From Rhodanobacter sp. PCA2 (GTDB lineage Bacteria > Pseudomonadota > Gammaproteobacteria > Xanthomonadales > Rhodanobacteraceae): a stretch of 64,000 bases of DNA. Both the position numbers and the translations under genes were made by a program. Location: positions 1 to 64,000 of the forward strand of contig NZ_NJIC01000008.1 in the NCBI RefSeq assembly GCF_013620825.1, written 5' to 3'. The notes beneath the pieces were generated by a model. It was not told the DNA's origin. It ran no database searches and saw only the letters and a program-made list of their open reading frames with translations. This document shows, in pieces, positions 1 through 64,000 of the stretch; positions within the stretch are counted from its first letter, which is position 1; every line of letters begins with the position of its first letter.

Positions 1-83
1 CCTCTTCCCTCCGGGGAGAGAGGGAACCCCCCGCGCCCTTCGCCCCCTCCCCTGCCTGGCAGGGGAGGGTTGGGGTGGGGTGC
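1..83. repeat. Extragenic palindromic repeat, copy 1
   Basis: An imperfect hairpin (about 1-24) is followed by a perfect 12-base inverted repeat (45-56 against 58-69) and a G-rich tail. Seventeen bases of the tail (67-83) recur exactly at 22388-22404 between fliP and fliQ, where they also follow two C-rich/G-rich hairpins. This resembles the short intergenic repeats common in Xanthomonad genomes. It runs into the flgI start and supplies its GTG codon and an upstream purine-rich stretch. Confidence 0.75.
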
Positions 84-1166
84 TTCGCGCTGCTGCTCGC
101 GCTGCTGGCTGTCCCCGCCCACGCCGACAAGATCCGCGACCTCGCCTCGGTCGGCGGCGTGCGCGCCAACCAGCTGATCGGCTATGGCCTGGTGGTGGGC
201 CTGGACGGTTCCGGCGACCAGACCACGCAGGCGCCGTTCACCACGCAGAGCCTGGAGAACATGCTGCAGCAGTTCGGCATCAATGTGCCGGCCAACGTGC
301 GCCCGCAGCTGAAGAACGCTGCCGCGGTGACGATCACCGCCGAGCTGCCGCCATTCGCCAAACCGGGCCAGACCATCGACGTCACCGTGGCCTCGATCGG
401 CAATGCCAAGAGCATCCGTGGCGGCGAGCTGCTGATGTCGCCGCTGCGCGGCGCCGACGGCAACGTCTACGCGGTGGCGCAGGGCAGCGTGGTAGTGGGT
501 GGCATCAGCGCGCAGGGCAAGAGCGGCTCCAGCGTGCAGAAGAACATCTCAGCCAGCGGGCGTATTCCGAACGGCGCCACGGTGGAGCGCAGCGTGGCGT
601 CCGCGTTCGCCGCCAGCGACCAGCTGCGGCTGAACCTCAATACGCCGGACTTCACCACCGTCTCGCGCATCGTCGGCACGATCAACCGCACCTACGGCGC
701 GGACACCGCCCGCGCGGTGGACGGCGGCACGGTGGAGGTGCGCGTGCCGCAGGACCCGACCCAGAAGGTGGCGTGGCTGGGCACGATCCAGGATCTCGAC
801 GTGACCCCTGGCGCGCCGCCCGCGCGCGTGGTGGTGAACTCGCGCACCGGCACCGTGGTGATCGGCTCGGACGTGCGCGTCACCGCGGCGGCGGTAGCGC
901 ACGGCGCGATCCAGGTCACCATCGGCGAGCAGCCGCTGGTCAGCCAACCGGCACCGTTCGGCAACGGCCAGACCGCGGTGGTGCCGTCCAGCAGCGTGCA
1001 GGTCAGTGAGGAAGGCGGGCACATGTTCAAGTTCGGTCCGGGCGTGAGCCTGGACGCCATCGTGCGCGCGGTGAACCAGGTCGGCGCCTCGCCCAGCGAC
1101 CTGATCTCCATACTGCAGGCGTTGAAGCAGGCCGGCGCGTTGCACGCGGATCTTGTGGTCATCTAG
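75..1166 (+). CDS. flgI: Flagellar P-ring protein FlgI
   Basis: FlgI is the periplasmic protein that polymerises into the P-ring, the bushing around the flagellar rod in the peptidoglycan layer. The 363-residue product matches the usual family length and has the conserved N-terminal [34 protein letters not shown] block just after a short signal peptide (hydrophobic run about residues 4-14, likely cleavage after Ala17). The GTG start at 75 lies inside an extragenic repeat, and this frame stays open to the window edge, so the start is the least certain part. flgJ follows after 12 bases. It belongs to the flg rod/hook operon, whose earlier genes lie outside the window. Confidence 0.95.
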
Positions 1167-1178
1167 CGGGCCATCGAT

Positions 1179-2156
1179 GTGACCGACGCCGCGCTGTCCG
1201 CCAACGCCTCGCTGAGCACCTGGACCGACCTGTCCGGGTTCGGCCAGTTGCGTGCGCAGGCCCAGCGCGATGGCAAGGCGGCGCTGCCCGCGGTGGCGCA
1301 GCAGTTCGAGGCGCTGTTCACCCAGATGATGCTGAAGTCCATGCGCGCCGCCAGCGACAGTTTCGGCGACGCGCTGGGCGACAGCGATGCGGGCAAGGCC
1401 TACCGCGACCTGTTTGACCAGCAGCTCTCGGTGAATCTGGCGCAGGGCGGCAAGGGACTGGGCATCGCGCAGATGCTCCTGCGTCAGCTGGGCGGCGCCA
1501 TCGTGTCGCCGGCGGTCGGCGCCGCCGGTGACCTCGACGGCATCGGCGATCCCGCCCGCTTGCCGGCCACGCCCGACCAGTTCCAGCGCCGCCTCGCCAA
1601 CGTGGTGGAGGCGGGGCGCGAGGTCGGCCGCAGCGCGATGAAGTGGCTGCCGCAGGACGCGCAGGAATTCGTGCACGCGCTGGCGCCGCATGCCGAGGCC
1701 GCGGCGCGTGCGCTGGGCGTGTCGGTGCGCAGCGTGCTGGCGCAGGCTGCGCTGGAAACGCAGTGGGGCCGGCATATGCCGCACAACGCCGACGGCTCCA
1801 CCAGCTTCAACCTGTTCGGCATCAAGGCCGGCGGCAGCTGGGACGGGCGCAAGGTCAGCGTGCCCACGCTGGAGTACGAGGACGGCGTGGCGGTGCGCCG
1901 GCGCGCGCAGTTCCGCGCCTACGATTCGCCGGCGCAGTCGTTCAGCGACTACGCCAACCTTATCGCCTCCAATCCGCGCTATGCCGCCGTGCGCGGACAC
2001 GGTGACGACGTGCGCGGCTTCGCCCGCGCGCTGATGCGCGGCGGCTACGCCAGCGATCCGTCCTATGCCGACAAGATCAGCGCCATCGCCGCGAGCCCGC
2101 AGATGCGTGCCGCGCTCGCGGCGCTCAAGAATCCGGCCGCGATGCCGAACGAATAA
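1179..2156 (+). CDS. flgJ: Rod-cap and peptidoglycan hydrolase FlgJ
   Basis: FlgJ caps the growing rod and cuts peptidoglycan so that the rod can cross the wall. The 325-residue protein has both expected domains: an N-terminal rod-capping region (QFEALFTQMMLKSMR near residues 42-55) and a C-terminal glucosaminidase domain (about 165-315) with the putative catalytic Glu193 in QAALETQWGR. The GTG start at 1179 is chosen because the overlapping ATG at 1177 meets an immediate stop. The last codons contain a sigma28-type promoter for flgKL. The dual-domain form is typical of gammaproteobacteria. Confidence 0.95.
   Translation: MTDAALSANASLSTWTDLSGFGQLRAQAQRDGKAALPAVAQQFEALFTQMMLKSMRAASDSFGDALGDSDAGKAYRDLFDQQLSVNLAQGGKGLGIAQMLLRQLGGAIVSPAVGAAGDLDGIGDPARLPATPDQFQRRLANVVEAGREVGRSAMKWLPQDAQEFVHALAPHAEAAARALGVSVRSVLAQAALETQWGRHMPHNADGSTSFNLFGIKAGGSWDGRKVSVPTLEYEDGVAVRRRAQFRAYDSPAQSFSDYANLIASNPRYAAVRGHGDDVRGFARALMRGGYASDPSYADKISAIAASPQMRAALAALKNPAAMPNE
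2125..2151 (+). promoter_or_regulatory. Sigma28 (FliA) promoter for flgKL
   Basis: The -35 element TCAAGAAT (2125-2132), an 11-base spacer and the -10 element GCCGAACG (2144-2151) match the FliA layout seen upstream of fliC, with GCCGA conserved. The predicted start near 2158 leaves a short leader with an AGGAA ribosome site before flgK at 2179. It sits in the 3' end of flgJ. In enterics, late transcription of flgKL from sigma28 is established. Confidence 0.6.
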
Positions 2157-2178
2157 GCGACACCAGGAACCCTGATCC

Positions 2179-4071
2179 ATGTCCAGCCTGCTCAACATTG
2201 GTGTTTCCGGCCTCAATGCCGCCCAGCTCGGCCTCAAGGTCAGCGGCAACAACATCGCCAACGCCGATACCGATGGCTACAGCCGCCAGAACATCGCGCA
2301 GGTGGACCGGGCGGGCCAGAACAACGGCCGCTACACCATGGGCGCCGGCGTGGACGTGATCGCGGTGCAACGCGCCTACAGCCAGTACCTCACGCAGACG
2401 CTGTGGAGCAGCAACACCGCGCTGCAGGGCGCCCGCACCACCAACGAACTCGCCACCACACTGAACGGCCTGCTGAAGAACGGCGGCAACCTGCAGTCGG
2501 CGCTGGACAGCTTCTACGGCGGCTTCAACGCGGTGGCCAACGCCCCGAACGACCAGTCCGCGCGCCAGGCGCTGCTGGGCAACGCATCGGCGTTGACGAT
2601 GGCCTTCAACACCCTGGGCCAGCAGTTGGACCAACAGCGCGCGCAGATCAACACGCAGATCGCCGATGCCGTCGGCAGCGTCAACTCGCTGGTCAAGCAG
2701 ATCGCCGCGCTCAACACCAGCATCAGCCAGGGCGGCAACGTCCAGCCGAACGCCTTGCTCGACCAGCGCGACGACCTGGTCAAGCAACTGGCTGGCGTCA
2801 CCGGCATCTCGGTCGCAGCCCAGCCCGACGGCACGCTGAGCGTCTACAGCACGTCCGGCCAGGCGCTGGTCAGCGGCAGCTATGCCTACGGCTTCCAGGT
2901 CGGCAGCAATACCTACGACGCCGGCAGCACCACGGTGCTCGACGCCAGCGGCCACGACATCGGCGCGCGCCTGTCCGGCGGCACGCTGGGGGCGTTGCTG
3001 TCGTATCGACGCAACACGCTGGACCCCGCACAGAACCAGTTGGGCCGCGCCGCGCTGGCGCTGGCGCAGAGCGTCAACGCACAGCAGGCCAGGGGCCTGG
3101 ATCTGAACGGCAACCAGGGCGGCCCGTTGTTCAGCGTGCCCGCCCCGGCCGTGGTGGGCGCAGGCGGCAACCAGGGCAGCGCCACGGTGGGCGCCAGCGT
3201 GGGCGACCTCGGTGTGCTTACCAATGACGACTACGTGCTCACGTATACCGGCAGCAATACCGCGCCATCGGTCAACGGCTGGGCGCTGGCCACCACCGGC
3301 GGGCGCGCGGTGGCGATGGCGGCGAACGCCGACGGAACACTGTCGGCCGAAGGCCTCGGCTTCACCGTCTCCGCCGGCGCCCAGGTCGGCGACAGTTTCC
3401 AGATCCGGCCCAGCCGCAACGCGGCCAGCGGCCTCGCACTGGCCACCGGCGATCCTTCCGCCATCGCGGCGGCAGCGGCGCTGAAAGGCACGGCCGCCGG
3501 CAGCAACACCGGTGGCGTTACGGTGGGCTCGGTGAGCGTGCGCGACAGCAGCGACGCGAACCTGTTCGCCGGCGCCACGGTGAGCTTCGGCGCGAACGGC
3601 AGCTATACCGTCACCGATGCCGCCGGCAACAGCAGCATCGGCACCTACACGGCCGGCACGCCGATCCAGTTCGACGGCTGGAGTCTCGACCTCAAGGGCG
3701 CGCCGGCCAGCGGCGACAGTTTCAGCATTGGCATCAACAGCGGCGGCCTGAACGACAACGGCAATGCGCTGGACCTCGCCGGGCTCGCCGATGCCGGCGT
3801 GCTCGACGGCGGCCGCACCTCGGCGTTGCGCGCCTATGCGGACCTGACCAACCAGATCGGCCTGGCCGGCAGCATGGCGGCCAACGAGCTCACCACCCGG
3901 ACCGGCCTGTACAACCAGGCGGCCAGCGCCCAGCAGAGCGTGGCCGGCGTGAACCTGGACGAGGAGGCGGCCAGCCTCATCAAGTACCAGCAGGCCTACC
4001 AGGCCTCGGCGCAGGTGATCTCCACCGCGCAGACGCTGTTCACCAGCCTGATCTCCGCCATGCGCGGCTAA
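2179..4071 (+). CDS. flgK: Hook-filament junction protein FlgK (HAP1)
   Basis: FlgK forms the first junction ring between hook and filament and is exported through the flagellar type III apparatus. The 630-residue product has the family N-terminus (SSLLNIGVSGLNAAQLGL, then SGNNIANADTDGYSRQ) and the C-terminal coiled segment with LDEEAASLIKYQQAYQASAQ and a final ISAMRG. The long Gly/Ser/Ala-rich centre (about 310-530) is the surface-exposed variable part. The start is supported by AGGAA about nine bases upstream. It is followed after 14 bases by flgL, and the two probably share a late sigma28 transcript. Confidence 0.97.
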   Translation: MSSLLNIGVSGLNAAQLGLKVSGNNIANADTDGYSRQNIAQVDRAGQNNGRYTMGAGVDVIAVQRAYSQYLTQTLWSSNTALQGARTTNELATTLNGLLKNGGNLQSALDSFYGGFNAVANAPNDQSARQALLGNASALTMAFNTLGQQLDQQRAQINTQIADAVGSVNSLVKQIAALNTSISQGGNVQPNALLDQRDDLVKQLAGVTGISVAAQPDGTLSVYSTSGQALVSGSYAYGFQVGSNTYDAGSTTVLDASGHDIGARLSGGTLGALLSYRRNTLDPAQNQLGRAALALAQSVNAQQARGLDLNGNQGGPLFSVPAPAVVGAGGNQGSATVGASVGDLGVLTNDDYVLTYTGSNTAPSVNGWALATTGGRAVAMAANADGTLSAEGLGFTVSAGAQVGDSFQIRPSRNAASGLALATGDPSAIAAAAALKGTAAGSNTGGVTVGSVSVRDSSDANLFAGATVSFGANGSYTVTDAAGNSSIGTYTAGTPIQFDGWSLDLKGAPASGDSFSIGINSGGLNDNGNALDLAGLADAGVLDGGRTSALRAYADLTNQIGLAGSMAANELTTRTGLYNQAASAQQSVAGVNLDEEAASLIKYQQAYQASAQVISTAQTLFTSLISAMRG

Positions 4072-4085
4072 GTGGGAGTACATCC

Positions 4086-5300
4086 ATGATCCGCCTCTCC
4101 ACCAGCTGGATGTACCAGCAGTCGCTGACCACCATGCTCAACCAGCAGGGCGTGCTCAGCGCCACGCAGAACCAGGTGAGCAGCGGCCAGCGCATCAACC
4201 TGGCCTCGGACGATCCGGCCGGTGCCGCCCAGGTGGTCTCGCTGAACCATGTCCTGGCCAGCACGGCGCAGTACTCCGCCAACATCGGCGCCGCCAACGC
4301 GCGGCTCTCCACCGAGAGCAGCGCGCTCGATTCCTTCAACGCGCTGCTCGACCAGGCGCGCTCGATGGCGGTGCAAGGCATCAACGGCACGCTGTCGGCC
4401 TCCGACCGCCAGGACATGGCCACCCAGCTCGTGCAGATCCGCGCGCAGCTGGTGCAGCTGGCCAACAGCACGGACGCCAGCGGCAACGCGCTGTTCGCCG
4501 GCACCAGCACCACCACCACGCCTTTCGTGCTCAACGGCGACGGCTCGGTGAGCTACGCCGGCAACGGCGGCAACCAAATGACCGCGATCGGCAGCGGCCT
4601 GCGCATCGCGAACAGCGACGCGGGCGCTGGCCTGTTCATGGACATCCCGGCCGGCAACGGCTCGTTCGTCGCCAGCGCGGCGGCCGGCAACGGCGGCACC
4701 CTGCTGGTGGGCGCCACCAGCGTCACCGACAGCAGCGCCTGGAAGGCCGCGACAGCCGCCGGCCCGGTGAACTACCAGATCAGCTTCGACGACGCCGGCA
4801 ACTGGACCGCCACCGACGCCGGCAGCGGCGACGCCGTTGCCGGCGGCAGCTACCGGGATGGCGGCAGCATCAGCTTCAACGGCATGACGATCGCCCTCAG
4901 CGGCACGCCCGCCGCCGGCGACACGGTGAACGTGGGTTCCGGCCGCACCCAGGACGTGTTCGCCACGCTGACCCACATGATAGCCGCGCTGGGCGACAGC
5001 AGCCTCGACGACACGCAGCTCAACAACGCGATGAGCCGGCAGATGGAATCGATCGATCGGGCGCAGGACCGTATCTCCAGCACCCAGACCGACGTGGGCG
5101 GTCGCCTGAACCGGCTCGCCCTGCAGCAGAGCACCTACAGCGACCTTACCTTGACCTATCGATCCACCCTCTCCGACGTGCAGGACGTCGACATGGCCAG
5201 CGCCATCAGCCAGCTGATGCTGCAATCCACTGCCCTGCAGGCATCGCAGCAGACATTCGCGAAAGTGCAGGGGATGAGCCTGTTCGATTACCTGAAGTAG
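4086..5300 (+). CDS. flgL: Hook-filament junction protein FlgL (HAP3)
   Basis: FlgL forms the second junction layer, onto which flagellin polymerises. The 404-residue protein starts with IRLSTSWMYQQSLTTML and carries the flagellin-like D0/D1 block (SGQRINLASDDPAGAAQ, residues about 35-52). It ends with a D0 helix (MASAISQLMLQSTALQASQQTFAK...LFDYLK). The middle (about 140-300) is a variable domain. It lies 14 bases after flgK. No strong terminator follows; the next 348 bases are the fliC leader region. Confidence 0.96.
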   Translation: MIRLSTSWMYQQSLTTMLNQQGVLSATQNQVSSGQRINLASDDPAGAAQVVSLNHVLASTAQYSANIGAANARLSTESSALDSFNALLDQARSMAVQGINGTLSASDRQDMATQLVQIRAQLVQLANSTDASGNALFAGTSTTTTPFVLNGDGSVSYAGNGGNQMTAIGSGLRIANSDAGAGLFMDIPAGNGSFVASAAAGNGGTLLVGATSVTDSSAWKAATAAGPVNYQISFDDAGNWTATDAGSGDAVAGGSYRDGGSISFNGMTIALSGTPAAGDTVNVGSGRTQDVFATLTHMIAALGDSSLDDTQLNNAMSRQMESIDRAQDRISSTQTDVGGRLNRLALQQSTYSDLTLTYRSTLSDVQDVDMASAISQLMLQSTALQASQQTFAKVQGMSLFDYLK

Positions 5301-5648
5301 TCGGCCCGGCGATCCGGGGCGGTCTCCGGGCGCCAACGGCCGTCGGGCGGCGGCGCAAATCTCGAATGGACGTCCATACGCCGCGCATACGCGGCGGCGT
5401 TCCAGCACCTCGCCGGAACGCAAAGACGCGTTTCCGGCCCATTGCCGGAGTACGGCCGGATGACGATGGGCCATCGCCGCGGATGGCTTCGCGCACGATG
5501 CGCGCCAGCACGAAGAAAGTTCGCTGGTCCGGCTCAAGAAACCTCCGCCGGCGCCGAAAAGCTTCCCGAGGCGGTTGGCACTCCGGTCGAGGAGCACCGC
5601 CGGAGCAAACATCCGACAGCTTCAAGACCGCTCATTAGGAGACACCCC
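5301..5648 (+). other. flgL-fliC intergenic region
   Basis: This 348-base gap holds a sigma28 promoter (5534-5560), an AGGAG ribosome site (5637-5641, seven bases before the fliC ATG), a palindrome TGGACGTCCA at 5367-5376 and a small GCCGCG/CGCGGC hairpin at 5380-5395 with no T-run. Open frames across it lie over the promoter and have no support as genes. Confidence 0.7.
5534..5560 (+). promoter_or_regulatory. Sigma28 (FliA) promoter of fliC
   Basis: TCAAGAAA (5534-5541), 11 bases, then GCCGAAAA (5553-5560). This fits the TCAAG...GCCGATAA form used by FliA in pseudomonads and relatives. The predicted start near 5567 gives an untranslated leader of about 80 bases. Confidence 0.75.
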
Positions 5649-7103
5649 ATGGCACTGGTCATCAACACCAACGTTTCTTCGTTGAACACGCAGAACAACC
5701 TGTCGAAGTCGCAGAGCGCGCTGGCCCAGGCCACGCAGCGCCTGTCCTCCGGACTGAAGATCAACAGCGCAGCCGACAACGCCGCGGGCTTCGCGATCTC
5801 GCAGCGCTACACCACCCAGATCGGCGGCCTGGCCCAGGCCAGTGCGAACGCCTCGGACGCGATCAACCTCGCGCAAACCGCCGGTTCGGCGCTGGACCAG
5901 GTGACCGCGAACCTGCAGGCGATCCGCGACCTGGCCGCGCAGTCGGCCAACGGCACCTACAGCGACGACGACCGCAAGACCATCGACAACGAAGTGCAGC
6001 AGCGCCTGCAGGAAGTGACCCGCATCGCGAACCAGACCACGTTCAACGGCAAGAAGGTGCTGAACGGCTCGCTGCAGTCGCAGAGCTTCCAGATCGGCGC
6101 GAACGTGGGCCAGACGGTGAGCGTGGCGCTGGCGCAGGGCGTGAAGGCCAGCGACCTGGGCCAGGTGGCCGAGGTCAAGAGCGGCGACATCAGCGCGATC
6201 TTCGGTGCCGGCGCCGGCAGCCTGGCGACCAAGGGTTCTGTCGCAGCGGGCAATGTCACCGGCCTTGCCTCGGGCGTGAAGTTCACGATCGGGGGCGCCT
6301 CGGTCGACATCGCCAGCGCGACGGACCTGACCGACCTGGCAGGCAAGATCAACGCGGACGCCAACTTCAGCGCGAACTACGTCGCCAGCGTGAATGGCAC
6401 CGGCATCCAGATCGATGCCAAGACTGCCGGCGCCGACACCATGCAGGTGAGCGGGCTCACCGGCATCACGTTCGGCGCCGCCACCGCCGGCACCGCCGCA
6501 GGGGCGGGCACGGCCGTCGACCTGAAGACCGAGGGCCTGAAGATCAACGGCAAGGACGTCACCTTCACCGGCAACGAGAAGAACCTGCAGGACGTGTCCG
6601 ACGCGATCAATGCGGCCGGCATCGACGGCGTCAGCGCCGCGGTGAGCGCCGACGGCAAGGGCATCAACTTCTACTCCAGCAGCGCGCTGAAGATCGAAGA
6701 CACCGGTGGCAACGTCATCAGCGCCGCCGCCACGGACGGTAACAAGCCCGGTACCGCCTACAACGCGGGCGACACGGTGGCTACTGGCGGCAATCTTTCC
6801 ACCGGCTCGGTGGGCACGGTGGACGGCGCCAACGACCTGATTTCGCGCATCGACGTGGCGCTGAAGTCGGTGGCCGACTTCGCCGCCCAACTGGGCGCGG
6901 TGCAGAACCGCTTCCAGTCGACGATCTCCACACTGAGCTCGCAGTCGACCAACCTGAAGGCCTCGCAGTCGACCATCCAGGACGCGGACTTCGCGGCCGA
7001 GACGGCGGCGCTGAGCAAGGCGCAGGTGCTGCAGCAGGCGGGCATCTCGGTGCTGGCGCAGGCCAACTCAAACCCGCAGCAGGTGCTCAAGCTTCTGCAG
7101 TGA
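5649..7103 (+). CDS. fliC: Flagellin FliC
   Basis: Flagellin is the filament subunit. The ATG at 5649 gives MALVINTNVSSLNTQNNL, the standard flagellin start, behind AGGAG; the frame stays open upstream, but that stretch contains the promoter. The 484-residue protein has conserved D0/D1 helices (about 1-175: LSSGLKINSAADNAAGFAIS, INLAQTAGSALDQV) and C-terminal D1/D0 (about 400-484, ending NPQQVLKLLQ). The centre (about 185-390) is a Gly/Ala/Thr-rich variable region containing a flagellin-IN-type segment. No cysteine is present. It is transcribed from a sigma28 promoter and followed by two hairpins. Only one flagellin gene is present in the window. Confidence 0.97.
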   Translation: MALVINTNVSSLNTQNNLSKSQSALAQATQRLSSGLKINSAADNAAGFAISQRYTTQIGGLAQASANASDAINLAQTAGSALDQVTANLQAIRDLAAQSANGTYSDDDRKTIDNEVQQRLQEVTRIANQTTFNGKKVLNGSLQSQSFQIGANVGQTVSVALAQGVKASDLGQVAEVKSGDISAIFGAGAGSLATKGSVAAGNVTGLASGVKFTIGGASVDIASATDLTDLAGKINADANFSANYVASVNGTGIQIDAKTAGADTMQVSGLTGITFGAATAGTAAGAGTAVDLKTEGLKINGKDVTFTGNEKNLQDVSDAINAAGIDGVSAAVSADGKGINFYSSSALKIEDTGGNVISAAATDGNKPGTAYNAGDTVATGGNLSTGSVGTVDGANDLISRIDVALKSVADFAAQLGAVQNRFQSTISTLSSQSTNLKASQSTIQDADFAAETAALSKAQVLQQAGISVLAQANSNPQQVLKLLQ

Positions 7104-7110
7104 CGGCGCG

Positions 7111-7141
7111 GCAAGCCCGTCGCGGCCTGCGGCGGGTTTGC
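7111..7141 (+). terminator. Hairpin after fliC, first
   Basis: An imperfect stem of about 15 bases (arm starting GCAAGCCCG paired with CGGGTTTGC, with G-T wobbles) begins eight bases after the fliC stop. It has no clear T-run of its own, so it may act as a 3' stabiliser. Confidence 0.45.
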
Positions 7142-7150
7142 GTCCTCTTC

Positions 7151-7188
7151 CGACGGCGGCACCCGCAAGGGTGTCGCCGTCGTAGTTT
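7151..7188 (+). terminator. Terminator of fliC, second hairpin
   Basis: A 14-base stem (7151-7164 against 7169-7182) with one G-T wobble and a four-base loop GCAA is followed by TAGTTT. This is the likely main terminator of the abundant flagellin mRNA. Confidence 0.65.
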
Positions 7189-7248
7189 GCAGGGGCCGTG
7201 CGGAATGGAGGATCGCGGCGCGTTCGCACGCACGTGCACCGGTGGCCC

Positions 7249-7275
7249 TCAAGTTGGCGCGCGAACGGCCGATCC
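7249..7275 (+). promoter_or_regulatory. Sigma28 promoter between fliC and fliD
   Basis: TCAAGTTG (7249-7256), an 11-base spacer and GCCGATCC (7268-7275) match the FliA consensus closely. Transcription would begin near 7282, but a strong terminator-like hairpin at 7321-7361 lies between it and fliD. Confidence 0.6.
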
Positions 7276-7280
7276 AGTCA

Positions 7281-7361
7281 GGGTCGGGGCCTGCTGGCGC
7301 CGGCAGCTGGAACAGGGGATCCCGCCGGCATGGCCGTAACGGTCATGCCGGCCGGGATTTT
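7281..7361 (+). ncRNA. Candidate sigma28-dependent small RNA
   Basis: Between a sigma28-type promoter and an intrinsic-terminator-like hairpin lies a stretch of about 80 bases with small-RNA layout: a short 5' stem (7291-7306, six pairs, loop GCGC), a probably unpaired linker (7307-7320) and a strong terminal stem followed by ATTTT. It ends before the separate sigma54 promoter of fliD. Sigma28-dependent sRNAs are established in E. coli; this one is inferred from layout only. The alternative is an attenuated leader of fliD. Confidence 0.35.
7321..7361 (+). terminator. Strong hairpin with T-run upstream of fliD
   Basis: Thirteen consecutive pairs (7324-7336 with 7340-7352, one G-T) close a TAA loop. 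Three further pairs follow across a one-base bulge, and then ATTTT. It lies upstream of the sigma54 promoter of fliD, so it insulates that promoter or ends a short sigma28 transcript. Confidence 0.65.
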
Positions 7362-7379
7362 CGGGCGGCCACGAGCGGT

Positions 7380-7396
7380 TGGCGCGGCTCTTGCCT
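7380..7396 (+). promoter_or_regulatory. Sigma54 (RpoN) promoter of fliD
   Basis: TTGGCGC-GGCTC-TTGCC contains the -24 GG (7381-7382) and -12 GC (7393-7394) separated by exactly 10 bases, matching the sigma54 consensus. The predicted start is near 7406, leaving about 45 bases to the fliD ATG. FleQ is the expected activator. Confidence 0.65.
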
Positions 7397-7449
7397 GTCA
7401 TCCACCGTTCCGCCGATGGCGGAGTTTCGTATCCACAGGACACGGCGCC

Positions 7450-8892
7450 ATGACATCGATTTCCGGCCTGGGCACGGGCAGCACCACAGCCACGCAGCAA
7501 ACGACATCAGGCAGCAGCCAAGGCATATCCGGCGGCGCCCTGCTCAGTTCGGCCGGCATCGGGTCCGGCCTGAAAGTCGACGACATCGTCGCCGCGCTGG
7601 TCAACGCCAAGCAGGCCGGCCCGGCGCAGCAGATCAGCGGCCAGACCACCCAGTTGCAGGCGCAGGAGGCCGGCCTCACCGCGCTGAACGGTGCGCTGGC
7701 CTCGCTGCAGTCGGCGCTGGGCAAGCTCACCGCCACCGGCACCTTCAGCAGCTACGCGGCCACGCTGTCGAACTCCGCCGTCGGCACCGCCAGCACGCTG
7801 CCCAATGCGCAGCCGGGCAGCTACACGGTGGTGGTGGACCACCTGGCCACCGCGCAGAAGCGCGCCAGCGGCAGCTATGCCGCGGGTGCCGACGTCGGCG
7901 GCGGAACTTTGACGATAGGCGTCGGCGCCGCGTCGATGGACGTCAAGGTTTCGGACGCCGGCTCGATCAGCGACCTCGCCGCGGCGATCAATGCCGGCAA
8001 GGACAATCCCGGCGTGCAGGCCACCGTGGTCCACGGCGCCAACGGCAGCCAGTTGCTGCTGACCTCCACCAGGACCGGGGTGGCCAACGCCTTCACCGTC
8101 AGTGCGAGTGCCGACAGCAGCGACGGTCTCGCGGCGCTGGCGCAGGCGCTGGACACGGCGGGCGCCAGCGAGGCGAGCGACGCCAGCCTGAGCATCGACG
8201 GCATTGCCGTGAGCAGCGCCAGCAATGCGGTGAGCGGCGCGCTGAACGGCGTGACCCTCAACCTGGCCACCACCGGCACCACCACCTTGACGGTGAGCCG
8301 CGACAACAGCGCGGCGCAAAGCGCGGTGGCGGGATTCGTCAGCGCGTACAACAGCTACGTGTCAACGGTGGGCACGCTGAGCAGCTACGACCAGAGCACC
8401 CGGCAGGCCGGGGTGCTGCTCGGCGACACCACGCTGATGTCGGTGCAGCGGCAGATCAACAGCGTGCTCAGCGGCAAGGTGACGGGCAACGCGATCGGCT
8501 CGCTGGCGGCGCTGGGCATCAAGCGCGGCGCCGACGGCACGCTGACGCTTGACAGCGGCAAGCTCGACAGTGCGCTCAACGGCAATCCGGGTGCGGTGCA
8601 GGACCTGTTCGCAGGCGGCAACGGTTACGCCACCAAGCTCAACAGCGCGCTGAACGGCTTCACCGGCAGCGGCGGCATCATCGCCACGCGCATCGCCAGC
8701 ATCGAGAAGCGGCTGGGCGGCCTGGGCCAGCAATCGGCGGCGCTCACCGCGCGCATGAACGTGTACGCGGCCCAGCTGCGCCAGCAGTACACCGCGCTGG
8801 ACACGCTGATGTCCTCGCTCAACAACACCAGCAGCTATCTCACCGGCGCGCTCAAGCAGCTGGAAGCCACCTACACCGGTTCAAACAAGTGA
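7450..8892 (+). CDS. fliD: Flagellar filament cap FliD (HAP2)
   Basis: FliD forms the pentameric or hexameric cap that folds flagellin at the filament tip. From the ATG at 7450 the protein is 480 residues. It has the N-terminal coiled region (GIGSGLKVDDIVAALVNAKQ, about 33-52), a variable middle with a flagellin-IN-like segment, and the C-terminal coiled coil (IASIEKRLGGLGQQSAALTARMNVYAAQLRQQYTALDTLMSSLNNTSSYL). The first 30 residues are a Gly/Ser/Thr-rich extension typical of Xanthomonad FliD. Upstream in-frame sequence contains the sigma54 promoter and is not coding. fliS follows after 13 bases. Confidence 0.96.
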   Translation: MTSISGLGTGSTTATQQTTSGSSQGISGGALLSSAGIGSGLKVDDIVAALVNAKQAGPAQQISGQTTQLQAQEAGLTALNGALASLQSALGKLTATGTFSSYAATLSNSAVGTASTLPNAQPGSYTVVVDHLATAQKRASGSYAAGADVGGGTLTIGVGAASMDVKVSDAGSISDLAAAINAGKDNPGVQATVVHGANGSQLLLTSTRTGVANAFTVSASADSSDGLAALAQALDTAGASEASDASLSIDGIAVSSASNAVSGALNGVTLNLATTGTTTLTVSRDNSAAQSAVAGFVSAYNSYVSTVGTLSSYDQSTRQAGVLLGDTTLMSVQRQINSVLSGKVTGNAIGSLAALGIKRGADGTLTLDSGKLDSALNGNPGAVQDLFAGGNGYATKLNSALNGFTGSGGIIATRIASIEKRLGGLGQQSAALTARMNVYAAQLRQQYTALDTLMSSLNNTSSYLTGALKQLEATYTGSNK

Positions 8893-8905
8893 CGAGGCTT
8901 CTGCC

Positions 8906-9328
8906 ATGACCTACGGCCACATGCGCAACGCCAGCGCGATGTACCAGCAGACCCGCGCGCAAGGCAGCGTCGAGGGCGCCGACCCGCATCAGCTCACCGC
9001 GATGCTGCTGGATGGCGCGATCGAGCGCATCGCCCAGACGCGCGCCCACATCCGCCACCGCGACGTGGCGGCCAAGGGTGCCGCCATTTCCAGGGCCGTC
9101 GCCATCGTCGGCGAACTGCGCGCCAGCCTGGACCACGAGGCCGGCAGCACGCTGGCCGGGCGGCTGGACGCGCTCTACGACTACCTCACCCGCCGGCTGC
9201 TGGTCGCGCAACTGGACGACGACGACGCGGCGCTGGCCGAGTGCGCCGGCCTGCTGGGACAGGTGCGCGATGGCTGGAGCGGCATCCGCGAAGCCTACCT
9301 CGCCGGCCGCGGCGCGGGCGCCGCGTGA
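8906..9328 (+). CDS. fliS: Flagellin export chaperone FliS
   Basis: FliS binds the C-terminus of flagellin in the cytoplasm, prevents early polymerisation and delivers it to the export gate. The 140-residue helical protein has the family start (YxxMRNASAMYQQTRAQGSVEGADPHQLTAMLLDGAIERI) and the ALYDYLTRRLLVAQLDDD motif near 90-107. It is preceded closely by fliD, and its stop overlaps the GTG of the next gene by four bases, so fliD, fliS and fliT are probably translated from one message. Confidence 0.95.
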   Translation: MTYGHMRNASAMYQQTRAQGSVEGADPHQLTAMLLDGAIERIAQTRAHIRHRDVAAKGAAISRAVAIVGELRASLDHEAGSTLAGRLDALYDYLTRRLLVAQLDDDDAALAECAGLLGQVRDGWSGIREAYLAGRGAGAA

Positions 9329-9621
9329 GCGCGGGACACGCCGCGTTGGAACGCGCGCTCGCGGTCAGCGACTCGATGCTGGCGGCCGCGCGCGATGGCC
9401 GCTGGGACAACCTGCCCGCGCTGGACGCCGAGCGCCAGCCGTTGCTGCATGCCGGCCACCCGCGCGACGGGCGCAGCCGCGAGCTGCTGCAGCAGTTGCT
9501 GGCGTGCAACCAGGAAATGCTGGACCTGACCGCGCGCGTGCGCGCCGAAGTCGCCGACGCCCTGAGCCGCCACGGCTACGCACGCCATGCCCTGCGCGCC
9601 TACGTCGACCTCGCCGGGTGA
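9325..9621 (+). CDS. fliT: FliT-like flagellar export chaperone
   Basis: This 98-residue, all-helical protein starts at a GTG that overlaps the fliS stop (GTGA). Its position directly after fliD-fliS, its size and its charged helices (AALERALAVSDSMLAAARDGRWDNL, then LLQQLLACNQEMLDLTARVRAEVADAL) fit FliT, the chaperone of FliD. In enterics FliT also restrains FlhDC, which is not relevant here because FleQ is the master regulator. The family is poorly conserved, so the call rests on position and general character as much as on motifs. Confidence 0.7.
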   Translation: MSAGHAALERALAVSDSMLAAARDGRWDNLPALDAERQPLLHAGHPRDGRSRELLQQLLACNQEMLDLTARVRAEVADALSRHGYARHALRAYVDLAG

Positions 9622-9733
9622 GTCGCGGCACCGCCCCGTCGTGCCCGATCCACCACGACTCGGCGCGCGTCGTGCCGCGGTACAACTACCTGCGGGCTGC
9701 GGCTGATCGCCGGGACCGCCACGGGGAGCCGAC

Positions 9734-10291
9734 ATGAGCACCAGCAGCTGGGAGGAATTCGAACAACGCCTGGGCAGCGAGGAACGCCTGCTGGCCGACA
9801 GCCGGCCGCTGGCGTGGCCGCCGCCGCCGGAACTGCTGCAGCAACTGGCCGAGCGCAACGCGAACACGCTGGCGACGCTGGCCGCACTGGAGGAGCGTCG
9901 CGCCGATCCCGGCGACGACGACAACCCGCTGATGCAGGAAATACTGCGCATGGATGCCAAGCTCACCGCGCTGGTGGAGATCGTGAACCACCTGCTGGCG
10001 CCGGACGACACGCTGCTGCCGCGCCACTGCCTGCGATTCAATGCGGTGGGCGCCTTGCTGCCGGCCGCGCTGGTGCCGCCGGGTGGCGAAGGTCTGTTGT
10101 TGCGCCTGCGCTTCGACGCCTGCCGCAGCCTGCCGCTGGAACTGGCGGGGCGCGTGGTGCGCCAGCTCGACGATGGCCGCAGCTTCGTGGAATTCGCGAT
10201 GCCCCATGAGGCGACGGGTGACGCGATTGAACGTCTCGTGTTTCGCCATCACCGACGCAAAGTGGCAGGTGCGCGCCAGCAGGCCGGGTGA
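9734..10291 (+). CDS. PilZ-like protein of the flagellar cluster
   Basis: The 185-residue protein has an N-terminal helical, Leu- and charge-rich half (about 1-90) and a C-terminal half that looks like a PilZ barrel (about 95-170). The canonical c-di-GMP ligands are not seen: the position of the D/N-x-S-x-x-G motif reads FNAVGALL. Xanthomonad flagellar clusters are known to carry an atypical, tetramerising, non-c-di-GMP-binding PilZ protein next to fleQ, and this fits. It sits between fliT (112 bases upstream) and the fleQ control region. A role in flagellar regulation or motor control is inferred from position only. Confidence 0.6.
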   Translation: MSTSSWEEFEQRLGSEERLLADSRPLAWPPPPELLQQLAERNANTLATLAALEERRADPGDDDNPLMQEILRMDAKLTALVEIVNHLLAPDDTLLPRHCLRFNAVGALLPAALVPPGGEGLLLRLRFDACRSLPLELAGRVVRQLDDGRSFVEFAMPHEATGDAIERLVFRHHRRKVAGARQQAG

Positions 10292-10624
10292 ACCGCGAAT
10301 GCGGTCAGGATTCACGTGTGATATCGATCACACTTCAAGAGGTTCCCCGGAGAAAATTTTCGACGCCTGTCACAGTGCCGGCGCGGTTCGTCGCGATCCT
10401 GGCATCTTGCAAAAATCTTCAGCTTCATGTGCTTGCGGCAAACTCTTGCGAACGCTGCCGACGCACGGCCCCCGGCCTGCGACATTCTGCTGTCACATCG
10501 AGCGTCAAAGTTGGCCTCCTTGTTGCTGTCTGTTCATCAGGCCGGCGCCGGAAAGTCGGCACTGACGAGCGACGCACCCCGCTGGAAGCGGAGCCGCGGC
10601 GACGAGTGAGCAGGAGAAGGGGTT
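10292..10624 (+). other. Upstream control region of fleQ
   Basis: This 333-base gap has no convincing gene. It contains a perfect CRP/Clp-type palindrome at 10317-10332, an AT-richer patch just after it, and a GAGAAGGGG ribosome-site-like purine run directly before the fleQ GTG. I find no sigma54 promoter with correct spacing and no confident sigma70 elements. Confidence 0.6.
10317..10332. promoter_or_regulatory. CRP/Clp-type operator upstream of fleQ
   Basis: TGTGA-TATCGA-TCACA is a perfect match to the CRP-family consensus TGTGA-N6-TCACA. In Xanthomonads this is the site of Clp, a CRP homologue whose DNA binding is blocked by c-di-GMP. It lies 292 bases before the fleQ start and 25 bases after the PilZ-like gene. 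Confidence 0.65.
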
Positions 10625-12055
<1,431 letters not shown>

Positions 12056-12087
12056 AACGCGGACCGCCGCGCGTCGCTCCCTGCGCG

Positions 12088-12104
12088 TGGCATGCCTCGT
12101 GCAT
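12088..12104 (+). promoter_or_regulatory. Sigma54 promoter of the fliE operon
   Basis: TGGCATGCCTCGTGCAT has -24 GG at 12089-12090 and -12 GC at 12101-12102 with the required 10-base spacing. Transcription should start near 12113-12114, at the first base of a perfect hairpin. Confidence 0.65.
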
Positions 12105-12112
12105 TCACCTTG

Positions 12113-12140
12113 CGGAATCCCGTCGCGTGACGGGATTCCG
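12113..12140. other. Perfect 12-base-pair hairpin between fleQ and fliE
   Basis: CGGAATCCCGTC pairs with GACGGGATTCCG around the loop GCGT, followed by TCTCCCT. It may terminate fleQ. It also begins at the predicted sigma54 start site, so it would form the 5' end of the fliE message and could stabilise it. Confidence 0.6.
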
Positions 12141-12169
12141 TCTCCCTACACCGACACGGACCACTCGGC

Positions 12170-12496
12170 ATGAGCACGATCGACGTCAACAACCTGCTTG
12201 CCCAGATGCGCCAGATGACGGCGCCGGCGCGCATGCCGGAAACCGCGGTGCAGGCGCCGGTCGGCGGCGGGGCCAAAGACTTCTCCACGCTGTTCCGGCA
12301 GTCCATCGCTGCGGTGGGCAACAGCCAGATGGAGGCGGGGCAGATGGCCGCGGCCTTCGAGCGCGGCGACCCCGGTGCCGACCTCGGCCGCACCATGATC
12401 GCGGTGCAGAAGGCCGACCTCTCGTTGCGTACGACGGTGGCGGTGCAGAACAAGCTGGTCGATGCGTACAAGGACATCATGAACATGTCGGTCTGA
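12170..12496 (+). CDS. fliE: Hook-basal body protein FliE
   Basis: FliE links the MS-ring to the proximal rod in the periplasm. The 108-residue product has the typical C-terminal block (DLGRTMIAVQKADLSLRTTVAVQNKLVDAYKDIMNMSV) that ends the family, and a disordered, Ala/Gly-rich N-terminus. It is the first gene of the fliEFGHIJK unit, behind a sigma54 promoter, and the gap to fliF is 46 bases. Confidence 0.95.
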   Translation: MSTIDVNNLLAQMRQMTAPARMPETAVQAPVGGGAKDFSTLFRQSIAAVGNSQMEAGQMAAAFERGDPGADLGRTMIAVQKADLSLRTTVAVQNKLVDAYKDIMNMSV

Positions 12497-12542
12497 CGCC
12501 GACGCCCCGATCACCGAACAGCCCCGACCGACGAGCAGCAGC

Positions 12543-14255
12543 ATGGCCGAGAACGCCATCGCGACGACCGACAACAGCAGCGGCGCGCGCCTGGATTCCC
12601 TCAAGCAGATCATCCGCAACCCGGCGGCGCGCCAGCTCGCGCTGCTGGTGGCGGTGGCCGCGGCAGTGGCGCTGGGCGTGGCGGTGGTGCTGTGGTCGCG
12701 CGGCCCGAACTACGGCCTGCTCTACGGGGGGCTGGAGCAGAAGGACGCCGCCGCGATCGTGCAGGAACTGCAGGCCGCCAACACCGCGTACAAGCTCGGC
12801 GGCGACGGCAGCTCGATCATGGTCCCGGCTGCCGACCTTGCCGCGCTGCGCCTGCGGCTGGCGGCCAAGGGCCTGCCCCAGGGCGGCGCCGCGATCAACG
12901 CGCAGGCCGCCGGCGACTCGCCGTTCGGCATGAGCGACCTCGCCGAGCGCACGCGCTACCAACAGATGCTGGAGAACGACCTCGGCGCCACCATCGCCTC
13001 GCTGCAGTCGGTGCGTGGCGCGCGCGTGCACCTGGCGATGCCCAAGCCCTCGGCCTTCATCCGCGACAGCCATGGAGCCAGCGCCTCGGTGCTGCTCACG
13101 CTGTACCAGGGCCGGCAGCTCGACGCGGGGCAGGTGGCGGCGATCGTGCACCTGGTGGCGTCCAGCGTGCCGGGGCTGGACCCAGGCCAGGTGTCGGTGG
13201 TCGATCAGCAAGGCCGCCTGCTGACCGGCACGGCAGACCCGTCCGGCGAAGCGGGCGACACCCGCCTGCGCCTGGCCACGCGCATCGAGAACACCTACGC
13301 GCAGCGCATCGAGGAACTGCTGACGCCGCTGGTCGGCTCCGGAAGAGTGCGCGCGCAAGTCAACGCGGACCTGGATTTCAGCCAGACCGAGAAGGCCAGC
13401 GAGACCTATGGCCACGAACATCCGGCGCTGCGCAGCGAGCAGGTCAGCAGCGAGCAGCGCAGCAGCGGCGCTGCCGGCGGCGGCGTGCCGGGTGCACTCA
13501 GCAACCAGCCGCCGCCCACTGTGGCGCAACCCACCGCCGCCACACCGAACACGGGTGCCGCCGCCGCGCCCGGCACCATGACGTCGACGGCGACGGCCAG
13601 CCGCGATGGCGAGAGCTCCAGCAACGGCACGCGCAACTACGAGCTGGACCGCACCATCAGCCATGTCAGCGATCCGGCAGGCAGGCTGGCCAGGCTCACC
13701 GTGGCGGTGGTGGTGGATGACAAGCTGGCCGCTGCCGCGGCTGCCGCCGCCGGCGGCGCCAAGAGCGAACCCAGGAGCGTGCCGTTCACGCCGCAGGAAC
13801 TGCAGCACCTTACCGACCTGGTGAAGAACGCAGTGGGTTTCGATGCCGCCCGCGGTGACAGCGTCAGCGTGATCAACCAGGCATTCCACCGCAGTCCCAC
13901 GCCGGAGACGGAACCCTCGACGCCGTTGTGGGAACGGCCCGGTGCGCTGGACCTGATCAAGCAGGGGCTGGGCGTGCTGATCGCACTGCTGGTGGCGTTC
14001 GGCCTGCTGCGCCCGTTGCTCAAGGGGCTGCTGCGCGGCGCGCCGGCGAAGGGAAGCCTGCCGGAGCCACTGCCGACGATGTCCGTGCGGGTGGACGACG
14101 ACGAATCTTCGGAGGGCGCCCATCCGCCCCGCATCGACGGGGTGCCGATGCTGGCCTACGAGCAGCGCATCGGCCAGGCACGTCGCATGGTGGGCGAAAA
14201 CTCCAAGCAGGTGGCTCAGGTGGTGAGGAACTGGGTGAACGACGATGGCAACTAA
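12543..14255 (+). CDS. fliF: Flagellar MS-ring protein FliF
   Basis: FliF builds the MS-ring in the inner membrane, the base for rod, rotor and export gate. The 570-residue protein has an N-terminal membrane segment (about 24-46), ring-building periplasmic domains (YGLLYGGLEQKDAAAIVQEL; RTRYQQMLENDLGATIASLQSVRGARVHLAMPK), an Ala/Gly/Ser-rich periplasmic loop (about 290-350), a second membrane segment (about 465-488) and a cytoplasmic tail ending VAQVVRNWVNDDGN, the FliG-binding peptide. Its end overlaps fliG by 11 bases, which suggests coupled translation. Confidence 0.97.
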   Translation: MAENAIATTDNSSGARLDSLKQIIRNPAARQLALLVAVAAAVALGVAVVLWSRGPNYGLLYGGLEQKDAAAIVQELQAANTAYKLGGDGSSIMVPAADLAALRLRLAAKGLPQGGAAINAQAAGDSPFGMSDLAERTRYQQMLENDLGATIASLQSVRGARVHLAMPKPSAFIRDSHGASASVLLTLYQGRQLDAGQVAAIVHLVASSVPGLDPGQVSVVDQQGRLLTGTADPSGEAGDTRLRLATRIENTYAQRIEELLTPLVGSGRVRAQVNADLDFSQTEKASETYGHEHPALRSEQVSSEQRSSGAAGGGVPGALSNQPPPTVAQPTAATPNTGAAAAPGTMTSTATASRDGESSSNGTRNYELDRTISHVSDPAGRLARLTVAVVVDDKLAAAAAAAAGGAKSEPRSVPFTPQELQHLTDLVKNAVGFDAARGDSVSVINQAFHRSPTPETEPSTPLWERPGALDLIKQGLGVLIALLVAFGLLRPLLKGLLRGAPAKGSLPEPLPTMSVRVDDDESSEGAHPPRIDGVPMLAYEQRIGQARRMVGENSKQVAQVVRNWVNDDGN

Positions 14256-15261
14256 CCGTTCCGATGCGCCGGTCAGCGGCGCGCAGCGCGCCGCGATCCT
14301 GCTGCTGACGCTGGGCGAGCAGGACGCGGCCGAGGTGCTCAAGCATCTGAGCGCGCGCGACGTGCAGGCGGTAGGCACCGCCATGGCGGGACTCTCCAGC
14401 GTCTCGCGCGAACAGGTCGCCCAGGTACTGGACCGGCTGGACGAGGACATGGGCCGGCAGACCTCGCTGGGCGTGGGCACCGAGGAATACATCCGCAAGA
14501 TCCTCACCAACGCGCTGGGCGAAACCAAGGCCGGCGGCCTGATCGACCGCATCCTGCTCGGTCGCAGCTCCAAGGGGCTGGAGTCGCTGAAGTGGATGGA
14601 GAGCCGGGCGATCGCCGAGATGATCAACCAGGAGCACCCGCAGATCATCGCGCTGGTGCTGGCGCATCTTGAGCCGGACCAGGCGGCCGAGGTGATCGGC
14701 TACCTGCCGCAGCGCGTGCGCTCCGACGCGGTGATGCGCATCGCCACGCTGGACGGCGTGCAGCCGCACGCACTGAACGAGCTGGACGAGATCATGGAGC
14801 GCCAGTTCAACGGCAGCACCAAGAAGCTGAAATCCGCCAACGTGGGCGGGCTGAAGGCGGCCGCCGACATCCTCAACGCGATGGACAGCAGCCGCGAGGC
14901 CGAGCTGATGACCGCGATCCGCAGCCAGGACGAGGCGCTGGGCGGGCGCATCGAGGACTTGATGTTCGTGTTCGAGGATCTCGCCGAGATCGACGATCGC
15001 AGCATGCAGACCCTGTTGCGCGAAGTGCCGTCCGGCATCCTGATCACCGCGCTGAAGGGCGCCGAGCCCTCGGTGCGCGAAAGGATCTTCGCGAACATGT
15101 CCAAGCGCGCCGCCGACATGATGCGCGACGACCTGGAGGTGAAGGGTCCGGTGCGCCTCAGCGAGGTCGACACGGCGCAGAAGGAAGTGCTGGCCGTGGC
15201 CAGGAAGCTCGCTGACGCCGGCCAGCTCAGCCTGGGCGGCGGCGGGGACGAATACGTGTGA
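14245..15261 (+). CDS. fliG: Rotor switch protein FliG
   Basis: FliG is the torque-bearing ring of the switch complex; it contacts FliF, FliM and the stator. The 338-residue protein has the expected armadillo-like domains, including the EHPQ motif (NQEHPQIIALVLAHLEPDQAAEV, about 130-152), the Gly-rich hinge and a C-terminal charged torque domain (about 240-325). It overlaps both fliF and fliH. Confidence 0.97.
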   Translation: MATNRSDAPVSGAQRAAILLLTLGEQDAAEVLKHLSARDVQAVGTAMAGLSSVSREQVAQVLDRLDEDMGRQTSLGVGTEEYIRKILTNALGETKAGGLIDRILLGRSSKGLESLKWMESRAIAEMINQEHPQIIALVLAHLEPDQAAEVIGYLPQRVRSDAVMRIATLDGVQPHALNELDEIMERQFNGSTKKLKSANVGGLKAAADILNAMDSSREAELMTAIRSQDEALGGRIEDLMFVFEDLAEIDDRSMQTLLREVPSGILITALKGAEPSVRERIFANMSKRAADMMRDDLEVKGPVRLSEVDTAQKEVLAVARKLADAGQLSLGGGGDEYV

Positions 15262-15893
15262 TGGCGGCCGCGATCCACGACGTCGCGATGGACTTCCGGC
15301 GCTGGGAACTGCCGCAGGTCGGCGCTGCGCCGGCCCCGGCAGCGACCACCAATGCAGCGTCGGCGCAGCCCACCGTGCGCGAACTGGAGCAACTGGAACA
15401 GCAGGTCCGCGACGAAGGCCGCGCCGCCGGCCTCGCCGAAGGGCGGGCCGCGGCGGCGCTGGAATTGCGCGAGCGCATGGCCCAGCTCGATGCCGTATGC
15501 GAGGCTGCGGCGCGTCCGCTGCAGGCGTTCGATGAGCAGGTCGCGCTTGAACTCGCGCGTCTCGCGATGGTGGTGGCCGGCCGGGTGGTCGCGCGCGAGC
15601 TGCAGCTGGCGCCCGAACTCGTGGTCCGCGCCGTGTGCGAGGCGGCCGAGGCGTTGCCGGCAGCGACGCGCGAATTGCGCGTACATCTGCACCCGCAGGA
15701 TCTGGCCTTGCTGCAGGAACTGGATGCCGCCGAACGCCACTGGCAACTGCTGGCCGACCCCGCGCTTGCGCGCGGCGACTGCCGGCTGGAAAGCGAACAC
15801 TCGCGGCTGGACGCGCGTGTGGAAACGCGCCTCGCGGCGGTGGTCGATGCCGTGCTCGGCGAGTTCGCCGGCCCGGGCAGCGACGAAGCATGA
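15258..15893 (+). CDS. fliH: Flagellar export ATPase regulator FliH
   Basis: FliH dimerises on the FliI ATPase and tethers it to FliN at the C-ring. The 211-residue product has a coiled, Glu/Arg/Ala-rich N-terminal half with closely spaced small residues ([23 protein letters not shown], about 55-78) and a C-terminal globular half ([19 protein letters not shown] onward). ATGATGG at 15258 allows two starts four codons from the fliG end; either gives the same core. It overlaps fliG and fliI by four bases each. Confidence 0.92.
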
Positions 15894-17269
15894 ACGCCGA
15901 CACCCAGGCCGACGCCGATCCCGCCATGCGGCGCGCGCGCTGGCAACGGCAGTTCGCGCGGCAGGCCGCGCGAGCGGCGAGCGCACGCACGCTCGCGGTG
16001 GAAGGCCGCCTGCGCCGCGTGGTGGGGCTTACCCTGGAAGCCGAAGGCTGTGAGGCCGCGCTGGGTGCGCGCTGCCTGGTCGACACCGCCGACGGCGTCA
16101 GGCTGGAAACCGAGGTGGTGGGCTTCGCCGACGAGCGCCTGTTGCTGATGCCGGTGGGAGACGTGCATGGCGTGCTGCCCAACGCGCGGGTACGCCCCTG
16201 CGCGCGCAGCGGTGGCCTGCCGGTGGGAATGCATCTGCTGGGTCGGGTGATCGGTGCCGACGGCGTGCCGCTGGATGGCCTTGGCGCGCTCGATGCCGAC
16301 GAGCATGCAGCGCTCAAGAACGAACCGATCAATCCGATGGCGCGCAAGCCCATCGACACGCCGCTGGATGTGGGCGTGCGTGCGATCAACGCACTGCTCA
16401 CCGTGGGTCGCGGCCAGCGCCTGGGCCTGTTCGCCGGTTCCGGCGTGGGCAAGTCCACCTTGCTCGGCATGATGACCCGCTACACCAACGCCGACGTGGT
16501 GGTGGTGGGCCTGATCGGCGAGCGCGGCCGCGAAGTGAAGGAGTTCGTCGAACATACGCTGGGCGAGGAAGGCCGCCGGCGCGCGGTGATCGTGGCCGCG
16601 CCTGCGGACGCGCCGCCGCTCAAGCGACTGCGCGGCGCGCAGTACGCCACCGCGATTGCCGAGTGGTTCCGCGACCGCGGCCAGCGCGTGCTGCTGCTGA
16701 TGGATTCGCTGACCCGCTACGCCCAGGCGCAACGCGAGATCGCGCTGGCGATCGGCGAGCCTCCGGCCACCAAGGGCTATCCGCCGTCCGTGTTCGCGCT
16801 GCTACCGGCGCTGGTCGAGCGCGCCGGCAACGACGCCGAGGGGCGCGGCTCGATCACCGCGTTCTACACCGTGCTCACCGAGGGCGACGACTATCGCCAC
16901 GACCCGATCGCGGACGCCGCCCGGGCGATCCTCGATGGCCACATCGTGCTGTCGCGCGATCTCGCCGAGGCCGGCCATTACCCGGCGATCGACATCGAGG
17001 CCTCGATCAGCCGCGTGATGCCCCAGGTGACGGCGCGCGAGCACCTGCAGGCGGCGCGGTGTTTCCGCCGCGTCTATTCCGCCTACCGCCAGCAGCGCGA
17101 CCTGATCGCGGTGGGCGCCTACCAGAAAGGCTCGGACCCGCAGGTGGACCTCGCAATCGAACTGTGGCCGCAACTGCGCGGTTTCCTGCAGCAGGAAGTG
17201 GATGAGCCGATGACGTTGGAGGCCGCCGTCGGGCGGCTGGGTCAGCTCGCCGAACTGGTGACCCAGTGA
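15890..17269 (+). CDS. fliI: Flagellar type III export ATPase FliI
   Basis: FliI hydrolyses ATP to unfold and feed flagellar substrates into the export gate. From the ATG at 15890 (overlapping the fliH stop) the protein is 459 residues, the family length. It shows Walker A GSGVGKST (183-190), [15 protein letters not shown], Walker B-region [18 protein letters not shown] and [17 protein letters not shown], all hallmarks of F1-beta-like type III ATPases. The open frame upstream overlaps fliH and is not used. Confidence 0.97.
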
Positions 17270-17691
17270 ACGCGCGTTCCGCACGCCTGCAGCCGGCGGT
17301 GGAACAAGCCCACCAGAAGGCCGAGGACGCACTGGCGAGTCTGGCCGCGCAGCAGCAGCAGCTGGCGAAGGCCGAACACCAGCTCGGCGAGCTGCAGCGC
17401 TATCGTGCCGAGTACGCCGCCGCGGGCGCCGGGGCGGTGAGCGTCGCCGCGTTGCTCAACCGCCAGCAGTTCGTCGCGCGCATCGACCAGGCGATCGCCC
17501 AGCAGGCCACCGAGATCGATCGGCAGCGCCGCCGCATGGAGCAGATGCACGGCCACTGGATGCAGGCCCACGCGCGCGAAAGCGCGCTGGACAGCGTGGT
17601 CGCGCAACACCGGGAACTCGAACGCCGCGCCGAAGAACGGCGCGAACAGGCCGAGATCGACGAACGCATGCAGCACCGGCGGCCGCGCTGA
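17266..17691 (+). CDS. fliJ: Flagellar export protein FliJ
   Basis: FliJ is the antiparallel coiled-coil stalk inside the FliI hexamer that links ATP hydrolysis to the FlhA gate and escorts chaperones. The 141-residue protein is almost all heptad-rich helix ([25 protein letters not shown]; then [29 protein letters not shown]-type tail). The GTG start overlaps the fliI stop by four bases. Sequence conservation in this family is low, but length, composition and position leave little doubt. Confidence 0.93.
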
Positions 17692-17740
17692 AGCGCAACG
17701 CTGCGATACGGCGCCGCCTGCCGGCAAAGGAGTCCCCCCC

Positions 17741-18910
17741 ATGTCACCACCTGCCGCACTTCCCCCGCTGCCCGCCGCCACCGGCGGCTGCGCCGCGCCA
17801 TCCGCAGCGAATGCCCCGTGCGGCGACATGGCGCCAGGCCCGTTCGACCGGCACTTGCAAGCGGCCATGGGCGCCCCGGGCGACGCCGCAGCGGCGGATA
17901 CGCGCGGGCCGGCAGATCCCACCACCGCCGATGCCGCAACGAAATCCGCGCCGGAGTCGAACATGCCCACGCTCGCCATGTTGCCTGCCGCGTCGTCCGT
18001 GAATACCTCGCCCGCGGCGCCGCAAGAGCCGGTGGATGCGACACGGATCGACGTGACCCTGGCTGCGGCCCAGACGGTTGCGCCACCCCAGGCCGAAGCG
18101 GGCGAGACCGCGGTCGGCGCTACGCCGGAAACCGCAACCCCCGACGTGGAAGCCGCTGCCACGCTGGCCGGCGCCATGCTCGCCATGCTGGAGCGCGTGA
18201 CGGGCAACACCCCGGCGGCATCGCCCGCTGCGGACGCCACCGCGATCGCCGCGGATGGCTCGGCATCGGGCCACGCCAAGGCTGCCATGCTGCGGCAAGC
18301 CGTGGACGAGCAGACGCTGGCCACTGCCGATGCACCGGTAGCCAGCCCGATCGGCATGCCGGACAGCATGGAAAACCTGCTCGCCCCGATCCATGCAGAC
18401 GTGCGCAAGGACCGTGGCCTCGATGCGTTGGCGCTGGCGACTGCGCCCGCATCCGCAGCAACGCCGGTTGCCGTTGCTGTGGTGCTGCCCCGCCTGCAGC
18501 TGGCGGCGTCGCCAGGGAGCCCGGGCTTCGCCGACGAACTCGGCCAGCAGGTGCTGTGGCTGGGTCGGCAGGACATCCGGGAGGCGAGAATCCGCCTGCA
18601 CCCGGAGGACCTGGGCTCGCTGGACGTGCACCTCAGCGTGAACCATGAGCGCGTGGATGTGGTGTTCAGCGCGCAGCACCCGGCGGCGGTCACGGCCGTG
18701 CAGCAAAGTCTGCCGCAACTCGATCAGCTGCTGGCCCGGCACGGCCTCGCGCTTGGCCATGCCGAGGTGGGGCAGCAAAATCGCGGCGACGAGCGTGCAC
18801 GCGACCAGGGGCGTGGCGCGGCGGCGGCGACCGGCGAGATCGAAGCGGTCCATACCGCGGACCGAACTGTCGCCATGGGCCGCGTCGGCCTGCTCGACGC
18901 GTTCGCCTGA
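17741..18910 (+). CDS. fliK: Hook-length control protein FliK
   Basis: FliK is an exported molecular ruler that measures hook length and flips FlhB specificity. The 389-residue protein has a long Ala/Pro/Thr-rich, low-complexity ruler (about 1-250) and the conserved C-terminal switch domain (about 258-340) with DELGQQVLWLGRQDIREARIRLHPEDLGSLDVHLSV and QSLPQLDQLLARHGLALGHAEV. A 49-base gap with AAAGGAG separates it from fliJ. A second, divergent FliK-like gene lies on the minus strand near 36 kb. Confidence 0.93.
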   Translation: MSPPAALPPLPAATGGCAAPSAANAPCGDMAPGPFDRHLQAAMGAPGDAAAADTRGPADPTTADAATKSAPESNMPTLAMLPAASSVNTSPAAPQEPVDATRIDVTLAAAQTVAPPQAEAGETAVGATPETATPDVEAAATLAGAMLAMLERVTGNTPAASPAADATAIAADGSASGHAKAAMLRQAVDEQTLATADAPVASPIGMPDSMENLLAPIHADVRKDRGLDALALATAPASAATPVAVAVVLPRLQLAASPGSPGFADELGQQVLWLGRQDIREARIRLHPEDLGSLDVHLSVNHERVDVVFSAQHPAAVTAVQQSLPQLDQLLARHGLALGHAEVGQQNRGDERARDQGRGAAAATGEIEAVHTADRTVAMGRVGLLDAFA

Positions 18911-19093
18911 GAACCCGAAAGCCCGGAATCGACGCGGCCGCGCCGCGACCACGGCAGCTGCGCGCGTCGTGCCGTGCGCACGACCGTCAGACGTCGCGAC
19001 AGGTTTGCGGCACGCGTCAAGAAAGCGCCGCCGACGCGTCGTCTACGCGTGCATGCTGCCGCAAATCCGCTTGCAGCAAGGCACTTTCGTGCA

Positions 19094-19110
19094 TGGCACA
19101 TGGATTGCAT
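19094..19110 (+). promoter_or_regulatory. Sigma54 promoter of the fliL operon
   Basis: TGGCAC-ATGGA-TTGCAT is a full match to the sigma54 consensus. It lies in the 256-base gap between fliK and fliL, 57 bases before the fliL ATG. FleQ is the expected activator. The rest of the gap holds short palindromic GC-rich stretches but no gene. Confidence 0.8.
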
Positions 19111-19166
19111 TGGATCGGTGGGCGCGCTGCGGTGCGCAACTCTCAACCGGGTGGATCGAGGATTTC

Positions 19167-19649
19167 ATGGCCAACGAGGAACAGACCGCGGCGGAACCGG
19201 CGGCGCGCAAGCGAGGCCGGCCGCTGCTGATCGGTGCGGTGGCGCTGTTGGCGCTGGCCGGCGGCGGCTACGCCTGGCAGGTGCGGCAGGCAGCGCACGT
19301 GGCCGCCAAGGCGGCTGCGCCGGACGTCAAGCCTGAGCTGTACCTGCCGATGGACCCGCCCTTCGTGGTGAATTTCCGCGACGAGGAATCGCTGCGCTAC
19401 CTGCAGGTGGCGGTGACCCTGATGTCGCACGACCCGAAAGCGATCGAGGTGGCGAAATCCGTCGACCCGGCCATCCGCGACGCGCTGGTCTCGCTGTTCA
19501 GCAATCAGGAGTACGCGGTGATCAGCGAGGACGCCGGTCGCCGGAAACTGCAGGGGCAGGCACTGGAGACGGTGCGAAAGGTCGTGCAGGCACGGCTGGG
19601 CCGGCCCGGCATCGACGCGCTGTACTTCACCAGCTTCGTGATGCAGTGA
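19167..19649 (+). CDS. fliL: Flagellar basal-body protein FliL
   Basis: FliL is a bitopic inner-membrane protein that rings and supports the stator. The ATG at 19167 follows GAGGA and gives 160 residues: a short charged N-terminus, one membrane helix (about 18-38, PLLIGAVALLALAGGGYAW) and a periplasmic domain with YLPMDPPFVVNFRDEESLRYLQVAVTLM and LFSNQEYAVISEDAGRRKLQ. It leads the fliLMNOPQR-flhB unit directly after a sigma54 promoter. The frame is open upstream, but that part contains the promoter. Confidence 0.95.
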   Translation: MANEEQTAAEPAARKRGRPLLIGAVALLALAGGGYAWQVRQAAHVAAKAAAPDVKPELYLPMDPPFVVNFRDEESLRYLQVAVTLMSHDPKAIEVAKSVDPAIRDALVSLFSNQEYAVISEDAGRRKLQGQALETVRKVVQARLGRPGIDALYFTSFVMQ

Positions 19650-19650
19650 G

Positions 19651-20667
19651 ATGAGCGACCTGCTTTCCCAGGACGAGATCGACGCGCTGCTGGACGGCGT
19701 GACCGACGGTGCGGTGGCGACCGGCGGTGACCAGCCGCTGCCGCGCGACGCGGTGGTTTCGTACGACTTCACCCAGCAGGACCGCATCGTGCGCGGCCGC
19801 CTGCCAACGCTGGAAATGGTCAACGACCGCTTCGCGCGCTACTTCCGCAGCGGCGTGTTCAGCGTGCTGCGCAAGACCTGCGAGGTCTCGGTGCTGGGCG
19901 TGAAGATGCAGAAGTTCGCCGAGTACGTGCACGGCCTGGTGGTGCCCACCAACCTGAACCTGGTGCGGATCAAGCCGCTGCGCGGCACCGCCCTGGTGGT
20001 GTTCGAGCCGCGCCTGGTGTTCAGCGTGATCGACAACTTCTTCGGCGGCGACGGCCGCTACCACGCGCGCATCGAAGGCCGCGACTTCACCGCCACCGAG
20101 AACCGCGTGATCCAGATCATGCTGGGCGAGCTGTTCACGGCGATGGTGGAGGCCTGGGCGCCAGTGCTTGGCCTGTCGTTCGAGTACCAGGCCTCGGAGA
20201 TCAACCCGCAGTTCGCCAACATCGTCAGCCCCACCGAAACGGTGGTGGTGTCGCGCTTCCATGTAGAGCTCGACGGCGGCGGCGGAGAGATCCACCTGAC
20301 ACTGCCCTACGCGATGGTCGAGCCCATCCGCACCCTGCTCGACGCCGGCGTGCAGAGCGACCGCGTCGACCGCGACGATCGCTGGGCCGAGCTGCTGCGC
20401 GACGAGGTGCTGGACGCCGAGGTGCCGCTCTGTTCGCAGCTGTTCGAGATCGAACTCACCCTGGGCGAGTTCCTGCATCTGCGGCCCGGCGACGTGCTGC
20501 CGGTCCAGCTGCCCGAACTCGCCACCGTCTACGCCGAGGACGTTCCGCTGTTCCGCGGCCGCTACGGCCAGGCCAACGGCCGCAACGCCGTCCGTTTCCA
20601 CACCCAGGTCGGCCGGCGCGAAGCGCGCACCGGCGGCGATCTGTCCAGCCGGGAAGAAACCGCATGA
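19651..20667 (+). CDS. fliM: Rotor switch protein FliM
   Basis: FliM forms the middle of the C-ring and receives phospho-CheY. The 338-residue protein begins with the CheY-binding peptide LSQDEIDALLDGV (residues 5-17), then a CheC-like middle domain (FARYFRSGVFSVLRKTCEVSVLGVK, FFGGDGRYHARIEGRDFTATE) and a SpoA-like C-terminal domain (about 245-320). The start is one base after the fliL stop. Its N-terminal motif recurs in two near-copies in the linker of the CheA encoded at 31 kb. Confidence 0.97.
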   Translation: MSDLLSQDEIDALLDGVTDGAVATGGDQPLPRDAVVSYDFTQQDRIVRGRLPTLEMVNDRFARYFRSGVFSVLRKTCEVSVLGVKMQKFAEYVHGLVVPTNLNLVRIKPLRGTALVVFEPRLVFSVIDNFFGGDGRYHARIEGRDFTATENRVIQIMLGELFTAMVEAWAPVLGLSFEYQASEINPQFANIVSPTETVVVSRFHVELDGGGGEIHLTLPYAMVEPIRTLLDAGVQSDRVDRDDRWAELLRDEVLDAEVPLCSQLFEIELTLGEFLHLRPGDVLPVQLPELATVYAEDVPLFRGRYGQANGRNAVRFHTQVGRREARTGGDLSSREETA

Positions 20668-21014
20668 ACCAGTCCACCGAAGCCTTCGCTGGCGATGCCG
20701 GCGAACGCGTCCAGTTCGATTCGCTGCGTGGCGGCGGCGCCGCTGCAGCCGCCGAGGTCAACCTCGACATGATCCTGGACGTGCCGGTCACCCTGGCGAT
20801 GGAGGTCGGGCGTACCCGCATCAGCATCCGCAACCTGCTGCAGCTCAACCAGGGCTCGGTGGTGGAACTGGATCGCGCCGCAGGCGAACCGCTGGACGTG
20901 TTCGTCAACGGCACCCTGGTCGCCCACGGTGAGGTGGTGGTGATCAATGAGAAGTTCGGCATCCGCCTGACCGACGTGATCAGCCCCGCCGAGCGCGTGC
21001 GCAAGCTGCGATGA
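20664..21014 (+). CDS. fliN: Rotor switch protein FliN
   Basis: FliN forms the base of the C-ring and docks the FliH-FliI export complex. The 116-residue product is mostly a SpoA domain (about 32-114) with the hallmark LDVPVTLAMEVGRTRISIRNLLQLNQGSVVELDRAAGEPLDVFVNG and a C-terminal FGIRLTDVISPAERVRKLR. It overlaps fliM and fliO by four bases each. Confidence 0.97.
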   Translation: MNQSTEAFAGDAGERVQFDSLRGGGAAAAAEVNLDMILDVPVTLAMEVGRTRISIRNLLQLNQGSVVELDRAAGEPLDVFVNGTLVAHGEVVVINEKFGIRLTDVISPAERVRKLR

Positions 21015-21424
21015 CCACCGCCATGGATCGGACGTCGGGAACGGGGTGCCGGGTCGTCGCGGCGCTGGCGCTGCCGGCGGCGGACATCGACGTGGGCAGC
21101 GAACTGTTGCGCGTGCTGCTCAGCGTGGCCGCGGTGGTGGCGATGATCTTCGTGGCGGGCTGGCTGAGCCGGCGCATGCAGGCGCGCAGAGGGCCGGGCG
21201 GCCGGCGTCTCCGCTGCGTGGAGGCGATCGCGGTGGGTGCGCGCGATCGCGTGCTGCTGCTGGACGCCGACGGCAAGCGCTTGCTGGTGGGCGTGGGTCC
21301 GGCCGGGCTGCGCACGCTGCATGTCTACGAGGGCGCCGCGCCGGCCGAACCCGCATCGCCGACGCCGCTGCCGGCCGTGCCCAGCATCGTGCAGTTGCTG
21401 TCGCGCTGGAAGGCCAGGCCGTGA
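21011..21424 (+). CDS. fliO: Flagellar export protein FliO
   Basis: FliO is a small inner-membrane protein that stabilises FliP while the export gate assembles. The 137-residue protein has one membrane helix (about 35-57, LLRVLLSVAAVVAMIFVAGWLSRR) and the conserved cytoplasmic part (RCVEAIAVGARDRVLLLDADGKRLLVGVGPAGLRTLH). The N-terminal 30 residues are variable. It overlaps fliN and fliP by four bases. Confidence 0.93.
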   Translation: MTTAMDRTSGTGCRVVAALALPAADIDVGSELLRVLLSVAAVVAMIFVAGWLSRRMQARRGPGGRRLRCVEAIAVGARDRVLLLDADGKRLLVGVGPAGLRTLHVYEGAAPAEPASPTPLPAVPSIVQLLSRWKARP

Positions 21425-22257
21425 GCGTGCGCAACCCGTTCGCCGTGCGCTGCTGGCTCGTGCTGGCCCTGTCGCTGCTGCCGCTGTTTGCGGCGGCCGC
21501 GCCGCAAACAGCGCGCACCGCGGCCGCGCCGGCCGCGCCGGCGCTGGCCATGCCGGCCAGCCCGCCGGGCCTGGGCAGTGCGGGCATCCCCGTGCTGACC
21601 GTGCACGATGCGCCGGGCGGCGCGAAGAACTGGACGCTGTCGCTGCAGATGCTGGCACTGCTCACGGTGCTGACCCTGCTGCCGGCAGTCCTGCTGATGA
21701 TGACCTCGTTCACCCGCATCATCATCGTGCTGGGCTTCCTGCGCCAGGCGCTGGGCACGCAGTCCACGCCGCCCAACCAGGTGCTGCTGGGGCTGGCGCT
21801 GTTCCTCAGCTTGTTCGTGATGTCGCCGGTGCTCAACCGCGCCTACACGGACGGCGTGAAGCCGTACATGGATGGCCAGCTGAGCGCGGAGCAGGCATTG
21901 CCCGCGGCCAGCGCGCCGTTCAAGCGCTTCATGCTCGACCAGACCCGCGAGACGGACCTTGCCCTGTTCACCCGGCTGGCCGGCGAGCAGCCCTATGCCG
22001 GCAAGGACGACGTGCCGTTCAAGGTGGCGATGCCGGCCTTCCTCACCTCGGAACTGAAGACCGCGTTCCAGATGGGCTTCCTGCTGTTCATCCCGTTCCT
22101 GATCATCGACCTGGTGGTGGCCAGCGTGCTGATGTCGATGGGCATGATGATGGTCTCGCCGATGATCATCTCGCTGCCGTTCAAGATCATGCTGTTCGTG
22201 CTGGTGGACGGCTGGACGCTGCTGCTGGGAACGCTGGCCGGGAGCTTCTACACATGA
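21421..22257 (+). CDS. fliP: Flagellar export gate protein FliP
   Basis: FliP is the main pore subunit of the FliPQR export gate. The GTG at 21421 overlaps the fliO stop and gives 278 residues; a second GTG lies two codons on. The product has an N-terminal signal-like hydrophobic run (about 9-26), then LLMMTSFTRIIIVLGFLRQALGTQSTPPNQVLLGLALFLSLFVM and the C-terminal ELKTAFQMGFLLFIPFLIIDLVVASVLMSMGMMM signature. Unlike the usual overlap, fliQ follows only after 283 bases filled by repeats. Confidence 0.97.
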   Translation: MSVRNPFAVRCWLVLALSLLPLFAAAAPQTARTAAAPAAPALAMPASPPGLGSAGIPVLTVHDAPGGAKNWTLSLQMLALLTVLTLLPAVLLMMTSFTRIIIVLGFLRQALGTQSTPPNQVLLGLALFLSLFVMSPVLNRAYTDGVKPYMDGQLSAEQALPAASAPFKRFMLDQTRETDLALFTRLAGEQPYAGKDDVPFKVAMPAFLTSELKTAFQMGFLLFIPFLIIDLVVASVLMSMGMMMVSPMIISLPFKIMLFVLVDGWTLLLGTLAGSFYT

Positions 22258-22277
22258 GCGCCGTGCCGACGTGCACT

Positions 22278-22404
22278 CCCTCTCCCCGCCGGGGTGAGGG
22301 GCGGGTGCTGGCTGAAGGCTGGCCAGTCTGCAAAGAGCATGCGTGCGCCTGTGGCGGCCGCCGTCTCCCTCCCCTGCGCACAGGGAAGGGTTGGGGTGGG
22401 GTGC
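22278..22404. repeat. Extragenic palindromic repeat, copy 2
   Basis: A C-rich/G-rich hairpin (22278-22301) is followed by a second imperfect one (about 22366-22390) and the same 17-base G-rich tail (22388-22404) found at 67-83 next to flgI. It lies inside what is normally a continuous fliP-fliQ junction. Confidence 0.7.
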
Positions 22405-22419
22405 CGTTGCTTCTGCGCG

Positions 22420-22477
22420 CCAGGGCGCGCTGCGCCCTGGACGCAGCAGGAGCGCCGCACACAGGGTGCGCTCCTGC
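22420..22477. repeat. Tandem hairpin repeat of a second type
   Basis: Two hairpins lie side by side: CCAGGGCGC with GCGCCCTGG (22420-22440) and GCAGGAGCGC with GCGCTCCTGC (22446-22477). The second resembles the AGGAGCGC-type REP sequences widespread in Xanthomonad and Pseudomonas intergenic regions. Together with copy 2 of the other repeat it fills most of the fliP-fliQ gap. Confidence 0.6.
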
Positions 22478-22540
22478 GGACGCACGGGAGCGGAAGCTCT
22501 CGATCGTTTCTTCAGCGAATCACGACGCAGGTGCCGCTCC

Positions 22541-22810
22541 ATGACCCCCGAATCCATCATGGAAACCGGCCAGCACGCGCTGTACGTGGCGATGCTGGTG
22601 GCCGCGCCGCTGCTGCTGACCGCGCTGCTTGTGGGCCTGCTGGTCGGCGTGGTGCAGGCGGCCACGCAGATCAACGAGATGACGCTCAGCTTCATTCCCA
22701 AACTGATCGCGATGGCGCTGGTGGCGCTGATCGCGGGGCCATGGATGCTGCGCATGCTGGTGCACTACACGACGCAGTTGATCGAGAGCCTGCCCGGAGC
22801 GATCCGGTGA
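22541..22810 (+). CDS. fliQ: Flagellar export gate protein FliQ
   Basis: FliQ is a small two-helix subunit of the FliPQR gate. The ATG at 22541 gives 89 residues with two membrane helices (about 15-42 and 50-75) and the family signature MTPESIMETGQHALYVAMLVAAPLLL, QAATQINEMTLSFIPKLI. Its stop overlaps the fliR ATG. The repeat-filled gap upstream means fliQ may depend on readthrough from the fliL transcript, since no promoter is obvious before it. Confidence 0.96.
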   Translation: MTPESIMETGQHALYVAMLVAAPLLLTALLVGLLVGVVQAATQINEMTLSFIPKLIAMALVALIAGPWMLRMLVHYTTQLIESLPGAIR

Positions 22811-23592
22811 TGACGCTGGAAGTGGCCTGGCTGTTGCCGTGGCTGGATCGCTTCCTGTGGGTGTTGGCCCGGGTTGGCGGCCTGTGCCTGGTGGTGCCGG
22901 TGTTCGGTGCCACGGTGATTCCGCGGCGAGTGCGGTTGGGCGCGGTGGTGATGCTCACCCTGGTGCTGGCCCCGCTGGCGCCCGCGGCGCCGGACGTGCT
23001 CGGCGCCTCGGGCATGCTGGGCCTGGCGGGGCAACTGGTGACCGGCGCGGCGACGGGCTTCGTGCTGAAACTGGTGTTCGATGCGGTGCAGTTCGGCGGT
23101 GGCCTGGTGGGGCAGGGCATGAGCCTGGGCTTCGCCGAGGTGGTCGATCCGCAAGCCGGCGGCAGCGCGAACGTGCTGGGCCAGTTCTACCTGGTGCTGG
23201 CGACCTTGCTGTTCCTGGCGATGGACGGCCACCTGCGTCTGATCGCATTGCTCGCCGACAGCTTCGCCAGCCTGCCGCCGGGCGGCTCCGCGCCGGGCGG
23301 CTCCGCGCTGGGCGCGAACGGGCTGCATGCGGTGCTGGCCTTCGGCGTGCAGCTGTTCGGCGGTGCGGTACGCGTGGCGTTGCCGGCAGTCACCTCGCTG
23401 CTGGTGGTGAACATCGGCTTCGCCGCGATCAGCCGCGCGGCGCCGTCGATGAACCTGTTCGCGGTGGGTTTCCCGATCACCGTATCGCTCGGTTTCATCG
23501 CCTTGTGGCTCTCCCTGCGCAGCCTGCCCGGTGCGTTCGACGCCTTGCAGGGCGATGCCTGGGACCTGATGCACCACCTGCTGGATGGTTGA
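22810..23592 (+). CDS. fliR: Flagellar export gate protein FliR
   Basis: FliR completes the FliPQR core of the export gate. The ATG at 22810 (a GTG lies one codon earlier) gives 260 residues with about six hydrophobic segments, the motif VFDAVQFGGGLVGQGMSLGFAEVVDPQ (about 96-122) and the C-terminal AVGFPITVSLGFIALWLSL. A short Gly/Ser/Pro repeat (PPGGSAPGGSALGANG) lies near 157-172. The flhB GTG follows the stop with no gap. Confidence 0.95.
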   Translation: MTLEVAWLLPWLDRFLWVLARVGGLCLVVPVFGATVIPRRVRLGAVVMLTLVLAPLAPAAPDVLGASGMLGLAGQLVTGAATGFVLKLVFDAVQFGGGLVGQGMSLGFAEVVDPQAGGSANVLGQFYLVLATLLFLAMDGHLRLIALLADSFASLPPGGSAPGGSALGANGLHAVLAFGVQLFGGAVRVALPAVTSLLVVNIGFAAISRAAPSMNLFAVGFPITVSLGFIALWLSLRSLPGAFDALQGDAWDLMHHLLDG

Positions 23593-24729
23593 GTGGTGAG
23601 CGACGACAGCGACCAGGAAAAAACCGAACAGCCGACCGAAAAACGGCTCAAGGAATCGCGCGAGAAAGGCGAGGTCCCGCGCTCGCGCGACCTCAGTGGC
23701 GCGGCGGTGGTGCTGGCGGGCGTGGCGGCGCTGATGGCCGACGGCCCGACCTCGTTCGGGCATGCGCGACGGATCTTCGCGTTCGGCCTGGGCTATTCGC
23801 GCGAGGCGCTGTTCTCCGACGTGTTGCCGGGGCGAGTGCTGCACGCGGCGTTGCGTGAGGCGCTGGCGCTGTTCGCGCCGGTGGCGCTGGCCACCTTGGT
23901 GGCCGCGCTGGCCGCGCCGCTGCTGCTGGGCGGCCTGAACTTCAGCGGCAAGGCGCTGCAGCCGAAATTCGAGCGGCTGGACCCGATCAAGGGGCTGGGT
24001 CGCATCTTCGTGCTGCGCGGCTTGGTCGAACTGGGCAAGGCGCTGCTGAAGCTGCTGTTCATCGGCACCGTGCTGGCGCTGTTGCTGCGCCACTGGCAGG
24101 GCGCGCTGCAGGCCACCGGACGCGGCACGGTGAGCTCCGGCATCGCGCAGGCGCTGGGCCTGCTGGGGCAAGCCGCGCTGTGGTTCGGCTGCATCCTGGC
24201 GCTGCTCGGCGGCCTGGACGCGCTGTATCAGAAGTACGACCACACGAAGAAGCTGCGCATGAGCCGGCAGGAGATCAAGGACGAGATGAAGGAGAGCGAA
24301 GGCAGCCCCGAGATCAAGGGCCGCATTCGCCAGGTGCAGATGGCGCAGGCGCGCCGCCGCATGATGGAGGAATTGCCGAAGGCCGACGTGGTGGTGGTCA
24401 ACCCGACCCACTTCGCGGTGGCGCTGCGCTACGACGAAGGGCGCACCGGCGCGCCACGGGTGATCGCCAAGGGCGTCGACGTGCTGGCGCAGCAGATCCG
24501 CCTAGTGGCAGGCAGCCACCGCGTTCCGCTGGTCGAGGCGCCGCCGTTGGCACGCGCCTTGTATGCAAGCACCAGGCTAGGCCAGGAAATCCCCGCCGCG
24601 TTGTACGTGGCGGTGGCCCAGGTACTCGTCTACGTCTACCAGCTCAAGCAGGCTGCGGCGCAGGGCGGGACGCCGCCGGCAGCACCGAACCCCGAGGTCG
24701 ATCCCGACCTGATGGGGCCTTACCGTTGA
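23593..24729 (+). CDS. flhB: Export specificity switch FlhB
   Basis: FlhB gates the export channel and switches substrate class from hook to filament proteins after self-cleavage. The 378-residue protein starts at GTG GTG AGC, just after fliR, with the typical SDQEKTEQPTEKRLKESREKGEVPRSRDL. It has four membrane segments in 30-210 and the autocleavage motif NPTH at 270-273 followed by FAVALRYDEG. The C-terminal cytoplasmic domain (271-378) is intact. A short homologue of this domain is encoded at 35592-35861. Confidence 0.97.
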   Translation: MVSDDSDQEKTEQPTEKRLKESREKGEVPRSRDLSGAAVVLAGVAALMADGPTSFGHARRIFAFGLGYSREALFSDVLPGRVLHAALREALALFAPVALATLVAALAAPLLLGGLNFSGKALQPKFERLDPIKGLGRIFVLRGLVELGKALLKLLFIGTVLALLLRHWQGALQATGRGTVSSGIAQALGLLGQAALWFGCILALLGGLDALYQKYDHTKKLRMSRQEIKDEMKESEGSPEIKGRIRQVQMAQARRRMMEELPKADVVVVNPTHFAVALRYDEGRTGAPRVIAKGVDVLAQQIRLVAGSHRVPLVEAPPLARALYASTRLGQEIPAALYVAVAQVLVYVYQLKQAAAQGGTPPAAPNPEVDPDLMGPYR

Positions 24730-24748
24730 TCGGTCGCGAGTCAAATCC

Positions 24749-26839
24749 ATGACGGGTACGCAGGTACTGGGCAATTTCAGGCAGCTGGCGCGGCGGGGCG
24801 CCGGCGCGCCGGTGATCATGCTGGTGATGCTGGCGATGATGATGTTGCCGCTGCCGCCGTTCCTGCTCGACATGCTGTTCAGCTTCAACATCGCGCTGTC
24901 GCTGGTGATCCTGCTGGCGGTGGTTTACGTGATGCGTCCGCTGGAGTTCGCCGCGTTTCCCACCGTGGTGCTGATGGCCACGCTGCTGCGGCTGGCGCTC
25001 AACATCGCCTCCACCCGCGTGGTGCTGCTGCACGGCCACGACGGCCCCGGCGCCGCGGGCAAGGTGATCGAGGCGTTCGGCGAGTTCGTGATCGGCGGCA
25101 ACTTCGCGGTGGGCCTGGTGGTGTTCGCGATCATCACCATCATCAACTTCGTGGTGGTCACCAAGGGCGCCACCCGCGTGTCCGAGGTGACGGCGCGCTT
25201 CACCCTGGACGCGATGCCCGGCAAGCAGATGGCGATCGACGCCGACCTCAACGCCGGCCTGCTGACCCAGGAGCAGGCGCGCGATCGTCGCCAGGAAGTG
25301 CGCGAGGAGGCGGACTTCTACGGCTCGATGGACGGCGCCTCGAAGTTCGTGCGCGGCGACGCCACCGCCGGCATCCTGATCCTGATCATCAACATCGTCG
25401 GCGGCTTCTTCGTCGGCGTGATGCAACATGGCCTCTCCGCCGGCGAAGCGGCGCGGACCTACACCTTGCTCACCATCGGCGACGGCCTGGTGGCGCAGGT
25501 GCCGGCGCTGATGCTGTCGGTGGCCGCCGCGATCATCGTCACCCGCGTCTCCAGGGCGCAGGACATGGGACAGCAACTGGCCGGCCAGGTGTTCGGCCAG
25601 CCGCGCGCGCTGGCGGTGGCGGCCGTGGTGCTGGGCGTGATGGGGCTGGTCCCCGGCATGCCCAACCTCGCGTTCCTGCTGCTGGGCGGCGTATGCGGCG
25701 GCGCCGCGTGGCTGCTGCTCAAGCGCCAGCGCGAGACGCGCGAAAAGCTGGCCGCGGCGCCGACCGAGGCGCCGGCCGCCACGCTGCCCGCCGAGCGCGT
25801 GGAGCTGGGCTGGGAAGACGTCACCGCGGTCGATCCGCTGGGTCTGGAAGTGGGCTACCGGCTGATCCCGCTGGTTGACACGCACCAGGGCGGCGAGCTG
25901 ATGGGACGGATCAAGTCGGTCCGCCGCAAGCTGTCGCAGGAGCTGGGTTTCCTGGTTCCCGCGGTGCACATCCGCGACAACCTCGACCTCGGCCCCGCCA
26001 CCTATCGCATCATGCTGATGGGTGTGCCCATGGGCGAGGCCGAGGTGCACTCCGACCGCCTGCTCGCAATCAATCCGGGCCAGGTGCACGGCAGCGTGCC
26101 TGGCATCGCCACCCAGGACCCGGCCTTCGGCCTGGAAGCGGTGTGGATAGAGCTGGGCCAGCGCGAGCTGGCGCAGGGCTACGGCTACACCGTGGTCGAT
26201 CCGGCGACGGTGATCGCCACCCACCTGTCGCACATCCTGCAAGGCCATGCGCACGAGCTGCTCAGCCACCAGGACGTGCAGCAACTGCTGGACCGCCTCG
26301 CGCAGGGCGCGCCCAAGCTGGTCGAGGACCTGGTGCCCAAGCGCCTGGCGCTGGGCGTGGTGGTGAAGGTATTGCAGAACCTGCTGGCCGAGCGGGTGCC
26401 GATCCGCAACATGCGCGGCATCGTCGAATCCTTGGCGGAACACGCGGGGCAGAGTCAGGATCCCGGCGTCCTCACCTCGGCCGTGCGCGTGGCGCTGGGC
26501 CGGCAGATCGTGCAGGAGATCGCCGGGCTGGGCACCGAGATCCCCGTGATCACGCTGGCGCCGGAGTTGGAGCAGATCCTGCTGGGCTCGATGTCCGGCG
26601 GCGGCATGGCCGGCGCCGCAGTGGAGCCGGGCCTGGCCGACCGCTTGCAGCAGAGCGTGGCCGAAGCGGCGCGGCGCCAGGAAATGAGCGGCGAACCGGC
26701 GGTGCTGCTGGTCGCGCCGCTGCTGCGGCCGTGGCTCGCGCGCTTCACCCGGCACGTGGCACAGAACCTGCACGTACTCGCCTACAACGAGGTGCCCGAC
26801 AACCGTCGGGTGCGATTGGTACAGGCGCTGGGACGTTGA
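24749..26839 (+). CDS. flhA: Flagellar export gate protein FlhA
   Basis: FlhA is the large nonameric export-gate subunit that docks chaperone-substrate complexes and couples export to the proton gradient. The 696-residue protein has eight predicted membrane helices in the first 330 residues, the FHIPEP-type loop (RFTLDAMPGKQMAIDADLNAG, about 151-171) and a cytoplasmic domain (about 355-696) with LEVGYRLIPLVD and VPIRNMRGIVESLAEH. It sits 19 bases after flhB and 125 bases before flhF. Confidence 0.97.
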   Translation: MTGTQVLGNFRQLARRGAGAPVIMLVMLAMMMLPLPPFLLDMLFSFNIALSLVILLAVVYVMRPLEFAAFPTVVLMATLLRLALNIASTRVVLLHGHDGPGAAGKVIEAFGEFVIGGNFAVGLVVFAIITIINFVVVTKGATRVSEVTARFTLDAMPGKQMAIDADLNAGLLTQEQARDRRQEVREEADFYGSMDGASKFVRGDATAGILILIINIVGGFFVGVMQHGLSAGEAARTYTLLTIGDGLVAQVPALMLSVAAAIIVTRVSRAQDMGQQLAGQVFGQPRALAVAAVVLGVMGLVPGMPNLAFLLLGGVCGGAAWLLLKRQRETREKLAAAPTEAPAATLPAERVELGWEDVTAVDPLGLEVGYRLIPLVDTHQGGELMGRIKSVRRKLSQELGFLVPAVHIRDNLDLGPATYRIMLMGVPMGEAEVHSDRLLAINPGQVHGSVPGIATQDPAFGLEAVWIELGQRELAQGYGYTVVDPATVIATHLSHILQGHAHELLSHQDVQQLLDRLAQGAPKLVEDLVPKRLALGVVVKVLQNLLAERVPIRNMRGIVESLAEHAGQSQDPGVLTSAVRVALGRQIVQEIAGLGTEIPVITLAPELEQILLGSMSGGGMAGAAVEPGLADRLQQSVAEAARRQEMSGEPAVLLVAPLLRPWLARFTRHVAQNLHVLAYNEVPDNRRVRLVQALGR

Positions 26840-26964
26840 GGGCCGGGCATCGTGCGTAGGGAATCGACAACGGGACAAGCGGCGTGTGGCGCTGTGCCGG
26901 GCGCCTGCTTTCGTGCCGACCGTTCCCGGCTTTCCGTTCCCCATTTCCGCTTGCGGAGCAGGCA

Positions 26965-28260
26965 ATGAAGATCAAGCGTTTCGTGGCACCGGACATGCGC
27001 CAGGCGATGCGCGAAGTGCGCGAGGAGCAGGGGCCGGATGCGGTGATCCTGTCCACCCGGCGCATGGACGAGGGCATCGAGGTGATCGCCGCGATCGACT
27101 ACGACGAGGCGCTGGTGCGCGAGGCGGCCCGGCATGGCGCACCGCCGGCGGAAGCGACGGCGCCGAAGGTGGAGACGCGTCCCGCGGCGAGCCCTGCGCC
27201 GGTGCAGGGCGCGGCACCGGCGCAGCTGCCCACCGCAGTGCCTGCGCCGCCGCGGCGGCGGTCGGCTGCCGTCGAACCGGCCGCCGCTGCAGCGGCGGCC
27301 GAGCCGCCGCCGCAGGCGTTGATGGAGCGCGCCGCGCGCGACACCGCGCAGCTGCGCAGCGAACTGGGCGATCTGCGCGCGATGCTGGAGGTGCAGTTGT
27401 CCAGTCTGGCCTGGAACGATCTGGAGCGGCGCCAGCCGCTGCGCGCGCGCATCCTGCGCGAGCTGACCCGGTTTGGCATCGAGGCCGACGTGGCGCGCAC
27501 GCTGGTGGACGAGCTGCCGGAACAGATCAATGCCGAGCAGGCGCGCTACCTGCCGCTGGGCATGCTCAGCCGCAGCCTCGCGGTGAGCGGCCGCCCCCTG
27601 TGCGACGACGGCCGCGGCGTGGTCGCCCTGGTCGGCCCCACCGGCGTCGGCAAGACCACCACCATCGCCAAGCTCGCGGCGCGTGCGGTGATGCGCCACG
27701 GCGCAGGGCGGGTGGCCCTGGTCAGCACTGACCACTACCGCATCGGCGCCGCCGCGCAGCTGGAACACTACGGGCGTCTGCTCGGCGTGCAGGTCTACCC
27801 GGCCTACGACGCACGCAGCCTGGGCACGGTGCTGGAGATGCTGCAGGGCCGCCACACCGTGCTGATCGACACCGCCGGCATGGCCGGCAGCGATCCGCGC
27901 CTGGCGCAGCAACTGGAGATCCTCGCCGGTGCCGGCGAACTGCGTTCCTGCCTGGTGCTGGCGGCGAATGCGCAGATCGCGTCGCTGGAGGAGGCTGTGC
28001 GCGCCTATCGCGTGCTCAAGCCGCATGCCTGCATCCTGACCAAGCTGGACGAGTCGCCGAAGTTGGGCGGCGCGCTGTCGGTGCTGATCCGCCACCGGCT
28101 GCCGCTGGACTATGTCACCGACGGCCAGCGCGTGCCCGAGGATATCGCCACCGCGGATGCGCGCGTGCTGGTATGCCGCGTGGCCCGGGCGCCCAGGGCC
28201 GAGGCTCCCGACGACAACCTCATGGCCGAACGCTTCGGTCTCGCCGTGGCCCAGGCATGA
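26965..28260 (+). CDS. flhF: Flagellar placement GTPase FlhF
   Basis: FlhF is an SRP-like GTPase that marks the pole where a flagellum is built. The ATG at 26965 follows GGAG and starts with the conserved MKIKRFVAPDMRQAMREVREEQGPDAVILS. The 431-residue protein has an Ala/Pro-rich linker (about 60-118), an N domain, and a G domain with GPTGVGKT (224-231), STDHYRIGA, DTAGM and TKLDE motifs. It overlaps flhG by four bases. Polar placement is the family role and predicts a polar flagellum here. Confidence 0.96.
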   Translation: MKIKRFVAPDMRQAMREVREEQGPDAVILSTRRMDEGIEVIAAIDYDEALVREAARHGAPPAEATAPKVETRPAASPAPVQGAAPAQLPTAVPAPPRRRSAAVEPAAAAAAAEPPPQALMERAARDTAQLRSELGDLRAMLEVQLSSLAWNDLERRQPLRARILRELTRFGIEADVARTLVDELPEQINAEQARYLPLGMLSRSLAVSGRPLCDDGRGVVALVGPTGVGKTTTIAKLAARAVMRHGAGRVALVSTDHYRIGAAAQLEHYGRLLGVQVYPAYDARSLGTVLEMLQGRHTVLIDTAGMAGSDPRLAQQLEILAGAGELRSCLVLAANAQIASLEEAVRAYRVLKPHACILTKLDESPKLGGALSVLIRHRLPLDYVTDGQRVPEDIATADARVLVCRVARAPRAEAPDDNLMAERFGLAVAQA

Positions 28261-29210
28261 ACGGGGCGCTCGCAATGAACCAGGCCTCGGGGTTGAAACA
28301 GATGCTGGCCGCGTTGACGGGGCGCCCTGCAAGGGAAGTGATCGCCGGCCACCAGGCCGACGGCCTGCTCACCGCGGTGCCGATCCCGCGGAGGCTGTGC
28401 CGACCGATCGCGGTGGCGGGCGGCAAGGGCGGCGTCGGCAAGAGCACCGTTGCGGTGAACCTCGGCGTGGCGCTGGCCAGCGCCGGGCACGAAGTGATGC
28501 TGCTGGACGCCGACACCGGGCTGGCGAACGTCGACGTGATGCTGGGGCTTGCCCCGTCGCGCCATCTCGGCCACATGCTGGACGGCGCGTGCACGCTGCA
28601 GGAGCTGCTGCTGCCTGCGGCCTGCGGCCTGCAGGTGGTGCCGGCCGGCTCCGGCGCGCGCCGGCTGGCGCAACTGGACCATGGCGAACTGGCGGCGATC
28701 ATCCACGCCTTCGACGAGCTGGCGCGGCCGCCCGAATACCTGCTGGTGGACACCGCCGCGGGCCTCGCGGACAACGTGACGATGTTCGCCGCCGCCGCCG
28801 CCGAGGTGATCCTGGTGGTGTGCGACGAACCGGCTTCGCTGACCGATGCCTACGGGCTGGCCAAGGTGCTCAGCCGCGACTTCGGCGTGCGCCGCCTGCG
28901 CATGGTCGCGAACATGACGCGCAACGAGGGCGACGCGCGCCTGCTGCACCAGAAGCTGGCACGGGTAAGCGACCGTTTCCTGGAAGTGGTGATCGAGTTC
29001 TCCGGCTGGGTGCCGCACGACGAGCGCCTGCGCCAGGCGATCCGGCGCCAGGCCGCGGTGGTCGAGCTGTGGCCGGGGAGTCCGTCGGCACGGGCATTCA
29101 AGAAACTGGCCGATACGGTCGATACATGGGGCGAGCCCGGGCGCGCTGGCCTGGACCGCATCTCCTTCTTCGGCGGCCGCACGTCGGCGGGCGCGGAGGG
29201 ACCGGGATGA
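28257..29210 (+). CDS. flhG: Flagellar number regulator FlhG (FleN)
   Basis: FlhG is a MinD-like ATPase that limits flagellar number, stimulates FlhF and restrains FleQ. The 317-residue product has a deviant Walker A GGKGGVGKS (55-63), DADTGLANVDVMLGL and the NQASGLK segment (8-14), which aligns with the DQAxxLR motif that activates FlhF. The ATG overlaps the flhF stop; a second ATG lies six codons on. It is followed by fliA with a four-base overlap. Confidence 0.95.
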   Translation: MNGALAMNQASGLKQMLAALTGRPAREVIAGHQADGLLTAVPIPRRLCRPIAVAGGKGGVGKSTVAVNLGVALASAGHEVMLLDADTGLANVDVMLGLAPSRHLGHMLDGACTLQELLLPAACGLQVVPAGSGARRLAQLDHGELAAIIHAFDELARPPEYLLVDTAAGLADNVTMFAAAAAEVILVVCDEPASLTDAYGLAKVLSRDFGVRRLRMVANMTRNEGDARLLHQKLARVSDRFLEVVIEFSGWVPHDERLRQAIRRQAAVVELWPGSPSARAFKKLADTVDTWGEPGRAGLDRISFFGGRTSAGAEGPG

Positions 29211-29935
29211 GCGCGACTTCGGAATATCTGCAACTTTCCCGCGAGAATGCCGACGAACTGGTACGTCGGCACGCGCCGCTGGTCCGGCGTATCGCCTATC
29301 ACCTGATGGGGCGGTTGCCGCCCAGTGTCGACGTGGGCGACCTGATCCAGGCGGGAATGATCGGTTTGCTGGAGGCGGCACGCCATTTTGCCCACGACAA
29401 GGGCGCCAGCTTCGAGACGTTTGCGGGCATCCGCATCCGTGGTGCGATGCTGGACGAGTTGCGCAAGGCCGACTGGACGCCGCGCTCGGTGCACCGCAAG
29501 GCGCGCGAAGTGGCCGAGGCGGTCCGCCGGATCGAGGCCGAGACCGGTACCGAGGCCGACGACGCCGAGGTGATGCGCCGCCTCGGCATCGGCGCGGAGG
29601 AATACCACCAGGTGCTGGCCGATGCGGCCAGTTCGCGCCTGCTCAGCCTCACCGTGGCGGACGATGGCGAGGACGTCGGCGTGCTCGACGTGGCCGACGA
29701 AAACAGCCTGGCGCCGGACCAGGGCATCGAGCACGACGGCATGCGCGAGGCGTTGGCCGAAGCGATCACCGCCCTGCCCGAACGCGAGCAACTGGTGATG
29801 TCGCTGTACTACGAGCAGGAATTGAACCTCAAGGAAATCGGCGCCGTGCTGGGCGTCAGCGAGTCGCGGGTGTGCCAGATCCACGGCCAGGCCGTGATCC
29901 GGCTGCGCGCACGGCTGGTCGACTGGCGCGACTGA
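29207..29935 (+). CDS. fliA: Sigma28 factor FliA
   Basis: FliA directs RNA polymerase to late flagellar and chemotaxis promoters. The 242-residue protein shows sigma70-family regions: region 2 ([37 protein letters not shown], about 24-60), the linker and region 4 ([41 protein letters not shown], about 188-229). Several promoters of its type occur in the window. The anti-sigma factor FlgM is not in the window. Confidence 0.97.
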
Positions 29936-29996
29936 GCAGGCGCCACCCCACCATTCCCCGGGGCCGTGCGGCGGCCCGATGCAGTGGAGCAGACGT

Positions 29997-30404
29997 TTGG
30001 ACAAGAACATGAAAATCCTGGTGGTGGACGACTTCTCCACCATGCGGCGCATCGTCAGGAACCTGCTGGTCGAGCTGGGTTTCAGCAATCCGCTGATCCA
30101 GGAAGCGGACGACGGCGAGAGCGCGCTGACCATGTTGCGCGGCCAGCCGTTCGACCTGGTGGTGACCGACTGGAACATGCCGAACATGACCGGCATCGAC
30201 CTGCTGCGCGTGATCCGCGCCGAAACCGCGCTGAAGGGCTTGCCGGTGCTGATGGTGACGGCCGAGAACAATCGCGACCAGATCATCGCCGCCGCCCAGG
30301 CCGGCGTGAACGGCTACATCGTGAAGCCGTTCACCGCGGTCACGCTCAAGGAAAAGCTCACCAAGATCTTCGAACGAATCGCCGCCAGCGGAGCCAGCGC
30401 ATGA
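29997..30404 (+). CDS. cheY: Chemotaxis response regulator CheY (set 1)
   Basis: Phospho-CheY binds FliM and changes rotation. The single receiver domain has the acidic pair in VVDDF, the phospho-acceptor in [12 protein letters not shown], the Thr in MVTAEN and the Lys in VKPF. The start is uncertain. A TTG at 29997 has GGAG seven bases upstream and gives [16 protein letters not shown], aligning with the enteric CheY start, whereas the ATG at 30009 has no ribosome site; an ATG at 29979 would add six residues. With the TTG the protein has 135 residues. It overlaps cheZ by four bases. Confidence 0.93.
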
Positions 30405-31042
30405 ATGCCGTACTTCCCCTCGCCGTGGACGAGAGCCTGCCGCCCGAGCTGCGCGAATTGCTGAACAGTCCGGACGGCCCCGCCTTCGAGCAGGCGCTGG
30501 ATGCGATGGTGCGCCAGCGCGAGCAGCACCTGTTCCGCGCGCTGGGCCAACTGGCGCGCGAACTGCACGACGCCGTGCGCCGCCTCGGCGGCGAGCTGGC
30601 CCAGGAAGGCGTGCCCGGCATCGTCGCCGACGCACGCCAGCACCTGCAGGACGTGCTGGAGATGAGCGCGAACGCCGCCAACCGCAGCATCGATTTCGCG
30701 GAACGCCTGCGGCCGCAGGCCGATTCGCTGGCGCACAACGCCGGCCAGCTCCTGCAATGGACCGGCGGCGACGAGCCGGCCGCCGTGCTGGCGCGCGAGG
30801 CTGCCGAATTTGCCGGGGACTGCCGCGCCGGCCTGGCCGACATGGTGCTGGCGCAGTCCTGGCAGGACCTCACCGGCCAGCGCGTCAAGAAGGTCGCCAG
30901 CTTCATCGGCACGGTCGAATCCTCGCTGCTGGAACTGGTGCGCCTCACCGGCGCGCTGGCCGTCGGCGAAGCGCCGGTCGACGTGGCGAAGGTGACCAGT
31001 CAGGAGGACGCCGACCGCCTGCTCAGCGAATTCGGGTTCTGA
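30401..31042 (+). CDS. cheZ: CheY-P phosphatase CheZ
   Basis: CheZ dephosphorylates CheY. The 213-residue helical protein has the active-site helix [13 protein letters not shown], with Asp156 and Gln160 at the catalytic D-x3-Q positions. It ends with the CheY-tethering peptide [13 protein letters not shown], equivalent to the LLDSLGF end of the E. coli protein. It sits between cheY and cheA in a tight operon. A similar D-x3-Q helix appears in the receptor-like protein at 45 kb. Confidence 0.95.
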
Positions 31043-31053
31043 GCGGCCCGGCG

Positions 31054-32925
31054 ATGAACGCGGACTTCGACAACGAGCTGCGCCAGGATTTCCTGGTCGA
31101 GGCCGGCGAGCTCGTCGAGCGCCTGGGCGAGCAACTGGTGGCGCTGGAGCAGGCGCCGGACGACGGCGAGCTGCTGAATGCCGTGTTCCGCGCCTTCCAC
31201 ACCGTCAAGGGCGGCGCGGGCTTCCTCGCGCTGGAGCCGATGGTGCAGCTGTGCCACCACGCCGAGGATCTGCTCAACCTCGCGCGCAACGGCCGCCTCA
31301 CGCTGGACGCCGGCTACATGGACGCGCTGCTGCAGACGCTGGACCTGCTGGCCGGAATGATGGCGGCGCTGGGCGCCGGCGAAGCGTTGGCGCCGCCGCC
31401 GGCCGCGCTGTTGGCGGCGCTGCTGCCGCGCGACGGGGCAGTTGCCCCGGTTCCAGCGCCCGCACCTGTTCCCGCACCGGCGGCCGACGCAGCCGGCGTC
31501 GGCATCGACGACAGCGAATTCGAGGCCTTGCTGGACAGTCTCTATGGCACCGCAGCCCCCGGCACCATCGAGCCTGCCGCGCTGCCGGCTGCCGTGCCGC
31601 CGGGCGCCGGCGGCATCGACGACGATGAATTCGAGGCGTTGCTGGACACGCTGCATGGCAAGGGTGGCCAGCCCGGTGCGGTCGTGCCGCCGCCTGCACC
31701 GGCCGCGACGACGGCCATGGCCCCCGCGCGTCCCGCGGCGCCGACCGTGGTCGAAACCACGGTGCGCGTGGATACCGCGCGACTGGATCTGCTGGTCAAC
31801 CACGCCGGCGAACTGGTGCTGGTGCGCAACCGTCTGCTCAGCCTCGCCGCGCGGCATCGCAGCGAGGTGCTGGCGGAGGCCGCCGACGAACTGGATCGCA
31901 TCACCGACGAGCTGCAGGGCGCAGTGATGGGCATGCGCATGCAGCCGGTGGGCCGGCTGTTCCAGCGCTTTCCGCGCATCGTGCGCGACCTCGCCCGCCA
32001 GCTCGGCAAGGAGGTGGAGCTGGTGCTGGAAGGCGAAGGCACCGACCTCGACCGCAGCCTGGTCGAGGCGCTGGCCGATCCGCTGATCCACCTGCTGCGC
32101 AACGCGCTGGACCATGGCGTGGAAGCGCCCGACGCACGCGAGCGCGCGGGCAAGCCGCGCAAGGGCTGCGTCGTGCTGGCGGCCAGCCAGCGCGGCGAGC
32201 GCATCGTGATCACGGTGCGCGACGATGGCCGCGGCATGGACCCGGACGTCCTGCGCAGCAAGGCGGTGGAGAAGGGTGCGATCGACGCGGCGCAGGCCGC
32301 GCGCCTGTCCGAGGCCGAGTGCTATGAACTGATCTTCCGTCCAGGCTTCAGCACTGCCGCCATCGTGTCGGATGTTTCCGGCCGCGGCGTGGGCATGGAC
32401 GTGGTGAAGACCCGCATCACCGAATTGGGCGGCACGCTGGCGGTGCATTCGCGCCTGGGCCACGGCAGCGAACTGGAGCTGGCGGTGCCGCTCACCCTGG
32501 CGGTGCTGCGCGTGCTGATGGTGCGCGTGGGCCAACGCCTGCTGGCGCTGCCTCTGGGCAATGTGGAAGAGGTGTTCGAACTGGCCGTGGGCCAGGACTG
32601 CCTGCTCGACGGCCGCCTGGTCGCGCGCCATCGCGGCCGCGCGCTGCCGCTGGTCGACATGCTCGACTGGACCGGCGAGCCCGCCGAGGCGATACGCCAT
32701 GTGGCGGTGCTGCACATCGGCCATCAGCGGCTGGGCTGCCTGGTGCACCAGGTGCTGGGCCGCGAGGACGTCATCGTCAAGCCGCTGGGCCACCTGTTCC
32801 ACGGCGTGCCGGGCGTGGCCGGCGCCACCGTCACCGGCGACGGCCGGCTGGCGCTGGTGCTGGACCTGGCCGGCCTCGCCGACGGCGCCACCCAATCTCC
32901 CACTCCCCTCGCACAGACCGGCTGA
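31054..32925 (+). CDS. cheA: Chemotaxis histidine kinase CheA (set 1)
   Basis: CheA phosphorylates CheY and CheB in response to receptors. The 623-residue protein has an HPt domain (His49 in FRAFHTVKGGAGF), a Pro/Ala-rich linker (about 125-245), a dimerisation domain (VRVDTARLDLLVNHAGELVLVRN), a kinase domain with HLLRNALDHGVE, DDGRGMD and GRGVGMDVVK boxes, and a CheW-like C-terminal domain. There is no globular P2 domain. Instead the linker holds two near-identical motifs, GIDDSEFEALLDSLYG (150-165) and GIDDDEFEALLDTLHG (187-202), that resemble the CheY-binding start of FliM. It is 11 bases after cheZ. Confidence 0.96.
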   Translation: MNADFDNELRQDFLVEAGELVERLGEQLVALEQAPDDGELLNAVFRAFHTVKGGAGFLALEPMVQLCHHAEDLLNLARNGRLTLDAGYMDALLQTLDLLAGMMAALGAGEALAPPPAALLAALLPRDGAVAPVPAPAPVPAPAADAAGVGIDDSEFEALLDSLYGTAAPGTIEPAALPAAVPPGAGGIDDDEFEALLDTLHGKGGQPGAVVPPPAPAATTAMAPARPAAPTVVETTVRVDTARLDLLVNHAGELVLVRNRLLSLAARHRSEVLAEAADELDRITDELQGAVMGMRMQPVGRLFQRFPRIVRDLARQLGKEVELVLEGEGTDLDRSLVEALADPLIHLLRNALDHGVEAPDARERAGKPRKGCVVLAASQRGERIVITVRDDGRGMDPDVLRSKAVEKGAIDAAQAARLSEAECYELIFRPGFSTAAIVSDVSGRGVGMDVVKTRITELGGTLAVHSRLGHGSELELAVPLTLAVLRVLMVRVGQRLLALPLGNVEEVFELAVGQDCLLDGRLVARHRGRALPLVDMLDWTGEPAEAIRHVAVLHIGHQRLGCLVHQVLGREDVIVKPLGHLFHGVPGVAGATVTGDGRLALVLDLAGLADGATQSPTPLAQTG

Positions 32926-32930
32926 CCGTC

Positions 32931-33671
32931 ATGGATCTGATCAGCATCATCGGCACGATCCTGGCCTTCGTGGTCATCATCGTCGGCACCATCCTCAAGG
33001 GCTCCAGCGTCGACGCGCTGTGGAATCCGGCGGCGTTCGTGATCGTGTTCCTGGGCACGCTGGCGGCGCTGCTGGTGCAGAACCACGGCACGGTGCTGAA
33101 GCATGCGCTGCGGATGCTGGCCATGGTCTACCGGCCGCCCTCGCACCGGCCCTCCGACCTGATCAGCCGCATCGTGGGATGGAGCGAGATCTCGCGTCGG
33201 CAGGGACTGCTCGGGCTGGAACCGCAGATCGAGGCCGAGCCCGACCCGTTCGTCAGCAAGGGCCTGCAGATGCTGGTCGACGGCGGCGAGCCGGAGGCGA
33301 TCCGCAGTGTGCTGGAAGTGGACCTGGAGACCCGCGAGGCGACCGACCTCGCCGGCGCCAAGGTGTTCGAGATGGCCGGCATCTACTCGCCAACGCTGGG
33401 CATCATCGGCGCGGTGATGGGACTGATGGCGGTGATGCAGAACCTCGCCGACCCGGCCAAGCTCGGCCACGGCATCGCCGCGGCGTTCGTCGCCACCATC
33501 TACGGCGTGGCGTTGGCCAACCTGTTCATGCTGCCGATGGCCGCGCGGCTGAAGAGCCTGATCGGCAAGCAGACCCGGATGCGCGAGATCCTGATCGAGG
33601 GCCTGGTGTCGATCGCCCAGGGCGACAACCCGCGCCAGATCGAGGCGCGCCTGCAGGGCTACGTGGCATGA
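32931..33671 (+). CDS. motC: Flagellar stator protein MotC (MotA family)
   Basis: MotC is the MotA-type subunit of a second-class proton stator that pairs with MotD in pseudomonads and Xanthomonads. The 246-residue protein has four membrane helices (about 4-22, 34-50, 147-170, 178-202) and the motifs GIYSPTLGIIGAVMGLMAVMQNL and GVALANLFMLPMA. The cytoplasmic loop carries the charged torque region. It starts five bases after cheA and overlaps motD by four bases. Confidence 0.95.
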   Translation: MDLISIIGTILAFVVIIVGTILKGSSVDALWNPAAFVIVFLGTLAALLVQNHGTVLKHALRMLAMVYRPPSHRPSDLISRIVGWSEISRRQGLLGLEPQIEAEPDPFVSKGLQMLVDGGEPEAIRSVLEVDLETREATDLAGAKVFEMAGIYSPTLGIIGAVMGLMAVMQNLADPAKLGHGIAAAFVATIYGVALANLFMLPMAARLKSLIGKQTRMREILIEGLVSIAQGDNPRQIEARLQGYVA

Positions 33672-34717
33672 GGCGGCACAAGCACGAGGAACACGCCAAC
33701 CACGAGGCCTGGGCGATCCCGTATGCCGACCTGATGACTCTGCTGCTGGCGTTCTTCGTGGTGATGTACGCCGTCTCGGTGGTCAACGAGGGCAAGTTCC
33801 GCGTGATGTCCGAGTCGATGATCGAGGCGTTCAACGGCTCCAGCCATGCGATCGCGCCGCTGCCGCCCACCCAGGTGCGCCCGCACAACATCAGTCCGTC
33901 CATCGCCGCGCCGGCCGGGCAGGCCGGCTCCTCGGTGGTGCCGGTCGCGGTGCCGATCCCGCCGCATCCGGTGGCCATGCAGGGCGGCCACGGGCGCGAC
34001 ATCGCCAGCCAGGTCGTGCAGCCGGCGAAGCTGGAGCGCATCGAGTCCGAGGTGCGCAAGGCGCTGCAGGCGCTGATCGACCGCAAGCAGGTGACCGTGC
34101 GCAACAACGGCCACTGGCTGGAGATCGAGATCCGCACCGATATCCTGTTCCCCAGCGGCGTGGCGCAGCTGTCCACGTCGGCGCAGGGCGTGCTGCACGC
34201 GCTGGCCGGGGTGCTGGCGGGGTTCGGCAATGCGCTGCGGATCGAGGGCTTCACCGACGACGTGCCGATCAACACGGCGCTGTACCCCTCGAACTGGGAA
34301 TTGTCCGCGGCGCGCGCGGGCAGCGTCGCGCGGCTGTTCGTCGACAGCGGCATCGCGCCGGACCGGCTCGGCATCATCGGCTGGGGCGAGGTGCATCCGG
34401 TCGCCGACAACGGTACCGAAGTCGGGCGCAACGAGAACCGCCGCGTGCTGGTGGTGGTGATGGGCGAGGGTTCGGCGCCGCAGCGCGAGCGCAGCGGCGT
34501 CCGCGAGCTCGACCGTCAGCCGGGCATCGCCTCGCTACCGACGCCGGGCGTGCTGCCCACCGTGCAGGTGGTCGAGCCGCAGCGGCCGGCGCCGGAGGCT
34601 GGGGCGGCGAAGAACGTGCCGCAGGCCGCTGCGCCTGCCGCTGCGGATGCGTCGGCCGCGGCGGGCTTCTCGGGCAGCGCGGGCGACAGCGTGCGCAGGA
34701 CAGGAGCAATGCCATGA
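33668..34717 (+). CDS. motD: Flagellar stator protein MotD (MotB family)
   Basis: MotD is the peptidoglycan-anchored partner of MotC. The 349-residue protein has one membrane helix (about 15-38) with the proton-carrying Asp in WAIPYADLMTLLLAFFVVMYAVS, a periplasmic linker and an OmpA-like domain (about 160-270) with IEGFTDDVPI and GWGEVHPVADN...GRNENRRV. The C-terminal 75 residues are Ala/Pro-rich and probably disordered. It overlaps cheW by four bases. Confidence 0.95.
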   Translation: MRRHKHEEHANHEAWAIPYADLMTLLLAFFVVMYAVSVVNEGKFRVMSESMIEAFNGSSHAIAPLPPTQVRPHNISPSIAAPAGQAGSSVVPVAVPIPPHPVAMQGGHGRDIASQVVQPAKLERIESEVRKALQALIDRKQVTVRNNGHWLEIEIRTDILFPSGVAQLSTSAQGVLHALAGVLAGFGNALRIEGFTDDVPINTALYPSNWELSAARAGSVARLFVDSGIAPDRLGIIGWGEVHPVADNGTEVGRNENRRVLVVVMGEGSAPQRERSGVRELDRQPGIASLPTPGVLPTVQVVEPQRPAPEAGAAKNVPQAAAPAAADASAAAGFSGSAGDSVRRTGAMP

Positions 34718-35193
34718 GTCTTTCCGTGGCCGACCGGACCGGCGTGGACCGCCACTGGCTGACGTTCCGGATCGGCGCGCAGCTGTACGCCGCGCGGCTG
34801 GCCGAGGTCAGCGAGGTGATCCGCGACGAGGAGCTGACGCCGGTGCCCGGAGCAGCGGCCGACCTGCTTGGCGTGAGGCACCTGCGCGGACGCATCGTGC
34901 CGGTGATGGACGGTCGCCGCCGGCTGGGCTTGCCGGCGCAGCCCGCGGCCGATCCGCTGGCGGTGCGCATCGTCATGCTGATGCATGCCGGCCAGCCGCT
35001 GGGCCTCAAGGTCGATGCGGTCGGCGAGTTGATCGACGGCGATGGCCTGGAGATCGCGCCGCCGCCCCCCGGGCGGGCCAGCCGCGACGACGATCCGGTC
35101 AGCGGCGTGCTGCCGTGGCGCGACGGTTTCGTGGCCTTGCTCGACGCACGGCGGTTGTACCGGCTGAATGGAGGCGAAGGCGATGTGGCTTGA
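34714..35193 (+). CDS. cheW: Chemotaxis coupling protein CheW (set 1)
   Basis: CheW couples receptors to CheA. The 159-residue protein is one CheW domain (WLTFRIGAQLYAARLAEVSEVIRDEELTPVPGAAADLLGVRHLRGRIVPVMDGR), more divergent than the CheW at 40 kb. Related clusters in Pseudomonas carry a parA-like gene and an extra cheW-like gene between motD and cheW; here neither is present. It overlaps motD by four bases and the next gene by 11 bases. Confidence 0.9.
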   Translation: MSLSVADRTGVDRHWLTFRIGAQLYAARLAEVSEVIRDEELTPVPGAAADLLGVRHLRGRIVPVMDGRRRLGLPAQPAADPLAVRIVMLMHAGQPLGLKVDAVGELIDGDGLEIAPPPPGRASRDDDPVSGVLPWRDGFVALLDARRLYRLNGGEGDVA

Positions 35194-35533
35194 ACTGAGC
35201 GTGCTCGTGCTGTTGCTGCTGGCCGTGGGCCAGACGGCGTTGCTGCTGCGGCTGTGGTGGGACTCGCGCTGTCTGCGGGAGCGCGTCGATGCGCTGTGGC
35301 ACAACGCGGCGGCCGCAGGCACCGACGTGCCGACTTCGATGCTGGTGACGGCGCTGGGACGGCTCGAACGGCAGCTTGGCCACGCGGACCGGCCGGCGTC
35401 GCCGGACCGATCCTGGGAGCTGGCCCGGCAACTGGTGCGCGCAGGTGCCGACGTCGACCAGCTGGTCACCCGGTGCGGGCTGTCGCGCGACGAGGCGAAG
35501 CTGATCCTCGCGATGCGCGCGCCGGTGGCATAG
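35183..35533 (+). CDS. DUF2802 membrane protein, end of chemotaxis operon
   Basis: This 116-residue protein has one N-terminal membrane helix (about 2-25), a short charged helix and a C-terminal region (about 80-112, SWELARQLVRAGADVDQLVTRCGLSRDEAKLILAMR) that resembles a small helix-turn-helix-like fold. It matches what I know as DUF2802, often the last gene of the motCD-cheW segment in gammaproteobacteria. Its role is not established. The ATG at 35183 is preferred over 35168 because GGAGG lies eight bases upstream of it. The next gene converges from the other strand. Confidence 0.75.
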   Translation: MWLELSVLVLLLLAVGQTALLLRLWWDSRCLRERVDALWHNAAAAGTDVPTSMLVTALGRLERQLGHADRPASPDRSWELARQLVRAGADVDQLVTRCGLSRDEAKLILAMRAPVA

Positions 35534-35591
35534 CGCGCACGATGGCGACGCAGCGTTGGCCACGCAACAGGCCGTCGCCTGGCGCTGCCGG

Positions 35592-35861
35592 TCAGCCTTG
35601 TTCGTCCGCCGCATCGTAGACCGCGGCCAGCAGCGACGCCGCAGCGGCGTAGAGCAGCGCCGGCACATCCTCGCGCAGGCGCAGTCCGGCCAGCAGGGCG
35701 GCGATCTGCGGATCGGGATGCAGCGGCAGGCCCAGCGCCTGCGCACGTGCGCGCAGGGTTTCCAGCGATTCGTTCGGCAGCGCCCGGCTCTCCCCACCGC
35801 CGGGAGCGGACAGGCGCAGGCTGACCCTACGCGTGGGTGGCGGAGGCGCCGGCGCGCTCAT
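35592..35861 (-). CDS. FlhB C-terminal-domain-like protein
   Basis: The 89-residue protein resembles the cytoplasmic half of FlhB without the membrane part: RRVSLRLSAPGGGE corresponds to the strand after the cleavage site, GLPLHPDPQIAALLAGLRLREDVPALLYAAAASLLAAVYDAADEQG to the C-terminal helices. It lacks the NPTH cleavage motif. Such stand-alone proteins (FlhX-like) are known and can partly replace the FlhB C-domain. It overlaps the upstream FliK-like gene by four bases on the minus strand, so the two are probably co-translated. The Pro-rich first 10 residues are variable. Confidence 0.8.
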   Translation of the reverse strand: MSAPAPPPPTRRVSLRLSAPGGGESRALPNESLETLRARAQALGLPLHPDPQIAALLAGLRLREDVPALLYAAAASLLAAVYDAADEQG

Positions 35862-36997
35862 GCAGTGGCCTGCAGCAGCACGGCGCTGTAGCGGTTCGGC
35901 GGCTCCGGCTGGCCCAGCTGACAACTCAGCTGGTCCAGCAGCAGGCCGCAGGCGGCCAGCCGCTGGCGCAGCGCGCCGAACTGGCGCTCCAGTCGCTGCA
36001 CCGTATCCGCCTGGGCGGCCCACAGGCGCACCGACAGGCGCGGCTCGCGCAACTGCAGTTCGCCCTGGATCGCGCCCAGTGCGGGCAGATCAAGCGCAAA
36101 GCCCAGGTTCCAGCCGCGGCTGCCGTCGCCGGGGTCGACGACATATTCCAGTTGCAGTTGCAGCACGTCGCGTCCATCCACGCCGTGCAGCGGAATCTCT
36201 ATCATCCACGCCGGCAGCGGGCTGCTGGCTGACTCGAGCTGCGCCACGTCGATCCGCGCCAGCGCGGCTTTCACGTCGCCTCGCAGGCGATCAAGCAGCG
36301 GTTCGACCGCGTCGCCCGCGAGCGACGGCGGCAACGCGGCGCGCGGCTGCGCCTGTAGGCCGCGTTGCAGCATGGGTGGTGCGGTGTCGCCGGCATTCTG
36401 CCGCGGTGGCGCCGACGCGCGACGGTCGAGCAAGGTGGCCACGCGCAGCAGCGCGCCTTTCCAGTCGCCCACCAGCGTCGCCGGATAGTCGGGAGAATGC
36501 GCGAGGAGCGCTTCGAGGAACAGCCCGCTGCGTTCGATCGCCACGCGCAGGCCTTCCCCACGGGTGACCTCGGCCGGGCTGTGCATCGCCTGTTCCAGCA
36601 GGGCGAGCGCGCCGCGCAACTCCGCCGGCAACTGGCGCAGCACCGGCCGCTGGGCCAGTGCGCCCAGCGTGGCCAGCAACGGCGCATAGCCGTTCTGCTG
36701 CGGCAGTCGTTCGCGCAGGGCACGCTGCAGCACGGGGTCGGCGGGTTGCGCGAGCAGCTCCAGTTGCGGCTGGGCGCCCAGGCTCAGCACGCGCACCTGG
36801 AACTGTGCCGGCAACTGGCTGCCGGTCACGTCGGCTTCCACCGTCAAGCCGCCGATCTGCAGCACCTGCAGCCCCTGCGGGTTCACGCCCAGCGGCCGCG
36901 CCAGCAGCACGCTGCCGATGCGCCAGCTCGGCGCCGCGCTGCCGGAGGCGGCGCCGGCCCAGGTCAGGGCGGCCATACTGGTCGGCTGGATGATCAA
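35858..36997 (-). CDS. FliK-like hook-length control family protein
   Basis: The 379-residue protein has a beta-rich N-terminal part (GSVLLARPLGVNPQGLQVLQIGGLTVEADVTGSQL), a helical middle and a C-terminal FliK-type domain (about 255-370: LQLQLEYVVDPG, GAIQGELQLREPRLSVRLWAAQADTVQRLERQFGALRQRLAACGLLLDQLSC). The standard FliK is encoded separately at 17.7 kb, so this is a second, divergent member paired with an FlhB-C-like gene. A sigma28-type promoter lies upstream on the minus strand. Its substrate or partner is unknown; a role in late export control is inference. Confidence 0.75.
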   Translation of the reverse strand: MIIQPTSMAALTWAGAASGSAAPSWRIGSVLLARPLGVNPQGLQVLQIGGLTVEADVTGSQLPAQFQVRVLSLGAQPQLELLAQPADPVLQRALRERLPQQNGYAPLLATLGALAQRPVLRQLPAELRGALALLEQAMHSPAEVTRGEGLRVAIERSGLFLEALLAHSPDYPATLVGDWKGALLRVATLLDRRASAPPRQNAGDTAPPMLQRGLQAQPRAALPPSLAGDAVEPLLDRLRGDVKAALARIDVAQLESASSPLPAWMIEIPLHGVDGRDVLQLQLEYVVDPGDGSRGWNLGFALDLPALGAIQGELQLREPRLSVRLWAAQADTVQRLERQFGALRQRLAACGLLLDQLSCQLGQPEPPNRYSAVLLQATA

Positions 36998-37048
36998 TGC
37001 GGTTCCTGCGCGTGGATGGCGGCGTCGGGGGCGAGCCCGTCCCGGAGA

Positions 37049-37075
37049 ACATCGACCGGCAACGCGCGAACTTGA
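37049..37075 (-). promoter_or_regulatory. Possible sigma28 promoter of the fliK-like gene
   Basis: Read on the minus strand: TCAAGTTC, 11-base spacer, GTCGATGT. The -35 is consensus; the -10 keeps G-CGAT. It lies about 45 bases upstream of the gene and is divergent from the strong sigma28 promoter at 37148. Confidence 0.45.
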
Positions 37076-37147
37076 GATGGCGCTGCACCAGGCGCCATCG
37101 CGGTCGCAGCAGGACGGCGCGCATCACGAGGGGGCGCGAACGGACTC

Positions 37148-37174
37148 TAAAGCGCGCGCCATCGCGGCCGATAA
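37148..37174 (+). promoter_or_regulatory. Sigma28 promoter of the second chemotaxis operon
   Basis: TAAAGCGC (37148-37155), an 11-base spacer and GCCGATAA (37167-37174): a perfect -10 and TAAAG -35. The start is predicted near 37181, about 35 bases before the STAS gene. Confidence 0.8.
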
Positions 37175-37215
37175 ACCGGACAGTCAGCGCCAGCGGGCGC
37201 GAACGGAGCGATGGC

Positions 37216-37545
37216 ATGGCCGGCAAGCGGGCCGCGAAACGGGACGGCGAACAGATGGTGGGCGACGCCGCAGTGCGGTTGCCGCCGGACTGCCGCCTGG
37301 GCGCGCTGTCGGCGCTCCATGCCGAGCTGGTGGCGGCGCTGCCCGGCGGCGCCGTCGAGCTCGACGGCAGCCAGGTGGAACGCGTGGATACCGCCGCACT
37401 GCAGTTGCTGGTGCTGTTGTGCCGCGAGCTGGATCGGCGCGGCGGCACGCTGGCCTGGCGCGGCAGCAGCGCTGCCCTGGACGAGGCGGCCGGCCTGCTG
37501 GGCGTGGCGAAGATTCTGGAATTGCCGGCCGCCGGGCCGGCCTGA
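37216..37545 (+). CDS. STAS-domain protein, first gene of che operon 2
   Basis: The 109-residue protein is a single STAS domain: a strand-helix alternation with GGAVELDGSQVERVDTAALQLLVLLCRELDRRGGTLAWRG. The usual phosphorylatable DSSG loop of SpoIIAA-type antagonists reads VDTAAL, so a Thr replaces the Ser and phospho-control may be absent or altered. The ATG at 37216 is preferred because GGAG lies eight bases upstream and the promoter sits just before; the frame is open further up, but that would cross the promoter. cheY follows after 13 bases. A partner kinase or anti-sigma factor is not in the window. Confidence 0.85.
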   Translation: MAGKRAAKRDGEQMVGDAAVRLPPDCRLGALSALHAELVAALPGGAVELDGSQVERVDTAALQLLVLLCRELDRRGGTLAWRGSSAALDEAAGLLGVAKILELPAAGPA

Positions 37546-37558
37546 ACGAGGTGGCAGC

Positions 37559-37921
37559 ATGGCAAAGATTCTTGCGGTAGACGACTCCGCTTCGATGCGC
37601 GGCATGGTGGCCTTCACCCTGCGTGGCGCGGGGCACGAGGTGACCGAGGCCGAGAACGGCCAGCTGGCGCTGGACGCGGCCGGCGCGGGTGCGTTCGACC
37701 TGGTGCTGGCCGACGTCAACATGCCGGTGATGGACGGCATCGCGATGGTGCGCGCGCTGCGCGCCAGGCCCGAATACCAGGGGGTGCCGATCCTGATGCT
37801 CACCACCGAGTCGCACACCGAGAAAAAGATGGAAGGCAAGGCCGCCGGCGCCACCGGCTGGCTGGTCAAGCCGTTCGATCCCGACCAGCTGCTGGCGACC
37901 GTCAAGCGCGTGCTGGGCTGA
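37559..37921 (+). CDS. cheY: Chemotaxis response regulator CheY (set 2)
   Basis: This 120-residue single receiver domain has the acidic pair in LAVDDS, the phospho-Asp in LVLADVNMPVMDG, the Thr in MLTTES and the Lys in LVKPFDP. It belongs to the Pseudomonas CheY2-like branch, distinct from the motor CheY at 30 kb ([10 protein letters not shown]). It sits 10 bases before its own cheA. Whether it acts on FliM or as a phosphate sink cannot be told from sequence. Confidence 0.95.
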   Translation: MAKILAVDDSASMRGMVAFTLRGAGHEVTEAENGQLALDAAGAGAFDLVLADVNMPVMDGIAMVRALRARPEYQGVPILMLTTESHTEKKMEGKAAGATGWLVKPFDPDQLLATVKRVLG

Positions 37922-37931
37922 GGCAGGGCGC

Positions 37932-39911
37932 ATGGCCACGGTCGATCTCAGCCAGTTCCACAAGACCTTCTTCGAGGAGAGCCTGGAAGGCCTTGACGCG
38001 ATGGAGGCGGCCCTGCTGGCGCTGGACTCGGGCTCGGCCGACCACGAACTGGTGCACACCATCTTCCGTGCGGCGCATTCCATCAAGGGCGGCGCGGCGA
38101 CCTTCGGCTTCGCCGATGTGGCCGCATTCACCCACGTGGCCGAATCGCTGCTGGAGGAAGTGCGCAGCGGGCGCCGTGCGGTGGACGCCGGGCTCACCGA
38201 CCTGCTGCTGCGTTCGGTCGACTGCCTGCGCGCCATGCTGGCCCGCACCGCCCGGGGCCAGCCCGTGGCCGACGCCGCCAGTGAAGCATTGCGCATCGAG
38301 TTGACGCAGCTGGTGGCTGGCGAGGCGGCGCCCGCGCCCGCGGCGGCGCAGGCCGGCGCCACCGCGGTGGATGGCTGGGACATCCGCTTCGTCGGGCTGC
38401 CGCACCTGCTGCGCAGCGGCCACGAGCCGCTGCGCCTGTTCCGCGAGCTGCAGCAGCTGGGCCGGCTGGAAGTGCTGCGCGCGTTCGTCGGAGACGCCGT
38501 GGCTGCGGATTTCTCCACGCTCGATCCCGGTGAGTGCCACCTGGGCTGGGAGCTGCGCCTGCACGGCGCAGTCGCGCGGCCAGATCTGGATGCCGTGTTC
38601 GAATGGCTGGACGGCGACTGCGAACTCGCGATCGCGCCGCTGGCCGCGGTCGAACCCGTGGCGCCTTCGCCGGAGCCTGCGGTGGCCGCACCGGCTGCCG
38701 CGCGTGAGGCGTCGGCAGCCGGCCACGCCGACGGCGGCTCGATCCGCGTGGGCATCGACAAGGTCGATGCGCTGATCGACATGATGGGCGAGCTGGTGAT
38801 CACCCAATCCATGCTCAACGACATCGGCGCCAACTTCGACCTGTCGCAGCTGGAACGGCTGCGCGAGGGGCTGGCCCAGCTCGAGCGCAACACGCGCGAG
38901 CTGCAGGACAGCGTGATGCGCATCCGCATGCTGCCGATCGGCACGGTGTTCAACCGTTTTCCGCGGCTGGTGCGCGACCTCGAGCGCAAGCTGGGCAAGC
39001 AGGTGAAGCTGGAGCTGCATGGCGAGCACACCGAGCTGGACAAGACGGTGCTGGAGAAGATCGGCGATCCCATGGTGCACCTGGTGCGCAACGCGATCGA
39101 CCACGGTCTGGAACTGCCCCGGCAGCGCCGCGCCGCGGGCAAGCCGGAAGCCGGCACGCTCAGGCTGGACGCCCATCACGAGGGCGGCAACATCGTGGTG
39201 CGGATCAGCGACGACGGTGCCGGACTCAACCACGAACGCATCCGTGCCAAGGCGGTCGAGCGCGGGCTGGTGCCGCCTGACCAGCCCCTGGGCGACGACG
39301 AGATCGCCGCGCTGATTTTCGAGCCCGGCTTCTCCACCGCCGCCCAGGCCACCGACCTTTCCGGCCGCGGCGTGGGCATGGACGTGGTTCGCCGCAACGT
39401 GCGCGACCTCGGCGGCAGCGTCGGCGTGAAGAGCGTGGCCGGCCAGGGCAGCGTGTTCACCATCGCCCTGCCGCTGACGCTGGCGATCATCGACGGCCTG
39501 GTCACCGCGGTCGGCGGCGAACGCTACATCGTGCCGCTGATCTCCATCGTCGAGTCGCTGCGCCTGCCGGCCGATGCCGTGCGCCGCACCGCCGGCGGCG
39601 GCGAGGTGTTCCGCTTCCGCGACGAGTACCTGCCGGTCATCCGCCTGCATCGCGCCTTCGGCTGCGCCGATGCGGTCACCGAGATCGGGCGCGGCATCGT
39701 GGTGGTGGTCGAGGACGGCGGCCAGCGCGTGGGCCTGCTGGTGGACGAACTGGTGGGCCAGCAGCAGGCGGTGATCAAGTCGCTGGAGAAACATTACCGG
39801 CAGGTGCAGGGCGTGTCGGGAGCCACCATCGTCAGCGACGGTTCGGTGGCGCTGATCGTGGACGTGGGCGGCGTGGTGCGGCTGGGACGGTGCAGCGGCA
39901 AGGCCGCCTGA
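37932..39911 (+). CDS. cheA: Chemotaxis histidine kinase CheA (set 2)
   Basis: This 659-residue CheA has an HPt domain (His49 in FRAAHSIKGGAATFGF), a folded P2-like segment (about 145-240, WDIRFVGLPHLLRSGHEPLRLFRELQQLGRLEVLRAF), a dimerisation domain (IRVGIDKVDALIDMMGELVITQSML), a kinase domain with HLVRNAIDHGLE, DDGAGLN, GRGVGMDVVRRN and a CheW-like regulatory domain. It differs from set 1 CheA in having a normal P2 domain. A sigma28 promoter follows it and restarts transcription at cheW. Confidence 0.97.
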   Translation: MATVDLSQFHKTFFEESLEGLDAMEAALLALDSGSADHELVHTIFRAAHSIKGGAATFGFADVAAFTHVAESLLEEVRSGRRAVDAGLTDLLLRSVDCLRAMLARTARGQPVADAASEALRIELTQLVAGEAAPAPAAAQAGATAVDGWDIRFVGLPHLLRSGHEPLRLFRELQQLGRLEVLRAFVGDAVAADFSTLDPGECHLGWELRLHGAVARPDLDAVFEWLDGDCELAIAPLAAVEPVAPSPEPAVAAPAAAREASAAGHADGGSIRVGIDKVDALIDMMGELVITQSMLNDIGANFDLSQLERLREGLAQLERNTRELQDSVMRIRMLPIGTVFNRFPRLVRDLERKLGKQVKLELHGEHTELDKTVLEKIGDPMVHLVRNAIDHGLELPRQRRAAGKPEAGTLRLDAHHEGGNIVVRISDDGAGLNHERIRAKAVERGLVPPDQPLGDDEIAALIFEPGFSTAAQATDLSGRGVGMDVVRRNVRDLGGSVGVKSVAGQGSVFTIALPLTLAIIDGLVTAVGGERYIVPLISIVESLRLPADAVRRTAGGGEVFRFRDEYLPVIRLHRAFGCADAVTEIGRGIVVVVEDGGQRVGLLVDELVGQQQAVIKSLEKHYRQVQGVSGATIVSDGSVALIVDVGGVVRLGRCSGKAA

Positions 39912-39938
39912 GCGGACCGGGGCCCGCCGCGACCCGCT

Positions 39939-39965
39939 CAAGTCCTTTTCGCCCAGGCCGATAAA
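39939..39965 (+). promoter_or_regulatory. Sigma28 promoter of cheW (set 2)
   Basis: TCAAGTCC (39939-39946), an 11-base spacer and GCCGATAA (39958-39965), a perfect -10. It lies in the 101-base cheA-cheW gap, 47 bases before the cheW ATG, and gives the second half of the operon its own late promoter. Confidence 0.8.
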
Positions 39966-40012
39966 TCAACGAGGCCGGCGCCTGCGGGCGCCCATCACCA
40001 GGCAGACGATCC

Positions 40013-40519
40013 ATGCACGAAAACCACGCGGACACGGCGCCCACCGTCCAGCAGCTCACCTTCAGCCTGGTGGGCGAGGAGTACGGCGTCGACATCCTGT
40101 CGGTGCGCGAGATCCGCGGATGGACGCGGGTCACGCGGATTCCGCAGACGCCCGTCTACGTGCTCGGCGTGCTGAACCTGCGCGGCGCGATCGTGCCGGT
40201 GCTGGATCTGCGCCTGCGCTTCGGACTGGAGCGCGAGAGCTACGGCGACAACACCGTGATGATCGTGGTGGCGGTCGCCGAGCGCCTGTTCGGCATCGTG
40301 GTGGACGCGGTGTCCGACGTGGTCGACATCGACCCGGCCACGATCAAGCCGGTGCCGGACATGGGCGCGATCGTCGACACCCGCTACCTGAAGGGCCTCG
40401 CCACGCATGCCGAGCGCATGGTGATGCTGCTGGACGTGCAGAAGCTCATGCGTCCGGAAGACGTTGAAACGCTGGACGCCGCGCTGCCGGACGTTCGCGC
40501 TGCCGAAATTGCCGCCTGA
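40013..40519 (+). CDS. cheW: Chemotaxis coupling protein CheW (set 2)
   Basis: The 168-residue protein is a canonical Che[61 protein letters not shown], then [26 protein letters not shown]. It is closer to consensus than the set 1 CheW. It is transcribed from its own sigma28 promoter and followed after 13 bases by a receptor gene. Confidence 0.97.
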
Positions 40520-40532
40520 TCCTGGAACCTCC

Positions 40533-42245
40533 ATGAACATCAAGAAATTCACCGCGCGTCTCGCCACGTTCTCGAACGTGTCCGTCAAGGCCCGCCTGAT
40601 CTGCACGTTCGCGTTGCTCGGCTTCATGCTGGTGGCCGGCGCGGCGGTCGGTCTGGGCATGATGTCCTGGCAGAACGACGGCATGCGGCGCAGCTACGAA
40701 GATGCCATGGTGCCGGCGCAGCTGATGGGCGAACTGCGCGCGAAATCGTTGATGAATTTCGTGGTGCTGGGCGAGGCGGCCAGCGCGATCGGCAAGGCCG
40801 ATCAGGTGAAGCAGAAGGTCGCCGAATCGGAGAAGCTCCAGAAGGAGATTGCCGAGATCGACAAGCAGTTGTCGTCGCTGCCGATGGGCGCGGACGTCCT
40901 GACGAAATACAAGGCGTATCGCGCCACCGATGGGGATTACCTGAGCAGCCTGAAGGACGTCTACGACGCACTCGGCAAGAACGACGACGGCGCTCGTGAT
41001 CTGCTGGAGATGGACGTTCGTCCGGCAATGATGATGCGCCAAGACACAGTCGATCAGTTGATCCGGACACAGGCCGGCGAGATGAAGGCGACCTATGAGG
41101 CCCAGGTCAGCCGTTACGGCGTGGTGCGCGCGCTGGTGCTGGTCACCCTGATCGCCGGCCTGGTCTTCGCGCTGGTGGTGGCGACCTTGCTGGTGCGCTC
41201 GATCAGCAGCACGCTGGCGCGCCTGGTGACGGTGGCGCATGCCATCGCCGACGGCCAGCTGGGCCACGACATCAAGGTCAAGCGGCACGATGAGCTGGGC
41301 CGGCTGCTGGATGCCTTCCGCATGATGGACGAACGTCTGGCCGCGATCGTGGGCGAGGTGCGCCAGGGTTCCGACGCGGTGAGCAGCGCGGCGCAGCAGA
41401 TCGCGCGCGGCAACGACGACCTCAGCCAGCGCACGCAGGAGCAGGCCTCCAGCCTGGAGGAAACCGCCTCGTCGATGGAGGAGATGACCTCCACCGTGAA
41501 GCAGAACGCGGAGAACGCCAGCCACGCCAACCAGCTGGCGCGCGGCGCCCGCGAGCAGGCCGAGCACGGCGGCGAGGTGGCCGGCAAGGCGATCGCCGCG
41601 ATGGCCGAGATCGACGCCTCCAGCCGCAAGATCGGCGACATCGTGGGTCTGATCCAGGAGATCGCCTTCCAGACCAACCTGTTGGCCCTGAATGCCGCGG
41701 TGGAAGCGGCGCGCGCCGGCGAGCAGGGCCGTGGCTTCGCCGTGGTGGCCAGCGAGGTGCGCAACCTGGCGCAGCGCAGCGCCGGCGCGGCGAAGGAGAT
41801 CAAGAGCCTGATCGCCGAGAGCGAGGAGAAGGTGCGTGGCGGCTCGGAGCTGGTCAACCAGTCCGGCCGGGCGCTGGCCGAGATCGTCGACAGCGTGAAG
41901 AAGGTCACCGACATCGTGGCCGAGATCGCCGCGGCCAGCCAGGAGCAGTCGGCCGGCATCGACCAGGTCAACAACGCCGTGATGCAGATGGACGAGATGA
42001 CCCAGCAGAACGCGGCGCTGGTCGAGGAAGCCTCGGCCGCCGCACGCGCCATGCAGGAGCAGGCCGCCGAACTGACCGACCAGGTGGGCTTCTTCCGCCT
42101 CGCCAGCGATACGGTGGAAGACGTGCCGCCGACGCGCGCGAAGGAAGTCAGCCGCGCCACCGAGGCGGTGTTCGCCGCCGTGCGCAAGGCCCCGCCGCGA
42201 GCCGCCGCCGAGACGGCGGAGGCCGGTGCCTGGAAGGAGTTCTGA
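40533..42245 (+). CDS. Methyl-accepting chemotaxis receptor
   Basis: The 570-residue receptor has a first membrane helix (about 22-45), a periplasmic four-helix-bundle-type sensor (about 46-195), a second membrane helix (about 198-221), a HAMP domain (222-275) and a signalling domain whose tip reads [51 protein letters not shown]. The protein ends in AWKEF, a W-x-x-F tail of the kind that tethers CheR. The ligand is unknown. The Pseudomonas cluster of the same gene order carries the soluble receptor Aer2 at this position; here a transmembrane receptor occupies it. Confidence 0.96.
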
Positions 42246-42247
42246 GC

Positions 42248-43132
42248 ATGGCCGTCGCCGCCACTGCGATCCCCCGTGACGGGGCGCCCGCGGGCGGCGG
42301 CGCGGTCCCGCTCGGCGACGCCGAGTTCCGCTTCCTGCGCGACTTCGTCCACGCGCATTGCGGCATTGCGCTGGGCGAACACAAGCGCCAGCTGGTGCAG
42401 GGGCGGCTGGCACGGCGCCTGCGCGCGCTGCAACTGCCCGACTACGCCGCCTACTGCGCGCTGCTGCGCAGCGACCCGGATGGCGAACTGGGCGAACTGG
42501 CCAGCGCGATCAGCACCAACGTCACCGCGTTCTTCCGCGAGCCGCACCATTACGAATTGCTGGAAAACGAGCTGTTGCCGCGGTGGCTGGAGCGCAAGCG
42601 CCGCGACGGCGGCCGCCTGCGGCTATGGTCGGCCGGCTGTTCCACCGGCGAGGAACCCTATGCGCTGGCGATGGTGCTGGCCGAGGCGCTAGAACGGCAT
42701 GGCGCGACCGACGTGGACGCAAAGATCCTGGCCACCGACCTGTCGCCGCAGGCGCTGGAAACCGCACGCAACGGCGTGTATCCGCTGGACCGGCTCGACG
42801 GCATCGGCGACGAGCGCCGGCATCGCTGGATGCTGCGCGGCGCCGGCGAGTACGAAGGCTACGCCTGCGTGCACCCGCGCCTGCACGAGCTGGTGACCGT
42901 GCAGCCGCTGAACCTGCTGCACGACTGGCCGATGCGCGGGCCGTTCGACGCGATCTTCTGCCGCAATGTGGTGATCTATTTCGACCAGCCGACCAAGCAG
43001 CGGCTGATCGGCCGTTACGCGGCGCTGCTTCCGCCGGGCGGCCACCTGTTCCTTGGCCATTCCGAATCGCTGCACGGCATCAGCGACGACTTCGAGCTGA
43101 TCGGGCGCACCGTCTACCGGAAGCGCGCCTGA
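42248..43132 (+). CDS. cheR: Chemotaxis methyltransferase CheR
   Basis: CheR methylates receptor glutamates with S-adenosylmethionine. The 294-residue protein has the N-terminal helical domain (RFLRDFVHAHCGIALGEHKRQLVQGRLARRLR) and the methyltransferase domain with NVTAFFREPHHYELL, RLWSAGCSTGEEPYALAMVL, ILATDLSPQALETARNGVY and DAIFCRNVVIYFD. It starts three bases after the receptor stop, consistent with acting on that receptor's AWKEF tail. Its stop overlaps cheD. Confidence 0.97.
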   Translation: MAVAATAIPRDGAPAGGGAVPLGDAEFRFLRDFVHAHCGIALGEHKRQLVQGRLARRLRALQLPDYAAYCALLRSDPDGELGELASAISTNVTAFFREPHHYELLENELLPRWLERKRRDGGRLRLWSAGCSTGEEPYALAMVLAEALERHGATDVDAKILATDLSPQALETARNGVYPLDRLDGIGDERRHRWMLRGAGEYEGYACVHPRLHELVTVQPLNLLHDWPMRGPFDAIFCRNVVIYFDQPTKQRLIGRYAALLPPGGHLFLGHSESLHGISDDFELIGRTVYRKRA

Positions 43133-43782
43133 TGCTGGCGCCCACCACCGAACGCCGGGCCACGCCCACCTTGCCCGAGGCCATGCCCGGCTTCGAGCAC
43201 CTGCGCCGGTTCTGGGACCCCGCCCAGGACTGCATGGTGGTGAAGGTGTTGCCGGGCGAGTTCTACGTGAGCGCGCAGGACGAGCTGGTCAGCACCGTGC
43301 TCGGTTCCTGCGTGGCGGCGTGCATCCACGACGCGAACCGCGGCATCGGTGGCATGAACCACTTCATGCTGCCCGAGCCGCGCGGCGGCAGCGACAGCTG
43401 GGCGTCGACCGTGGGCCGCGCCGCGCGCTATGGCAGCGACGCGATGGAGCAGCTGATCAATGCGGTGCTGAAGGCCGGCGGCCAGCGCGCGGACCTCCGG
43501 GTCAAGGTGTTCGGCGGCGGCCGCGTACTGGCCCAGCTCAGCGACGTGGGCCAGCGCAACATCGACTTCGTGCGCCGGTACATCGCGGCCGAGCGCCTGC
43601 AACTGGTGGCCGAGGACCTGGGCGACGTGTATCCGCGCCAGGTGCAGTTCTTCCCGCAAAGCGGCCGGGCGCGCGTGCGCCAGTTGCGCCGTGGCGACGA
43701 CGTGGCGCTGGTGGCCGGCGAGCGCGGCTACCTCAAGCGGTTGGCAAATGATCCGATAAAGGGAGAGGTCGAGCTGTTCTGA
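43132..43782 (+). CDS. cheD: Receptor glutamine deamidase CheD
   Basis: CheD deamidates receptor glutamines and, in some species, works with CheC. The 216-residue protein has the catalytic Cys60 in LGSCVAAC and His77 in GGMNHFMLP, and the VKVFGGG motif. The ATG overlaps the cheR stop. It ends in GEVELF; a nearly identical tail, GEIELF, ends the receptor-like protein two genes downstream. Confidence 0.96.
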   Translation: MLAPTTERRATPTLPEAMPGFEHLRRFWDPAQDCMVVKVLPGEFYVSAQDELVSTVLGSCVAACIHDANRGIGGMNHFMLPEPRGGSDSWASTVGRAARYGSDAMEQLINAVLKAGGQRADLRVKVFGGGRVLAQLSDVGQRNIDFVRRYIAAERLQLVAEDLGDVYPRQVQFFPQSGRARVRQLRRGDDVALVAGERGYLKRLANDPIKGEVELF

Positions 43783-43852
43783 CGCCGGGCGCCGGCGCGG
43801 CATCGACCGGGCCATCGTCGTCGGCGACGGGGCCGCATGGCCAAGGTGAGCA

Positions 43853-44944
43853 ATGGAAAGAGTACGCGTACTGGTAGTCGACGATTCCGCCCTGGTGCGC
43901 AAGCTGATGTCGACCATGCTTGCCTGCGACCCCGGGATCGAGGTCGTGGGCACGGCGGCCGATCCGCTGATCGCCCGCGAGAAGATCAAGCAGCTCGATC
44001 CCCACGTGCTCACCCTGGACGTCGAGATGCCGCGCATGGACGGCCTGACCTTCCTGGAGAACCTGATGCGGCTCAGGCCGATGCCGGTGGTGATGGTGTC
44101 GTCGCTGACCACGGATGGGGCCGAGGTGACGTTGCGCGCGCTGGAGCTGGGCGCCGTCGATTTCCTGGCCAAGCCCGGCAACGACCTGGCCTCCAGCTTC
44201 GGCGACAGCGCGCTGGAAATCTGCGCCAAGGTCAAGCTGGCGGCGCGGGCGAAGCCGCGCGCGCGCGCCACCGTACGCAAGCTGGAGGTGGTGCCGCGGC
44301 TCTCCGCCGATGCGGTGCTGCCGCGTTCGCAGGGTGCAGGCAGCCGCGGTGGCAGCCCCATCATCGCGATCGGCGCCTCCACCGGCGGCACCGAGGCGGT
44401 GCGCGTGGTGCTGGAAGCGATGCCGCCGGATGCGCCGCCCATCCTGGTGACCCAGCATATTCCCGCCGCCTTCAGCGGGCCGTTCGCCGCCCGCATGGAC
44501 CGCTGCTCGGCGATGCGCGTGTGCGAGGCGCGCGACGGCCAGCCGATCCAGCAGGGCCACGCCTACATCGCCCCCGGCAGCCACCATCTGCTGGCGATGT
44601 GGGACGGTGCCAGATACGTGTGCCGCCTGCACGACGGGCCGCCGGTGAACCGTCACCGCCCCAGCGTCGACGTGCTGTTCCGCTCGCTGGCGGCCAGCGC
44701 CGGCGCCGCCACCATCGCCGCCCTGCTCACCGGCATGGGCGACGACGGCGCCCGCGGCCTGCTCGAACTGCGCCAGGCCGGCGCACCCACCCTGGTGCAA
44801 GACGAGGCCAGCTCGGTGGTGTGGGGCATGCCCGGGGCCGCCTGGAAACTGGGTGCGGCGGCGGAGACGTTGCCGTTGGACCACATCGCCGGCCGCCTGC
44901 TCGCGTTGGCCCGTCGCACCCATGCCAGCACCATTTGCGCCTGA
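43853..44944 (+). CDS. cheB: Chemotaxis methylesterase CheB
   Basis: CheB removes receptor methyl groups when phosphorylated by CheA. The 363-residue protein joins a receiver domain (Asp56 in [15 protein letters not shown] switch Lys) to an esterase domain with the catalytic Ser in [11 protein letters not shown], His in [10 protein letters not shown] and Asp in [12 protein letters not shown]. The ATG at 43853 gives [19 protein letters not shown]. It is 70 bases after cheD and 14 bases before the receptor-like gene. Confidence 0.97.
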
Positions 44945-44958
44945 ACACGGATTCCACC

Positions 44959-46137
44959 ATGTCACTCATTCCCGCCATTTTTCGCAGGCGTCCGCTGGCA
45001 GGCTGGACCGCTAGCGTCGTCGCCCTGCTGCTGACGCTGCTGTGGCATCCGGCCTGGCTGGCGCCGATCCTGCTGCTCGCGGTGACCGCGGTGTGGGCCG
45101 TCGTCGCACGTACCCGGCCGCCGGCCGCGCCGGCCACCGTCGTGCCTGTCGGCGCCGAGCCGGTGCGCGAAGCGCTGGAGGACGTGCGCAGCGCGCTGGT
45201 CGACGAGCTGGGCCACGCCAGCCGCGAGTTGCACCAGGGCCTGGACCTGCTGCGCGACGCGGTGTCCGAGCTGGGCGGCGGCTTCGACGGACTGTCCAGC
45301 AAGACCGCGCTGCAGCAGGCACTGCTCAAGCAGATCATCGACGCCCAGGATGGCGGCGTATCCGTGCAGGACTTCGCCGCGCGCACCGGCGACCTGCTGG
45401 AACACTTCGTGGGCCTGATCGTGCAGATGTCGCGCGAAAGCCTGCGCATCGTCTACCGCATCGACGGCATGGCGAAGGAGATGGACGCGGTGTTCGGCTT
45501 GCTGCGCAACGTCAACACCATCGCGGAGGAGACCAACCTGCTGGCGCTGAACGCGGCGATCGAGGCGGCGCGCGCAGGCGAGTCCGGCCGCGGCTTCGCG
45601 GTGGTGGCGGGCGAGATCCGCAACCTGGCCAGCAACTCCAACCAGCTCAACGAGCGGATCGGCGACCACGTGGAGCGAGCCCGGGCGGCCATGGAGCAAC
45701 TGCGCGGCCTGATCGGCGCGATGGCGTCGCAGGACCTCAACGTGGCGCTGTCGGCCAAGGGTGGCATCGACGCGATGACCGCCCACGTCACCGAGAGCGA
45801 CGCGCGCACCGGCAAGGTGGCCGACAAGGTGGTCGAGATCAGCCGCGGCCTCGGCAGCGACGTTTCCACCACCGTGCGCTCGCTGCAGTTCGAGGACATC
45901 CTGCGCCAGCTGATCACCCAGACCCGTACCCGGCTCACCGAGCTGCAGGAAATCACCACCGAGTGCACCCGCGACATCGAGGAACTGGCCTGCGCCACGC
46001 TGGAAGCCGACGCGCTGGAGGAGCGCTCCCGGCGCGTACGCAGCCGGCTGGCGATCCAGCGCGAGAAGGCGCGGCTGCGCTCGCGCGGCCCGGCGCTGCA
46101 GAACTCGATGGATGCCGGCGAAATCGAACTGTTTTGA
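44959..46137 (+). CDS. Receptor-like signalling protein with CheZ-like motif
   Basis: The 392-residue protein has two closely spaced N-terminal membrane helices (about 15-29 and 33-50) with almost no periplasmic part, no HAMP domain, and a shortened receptor signalling domain. The hairpin tip is [38 protein letters not shown] (188-225). After it, [13 protein letters not shown] (309-321) places Asp313 and Gln317 in the D-x3-Q arrangement of CheZ, as in the CheZ of this window (SWQDLTGQ). It ends in GEIELF. It lies between cheB and a STAS gene. It may be a cytoplasm-facing receptor, a CheY phosphatase, or both; the function is inferred. Confidence 0.7.
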
Positions 46138-46148
46138 GGATCGTCCCC

Positions 46149-46448
46149 ATGATCGTCCACCACGACCCCGAACTCGACTGCCTCACCCTGCAATTGGGCG
46201 AGCGTTTCGATTTCAGCATTCACCGCGACTTCCACGACGCCTGTCTCGGCGGGGACAAGCCGGCACGCAGCTATGTGATCGACCTGGGCGCGGTTGCCGC
46301 CATGGACAGTTCGGCGCTGGGCATGCTGTTGCTGCTGCGCGAGTACGCCGGTGCCGATCGTGCCGACATCCGCATCGTCAACGCCGCGGGCGAACTGCGC
46401 AGCACCTTGCGCGTGGCCGGCTTCGACAAGCTGTTCGTGCTGCACTGA
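46149..46448 (+). CDS. STAS-domain protein, last gene of che operon 2
   Basis: The 99-residue single STAS domain retains the canonical loop AAMDSSALGMLLLLREY (about 57-73), where anti-anti-sigma proteins are phosphorylated on Ser. It starts 11 bases after the receptor-like gene with GAGGA upstream. It differs from the STAS protein at the other end of the operon, which lacks the Ser. No HATPase-type anti-sigma kinase is encoded nearby, so its partner is unknown. Confidence 0.88.
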   Translation: MIVHHDPELDCLTLQLGERFDFSIHRDFHDACLGGDKPARSYVIDLGAVAAMDSSALGMLLLLREYAGADRADIRIVNAAGELRSTLRVAGFDKLFVLH

Positions 46449-46478
46449 CGACCGCCGGCACGCGGAGCGGGGCGAGGC

Positions 46479-46505
46479 TAAAGTTTTCCGCGCGCATACC
46501 GACAC
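46479..46505 (+). promoter_or_regulatory. Possible sigma28 promoter of the secreted protein gene
   Basis: TAAAGTTT (46479-46486) is a perfect enteric-type FliA -35; after an 11-base spacer, ACCGACAC (46498-46505) keeps CCGA and one of the two terminal A residues of GCCGATAA. The gene begins 57 bases later. Confidence 0.45.
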
Positions 46506-46561
46506 CAGAGTCACGGGCCGTTTCCGGACCGCAGTTTTCCAACATCCCTCTGGAGTCTCCC

Positions 46562-46912
46562 ATGAAAGCATTCGCCGCCTTCGCCGTCCTGCTGCTGGCG
46601 CCTCTGGCCGCCCACGCCGCGTGTGCGCCCACCGACTTCGAAATCAGGGACTTCAAGCCTGCCGCGGCGGCCGGTCGCCTCAGCCTGCGCGGCGAGCTGG
46701 TGAACAAGTGCGCCGCCGCCTCGGCCGCGCAGATCCGCATCGAGATCAAGGATGCCGCCGGCAAGGTGCTGCAGAGCAAGCAGGCGTGGCCGGCCGGCAC
46801 CTCGAACATCGCCCCCGGCAGCAACGTGAACTTCGACCTGGGCCGCATGTTCCGCCCGCAGTCGGACATGGACAGCTTCACGGCCAGCGTGGTGGACGTG
46901 CGTACCTGGTAA
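46562..46912 (+). CDS. Small secreted protein of unknown function
   Basis: The 116-residue product has a clear signal peptide (MKAFAAFAVLLLAPLAAHA, cleavage near residue 19) and a mature domain of about 97 residues with two cysteines (Cys20 or near, and Cys50 in LVNKCAAAS) and an immunoglobulin-like strand pattern (IRIEIKDAAGKVLQSKQ, SNVNFDLGRMF, SFTASVVDVRTW). I do not recognise the family with certainty; it resembles periplasmic FxLYD-type domains. It follows the second chemotaxis operon, with a possible sigma28 promoter in front, which would link it to motility. No close neighbour suggests a partner. Confidence 0.75.
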   Translation: MKAFAAFAVLLLAPLAAHAACAPTDFEIRDFKPAAAAGRLSLRGELVNKCAAASAAQIRIEIKDAAGKVLQSKQAWPAGTSNIAPGSNVNFDLGRMFRPQSDMDSFTASVVDVRTW

Positions 46913-46965
46913 ACGCCCGGCTCGCGTGCGCGCCCCGGGGGCCGCACGCGGCGGAGGGGCGGCTT

Positions 46966-46977
46966 CGTTGCTAATCT
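46966..46977 (+). promoter_or_regulatory. Possible extended -10 promoter of glpK
   Basis: TTG-C-TAATCT (TG at 46969-46970, TAATCT at 46972-46977) fits an extended -10 element, about 30 bases before the glpK ATG. No good -35 is visible. Confidence 0.3.
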
Positions 46978-47007
46978 TTGTGCGGGCATCCACGCACGAG
47001 GTGTCTC

Positions 47008-48510
47008 ATGACGAAGCGATACATCCTGGTGCTGGATCAGGGCACCACCAGCACGCGGGCGATGCTGGTCGACGCGGCCGGCTGCGTGGCGGGCATGGCG
47101 CAGCGCGAGTTTGCGCAGCTCTATCCGCAGCCCGGCTCGGTCGAGCACGACCCGCGCGAGATCCTCGCCAGCGTGCTGGTGACGGTGACCGAGGTGTTGA
47201 CGCGTTGCCAGGTCGAGTTGCGCGAGGTGGCCGGCATCGGCATCACCAACCAGCGCGAGACCACGGTGGTGTGGGATCGCCACAGCGGCCAGCCGGTGCA
47301 CAACGCGGTCGTGTGGCAGTCGCGGCAGAGCATGGCGATCTGCGAGCGGCTGAAAGCGGAAGGTTGCGAGCCGACCGTGCGCGCGAAGACCGGCCTGCTG
47401 ATCGACGCCTACTTCTCGGCCAGCAAGATCCGCTGGATCCTCGACCATGTCGAGGGCGCGCAGGCACGGGCGGAACGCGGCGATCTGCTGTTCGGCACGA
47501 TCGAGAGCTGGCTGGTGTGGAACCTCACCGGCCGGCGACTGCACGTCACCGATGCCAGCAACGCCGCGCGCACCCTGCTGTACGACATCCATGCCTGCGA
47601 CTGGGACGACGAGCTGCTGCGCATGTTCGGCGTGCCGCGCAGCCTGCTGCCGCAGGTGCGCTCCTGCAGCGAGCATTACGGCGACACCGACCCGGCGCGC
47701 TTCTTCGGGGCCGCGTTGCCGATCGGCGGTCTTGCCGGCGACCAGCAGGCGGCCCTGTTCGGCCAGGCCTGTTTCGAACCGGGCATGGCGAAGAACACCT
47801 ACGGCACCGGCTGTTTCATGTTGATGCACACCGGCGGACAGGCCGTGCCGTCACGGAGCGGCCTGCTGACCACGATCGCCTGGGACATCGGCGGCCGGGT
47901 CGAGTACGCGCTGGAAGGCAGCATCTTCGTGGCCGGCGCGGTGGTGCAGTGGCTGCGCGACGGCCTGCGCGTGCTGGACCACGCCGCCGACTCGCAGGCG
48001 CTGGCCGAAAGCGTGCCCTCCAGCGACGGCGTCTACCTGGTGCCGGCCTTCGTGGGCCTGGGTGCGCCGTACTGGCGCAGCGAGGTGCGCGGCGCGATGT
48101 TCGGCCTCACCCGCGGCACGCGCCGCGAGCACGTGGTGCGCGCGGCGCTGGAGGCGATGGCCTACCAGTCGCGCGACGTGCTGGCGGCGATGGAGGCGGA
48201 TGCGGGCATCCCGCTGAAGGAGTTGCGTTGCGACGGCGGCGCGATCGCCAACGATTTCGTCGCGCAGTTCCAGAGCGACATGCTGGGCGTGCCGCTGCTG
48301 CGTCCGCGGGTGCAGGAAACCACGGCGCTGGGTGCGGCCTATCTGGCTGGTTTGGCGCTGGGCTTCTGGGAAAGCCGCGAACAGCTCGCACAGTTGTGGC
48401 AGATGGAACGACGCTTCGAACCACGCATGCCCGTGCCGGAACGCGAGCGCCGTTACCGCGGTTGGCAGGCGGCGGTGCAGGCCGCCTGCGCGTTCCATCC
48501 CGAAGCCTGA
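47008..48510 (+). CDS. glpK: Glycerol kinase
   Basis: GlpK phosphorylates glycerol to glycerol-3-phosphate. The 500-residue protein is full length for the FGGY family, beginning [19 protein letters not shown], with [17 protein letters not shown], the glycerol-contact region WILDHVEGA, and [32 protein letters not shown]. The ATG at 47008 is chosen over upstream codons because it gives the conserved start. The usual neighbours glpF, glpD and glpR are absent, so it is an orphan here between motility and cell-wall genes. Confidence 0.96.
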
Positions 48511-48596
48511 AACCGGCAACGCGCCGCGTGTACCCGCGCCTGGCATTGTCGAACGGGCGAATGGAGGAGGCGCAGGAAGCGCTACCCCGCGTCCCC

Positions 48597-49532
48597 TCAA
48601 TCCAGCGCGTAGCCGAACTGTTCCTGGAAGGCGGCGGCGAATTCGGTATAGCTGAAATGCTGGTTCTGCGTGCCGGGATGCTCGACCTTGAGCGCGCCCA
48701 TCAGCGACGCCATGCGGCCCACCGTGGGCCAGTCCTTGCCGCGCGTGATGCCGAAGATCAGGCCGGCGCGGTAAGCGTCGCCGCAACCGGTGGGATCGAC
48801 GATGCGGCTTTCGCGCGCCGGGGGGATCTCGTGCGTGGTGCCGCCGGCATGGATCAGCGAACCGCGCGGCCCCAGCGTGACGACGTAGGCCTTCACGTGG
48901 GCGGCGATGTCCTCGGCGCTCCAGCCGGTGCGCGTCTGCAGCAGCTGCGACTCGTAGTCGTTTACGATGACGTAGGTGGCCTTCTCGATCATCGTGCGGA
49001 ATTCGTCGCCGTTGAACAGCGGCATCGCCTGGCCGGGATCGAAGATGAAGGGCACGCCGCGCGCGGCGAATTCGTCCACGTGCTGCAGCATCGCCTCGCG
49101 GCCGTCGGGCGCCACGATCGCGAAGTCGATGTCGGGGATGTCGCGCACGTGGTTGTCGTGCGCGCTGGACATCGCGCCGGGGTGGAAGGCGGTGATCTGG
49201 TTGTTGTCCAGGTCCGTGGTGATGAAGCACTGCGGGGTGAACTGGTCCTCGAACACGCGCACGCAGTCGAGCCGGATGCCGCACTTTTCCAGGTGGGTGC
49301 GGTAGGGCGCGAAATCCTGGCCGACCGCGGCCACCGGCAGAGGATCGCCGCCCAGCAGCTTGAGGTTGTAGGCGATGTTGCCGGCACAGCCGCCGAACTC
49401 GCGGCGCATCCGCGGGACCAGGAAGGACACGTTCAGGATGTGCATCTGGTCGGGCAGGATGTGGTTCTTGAACTGGTCCTGGAACACCATGATGGTGTCG
49501 TAGGCCAGCGATCCGCAGATGACGGCAGACAT
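48597..49532 (-). CDS. PfkB-family carbohydrate or nucleoside kinase
   Basis: The 311-residue protein has the PfkB/ribokinase pattern: an N-terminal GGCAGNIAYNLKLLGGDPLPVAAVGQDF motif (about 48-75), a lid-like segment with QCFITTDLDNNQITAFHPGAM, and the C-terminal signature DPTGCGDAYRAGLIFGI with the catalytic Asp. Xanthomonad homologues are often annotated as adenosine kinase. The substrate cannot be settled from sequence. The ATG at 49532 gives the conserved MSAVICGSLAYDTI start; an upstream ATG at 49610 would add 26 unlikely residues. It converges with glpK and diverges from mreB. Confidence 0.85.
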   Translation of the reverse strand: MSAVICGSLAYDTIMVFQDQFKNHILPDQMHILNVSFLVPRMRREFGGCAGNIAYNLKLLGGDPLPVAAVGQDFAPYRTHLEKCGIRLDCVRVFEDQFTPQCFITTDLDNNQITAFHPGAMSSAHDNHVRDIPDIDFAIVAPDGREAMLQHVDEFAARGVPFIFDPGQAMPLFNGDEFRTMIEKATYVIVNDYESQLLQTRTGWSAEDIAAHVKAYVVTLGPRGSLIHAGGTTHEIPPARESRIVDPTGCGDAYRAGLIFGITRGKDWPTVGRMASLMGALKVEHPGTQNQHFSYTEFAAAFQEQFGYALD

Positions 49533-49735
49533 GGTTGCGAGGTTGTCCCGATGGATGAAGGATGGCGCGCGCGGCGCGGCCGACAAACCCGGATCCGCGG
49601 ACCCGGCCAAAGTCTCGCATCGTATCGTGAACCGGCGTCCGTGGCGAATCCCGCGGGTAGCGCGATGGCCTGGCCCGGCACACAGGAATGTGCGGCAAGT
49701 GGCGTCATGGAAAGGCTTTTTTAACGTCTTTCCGG

Positions 49736-50852
<1,117 letters not shown>

Positions 50853-50864
50853 GGCCGACTCATC

Positions 50865-51887
50865 GTGGCGCGTTCGCGCGATGAGTCCTCGCCCCTGTTT
50901 GCCGGCAACGCCGCGGGCACGCTGCGGCTTATCTCCTACCTCGCGCTGGCCATGGTGCTGATGGTGCTCGACCATCGCAACGGCTGGCTGTGGCGCGTGC
51001 GCTACGCGGCGTCGGCGGTGGTCGAGCCGGTGTACCGGCTGGCCAACCTGCCGGGCGCCGGCATGCGCACGCTCACGGTGGCGTTCGCCGACCGCAAGCT
51101 GCTCACCGAGCAGAACCAGCGCCTGCGCGAGGACCTGCTGCTGGCGAACGCGCGGCTCAACCGCATGGCCGCCGTGGCCGAGCAGAACCAGCGCCTGAAG
51201 GAGCTGCTGGACACCCAGCACAGCCTGGAGCTCAACGTGCAGCTGGCCCGCGTGGTCGGCGTGGACCTGGGCGCCTGGCAGCAGCGGCTGGTGATCAACC
51301 TCGGCGCGCGCGACGGCGTGAAGCCGGGGCAGCCGGTGATCGACGCGCACGGCGTGATCGGCCAGGTGGTCGAAGTGCTGCCCACCACCGCCGTGGTGAT
51401 GCTGGTGACCGATCCCGCGCACGCGATCCCGGTGGTGGTGGAGCGTTCCGGCCTGCGCACGGTGGCCTACGGCGCGCGCGACGGCAGCGGCATGGTGCTG
51501 CCCAACATCCCGCTGGCCGCCGACGTGCGGCCGGGCGACAAGCTGCTCACCTCCGGCCTGGGCGGGCGCTTCCCGCCGGGCTTTCCGGTGGGCAAGGTGG
51601 AGTCGGTGGGGCTGGGCGCCTCCGGCATGTTCCGTGCGGCGCAGGTGCAGCCCGCGGCCGACATCGATCGCAGCGAGGACGTGCTGTTGCTGCACGACCA
51701 GGCCGAACCCGCCGGACCGCCGACGCCGGCGGCGCCGTCCGGGCCGCCGACGGGCCTGGCGCCCGCACCGGGCGCGGCCGCCGGCGGCATGCCGGCCGCA
51801 GCCGCCTCGGCCGGCAATCCACCATCCGCGCCGACACCGGCGCGTACCGCCGGGACCGCGCCGGCCCCGGCCGGAGGTGCGCGATGA
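50865..51887 (+). CDS. mreC: Rod-shape protein MreC
   Basis: MreC is a bitopic membrane protein that activates the RodA-PBP2 synthase in the periplasm. The 340-residue product starts at GTG, has one membrane helix (about 18-40), a coiled coil (about 70-105, LLTEQNQRLREDLLLANARLNRMAAVAEQNQRLKELL) and the beta-barrel core (about 115-270). The last 55 residues are Pro/Ala/Gly-rich and probably disordered, a common Xanthomonad extension. It is 12 bases after mreB and overlaps mreD. Confidence 0.96.
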   Translation: MARSRDESSPLFAGNAAGTLRLISYLALAMVLMVLDHRNGWLWRVRYAASAVVEPVYRLANLPGAGMRTLTVAFADRKLLTEQNQRLREDLLLANARLNRMAAVAEQNQRLKELLDTQHSLELNVQLARVVGVDLGAWQQRLVINLGARDGVKPGQPVIDAHGVIGQVVEVLPTTAVVMLVTDPAHAIPVVVERSGLRTVAYGARDGSGMVLPNIPLAADVRPGDKLLTSGLGGRFPPGFPVGKVESVGLGASGMFRAAQVQPAADIDRSEDVLLLHDQAEPAGPPTPAAPSGPPTGLAPAPGAAAGGMPAAAASAGNPPSAPTPARTAGTAPAPAGGAR

Positions 51888-52369
51888 ACCGCCAGCGCCT
51901 TTCCCTGTGGTGGTTCATCGGCACGCTGCTGTTCGCACTGCTTTCCATGCTGGTGCCGCTGCCGGCGCCGCTGGAGCCGTTCAAGCCGTACTGGCTCGCG
52001 CTGGTGCTGCTGTACTGGGCGCTGGAGTCGGAGGACCGCGTCAGCCTGGGCCTGGCGTTCCTGCTGGGGCTGGGCGCGGACCTGTTCGACGGCGTGCTGC
52101 TGGGCGAGCAGGCGCTGCGCCTCACCGCGCTGGTGTTCATCGCGCTGCGCTTCCGTTCGCGGCTGCGCTTCTTCCCGATGTGGCAGCAGACCCTGGCGGT
52201 GCTGGCGCTGCTGCTGAACGACCGCATCCTGCTGCTGGTGGTGCGGGTGCTGTCCGGCTCCCCGGTGCCGCCGGCGAGCTGGTGGATCTCGCCGTTCGTG
52301 GGCGCGGCGCTGTGGCCGTTCCTGTTCCTGCTGCTGGACGACCTGCGCGCGCGTCTGCGTATCCAATGA
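51884..52369 (+). CDS. mreD: Rod-shape protein MreD
   Basis: MreD is a small inner-membrane partner of MreC. The 161-residue protein has about five membrane segments and the family motif PLEPFKPYWLALVLLYWALESEDRVSLGLAFLLGLGADLFDG (about 31-72). It overlaps mreC by four bases and is followed after 15 bases by mrdA. Confidence 0.95.
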   Translation: MNRQRLSLWWFIGTLLFALLSMLVPLPAPLEPFKPYWLALVLLYWALESEDRVSLGLAFLLGLGADLFDGVLLGEQALRLTALVFIALRFRSRLRFFPMWQQTLAVLALLLNDRILLLVVRVLSGSPVPPASWWISPFVGAALWPFLFLLLDDLRARLRIQ

Positions 52370-52384
52370 GCGGGCGCCGCTGAC

Positions 52385-54364
52385 ATGAAGCTGCAGCGCT
52401 CGATCAAGGACGCACGGAGCGAGAGCGAGCTGTTCCGGCGGCGCGCGCTGGCCGGCTTCGCGCTGATCCTGCTGGGCCTGATCGGGCTGATCGGCCGCTA
52501 CGTGATCCTGCAGGTGCAGCGCTACGACGAATTCGCCACGCGCTCGCAGAACAACCAGGTCAAGCCCATCCCGATCCCGCCGGCGCGCGGCCTGATCTAC
52601 GACCGCAACGGCGTGCTGCTGGCGAACAACGTGCCGGCGTTCCGGCTCGAGGTGGTGCCCGAGCAGGTCAAGGACATGCAGGCGATGCTGGCCCGGCTGG
52701 GCCAGGTCATTCCGCTGGGCCAGGACGACCTCGACGCGTTCCGCAAGCAGCTGAAGCAGAGCCGCCGCTTCGAGAGCGTGCCGCTGAAGATGCGCCTCAC
52801 CGAGGACGAGATCGACCGCTTCGCGGTGAACCGCTGGCGCTTCCCCGGCGTGGACGTGGTGCCCTACCTCAACCGGCGCTATCCGCTGGGCGAGCTGTTC
52901 GCGCACGTGATCGGCTACGTCTCGCGCATCGACGCGGACGACCTCGCGCGGCTCGACCCGGCGCGCTACAAGGGCACCACCCACGTGGGCCGCATCGGCC
53001 TCGAGCGCTCCTACGAGGACATCCTGCACGGCACGCCGGGTTACCAGCTGGTCGAGGTGAACGCGGACGGCCGCACCCAGCGGGTGCTGCAGACGCACGT
53101 CGCCACGCCCGGCCAGAACATCTACCTCAGCATCGACGCACGCATCCAGAAGGCCGCCGAGCAGGCCTTCGACGGCCGCCCCGGCGCGGCGGTGGCGATC
53201 GACCCGCGCAACGGCCAGGTGCTGGCGATGGTCAGCGTGCCCACCTACGACCCCAACCTGTTCGTGGACGGCATCAGCCACGCCGACTACGGCGCCCTGA
53301 CCGGCTCGCCGGACAAGCCGCTGCTGAACCGCGCGCTGCGCGGCGTGTATCCGCCCGGTTCCACGGTGAAGCCCTACGTGGCGCTCGGCGGCCTGGAGCT
53401 GGGTCTGCGCACGCCGCAGGACACGGTGCTCTCCACCGGCACGTTCTACATCCCCGGCCAGTCGCGCGGCTACCGCGACGACCGCCGCGGCGGCTTCGGC
53501 ACGGTGGACCTGCGCAAGGCCATCATGTGGTCGGTGAACACCTACTTCTACAAGCTCGCGCTCGACATGGGCATCGACCGCTTCAGCGCGTGGATGGGCA
53601 GGTTCGGCTTCGGCAAGCCCACCGGCATCGACCTCGAGGGCGAGGCCAGCGGCATCCTGCCGTCGCGCGAATGGAAGGCCAAGCGCTTCAAGCAGGGCTG
53701 GTACCCCGGCGAGACGGTGATCGCCGGCATCGGCCAGGGCTACTGGGCGGTGACGCCGCTGCAGCTGGCGCATGCGCTGGCCACGCTGGCCGGGCGCGGC
53801 GTGCCGTACGCGCCGCGGCTGGTGATGGCCACCCAGACCGGCGTGGATGCGCCCAGGCTGCCGCTGCCCAATCCGCCCAGCGGACCGTCGCTGGTCACCA
53901 ACCAGGCCAGCTGGCAGGCGGTGGAGCAGGGCATGCAGCTGGTGGTGAACGACCCGCGCGGCACCGGTTACGGGCTGGGCAGGGGCTTCCCGTACACCAT
54001 CGCCGGCAAGAGCGGCACCGCCGAACGCTACTCGCGCCGCACCGACGCCTACAACGAGAACAAGAACCTCGCCTACCTGGCCAGCCGCCACCGCGCCTGG
54101 TTCGAGATGTTCGCGCCGGCCGAGAACCCGCGCATTGCGGTGGTGGTCGTGCTGGAACAGGGCGCCTGGGGCGCTTCCTCGGCCGGCCCGATCGCGCGCA
54201 AGATCCTGGACGCCTGGCTGGCCACCCAGCCGGACGCGCCGCCGGACACGCCGCTGCCGCCGGAAGGCAGCCGCAGCGCGCCGGCGCCCGCGCCGGCCGC
54301 GTCGCTGCCCGACGTGCCGGAGGACGAGCCGGCCGAGGCCGCCACGCAGGAGACGCCGCCATGA
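52385..54364 (+). CDS. mrdA: Penicillin-binding protein 2 (PBP2)
   Basis: PBP2 is the transpeptidase of the elongation machinery. The 659-residue protein has one N-terminal membrane helix (about 20-42), a pedestal with RGLIYDRNGVLLANNVPAF, and a transpeptidase domain with the catalytic motifs STVK (in YPPGSTVKPYVAL, about 322-325), SVN (in MWSVNTYFYKLAL) and KSGTA. The C-terminal 40 residues are Pro/Ala-rich. It overlaps rodA by four bases. Confidence 0.97.
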   Translation: MKLQRSIKDARSESELFRRRALAGFALILLGLIGLIGRYVILQVQRYDEFATRSQNNQVKPIPIPPARGLIYDRNGVLLANNVPAFRLEVVPEQVKDMQAMLARLGQVIPLGQDDLDAFRKQLKQSRRFESVPLKMRLTEDEIDRFAVNRWRFPGVDVVPYLNRRYPLGELFAHVIGYVSRIDADDLARLDPARYKGTTHVGRIGLERSYEDILHGTPGYQLVEVNADGRTQRVLQTHVATPGQNIYLSIDARIQKAAEQAFDGRPGAAVAIDPRNGQVLAMVSVPTYDPNLFVDGISHADYGALTGSPDKPLLNRALRGVYPPGSTVKPYVALGGLELGLRTPQDTVLSTGTFYIPGQSRGYRDDRRGGFGTVDLRKAIMWSVNTYFYKLALDMGIDRFSAWMGRFGFGKPTGIDLEGEASGILPSREWKAKRFKQGWYPGETVIAGIGQGYWAVTPLQLAHALATLAGRGVPYAPRLVMATQTGVDAPRLPLPNPPSGPSLVTNQASWQAVEQGMQLVVNDPRGTGYGLGRGFPYTIAGKSGTAERYSRRTDAYNENKNLAYLASRHRAWFEMFAPAENPRIAVVVVLEQGAWGASSAGPIARKILDAWLATQPDAPPDTPLPPEGSRSAPAPAPAASLPDVPEDEPAEAATQETPP

Positions 54365-55482
54365 TCGAGGCGCTGCACGTACGGACGCGACGCCTGCTGC
54401 ACCGCGTGCTGACCCGGCCGCGGGTCGACCTGCCGCTGGCGCTCGGCCTGCTGCTGCTGGCCGGCACCGGGCTGACCACGCTGTACAGCGCCGCCGACGG
54501 CAGCTTCCCGCTGGTCGGCGGCCAGGCCATGCGCTTCGGGCTGGGCTTCGCGCTGCTGCTGCTGGTCTCGCGCATTCCGCCCTCGGTGCTGCGCAACTGG
54601 ACGCCATGGCTGTATGCCGGCAGCACCTTCCTGCTGATCGTGGTGGCGGTGCTGGGCGAGGGCCGCGGCGCCGACCGCTGGCTCAACCTGGGCGTGATGC
54701 GCTTCCAGCCGTCCGAGCTGGTCAAGCTCACCATGCCGATGATGGTGGCCTGGTACCTGCACCCGCGCCAGCTGCCGCCGGGCTGGAAGGACATCGCGAT
54801 GGTCGGCATCCTGATCGCGATTCCCGCCGCGCTGATCGCCAAGCAGCCGGACCTGGGCACGGCGTTGCTGGTGGCGGCGGCCGGCGCGTTCGCGCTGTTC
54901 CTCTCCGGCATGGCGTGGTGGCGCATCGGACTGCTGCTGGGCAGCGCGGCCGCGATGGTGCCGGTGATCTGGCACTTGCCCGTCATCCACCAGTACCAGC
55001 GCGACCGCGTGCTGACCCTGCTCAACCCGGAGTCCGATCCGCTGGGCAACGGCTGGCACATCATCCAGTCGCAGATCGCGGTGGGCTCCGGCGGCGTGTT
55101 CGGCAAGGGCTGGATGCACAGCTCGCAGTCGCGGCTGGACTTCCTGCCCGAGCACACCACCGACTTCATCTTCGCGGTGTACTCCGAGGAATTCGGCCTG
55201 GTCGGCGTGTGCCTGATGATGGCGCTGTACGCGTTCATCATCGGCCGCTGCCTGTGGATCGCGATGGAGGCGCGCGACACCTACTCGCGCCTGCTCGCCG
55301 GCGCGATCGGCATGAGCCTGTTCGTCTACGTGTTCGTCAACGGCGGCATGGTGTCCGGCATGCTGCCGGTGGTGGGCGTGCCGATGCCGCTGGTGAGCTA
55401 CGGCGGCACATCTGCGGTGACGCTGCTGACCGGCTTCGGCATGCTGATGTCGATCCACGCGCATCGCAAGCGGCACGACTAG
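54361..55482 (+). CDS. rodA: Lipid II polymerase RodA
   Basis: RodA is the SEDS-family glycosyltransferase that polymerises lipid II with PBP2. The 373-residue protein has about ten membrane helices and the SEDS signatures GRGADRWLNLGVMRFQPSELVKL, AKQPDLGTALLV, TTDFIFAVYSEEFGLVG and the final LPVVGVPMPLVSYGGTSAV. The ATG at 54361 overlaps the mrdA stop. It ends the strongest coupled part of the operon; mltB follows after 91 bases. Confidence 0.97.
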   Translation: MIEALHVRTRRLLHRVLTRPRVDLPLALGLLLLAGTGLTTLYSAADGSFPLVGGQAMRFGLGFALLLLVSRIPPSVLRNWTPWLYAGSTFLLIVVAVLGEGRGADRWLNLGVMRFQPSELVKLTMPMMVAWYLHPRQLPPGWKDIAMVGILIAIPAALIAKQPDLGTALLVAAAGAFALFLSGMAWWRIGLLLGSAAAMVPVIWHLPVIHQYQRDRVLTLLNPESDPLGNGWHIIQSQIAVGSGGVFGKGWMHSSQSRLDFLPEHTTDFIFAVYSEEFGLVGVCLMMALYAFIIGRCLWIAMEARDTYSRLLAGAIGMSLFVYVFVNGGMVSGMLPVVGVPMPLVSYGGTSAVTLLTGFGMLMSIHAHRKRHD

Positions 55483-55573
55483 GGCAGCTCGCGCCATCGT
55501 CGAGCGAAGGCGTGCCCACGCGGATGTCGGCGCGTGCGGACAAGCATGCTAGGCTTCCCCACACAAGAATTTC

Positions 55574-56590
55574 ATGAGCAAAGGCATGCTCTCCTTTTCC
55601 CGTTTTCGACCGCTGTTTCTGGCCCTGGCCTGCACGCCGTGCTTTTCCGTGGTGGCCGCCACCCATCCCGGCCAGGCGGCGCTGGTGAAGGAAGTGGCCC
55701 GCGACACCGGCAAGAGTCCGCAGGCGCTGAATGCGCTGCTCGACCAGGCGAAGGTGCAGCAGGGCATCCTGGACGCGATCAGCCGCCCGGCCGAGGCGAA
55801 GCCGTGGAGCGCGTACCGGCCGATCTTCCTCACCGACAAGCGCATCGACGACGGCGTGGCGTTCTACCGCGAGCATCGCGCGCTGCTGGAGCGCATCGGC
55901 CGGCAGTACGGCGTGGCGCCGCAGTACATCGTGGCGATCATCGGCGTGGAGACGTTCTACGGCCGCGTCACCGGCAAGTACAAGGTGCTGGACGCGCTGG
56001 TGACGCTGGGCTTCCACTACCCGAAGCGCGCGACCTATTTCCGCCAGCAGCTGAAGACCCTGCTGGAGCTGCCGGACAGCCATCTGGGCGGCCCGGTGGA
56101 CACGCTCACCGGCTCCTACGCCGGCGCCCAGGGCTGGGGCCAGTTCATGCCCGACAGCATCCGCGACTACGCGGTGGACGAGGACGGCGACGGCCGCATC
56201 GACCTCGCGAACTCGCTGCCCGACATCCTCGCCAGCGTGGCGAACTACTTCGCGAAGCACGGCTGGGTCGCCGGCGGTCCGGTGGCGGCGCGCGCGCAGG
56301 CGGACGGCGCGGCGAAGGCGCTGGGCGACTGGACGCCCAAGCCGCAGTGGCCGCTGGAACAGCTCGAGGCCTGGGGCTACGCGCCGGTGCAGCGGCTGGA
56401 CCCCGGCGAGTCCAGCAGCCTGCTGACGCTGGACGGCGCGAACGGGCCGGAGCACTGGTTCACCTTCAACAACTTCTACGTGATCACCCGCTACAACCGG
56501 AGCCCGATGTACGCGATGGCGGTGGACCAACTGGCGCAGGCCATCAAGGACGGCGTGGGCGGCGCGGACAGCGCGGACCGCATGCAATGA
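55574..56590 (+). CDS. mltB: Lytic murein transglycosylase B
   Basis: MltB cleaves glycan strands with formation of 1,6-anhydro ends. The 338-residue protein has a hydrophobic signal sequence (about 8-29) and the family motifs IVAIIGVETFYGRVTGKYKVLDALVTLGFHYPKR, with the catalytic Glu in GVETFYG, and GSYAGAQGWGQFMPDSIRDYAVDEDGDGRIDL. No clear lipobox is seen, so it may be soluble rather than lipid-anchored, unlike E. coli MltB. A second ATG at 55586 is a possible start. It overlaps rlpA by four bases. Confidence 0.93.
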   Translation: MSKGMLSFSRFRPLFLALACTPCFSVVAATHPGQAALVKEVARDTGKSPQALNALLDQAKVQQGILDAISRPAEAKPWSAYRPIFLTDKRIDDGVAFYREHRALLERIGRQYGVAPQYIVAIIGVETFYGRVTGKYKVLDALVTLGFHYPKRATYFRQQLKTLLELPDSHLGGPVDTLTGSYAGAQGWGQFMPDSIRDYAVDEDGDGRIDLANSLPDILASVANYFAKHGWVAGGPVAARAQADGAAKALGDWTPKPQWPLEQLEAWGYAPVQRLDPGESSSLLTLDGANGPEHWFTFNNFYVITRYNRSPMYAMAVDQLAQAIKDGVGGADSADRMQ

Positions 56591-57519
56591 GGTTGTGGCA
56601 TGGCGTGGCGCTGCTGGCGGTCGCGCTGGCGCTGACCGCCTGCGGCGGCAGGAAGGCGACCCGCCCCGGCGGCGCGAGCGCGACGACGGGCGCGGGAAGC
56701 GGCGGCACGAGCCGCGGCTGGTTCCATCGCGACGACACCAGCCTGCCGCAGGACCGCCGCTACGGCGACCAGAACGACAGCTCGCCCGCCGGCGCGCCGC
56801 CGGCGTTCATCGCCACGCTGCCCGAGCCGGTGCCGAAGGCGGAGCCGCGTTCGCTGTACGGCAACAAGTCGCCGTACACGGTGCTGGGGCAGAGCTATCG
56901 CGTGCTGCCCAGCGCACGCGGCTACGACGAGCGCGGCATCGCATCTTTCTACGGCAACAAGTTCCACGGCTACAAGACCTCCAGCCTGGAGGACTACGAC
57001 ATGTACAAGTTCACCGCGGCGAGCAAGGTGCTGCCGCTGCCGAGCTACGCGCGGGTGACCAACCTCGCGAACGGCAAGAGCGTGATCGTGCGCGTCAACG
57101 ACCGCGGGCCGTTCCACGAGAACCGCATCATCGACCTGTCCTACGCCGCCGCGGTGCGCATCGGCGTGTGGCCCAAGGGCACCGGCCTGGTCGAGGTGCA
57201 GGGCATCGATCCGTCCGCGCCGGGCGGGGAACCGGCGCCGCCGCGCACGGTCACAGCCGGCACCGCCACCGGCACCCGCGCCGCGCCGGGGATCTACCTG
57301 CAGGTGGGCGCGTTTTCCGATGCGGCGAACGCCGAACGGGTGGCCGCACGGCTGCGCCAGGCCAACTTCGCGCCGGTTCGGGTGGAGGAGGTTCAGATCA
57401 ACGGCCGCACCATACGTCGCGTGCGGGTGGGGCCGCTGGACGGCGTGGACCGCGCCGACCAGGTGACCTCCCGCATCGAAGACATGGGGCTGCCGCGGCC
57501 GCATGTCGCGGTAGACTGA
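56587..57519 (+). CDS. rlpA: Septal ring lytic transglycosylase lipoprotein RlpA
   Basis: RlpA is an outer-membrane lipoprotein that in Pseudomonas cleaves denuded glycan at the septum. The 310-residue protein has a lipobox (LTAC, lipidated Cys at about 19), a double-psi barrel domain (about 115-205, ERGIASFYGNKFHGYKTSS, ARVTNLANGKSVIVRVNDRGPFHENRIIDLSYAAA) and a C-terminal SPOR domain (about 235-305, IYLQVGAFSDAANAERVAARL). The ATG overlaps the mltB stop. Confidence 0.95.
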   Translation: MRLWHGVALLAVALALTACGGRKATRPGGASATTGAGSGGTSRGWFHRDDTSLPQDRRYGDQNDSSPAGAPPAFIATLPEPVPKAEPRSLYGNKSPYTVLGQSYRVLPSARGYDERGIASFYGNKFHGYKTSSLEDYDMYKFTAASKVLPLPSYARVTNLANGKSVIVRVNDRGPFHENRIIDLSYAAAVRIGVWPKGTGLVEVQGIDPSAPGGEPAPPRTVTAGTATGTRAAPGIYLQVGAFSDAANAERVAARLRQANFAPVRVEEVQINGRTIRRVRVGPLDGVDRADQVTSRIEDMGLPRPHVAVD

Positions 57520-57587
57520 GCGGTGTTTATCCACGGACGGCGCCTTTCCGGCGCCCTCTCGCAAACCATTTGGGACCACAGACCACG

Positions 57588-58850
57588 ATGAGCTTTCTCC
57601 GCCGTATCCTGACCCCGCTCGCCGTCGCCGCCCTGGTGGCCGGCGCCGCCGTTGCCCAGACGCCGCCGGTGCCGCCGCGCCCCGCCGCGGTGCCGCGTCC
57701 GGTAGTGCCCGCGATGCCGGTGCCGCCGCCGCCGGAGGTGGACGGCCAGAGCTGGGTGCTGATGGATTACGCCACCGGACAGATCCTCGCCTCGAAGAAT
57801 CCCGACGAGCGCCGCGCGCCGGCCTCGCTGACCAAGGTGATGACCGACTACGTGGTCTCCGCCGAGATCGCCAACGGCCGCATCCACGACAAGGACCAGG
57901 TCACCATCAGCGAACACGCCTGGCGCAGCGGCGGCGGCAGCACCGACGGCTCCACCAGCTTCCTCAAGCTGGGCAGCCAGGTGGAGCTGGACGACCTGCT
58001 GAAGGGCATGATCGTGCAGTCGGGCAACGACGCGGCGATCGCGCTGGCCGAGCACACCGCCGGCTCCGAGGACGCCTTCGCGAACCTGATGAATGCCTAC
58101 GCCAAGCAGCTGGGCATGACCAACACGCATTACTCCAACGCCTCCGGCTACCCGGTGGACGACCACTACTCCACCGCGCGCGACATCGCGATCCTGTCGC
58201 GCGCGCTGATCCACGACTTCCCGGCGGACTACGCGATCTCCAAGATCAAGGAGTTCGAGTGGAACGGCATCAAGCAGCAGAACCGCAACGCGCTGCTGTG
58301 GCGCGACCCGGCCGTCGACGGCATCAAGACCGGCCATACCGCCGCCGCCGGCTTCTGCCTCGCCGCCTCGGCCGCGCACGGCGACGAGCGCATGATCGCG
58401 GTGGTGATGGGCGCCAGCACCGACAAGGGCCGTGCCGACGCGGCGATAGCCCTGCTCAACTACGGCTTCCGCTTCTACGAGACGCACAAGCTGTACGACG
58501 CCAGCAAGCCGCTGGCCACGCCGAAGCTGTGGAAGGGCGAGGCCAACCAGTTGCCGATCGGCGTGGCCGAGAACGTGCTGGTGACCGTGAAGACCGGCCA
58601 GTACGACAAGCTCAAGGCCACCATGGACATCCCCGCCACCCTGATCGCCCCGTTCAAGAAGGGCCAGCAGGTGGGCACGCTGCGCATCACGCTGGACGGC
58701 CAGCCGATCCAGAACGTGCCGCTGGTCGCGCTGAACGAGGCGCCGCAGGGCGGCTTCTTCTCGCGGCTGTGGGATTCCATCCTGCTGTGGTTCCACGGCA
58801 GCAAGAAGGCCGACGCACCCGCGCCGGCCGCCGCATCGAGCACCAAGTGA
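57588..58850 (+). CDS. dacA: D-alanyl-D-alanine carboxypeptidase (PBP5/6 type)
   Basis: This enzyme trims the terminal D-Ala from peptidoglycan stem peptides. The 420-residue protein has a signal peptide (about 1-23, cleavage after VAQ or nearby), a Pro-rich linker, and the catalytic motifs SLTK (RRAPASLTKVMTDYVV), SGN (IVQSGNDAAIAL) and KTG (VDGIKTGHTAAAGFCLA). A C-terminal beta domain and an amphipathic end (FFSRLWDSILLWFHG) fit PBP5/6 membrane attachment. Either dacA or dacC would be an acceptable name. It overlaps the ybeD-like gene by three bases. Confidence 0.95.
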   Translation: MSFLRRILTPLAVAALVAGAAVAQTPPVPPRPAAVPRPVVPAMPVPPPPEVDGQSWVLMDYATGQILASKNPDERRAPASLTKVMTDYVVSAEIANGRIHDKDQVTISEHAWRSGGGSTDGSTSFLKLGSQVELDDLLKGMIVQSGNDAAIALAEHTAGSEDAFANLMNAYAKQLGMTNTHYSNASGYPVDDHYSTARDIAILSRALIHDFPADYAISKIKEFEWNGIKQQNRNALLWRDPAVDGIKTGHTAAAGFCLAASAAHGDERMIAVVMGASTDKGRADAAIALLNYGFRFYETHKLYDASKPLATPKLWKGEANQLPIGVAENVLVTVKTGQYDKLKATMDIPATLIAPFKKGQQVGTLRITLDGQPIQNVPLVALNEAPQGGFFSRLWDSILLWFHGSKKADAPAPAAASSTK

Positions 58851-59140
58851 TGCACGAGATCGACTTCAGCCAGGCGAAGCGGGAAGGCAAGGGCTTCCAG
58901 TTTCCCGGCGAGTTCGAGATCACCGCGGTGGGCAAGGCCGAGGCCGGCCTGCCCACCCGCGTGCCGCAGCTGCTGGAACTGGCCGGCCTGCACGTGCTGC
59001 ACGAAACCGTGCGCCACCGCCACTCCGGCGGCGGCAACTACGTCTCGGTCACAGTGAGCTTCCGCTGCGACAGCCGCGAGCAGTACGACAGCGCGCATGC
59101 CGCGCTGCGCGCCGATCCGGATATCCGGTACACGCTGTGA
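58850..59140 (+). CDS. ybeD: DUF493 (YbeD) family protein
   Basis: The 96-residue protein has the ferredoxin-like YbeD/DUF493 pattern, with [34 protein letters not shown] and [35 protein letters not shown]. Its function is unknown. The order dacA-ybeD-lipB-lipA is conserved in gammaproteobacteria and suggests a link with lipoate attachment. The gap to lipB holds an inverted repeat. Confidence 0.92.
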
Positions 59141-59145
59141 GGCCG

Positions 59146-59292
59146 GGACTCGGGATGAGGGATTCGGGATACGCAAGAGCCGCGCCCGCAGCCCCGTGCC
59201 AGGCTTGAATCGCGCGGCTCCCGTCCCCGGAAATACACAAGGCTGCATGGCCACCGTGACCCCCGAATCCCCCATCCCGAATACCGAACCCC
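59146..59292. repeat. Nested inverted repeat spanning the lipB start
   Basis: TCGGGATGAGGGATTCGGG (59150-59168) is matched at 18 of 19 positions by the reverse complement of 59262-59280. Inside it AGCCGCGC (59178-59185) pairs perfectly with GCGCGGCT (59212-59219). GGGATTCGGGAT-type sequences are common extragenic repeats in Xanthomonads. The right arm lies within lipB codons 6-12. Confidence 0.75.
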
Positions 59293-59954
59293 GCCCCCTC
59301 GCCATCCGTCGCCTCGGCCGCCAGCGCTACGAGACGACGTGGAAGGCGATGAGCGCGTTCACCGACAACCGCACCGCCGACACGGTGGACGAGTTCTGGC
59401 TGCTCGAGCACGACCCGGTGTTCACCCTGGGCCAGGCCGGCAAGATGGAACACGTGCTGGCGCCGGGCGAGATCCCGGTGATCCCGGTGGACCGCGGCGG
59501 CCAGGTGACCTACCACGGGCCCGGCCAGATCGTGGGCTACCCGCTGATCGACCTGCGCCGCGCCGGGCTGGGCGTGCGCGAGCTGGTCCACCGGATCGAG
59601 CAGGCCATCATCGATACGCTGGCGCACTGGAACATCGTCGCCGTGCGCCGGGAAGGCGCGCCGGGCGTCTACGTGGCCGACGCCAAGGTCGCCGCGCTGG
59701 GCCTGCGCGTGCGCCGCGGCTGCAGCTTCCACGGCCTGGCCTTCAACGTGAACATGAACCTCGAGCCCTTCCACCGCATCAACCCTTGCGGCTACAAGGG
59801 TTTGGCGGTGACCCAGGTGCTAGACTTGGGCGGCCCGTCGCGGCTGGCCGAGGTGGAGGACGTGCTGGTGGAGGAATTCTCCCGCCAGTTCGGTTTCCGT
59901 GCCGAGGCCGCCGCCCCCGTCATCCCCGAACTCCCCGCTCGTGTAGCGGTCTGA
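59247..59954 (+). CDS. lipB: Lipoyl(octanoyl) transferase LipB
   Basis: LipB moves octanoate from acyl-carrier protein to the lipoyl domains of 2-oxoacid dehydrogenases. The 235-residue protein has the family motifs [22 protein letters not shown], with the conserved His, [27 protein letters not shown] and [13 protein letters not shown], where the Cys is catalytic. The conserved core starts at [13 protein letters not shown] (residue 17); residues 1-16, including [12 protein letters not shown], are read from an extragenic repeat. GTG at 59256 is an alternative start. lipA follows after 10 bases. Confidence 0.94.
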
Positions 59955-59964
59955 GCAAGTCTGC

Positions 59965-60984
59965 ATGAGCGAAGCTACCGTTTCCCCCGGCAAGTCCATT
60001 CCGATCAGCGTCGTCGCCGGCGCGTCCGCGGCGGAGAAGCAGATCGGCAACGACAAGATCGCGCTGAACCGCGCGGGCTTCGACACCGCGGTGCCCACGC
60101 TGCGCAAGCCCAGCTGGATCCGCGTGCGCCTGCCGCAGGGCAACGCCGTGCAGCAGCTGAAGGCGCGCCTGCGCGAGAACGCGCTGGTGACGGTGTGCGA
60201 GGAAGCCTCCTGCCCGAACATCCACGAGTGCTTCAGCCACGGCACCGCCACCTTCATGATCCTGGGCGAGGTGTGCACGCGGCGCTGCTCGTTCTGCGAC
60301 GTGGCGCACGGCCGCCCGGCCGCGCCCGATCCGCTGGAGCCGGCGCGCCTGGCCGAGACCATCCGCGACATGCGCCTGAAGTACGTGGTGATCACCTCGG
60401 TGGACCGCGACGACCTGCGCGACGGCGGCGCCGAGCATTTCGCCGCGTGCATACGCGCGGTGCGCCACGCCAGCCCGGCGATCCGCATCGAGATCCTCAC
60501 CCCGGACTTCCGCGGCAAGGGCCGCATGGAGCGCGCGCTGGAAGTGCTGCACGACTTCCCGCCGGACGTGTTCAACCACAACCTGGAAACCGTGCCGCAC
60601 CTCTACCGCGAAGTGCGCCCGGGCGCCGACTACCAGTGGTCGCTGGACCTGCTCAAGCGCTTCAAGGCGCAGCATCCGGACGTGCCGACCAAGTCCGGCA
60701 TCATGCTGGGCCTGGGCGAGACCCGCGAACAGGTGATCGAGACCTTGCGCGACCTGCGCGCCCATGACGTCGAGATGATCACCATCGGCCAGTACCTGCA
60801 GCCCACGCCGCACCACCACCCGGTGGTGCGCTACTGGACGCCCGAAGAATTCGACGACCTGCGCCTGGAAGGCGAAGCGATGGGTTTCCATCACGTCGCC
60901 TCCGGACCGCTGGTGCGCTCGTCCTACCACGCCGACCTGCAAGCCCATGCAGCCGGCGTCGCCGCTCACCACGCTCCTCCCTGA
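59965..60984 (+). CDS. lipA: Lipoyl synthase LipA
   Basis: LipA is a radical-SAM enzyme that inserts two sulfurs into the octanoyl chain. The 339-residue protein has both iron-sulfur cluster motifs: the auxiliary one in [12 protein letters not shown] and the radical-SAM [13 protein letters not shown], plus [35 protein letters not shown] and [15 protein letters not shown]. It directly follows LipB in the two-step lipoate pathway. Confidence 0.97.
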
Positions 60985-60991
60985 GAACCCC

Positions 60992-63232
60992 ATGACTTTT
61001 CGTCCCGCGTTGGCCCTGCTGCTGGCACTGACTGTCACCTGCACGTACGCGCAATCGGCCGCCGACCTCGGCGCCGGGGGCAACCGCAAGGCGGCCACCT
61101 GGCCGCTCAACCCCACGCCCACCCAGGCGCAGGCGGCGCAGCTCTCCGCGCGTTTTCTCACCCGCTTCCACTACGACGCGCAGCCGCTCGACGATGCGAT
61201 GTCGGCGAAGATCTACAAGGACTACCTGAAGCTGCTGGACGGCGACAAGGTGTTCTTCACCCAGCAGGACATCGACCAGTTCGACCCGTACAAGACCAAG
61301 TTCGACGACGCGATCTGGAACCAGGATCTCAGTGCGCCGTTCGCGATCTACAACCGCTTCCTGCAGCGCGCGGTCGAGCGCATGAGCTACGCGCGCGGCC
61401 TGCTCAAGAACGGCTTCGACTTCGACGGCGACGAGAGCTACAACTACGACCGCAAGAAGGCCACCTGGGCGAAGGACGACGCGGCGCTGAACGACCTGTG
61501 GCGCAAGCGCACGATGAACGACTGGCTGCGGCTCAAGCTGGCCGGCAAGAGCGACGACGACATCCGCAAGACGCTGACCAAGCGCTACACGAACTACATC
61601 GAGCGCGTGAAGCAGCTGGACGGCGAGGACGCGTTCCAGACCTTCATGACCGCGTATGCCGAGACCACCGATCCGCATACCGACTACCTCAGCCCGCGCC
61701 AGGCGGAGAACTTCGCGATCCAGATGAAGCTCTCGCTGGAAGGCATCGGCGCGCAGCTGCAGGCGCGCGACGACTACACCACGATCTTCACCCTGATCCC
61801 CGGCGGCCCGGCGGACAAGTCCGGCAAGCTCAAGCCCGGCGACCGCATCGTGGGCGTGAGCCAGGGCGACAGCGGCCCGATCGTCGACGTGATCGGCTGG
61901 CGCCTGGACGACGTGGTCAACCTGATCCGCGGCAAGAAGGACACCACGGTGCGGCTGGAGATCCTGCCCGCCGACGCCGGCCCGGACGGCAAGCACGAGC
62001 TGATCAGCCTGGTGCGCAAGAAGGTCAACATCGAGGAAAGCGCGGCCAAGAAGAAGATCATCGACGTCAAGGACGGCGACACGGTGCGCAAGATCGGCGT
62101 GATCGACCTGCCGAGCTTCTACTCCGACTTCGGCGCGCGCAGCGAAGGCGACAAGAACTACCGCAGCGCCACCCGCGACGTGGCCAAGCTGCTGGGCGAG
62201 CTGAAGACGGCCGGCGTGCAGGGCGTGGTGGTGGACCTGCGCAACAACGGCGGCGGCTCGCTGGCCGAGGCCGATTCGCTGACCGGCCTGTTCACCGGCA
62301 AGGGCCCGGTGGTGCAGGTGCGCGATGCGCGCGGCCAGGTCGACGTGCAGGGCGCGGACAACGCCGAACCGGTGTGGAACGGCCCGCTCGCGGTGCTGGT
62401 GAACCGCGGCACCGCCTCCGCCTCGGAGATCTTCTCCGCCGCGATCCAGGACTACGGCCGCGGCCTGATCATCGGCACGCCCACCTTCGGCAAGGGCACC
62501 GTGCAGACCCTGATCGACCTCGACCGCTTCAGCCAGAACGCCGAGGGCAAGCCGCAGTACGGCGAGCTGAAGATGACCGTGCAGGAATTCTTCCGCATCA
62601 ACGGTGGCTCCACCCAGATCAAGGGCGTGACGCCGGACTTCCTGTTCCCCAGGAACGGCGAGTCCAAGGACTTCGGCGAATCCACCTACGACAACGCCCT
62701 GCCGTGGACGCACATCCCGCCCGCGAGCTACCAGGCCGAGGGCGACGTGAAGGCCTACCTGCCGCAGCTGGAGAGCCTGCACGCCGCGCGCGTGGCGAAG
62801 TCGCCGGCGTGGAAGCTGATGCTGGACGAGCTGGCGCAGTACCGGACGATGCGCGACCAGACCACGGTGTCGCTGAACTTCGCCAAGCGCGAGGCCGAGC
62901 GCAAGCAGCTGGATGCGACCCAGGCCAGCTTCCGCACGCGCCAGAAGGCGATCGACGGCGGCGACGCCTACATGAAGGACGAGGACAGCGCGCTGGACGA
63001 CGGCCTCGATCCCAGCGAGCGCAGCCTGAAGAGCGAGCTCAAGCAGGAGAAGGACGCGAAGAAGGCGCCGGACGCGCTGCTGCGCGAGGCCGCGCACATC
63101 GTGGCCGACGAGGTGGGCATGCTGAAGGCGGACCCCAAGCTCGGCGCCGTGATCCTGCCGCCCGGCAGCAACTATCTCGCCAAGGAGCTGGCGGGCACCG
63201 ACAAGCCTGCCGCGCCGGCCTCCACGCGCTGA
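60992..63232 (+). CDS. prc: Carboxy-terminal (tail-specific) protease Prc
   Basis: Prc is a periplasmic S41 protease that removes C-terminal peptides and degrades wall hydrolases such as MepS. The 746-residue protein has a signal peptide (about 1-20), an N-terminal helical domain, a PDZ domain (about 245-335, EGIGAQLQARDDYTTIFTLIPGGPADKSGKLKPGDRIVGV) and the Ser-Lys catalytic region (NRGTASASEIFSAAIQDYGRGLIIGTPTFGKGTVQ). It ends with a long helical domain. It sits after lipA with eight bases between and is followed by a perfect terminator. Confidence 0.95.
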   Translation: MTFRPALALLLALTVTCTYAQSAADLGAGGNRKAATWPLNPTPTQAQAAQLSARFLTRFHYDAQPLDDAMSAKIYKDYLKLLDGDKVFFTQQDIDQFDPYKTKFDDAIWNQDLSAPFAIYNRFLQRAVERMSYARGLLKNGFDFDGDESYNYDRKKATWAKDDAALNDLWRKRTMNDWLRLKLAGKSDDDIRKTLTKRYTNYIERVKQLDGEDAFQTFMTAYAETTDPHTDYLSPRQAENFAIQMKLSLEGIGAQLQARDDYTTIFTLIPGGPADKSGKLKPGDRIVGVSQGDSGPIVDVIGWRLDDVVNLIRGKKDTTVRLEILPADAGPDGKHELISLVRKKVNIEESAAKKKIIDVKDGDTVRKIGVIDLPSFYSDFGARSEGDKNYRSATRDVAKLLGELKTAGVQGVVVDLRNNGGGSLAEADSLTGLFTGKGPVVQVRDARGQVDVQGADNAEPVWNGPLAVLVNRGTASASEIFSAAIQDYGRGLIIGTPTFGKGTVQTLIDLDRFSQNAEGKPQYGELKMTVQEFFRINGGSTQIKGVTPDFLFPRNGESKDFGESTYDNALPWTHIPPASYQAEGDVKAYLPQLESLHAARVAKSPAWKLMLDELAQYRTMRDQTTVSLNFAKREAERKQLDATQASFRTRQKAIDGGDAYMKDEDSALDDGLDPSERSLKSELKQEKDAKKAPDALLREAAHIVADEVGMLKADPKLGAVILPPGSNYLAKELAGTDKPAAPASTR

Positions 63233-63259
63233 GGCGCGCCGGCGCCGTTCTACCTACCC

Positions 63260-63281
63260 AAGGGGCGCCGCGGCGCCCCTT
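63260..63281. terminator. Perfect palindromic terminator after prc
   Basis: AAGGGGCGCCG is followed directly by its exact reverse complement CGGCGCCCCTT, 28 bases after the prc stop, then TGTCGTT. It has A and T ends on both strands and may act in both directions. Confidence 0.7.
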
Positions 63282-63400
63282 GTCGTTGGCGCCTCCGCAT
63301 GCCCCGGCGCGTGGCCGCAAGATCCCGCGGACGGCGCGGGGCTTGACCCCGGACCGACGGTGCGCGAGCGTGTCGCCGTGCACGGCGCAGGAGCATCGCC

Positions 63401-64000
63401 ATGGATCCGTTGTCGAACGTAGCGCTGGCCGGAGGCCTGGCCTGGGCCAGCGGCTTCCGCCTGTACGCCACCGTGTTCGTCGCCGGCCTGCTCGGGCGGC
63501 TGGGCTGGGTGCACCTGCCGCCGGGCCTGGCGATGCTCGGCGATACCTGGGTGCTGGTGGTGTCCGGCGTGCTGGGGCTGGGCGAGTTCCTCGCGGACAA
63601 GGTGCCCGCCTTCGACAGCGTGTGGGACGCGGTGCATACCTTCATCCGCATCCCGGTGGGCATGCTGCTGGCCTGGGGCGTGTTCCGCGACTCGGGCGCG
63701 GGCACGCAGGTGGCGGCAGCGCTGCTGGGCGGCGCGCTCACCGCGGGCACGCACCTGGCGAAGACCGGCGGCCGCGCGCTCATCAACACCTCGCCCGAAC
63801 CGGTGAGCAACTGGACGGCCAGTGCGGGCGAGGACCTCACCTGGATGGGCGGCCTCTGGCTGATGTGGCACCACCCAGTGGCCATGCTGGTGTTGCTGGC
63901 GCTGTTCGTGCTGCTGCTGTGCTGGCTGCTGCCCAAGCTGCTGCGCGGCCTGCGTGCCGTGCGGGAGCGGCTGCGCCGGATCAGGGGCGGCTTGTCCGGC
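63401..64000 (+). CDS. DUF4126 membrane protein (partial, runs off the window)
   Basis: From the ATG at 63401 the frame is open to the window end (200 codons seen). The product begins MDPLSNVALAGGLAWASGFRLYATVFVAGLLGRLGWVHLPPG, then has several hydrophobic segments (about 8-32, 50-65, 85-120, 160-182) and VWDAVHTFIRIPVG and INTSPEPVSNWTASAGED motifs, all typical of DUF4126. The function is unknown. A GCAGGAG ribosome-site-like run lies 8-14 bases upstream. The last visible residues are Arg-rich and cytoplasmic. Confidence 0.85.
   Translation, partial: MDPLSNVALAGGLAWASGFRLYATVFVAGLLGRLGWVHLPPGLAMLGDTWVLVVSGVLGLGEFLADKVPAFDSVWDAVHTFIRIPVGMLLAWGVFRDSGAGTQVAAALLGGALTAGTHLAKTGGRALINTSPEPVSNWTASAGEDLTWMGGLWLMWHHPVAMLVLLALFVLLLCWLLPKLLRGLRAVRERLRRIRGGLSG

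Follow-up and report, generated by a model that had tools for sequence, protein, structure and literature searches.

The 392-amino-acid protein encoded directly downstream of cheB in this stretch of DNA is likely to be a phosphatase of phosphorylated CheY (CheY-P) that works in the manner of CheZ and carries a chemoreceptor tip. Given its strictly conserved CheZ-type signature and the soluble relatives encoded beside cheY, it probably supplies the off-switch so far missing from a chemosensory system that is widespread and little understood. A phosphatase role had been raised in the initial annotation of the window, meaning the whole 64,000-nucleotide stretch that was analysed, and this interpretation now draws support from sequence comparison: a CheZ-like motif adjoins the two key residues, the tail is conserved, soluble homologues lie beside cheY, and some genomes hold the module with no CheZ match. 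The features of the gene and its product are as follows.

44959..46137, + strand: gene for the McpA-like, chemoreceptor-shaped putative CheZ-type CheY-P phosphatase (open reading frame with ATG start, 392 aa)
44995..45111, + strand: membrane hairpin, approximately residues 13-51 (two helices in a low-confidence model, one segment in a hydropathy scan)
45157..45345, + strand: helix A of the putative phosphatase module, approximately residues 67-129 (boundaries approximate, low confidence)
45451..45849, + strand: MCPsignal hairpin with intact tip, residues 165-297 (Pfam; tip columns invariant in an 87-locus alignment)
45859..45993, + strand: helix B of the module, approximately residues 301-345 (model; boundaries approximate, low confidence)
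45880..45909, + strand: CheZ-like (A/S)xxF(Q/E)DxxxQ motif with D313 and Q317, residues 308-317 (alignments and motif counts)
46087..46134, + strand: conserved C-terminal tail, residues 377-392, proposed as a CheY-binding peptide (conservation; function inferred)

Pfam placed the MCPsignal domain (model positions 22-150 of 172) at residues 165-297 and found neither a sensor domain nor, as had been stated before, a HAMP domain; the strict 10-residue methylation consensus is likewise absent from the protein, and these three absences set it apart from canonical chemoreceptors (MCPs). The receptor tip had been described as truncated, which does not hold: the tip sequence, which in canonical MCPs binds CheA and CheW, is intact and conserved, and the stalk is the part that is short. 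Two adjacent membrane helices, also claimed initially, reappear in a low-confidence model at residues 13-28 and 34-51, and a crude hydropathy scan flagged a single hydrophobic segment in this N-terminal hairpin region. AlphaFold models computed from 46 and 42 close relatives reached a mean pLDDT of 56.5 for the whole protein and 55.6 for residues 66-392, respectively. At this low confidence they depict a protein that is helical almost throughout and interrupted near residues 130-135 and 281-300, a layout compatible with helices A and B lying outside the tip hairpin. A sequence search of solved structures returned 13 matches up to E 10, with no chemotaxis protein among them.

We propose that helices A and B, which flank the tip hairpin, would assemble in a dimer into a CheZ-like four-helix bundle. 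The tail would capture CheY-P, D313 would help to position CheY, Q317 would position the attacking water, and the receptor tip would dock the enzyme into the chemosensory array. In CheZ, the aspartate helps to position CheY and the glutamine positions the attacking water. The likeliest substrate would be the CheY of the protein's own operon (37559-37921), which is otherwise without a known phosphatase. The genes that bear on this assignment are the following.

37559..37921, + strand: set-2 CheY, the proposed substrate (PF00072)
43853..44944, + strand: CheB, directly upstream of the 392 aa gene (cluster annotation)
46149..46448, + strand: STAS-domain protein, directly downstream of the 392 aa gene (cluster annotation)
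30401..31042, + strand: canonical set-1 CheZ, used for comparison (D156, Q160; PF04344)

The set-2 cluster runs in the order STAS (ending at 37545), CheY (from 37559), CheA (from 37932), CheW (from 40013), a TarH/HAMP receptor, CheR, CheD, CheB, the 392 aa gene, STAS and a glpK-like carbohydrate kinase. In the genome of the same organism, PF04344 matched in set 1 only, where it recovers the 213 aa CheZ (E 1.6e-27, site SWQDLTGQ), and neither CheC nor CheX had a match anywhere; set 2 is therefore without a recognised phosphatase, which bears out the initial remark that the second operon lacks cheZ, cheC and cheX. As a separate observation, the set-2 CheY has W before VKPF and V after the phosphorylated Asp, where the set-1 CheY has Y and W, respectively. 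We take these two positions to be important for FliM binding, and the set-2 CheY, judged by these residues, may possibly not act on the flagellar motor.

By its gene order and C-terminus, the 392 aa protein appears to be an 'McpA-like receptor' of an F7 chemosensory system. The accessible part of PMC7184735 gives cheB, mcpA-like gene, STAS as the order of F7 stage 1, and the set-2 cluster follows the stage 1 order except that a TarH/HAMP receptor and a single cheW were seen. According to the same portion of that source, stages 1 and 2 have cheY, lack cheZ and nearly all hold an mcpA-like gene; in stage 3 the mcpA-like gene is lost and an F6 cheY/cheZ pair is kept. It further describes the McpA-like C-terminus as highly conserved, without a CheR pentapeptide and of a role left unexplained, and reports that deletion of the McpA-like receptor leaves F7 arrays unaffected (PMC7184735). 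The published McpA-like F7 'receptors' (VCA1088, PA0180/CttP and SO_2117) share with the 392 aa protein the order cheB, gene, STAS, as well as the receptor tip, the MCPsignal domain, the membrane region, the conserved C-terminus without a CheR pentapeptide, and a V or I where that pentapeptide has an aromatic residue. They differ in having been published, in the portions of the sources available, as chemoreceptors of unclear role, with no phosphatase role proposed. Our literature search, with most subscription papers and bioRxiv outside its scope, likewise found no phosphatase proposal for McpA-like proteins in titles or the openings of abstracts. A syntenic homologue from Vibrio sp., 31% identical and again in the order cheB, gene, STAS, reads LQFTDIIVQ and ends in EGEVELF.

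D313 and Q317 have the same spacing as D156 and Q160 of the set-1 CheZ, as was noted at the outset. A D...Q pair is expected by chance 0.86 times per shuffled 392 aa sequence; the motif alone thus proves nothing, and it is conservation and context that carry the argument. The idea that DxxxQ is significant by itself was rejected on this count. We also rejected LQFEDI as a general receptor feature: a degenerate DNA pattern for it had one exact match in the organism's own genome.

The initial annotation had proposed an alignment of homologues to see whether D and Q are invariant. In an alignment of 87 loci (that of the window, L126-L151 and L248-L307, with one gene held by two loci), D is present in 87/87, Q in 87/87 and the final F in 86/87. 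Of the 17 columns that are fully invariant across these loci, 15 belong to the tip; the remaining two are D313 and Q317. Outside this alignment stand the receptor-shaped loci L157, L159 and L309-L315 and the soluble or truncated loci L152-L156 and L158. The nine receptor-shaped ones keep D in 9/9 and Q in 8/9. The exception is L159, a 291 aa reading frame in which R replaces the putative catalytic Q (SEDVVRR, end GDVELF), possibly a decayed homologue.

Other samples agree. Both residues are kept in 30/30 loci, namely the window gene and 29 from a relatives search, down to 31-37% identity. LQFEDI followed by the Q is found in 80/80 loci, these being the best 80 of 505 from a collection scan and mostly from Rhodanobacter, Dyella, Frateuria and Luteibacter. 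Among 31 divergent sequences, receptor-shaped and soluble, the only invariant positions of the last 112 residues are Q, D and Q, plus the F at the end. QxxDxxxQ occurs in 229/231 distinct module segments, a set that favours conserved members because it was gathered with profiles of the module itself. The tails of family members end in a conserved LF or FF; that of the 392 aa protein ends in GEIELF.

The accessible part of PMC7750401 describes CheZ as having AXXFQ before DXXXQ, plus a conserved C-terminal CheY-binding region. At the position of AxxFQ the 392 aa protein reads SLQFE. The relaxed form [AS]xxF[QE]DxxxQ is present in 185/231 module segments and the strict form A..FQD...Q in 2/231. 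The relaxed form matched 27 times in 4,267 other reading frames of the same loci, and 24 of the matches are CheZ; the 4,267 were taken in all frames, are partly spurious and include CheZ loci fetched on purpose. On a helical wheel (102.86 degrees per residue), D is turned 117 degrees and Q 168 degrees away from the hydrophobic face, compared with 143 and 165 degrees in CheZ, and we estimate from this that D313 and Q317 are on an exposed side of the helix, as in CheZ.

Profile comparison pairs D and Q of the module with those of CheZ at E 0.00064 for the mixed set (hhalign probability 28%) and at E 0.0041 for the soluble set (8%). In local reruns the module scored 27.3 and 25.7 against CheZ, and the maxima over 100 column-permuted CheZ profiles were 23.2 and 19.2; column permutation is a lenient null because it destroys helix periodicity. 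The better controls are reversed CheZ, against which the module scored 15.3 and 18.2 in local reruns, and generic receptor segments, which scored at most 15.6 against CheZ. From these profile scores, the likeness between the module and CheZ appears specific but weak. The Pfam CheZ family had no match to the whole protein or to residues 66-392 up to E 1, or to the C-terminal half up to E 10, and the NCBIfam CheZ family had none to the 392 aa protein.

Set beside CheZ as a whole, the 392 aa protein shares the (A/S)xxF(Q/E)DxxxQ motif with D and Q estimated to be exposed, a predicted helical make-up, an acidic-hydrophobic C-terminus ending in F and a gene placed among che genes. Unlike CheZ, it has a receptor tip and a hydrophobic N-terminus and no PF04344 match; it has E rather than Q before D, and the TG that precedes Q in CheZ is missing. 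The tails, VDxLLxxLGF in CheZ versus GEIELF here, have no sequence match. The CheY-P phosphatases CheC, CheX and FliY, whose fold and motif are other than those of CheZ, carry out the same reaction as the one proposed.

A further reading would have the protein bind CheY-P through its tail and module with no catalysis, serving as a sink, a tether or an adaptor to the array or to a STAS partner switch. The acidic-hydrophobic, conserved C-terminus would suit a docking peptide, and STAS genes are its neighbours; however, binding alone would not need an invariant, exposed DxxxQ in CheZ spacing with a preceding aromatic residue, and we regard this reading as very unlikely.

A different D...Q occurs in ordinary receptors: in 72/75 generic receptor reading frames, the operon's own receptor included, MDxxTQ stands exactly 105 residues past the point where the tip motif begins. 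These 75 were picked for having no QFxDxxxQ and are therefore uninformative on the frequency of that motif. The D of the window family stands 120 residues past the same point in 162/163 reading frames (close relatives included), which puts MDxxTQ on the same helix, 15 residues closer to the tip. A joint gapped alignment brings the D of MDxxTQ within one column of the window family's D in 24/27 cases. Given the receptor MDxxTQ and this alignment, a link between the D...Q of the module and an ordinary receptor feature is possible. The DxxxQ could then have a structural part in the coiled coil and perhaps a relationship to MDxxTQ, and its resemblance to CheZ could be fortuitous, as the one D...Q expected by chance and the modest CheZ profile scores would also allow. 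Against this stand the module's scores with generic receptor segments, which reach 19.7 at most and are lower than those with CheZ; the two printed profile alignments of the module with generic receptors, in which the two D...Q are unpaired; and Q-F-x-D-x3-Q itself, which is exposed by helical wheel and retained in proteins that have no tip. We hold this structural explanation to be highly improbable.

Relatives of about 150-200 aa, soluble and with neither a hydrophobic helix nor a tip, keep Q-F-x-D-x3-Q and the LF end and match the window family by profile at E 2e-15. Thirteen of 19 fetched soluble genes, all from distinct genomes, are located in che clusters. Ten of the 19 (L219-L224, L230 and L316-L318) directly adjoin a cheY that best matches the set-2 CheY. 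L229 and L234 come directly after cheB, the slot held by the 392 aa gene, and L231 lies between STAS and cheR. Since the slot after cheB holds either a receptor-shaped or a soluble form, an exchange of function between the two is suggested. The other six soluble genes (L225-L228, L232 and L319) are in no che cluster. Five of these, L225-L228 and L319, read FQFYDxxxQR and end in DDIELF, and the scanned neighbours of L225 and L226 are housekeeping genes. The small soluble proteins had no family match above cut-off among nine searched in NCBIfam and seven in Pfam; the nine gave one weak CheZ match in NCBIfam, at E 0.011 and far below cut-off. A tblastn search of plasmids with one soluble form returned no match.

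The architecture varies further. The module and the LF end are present in 22/22 loci from elsewhere in the phylum (L197-L218), none with a hydrophobic segment in the scan. Complete readings of five of these show a variant tip (NVLALNARIVAARAGEAGR) in two, while the other three (L201, L204 and L212, 331-350 aa) have both protein ends and the D...Q module around a middle with no recognisable receptor tip. The seven weakest class matches fetched (L309-L315, 403-435 aa) read LQFQDxxxQ and end in LF or FF; a set-2-type cheY directly adjoins the gene in 7/7, and cheA is in the fragment in 6/7. Judged by sequence, these are at least one distinct subfamily directly beside cheY. Receptor-shaped proteins of 400-445 aa (L241, L243, L247 and L309-L315) show LQFQD[MRT]xxQ and terminate in, for example, VELF, ITFF or VQFF.

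These architectures bear on the reading closest to the published one, in which the protein is a true but unusual chemoreceptor of the McpA/CttP type that sits in the F6 array and signals via CheA, with D and Q serving packing or partner binding. Its tip is intact, the tip columns are invariant, and the D lies at a nearly fixed distance from the tip. In the accessible part of PMC9855816, the Shewanella oneidensis homologue co-clusters with CheA3, the F6 kinase, and is interpreted as a chemoreceptor; its overproduction raises swimming as other MCPs do, and its deletion has no effect on swimming. The portion of PMC7534058 available links CttP to trichloroethylene taxis. On the other side, the sensor domain, HAMP and methylation consensus are all absent, the module and tail persist in soluble homologues that have no receptor part, and the three reading frames without a recognisable tip keep both. 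We consider a pure receptor unlikely. The CheA3 and CttP data would also suit a phosphatase that docks into the F6 array, in which case the F6 CheY could be the target.

The distribution of the module relative to CheZ was also surveyed. Another 59 receptor-shaped loci were examined with about 3 kb on each side: 45 have a che-core or STAS gene there, 14 have neither, and CheZ is seen in 0/59. Across 369 genomes of the class, PF04344 matched in 154, and the C-terminal half of the 392 aa protein was detected in 90 (class-wide search, E 1e-5). CheZ is also present in 80 of these 90 genomes, and ten had no CheZ match. Eight of the ten were checked further and gave no CheC and CheX in one, with the qualification that draft genomes may hide genes and that CheA had no match in G272, which is among the eight. 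In G304, which is 97% complete, there is one CheA match and a soluble form after cheB in its cluster; CheZ, CheC and CheX had no match in this genome, and the soluble form was the only candidate phosphatase found.

More broadly, we lean towards the view that these proteins form a second branch of CheZ-type CheY-P phosphatases in Proteobacteria, which would have been the ancestral off-switch of F7 systems, with the tip siting the phosphatase in the array, and would have disappeared once F7 adopted the cheY/cheZ pair of F6. The branch would comprise anchored receptor-shaped (McpA-like), unanchored receptor-shaped, tip-less long and small soluble proteins. If this is true, it would give the McpA-like proteins a role in F7 systems and account for the conservation of their C-terminus with no CheR tether, and F7 stages 1 and 2, described with cheY but no cheZ, would gain a phosphatase (both as presented in the accessible part of PMC7184735). 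A group of proteins that genome surveys list as chemoreceptors would then consist of enzymes, and the small proteins beside cheY would gain a function.

Longer proteins (583-1051 aa) from elsewhere in the phylum (L235-L240, L245 and L246) contain stretches resembling LQ-x-GD-x-TRQR-x-EHV, which also include a DxxxQ, and have mostly acidic C-termini; by these stretches they are possibly further phosphatase-like proteins.
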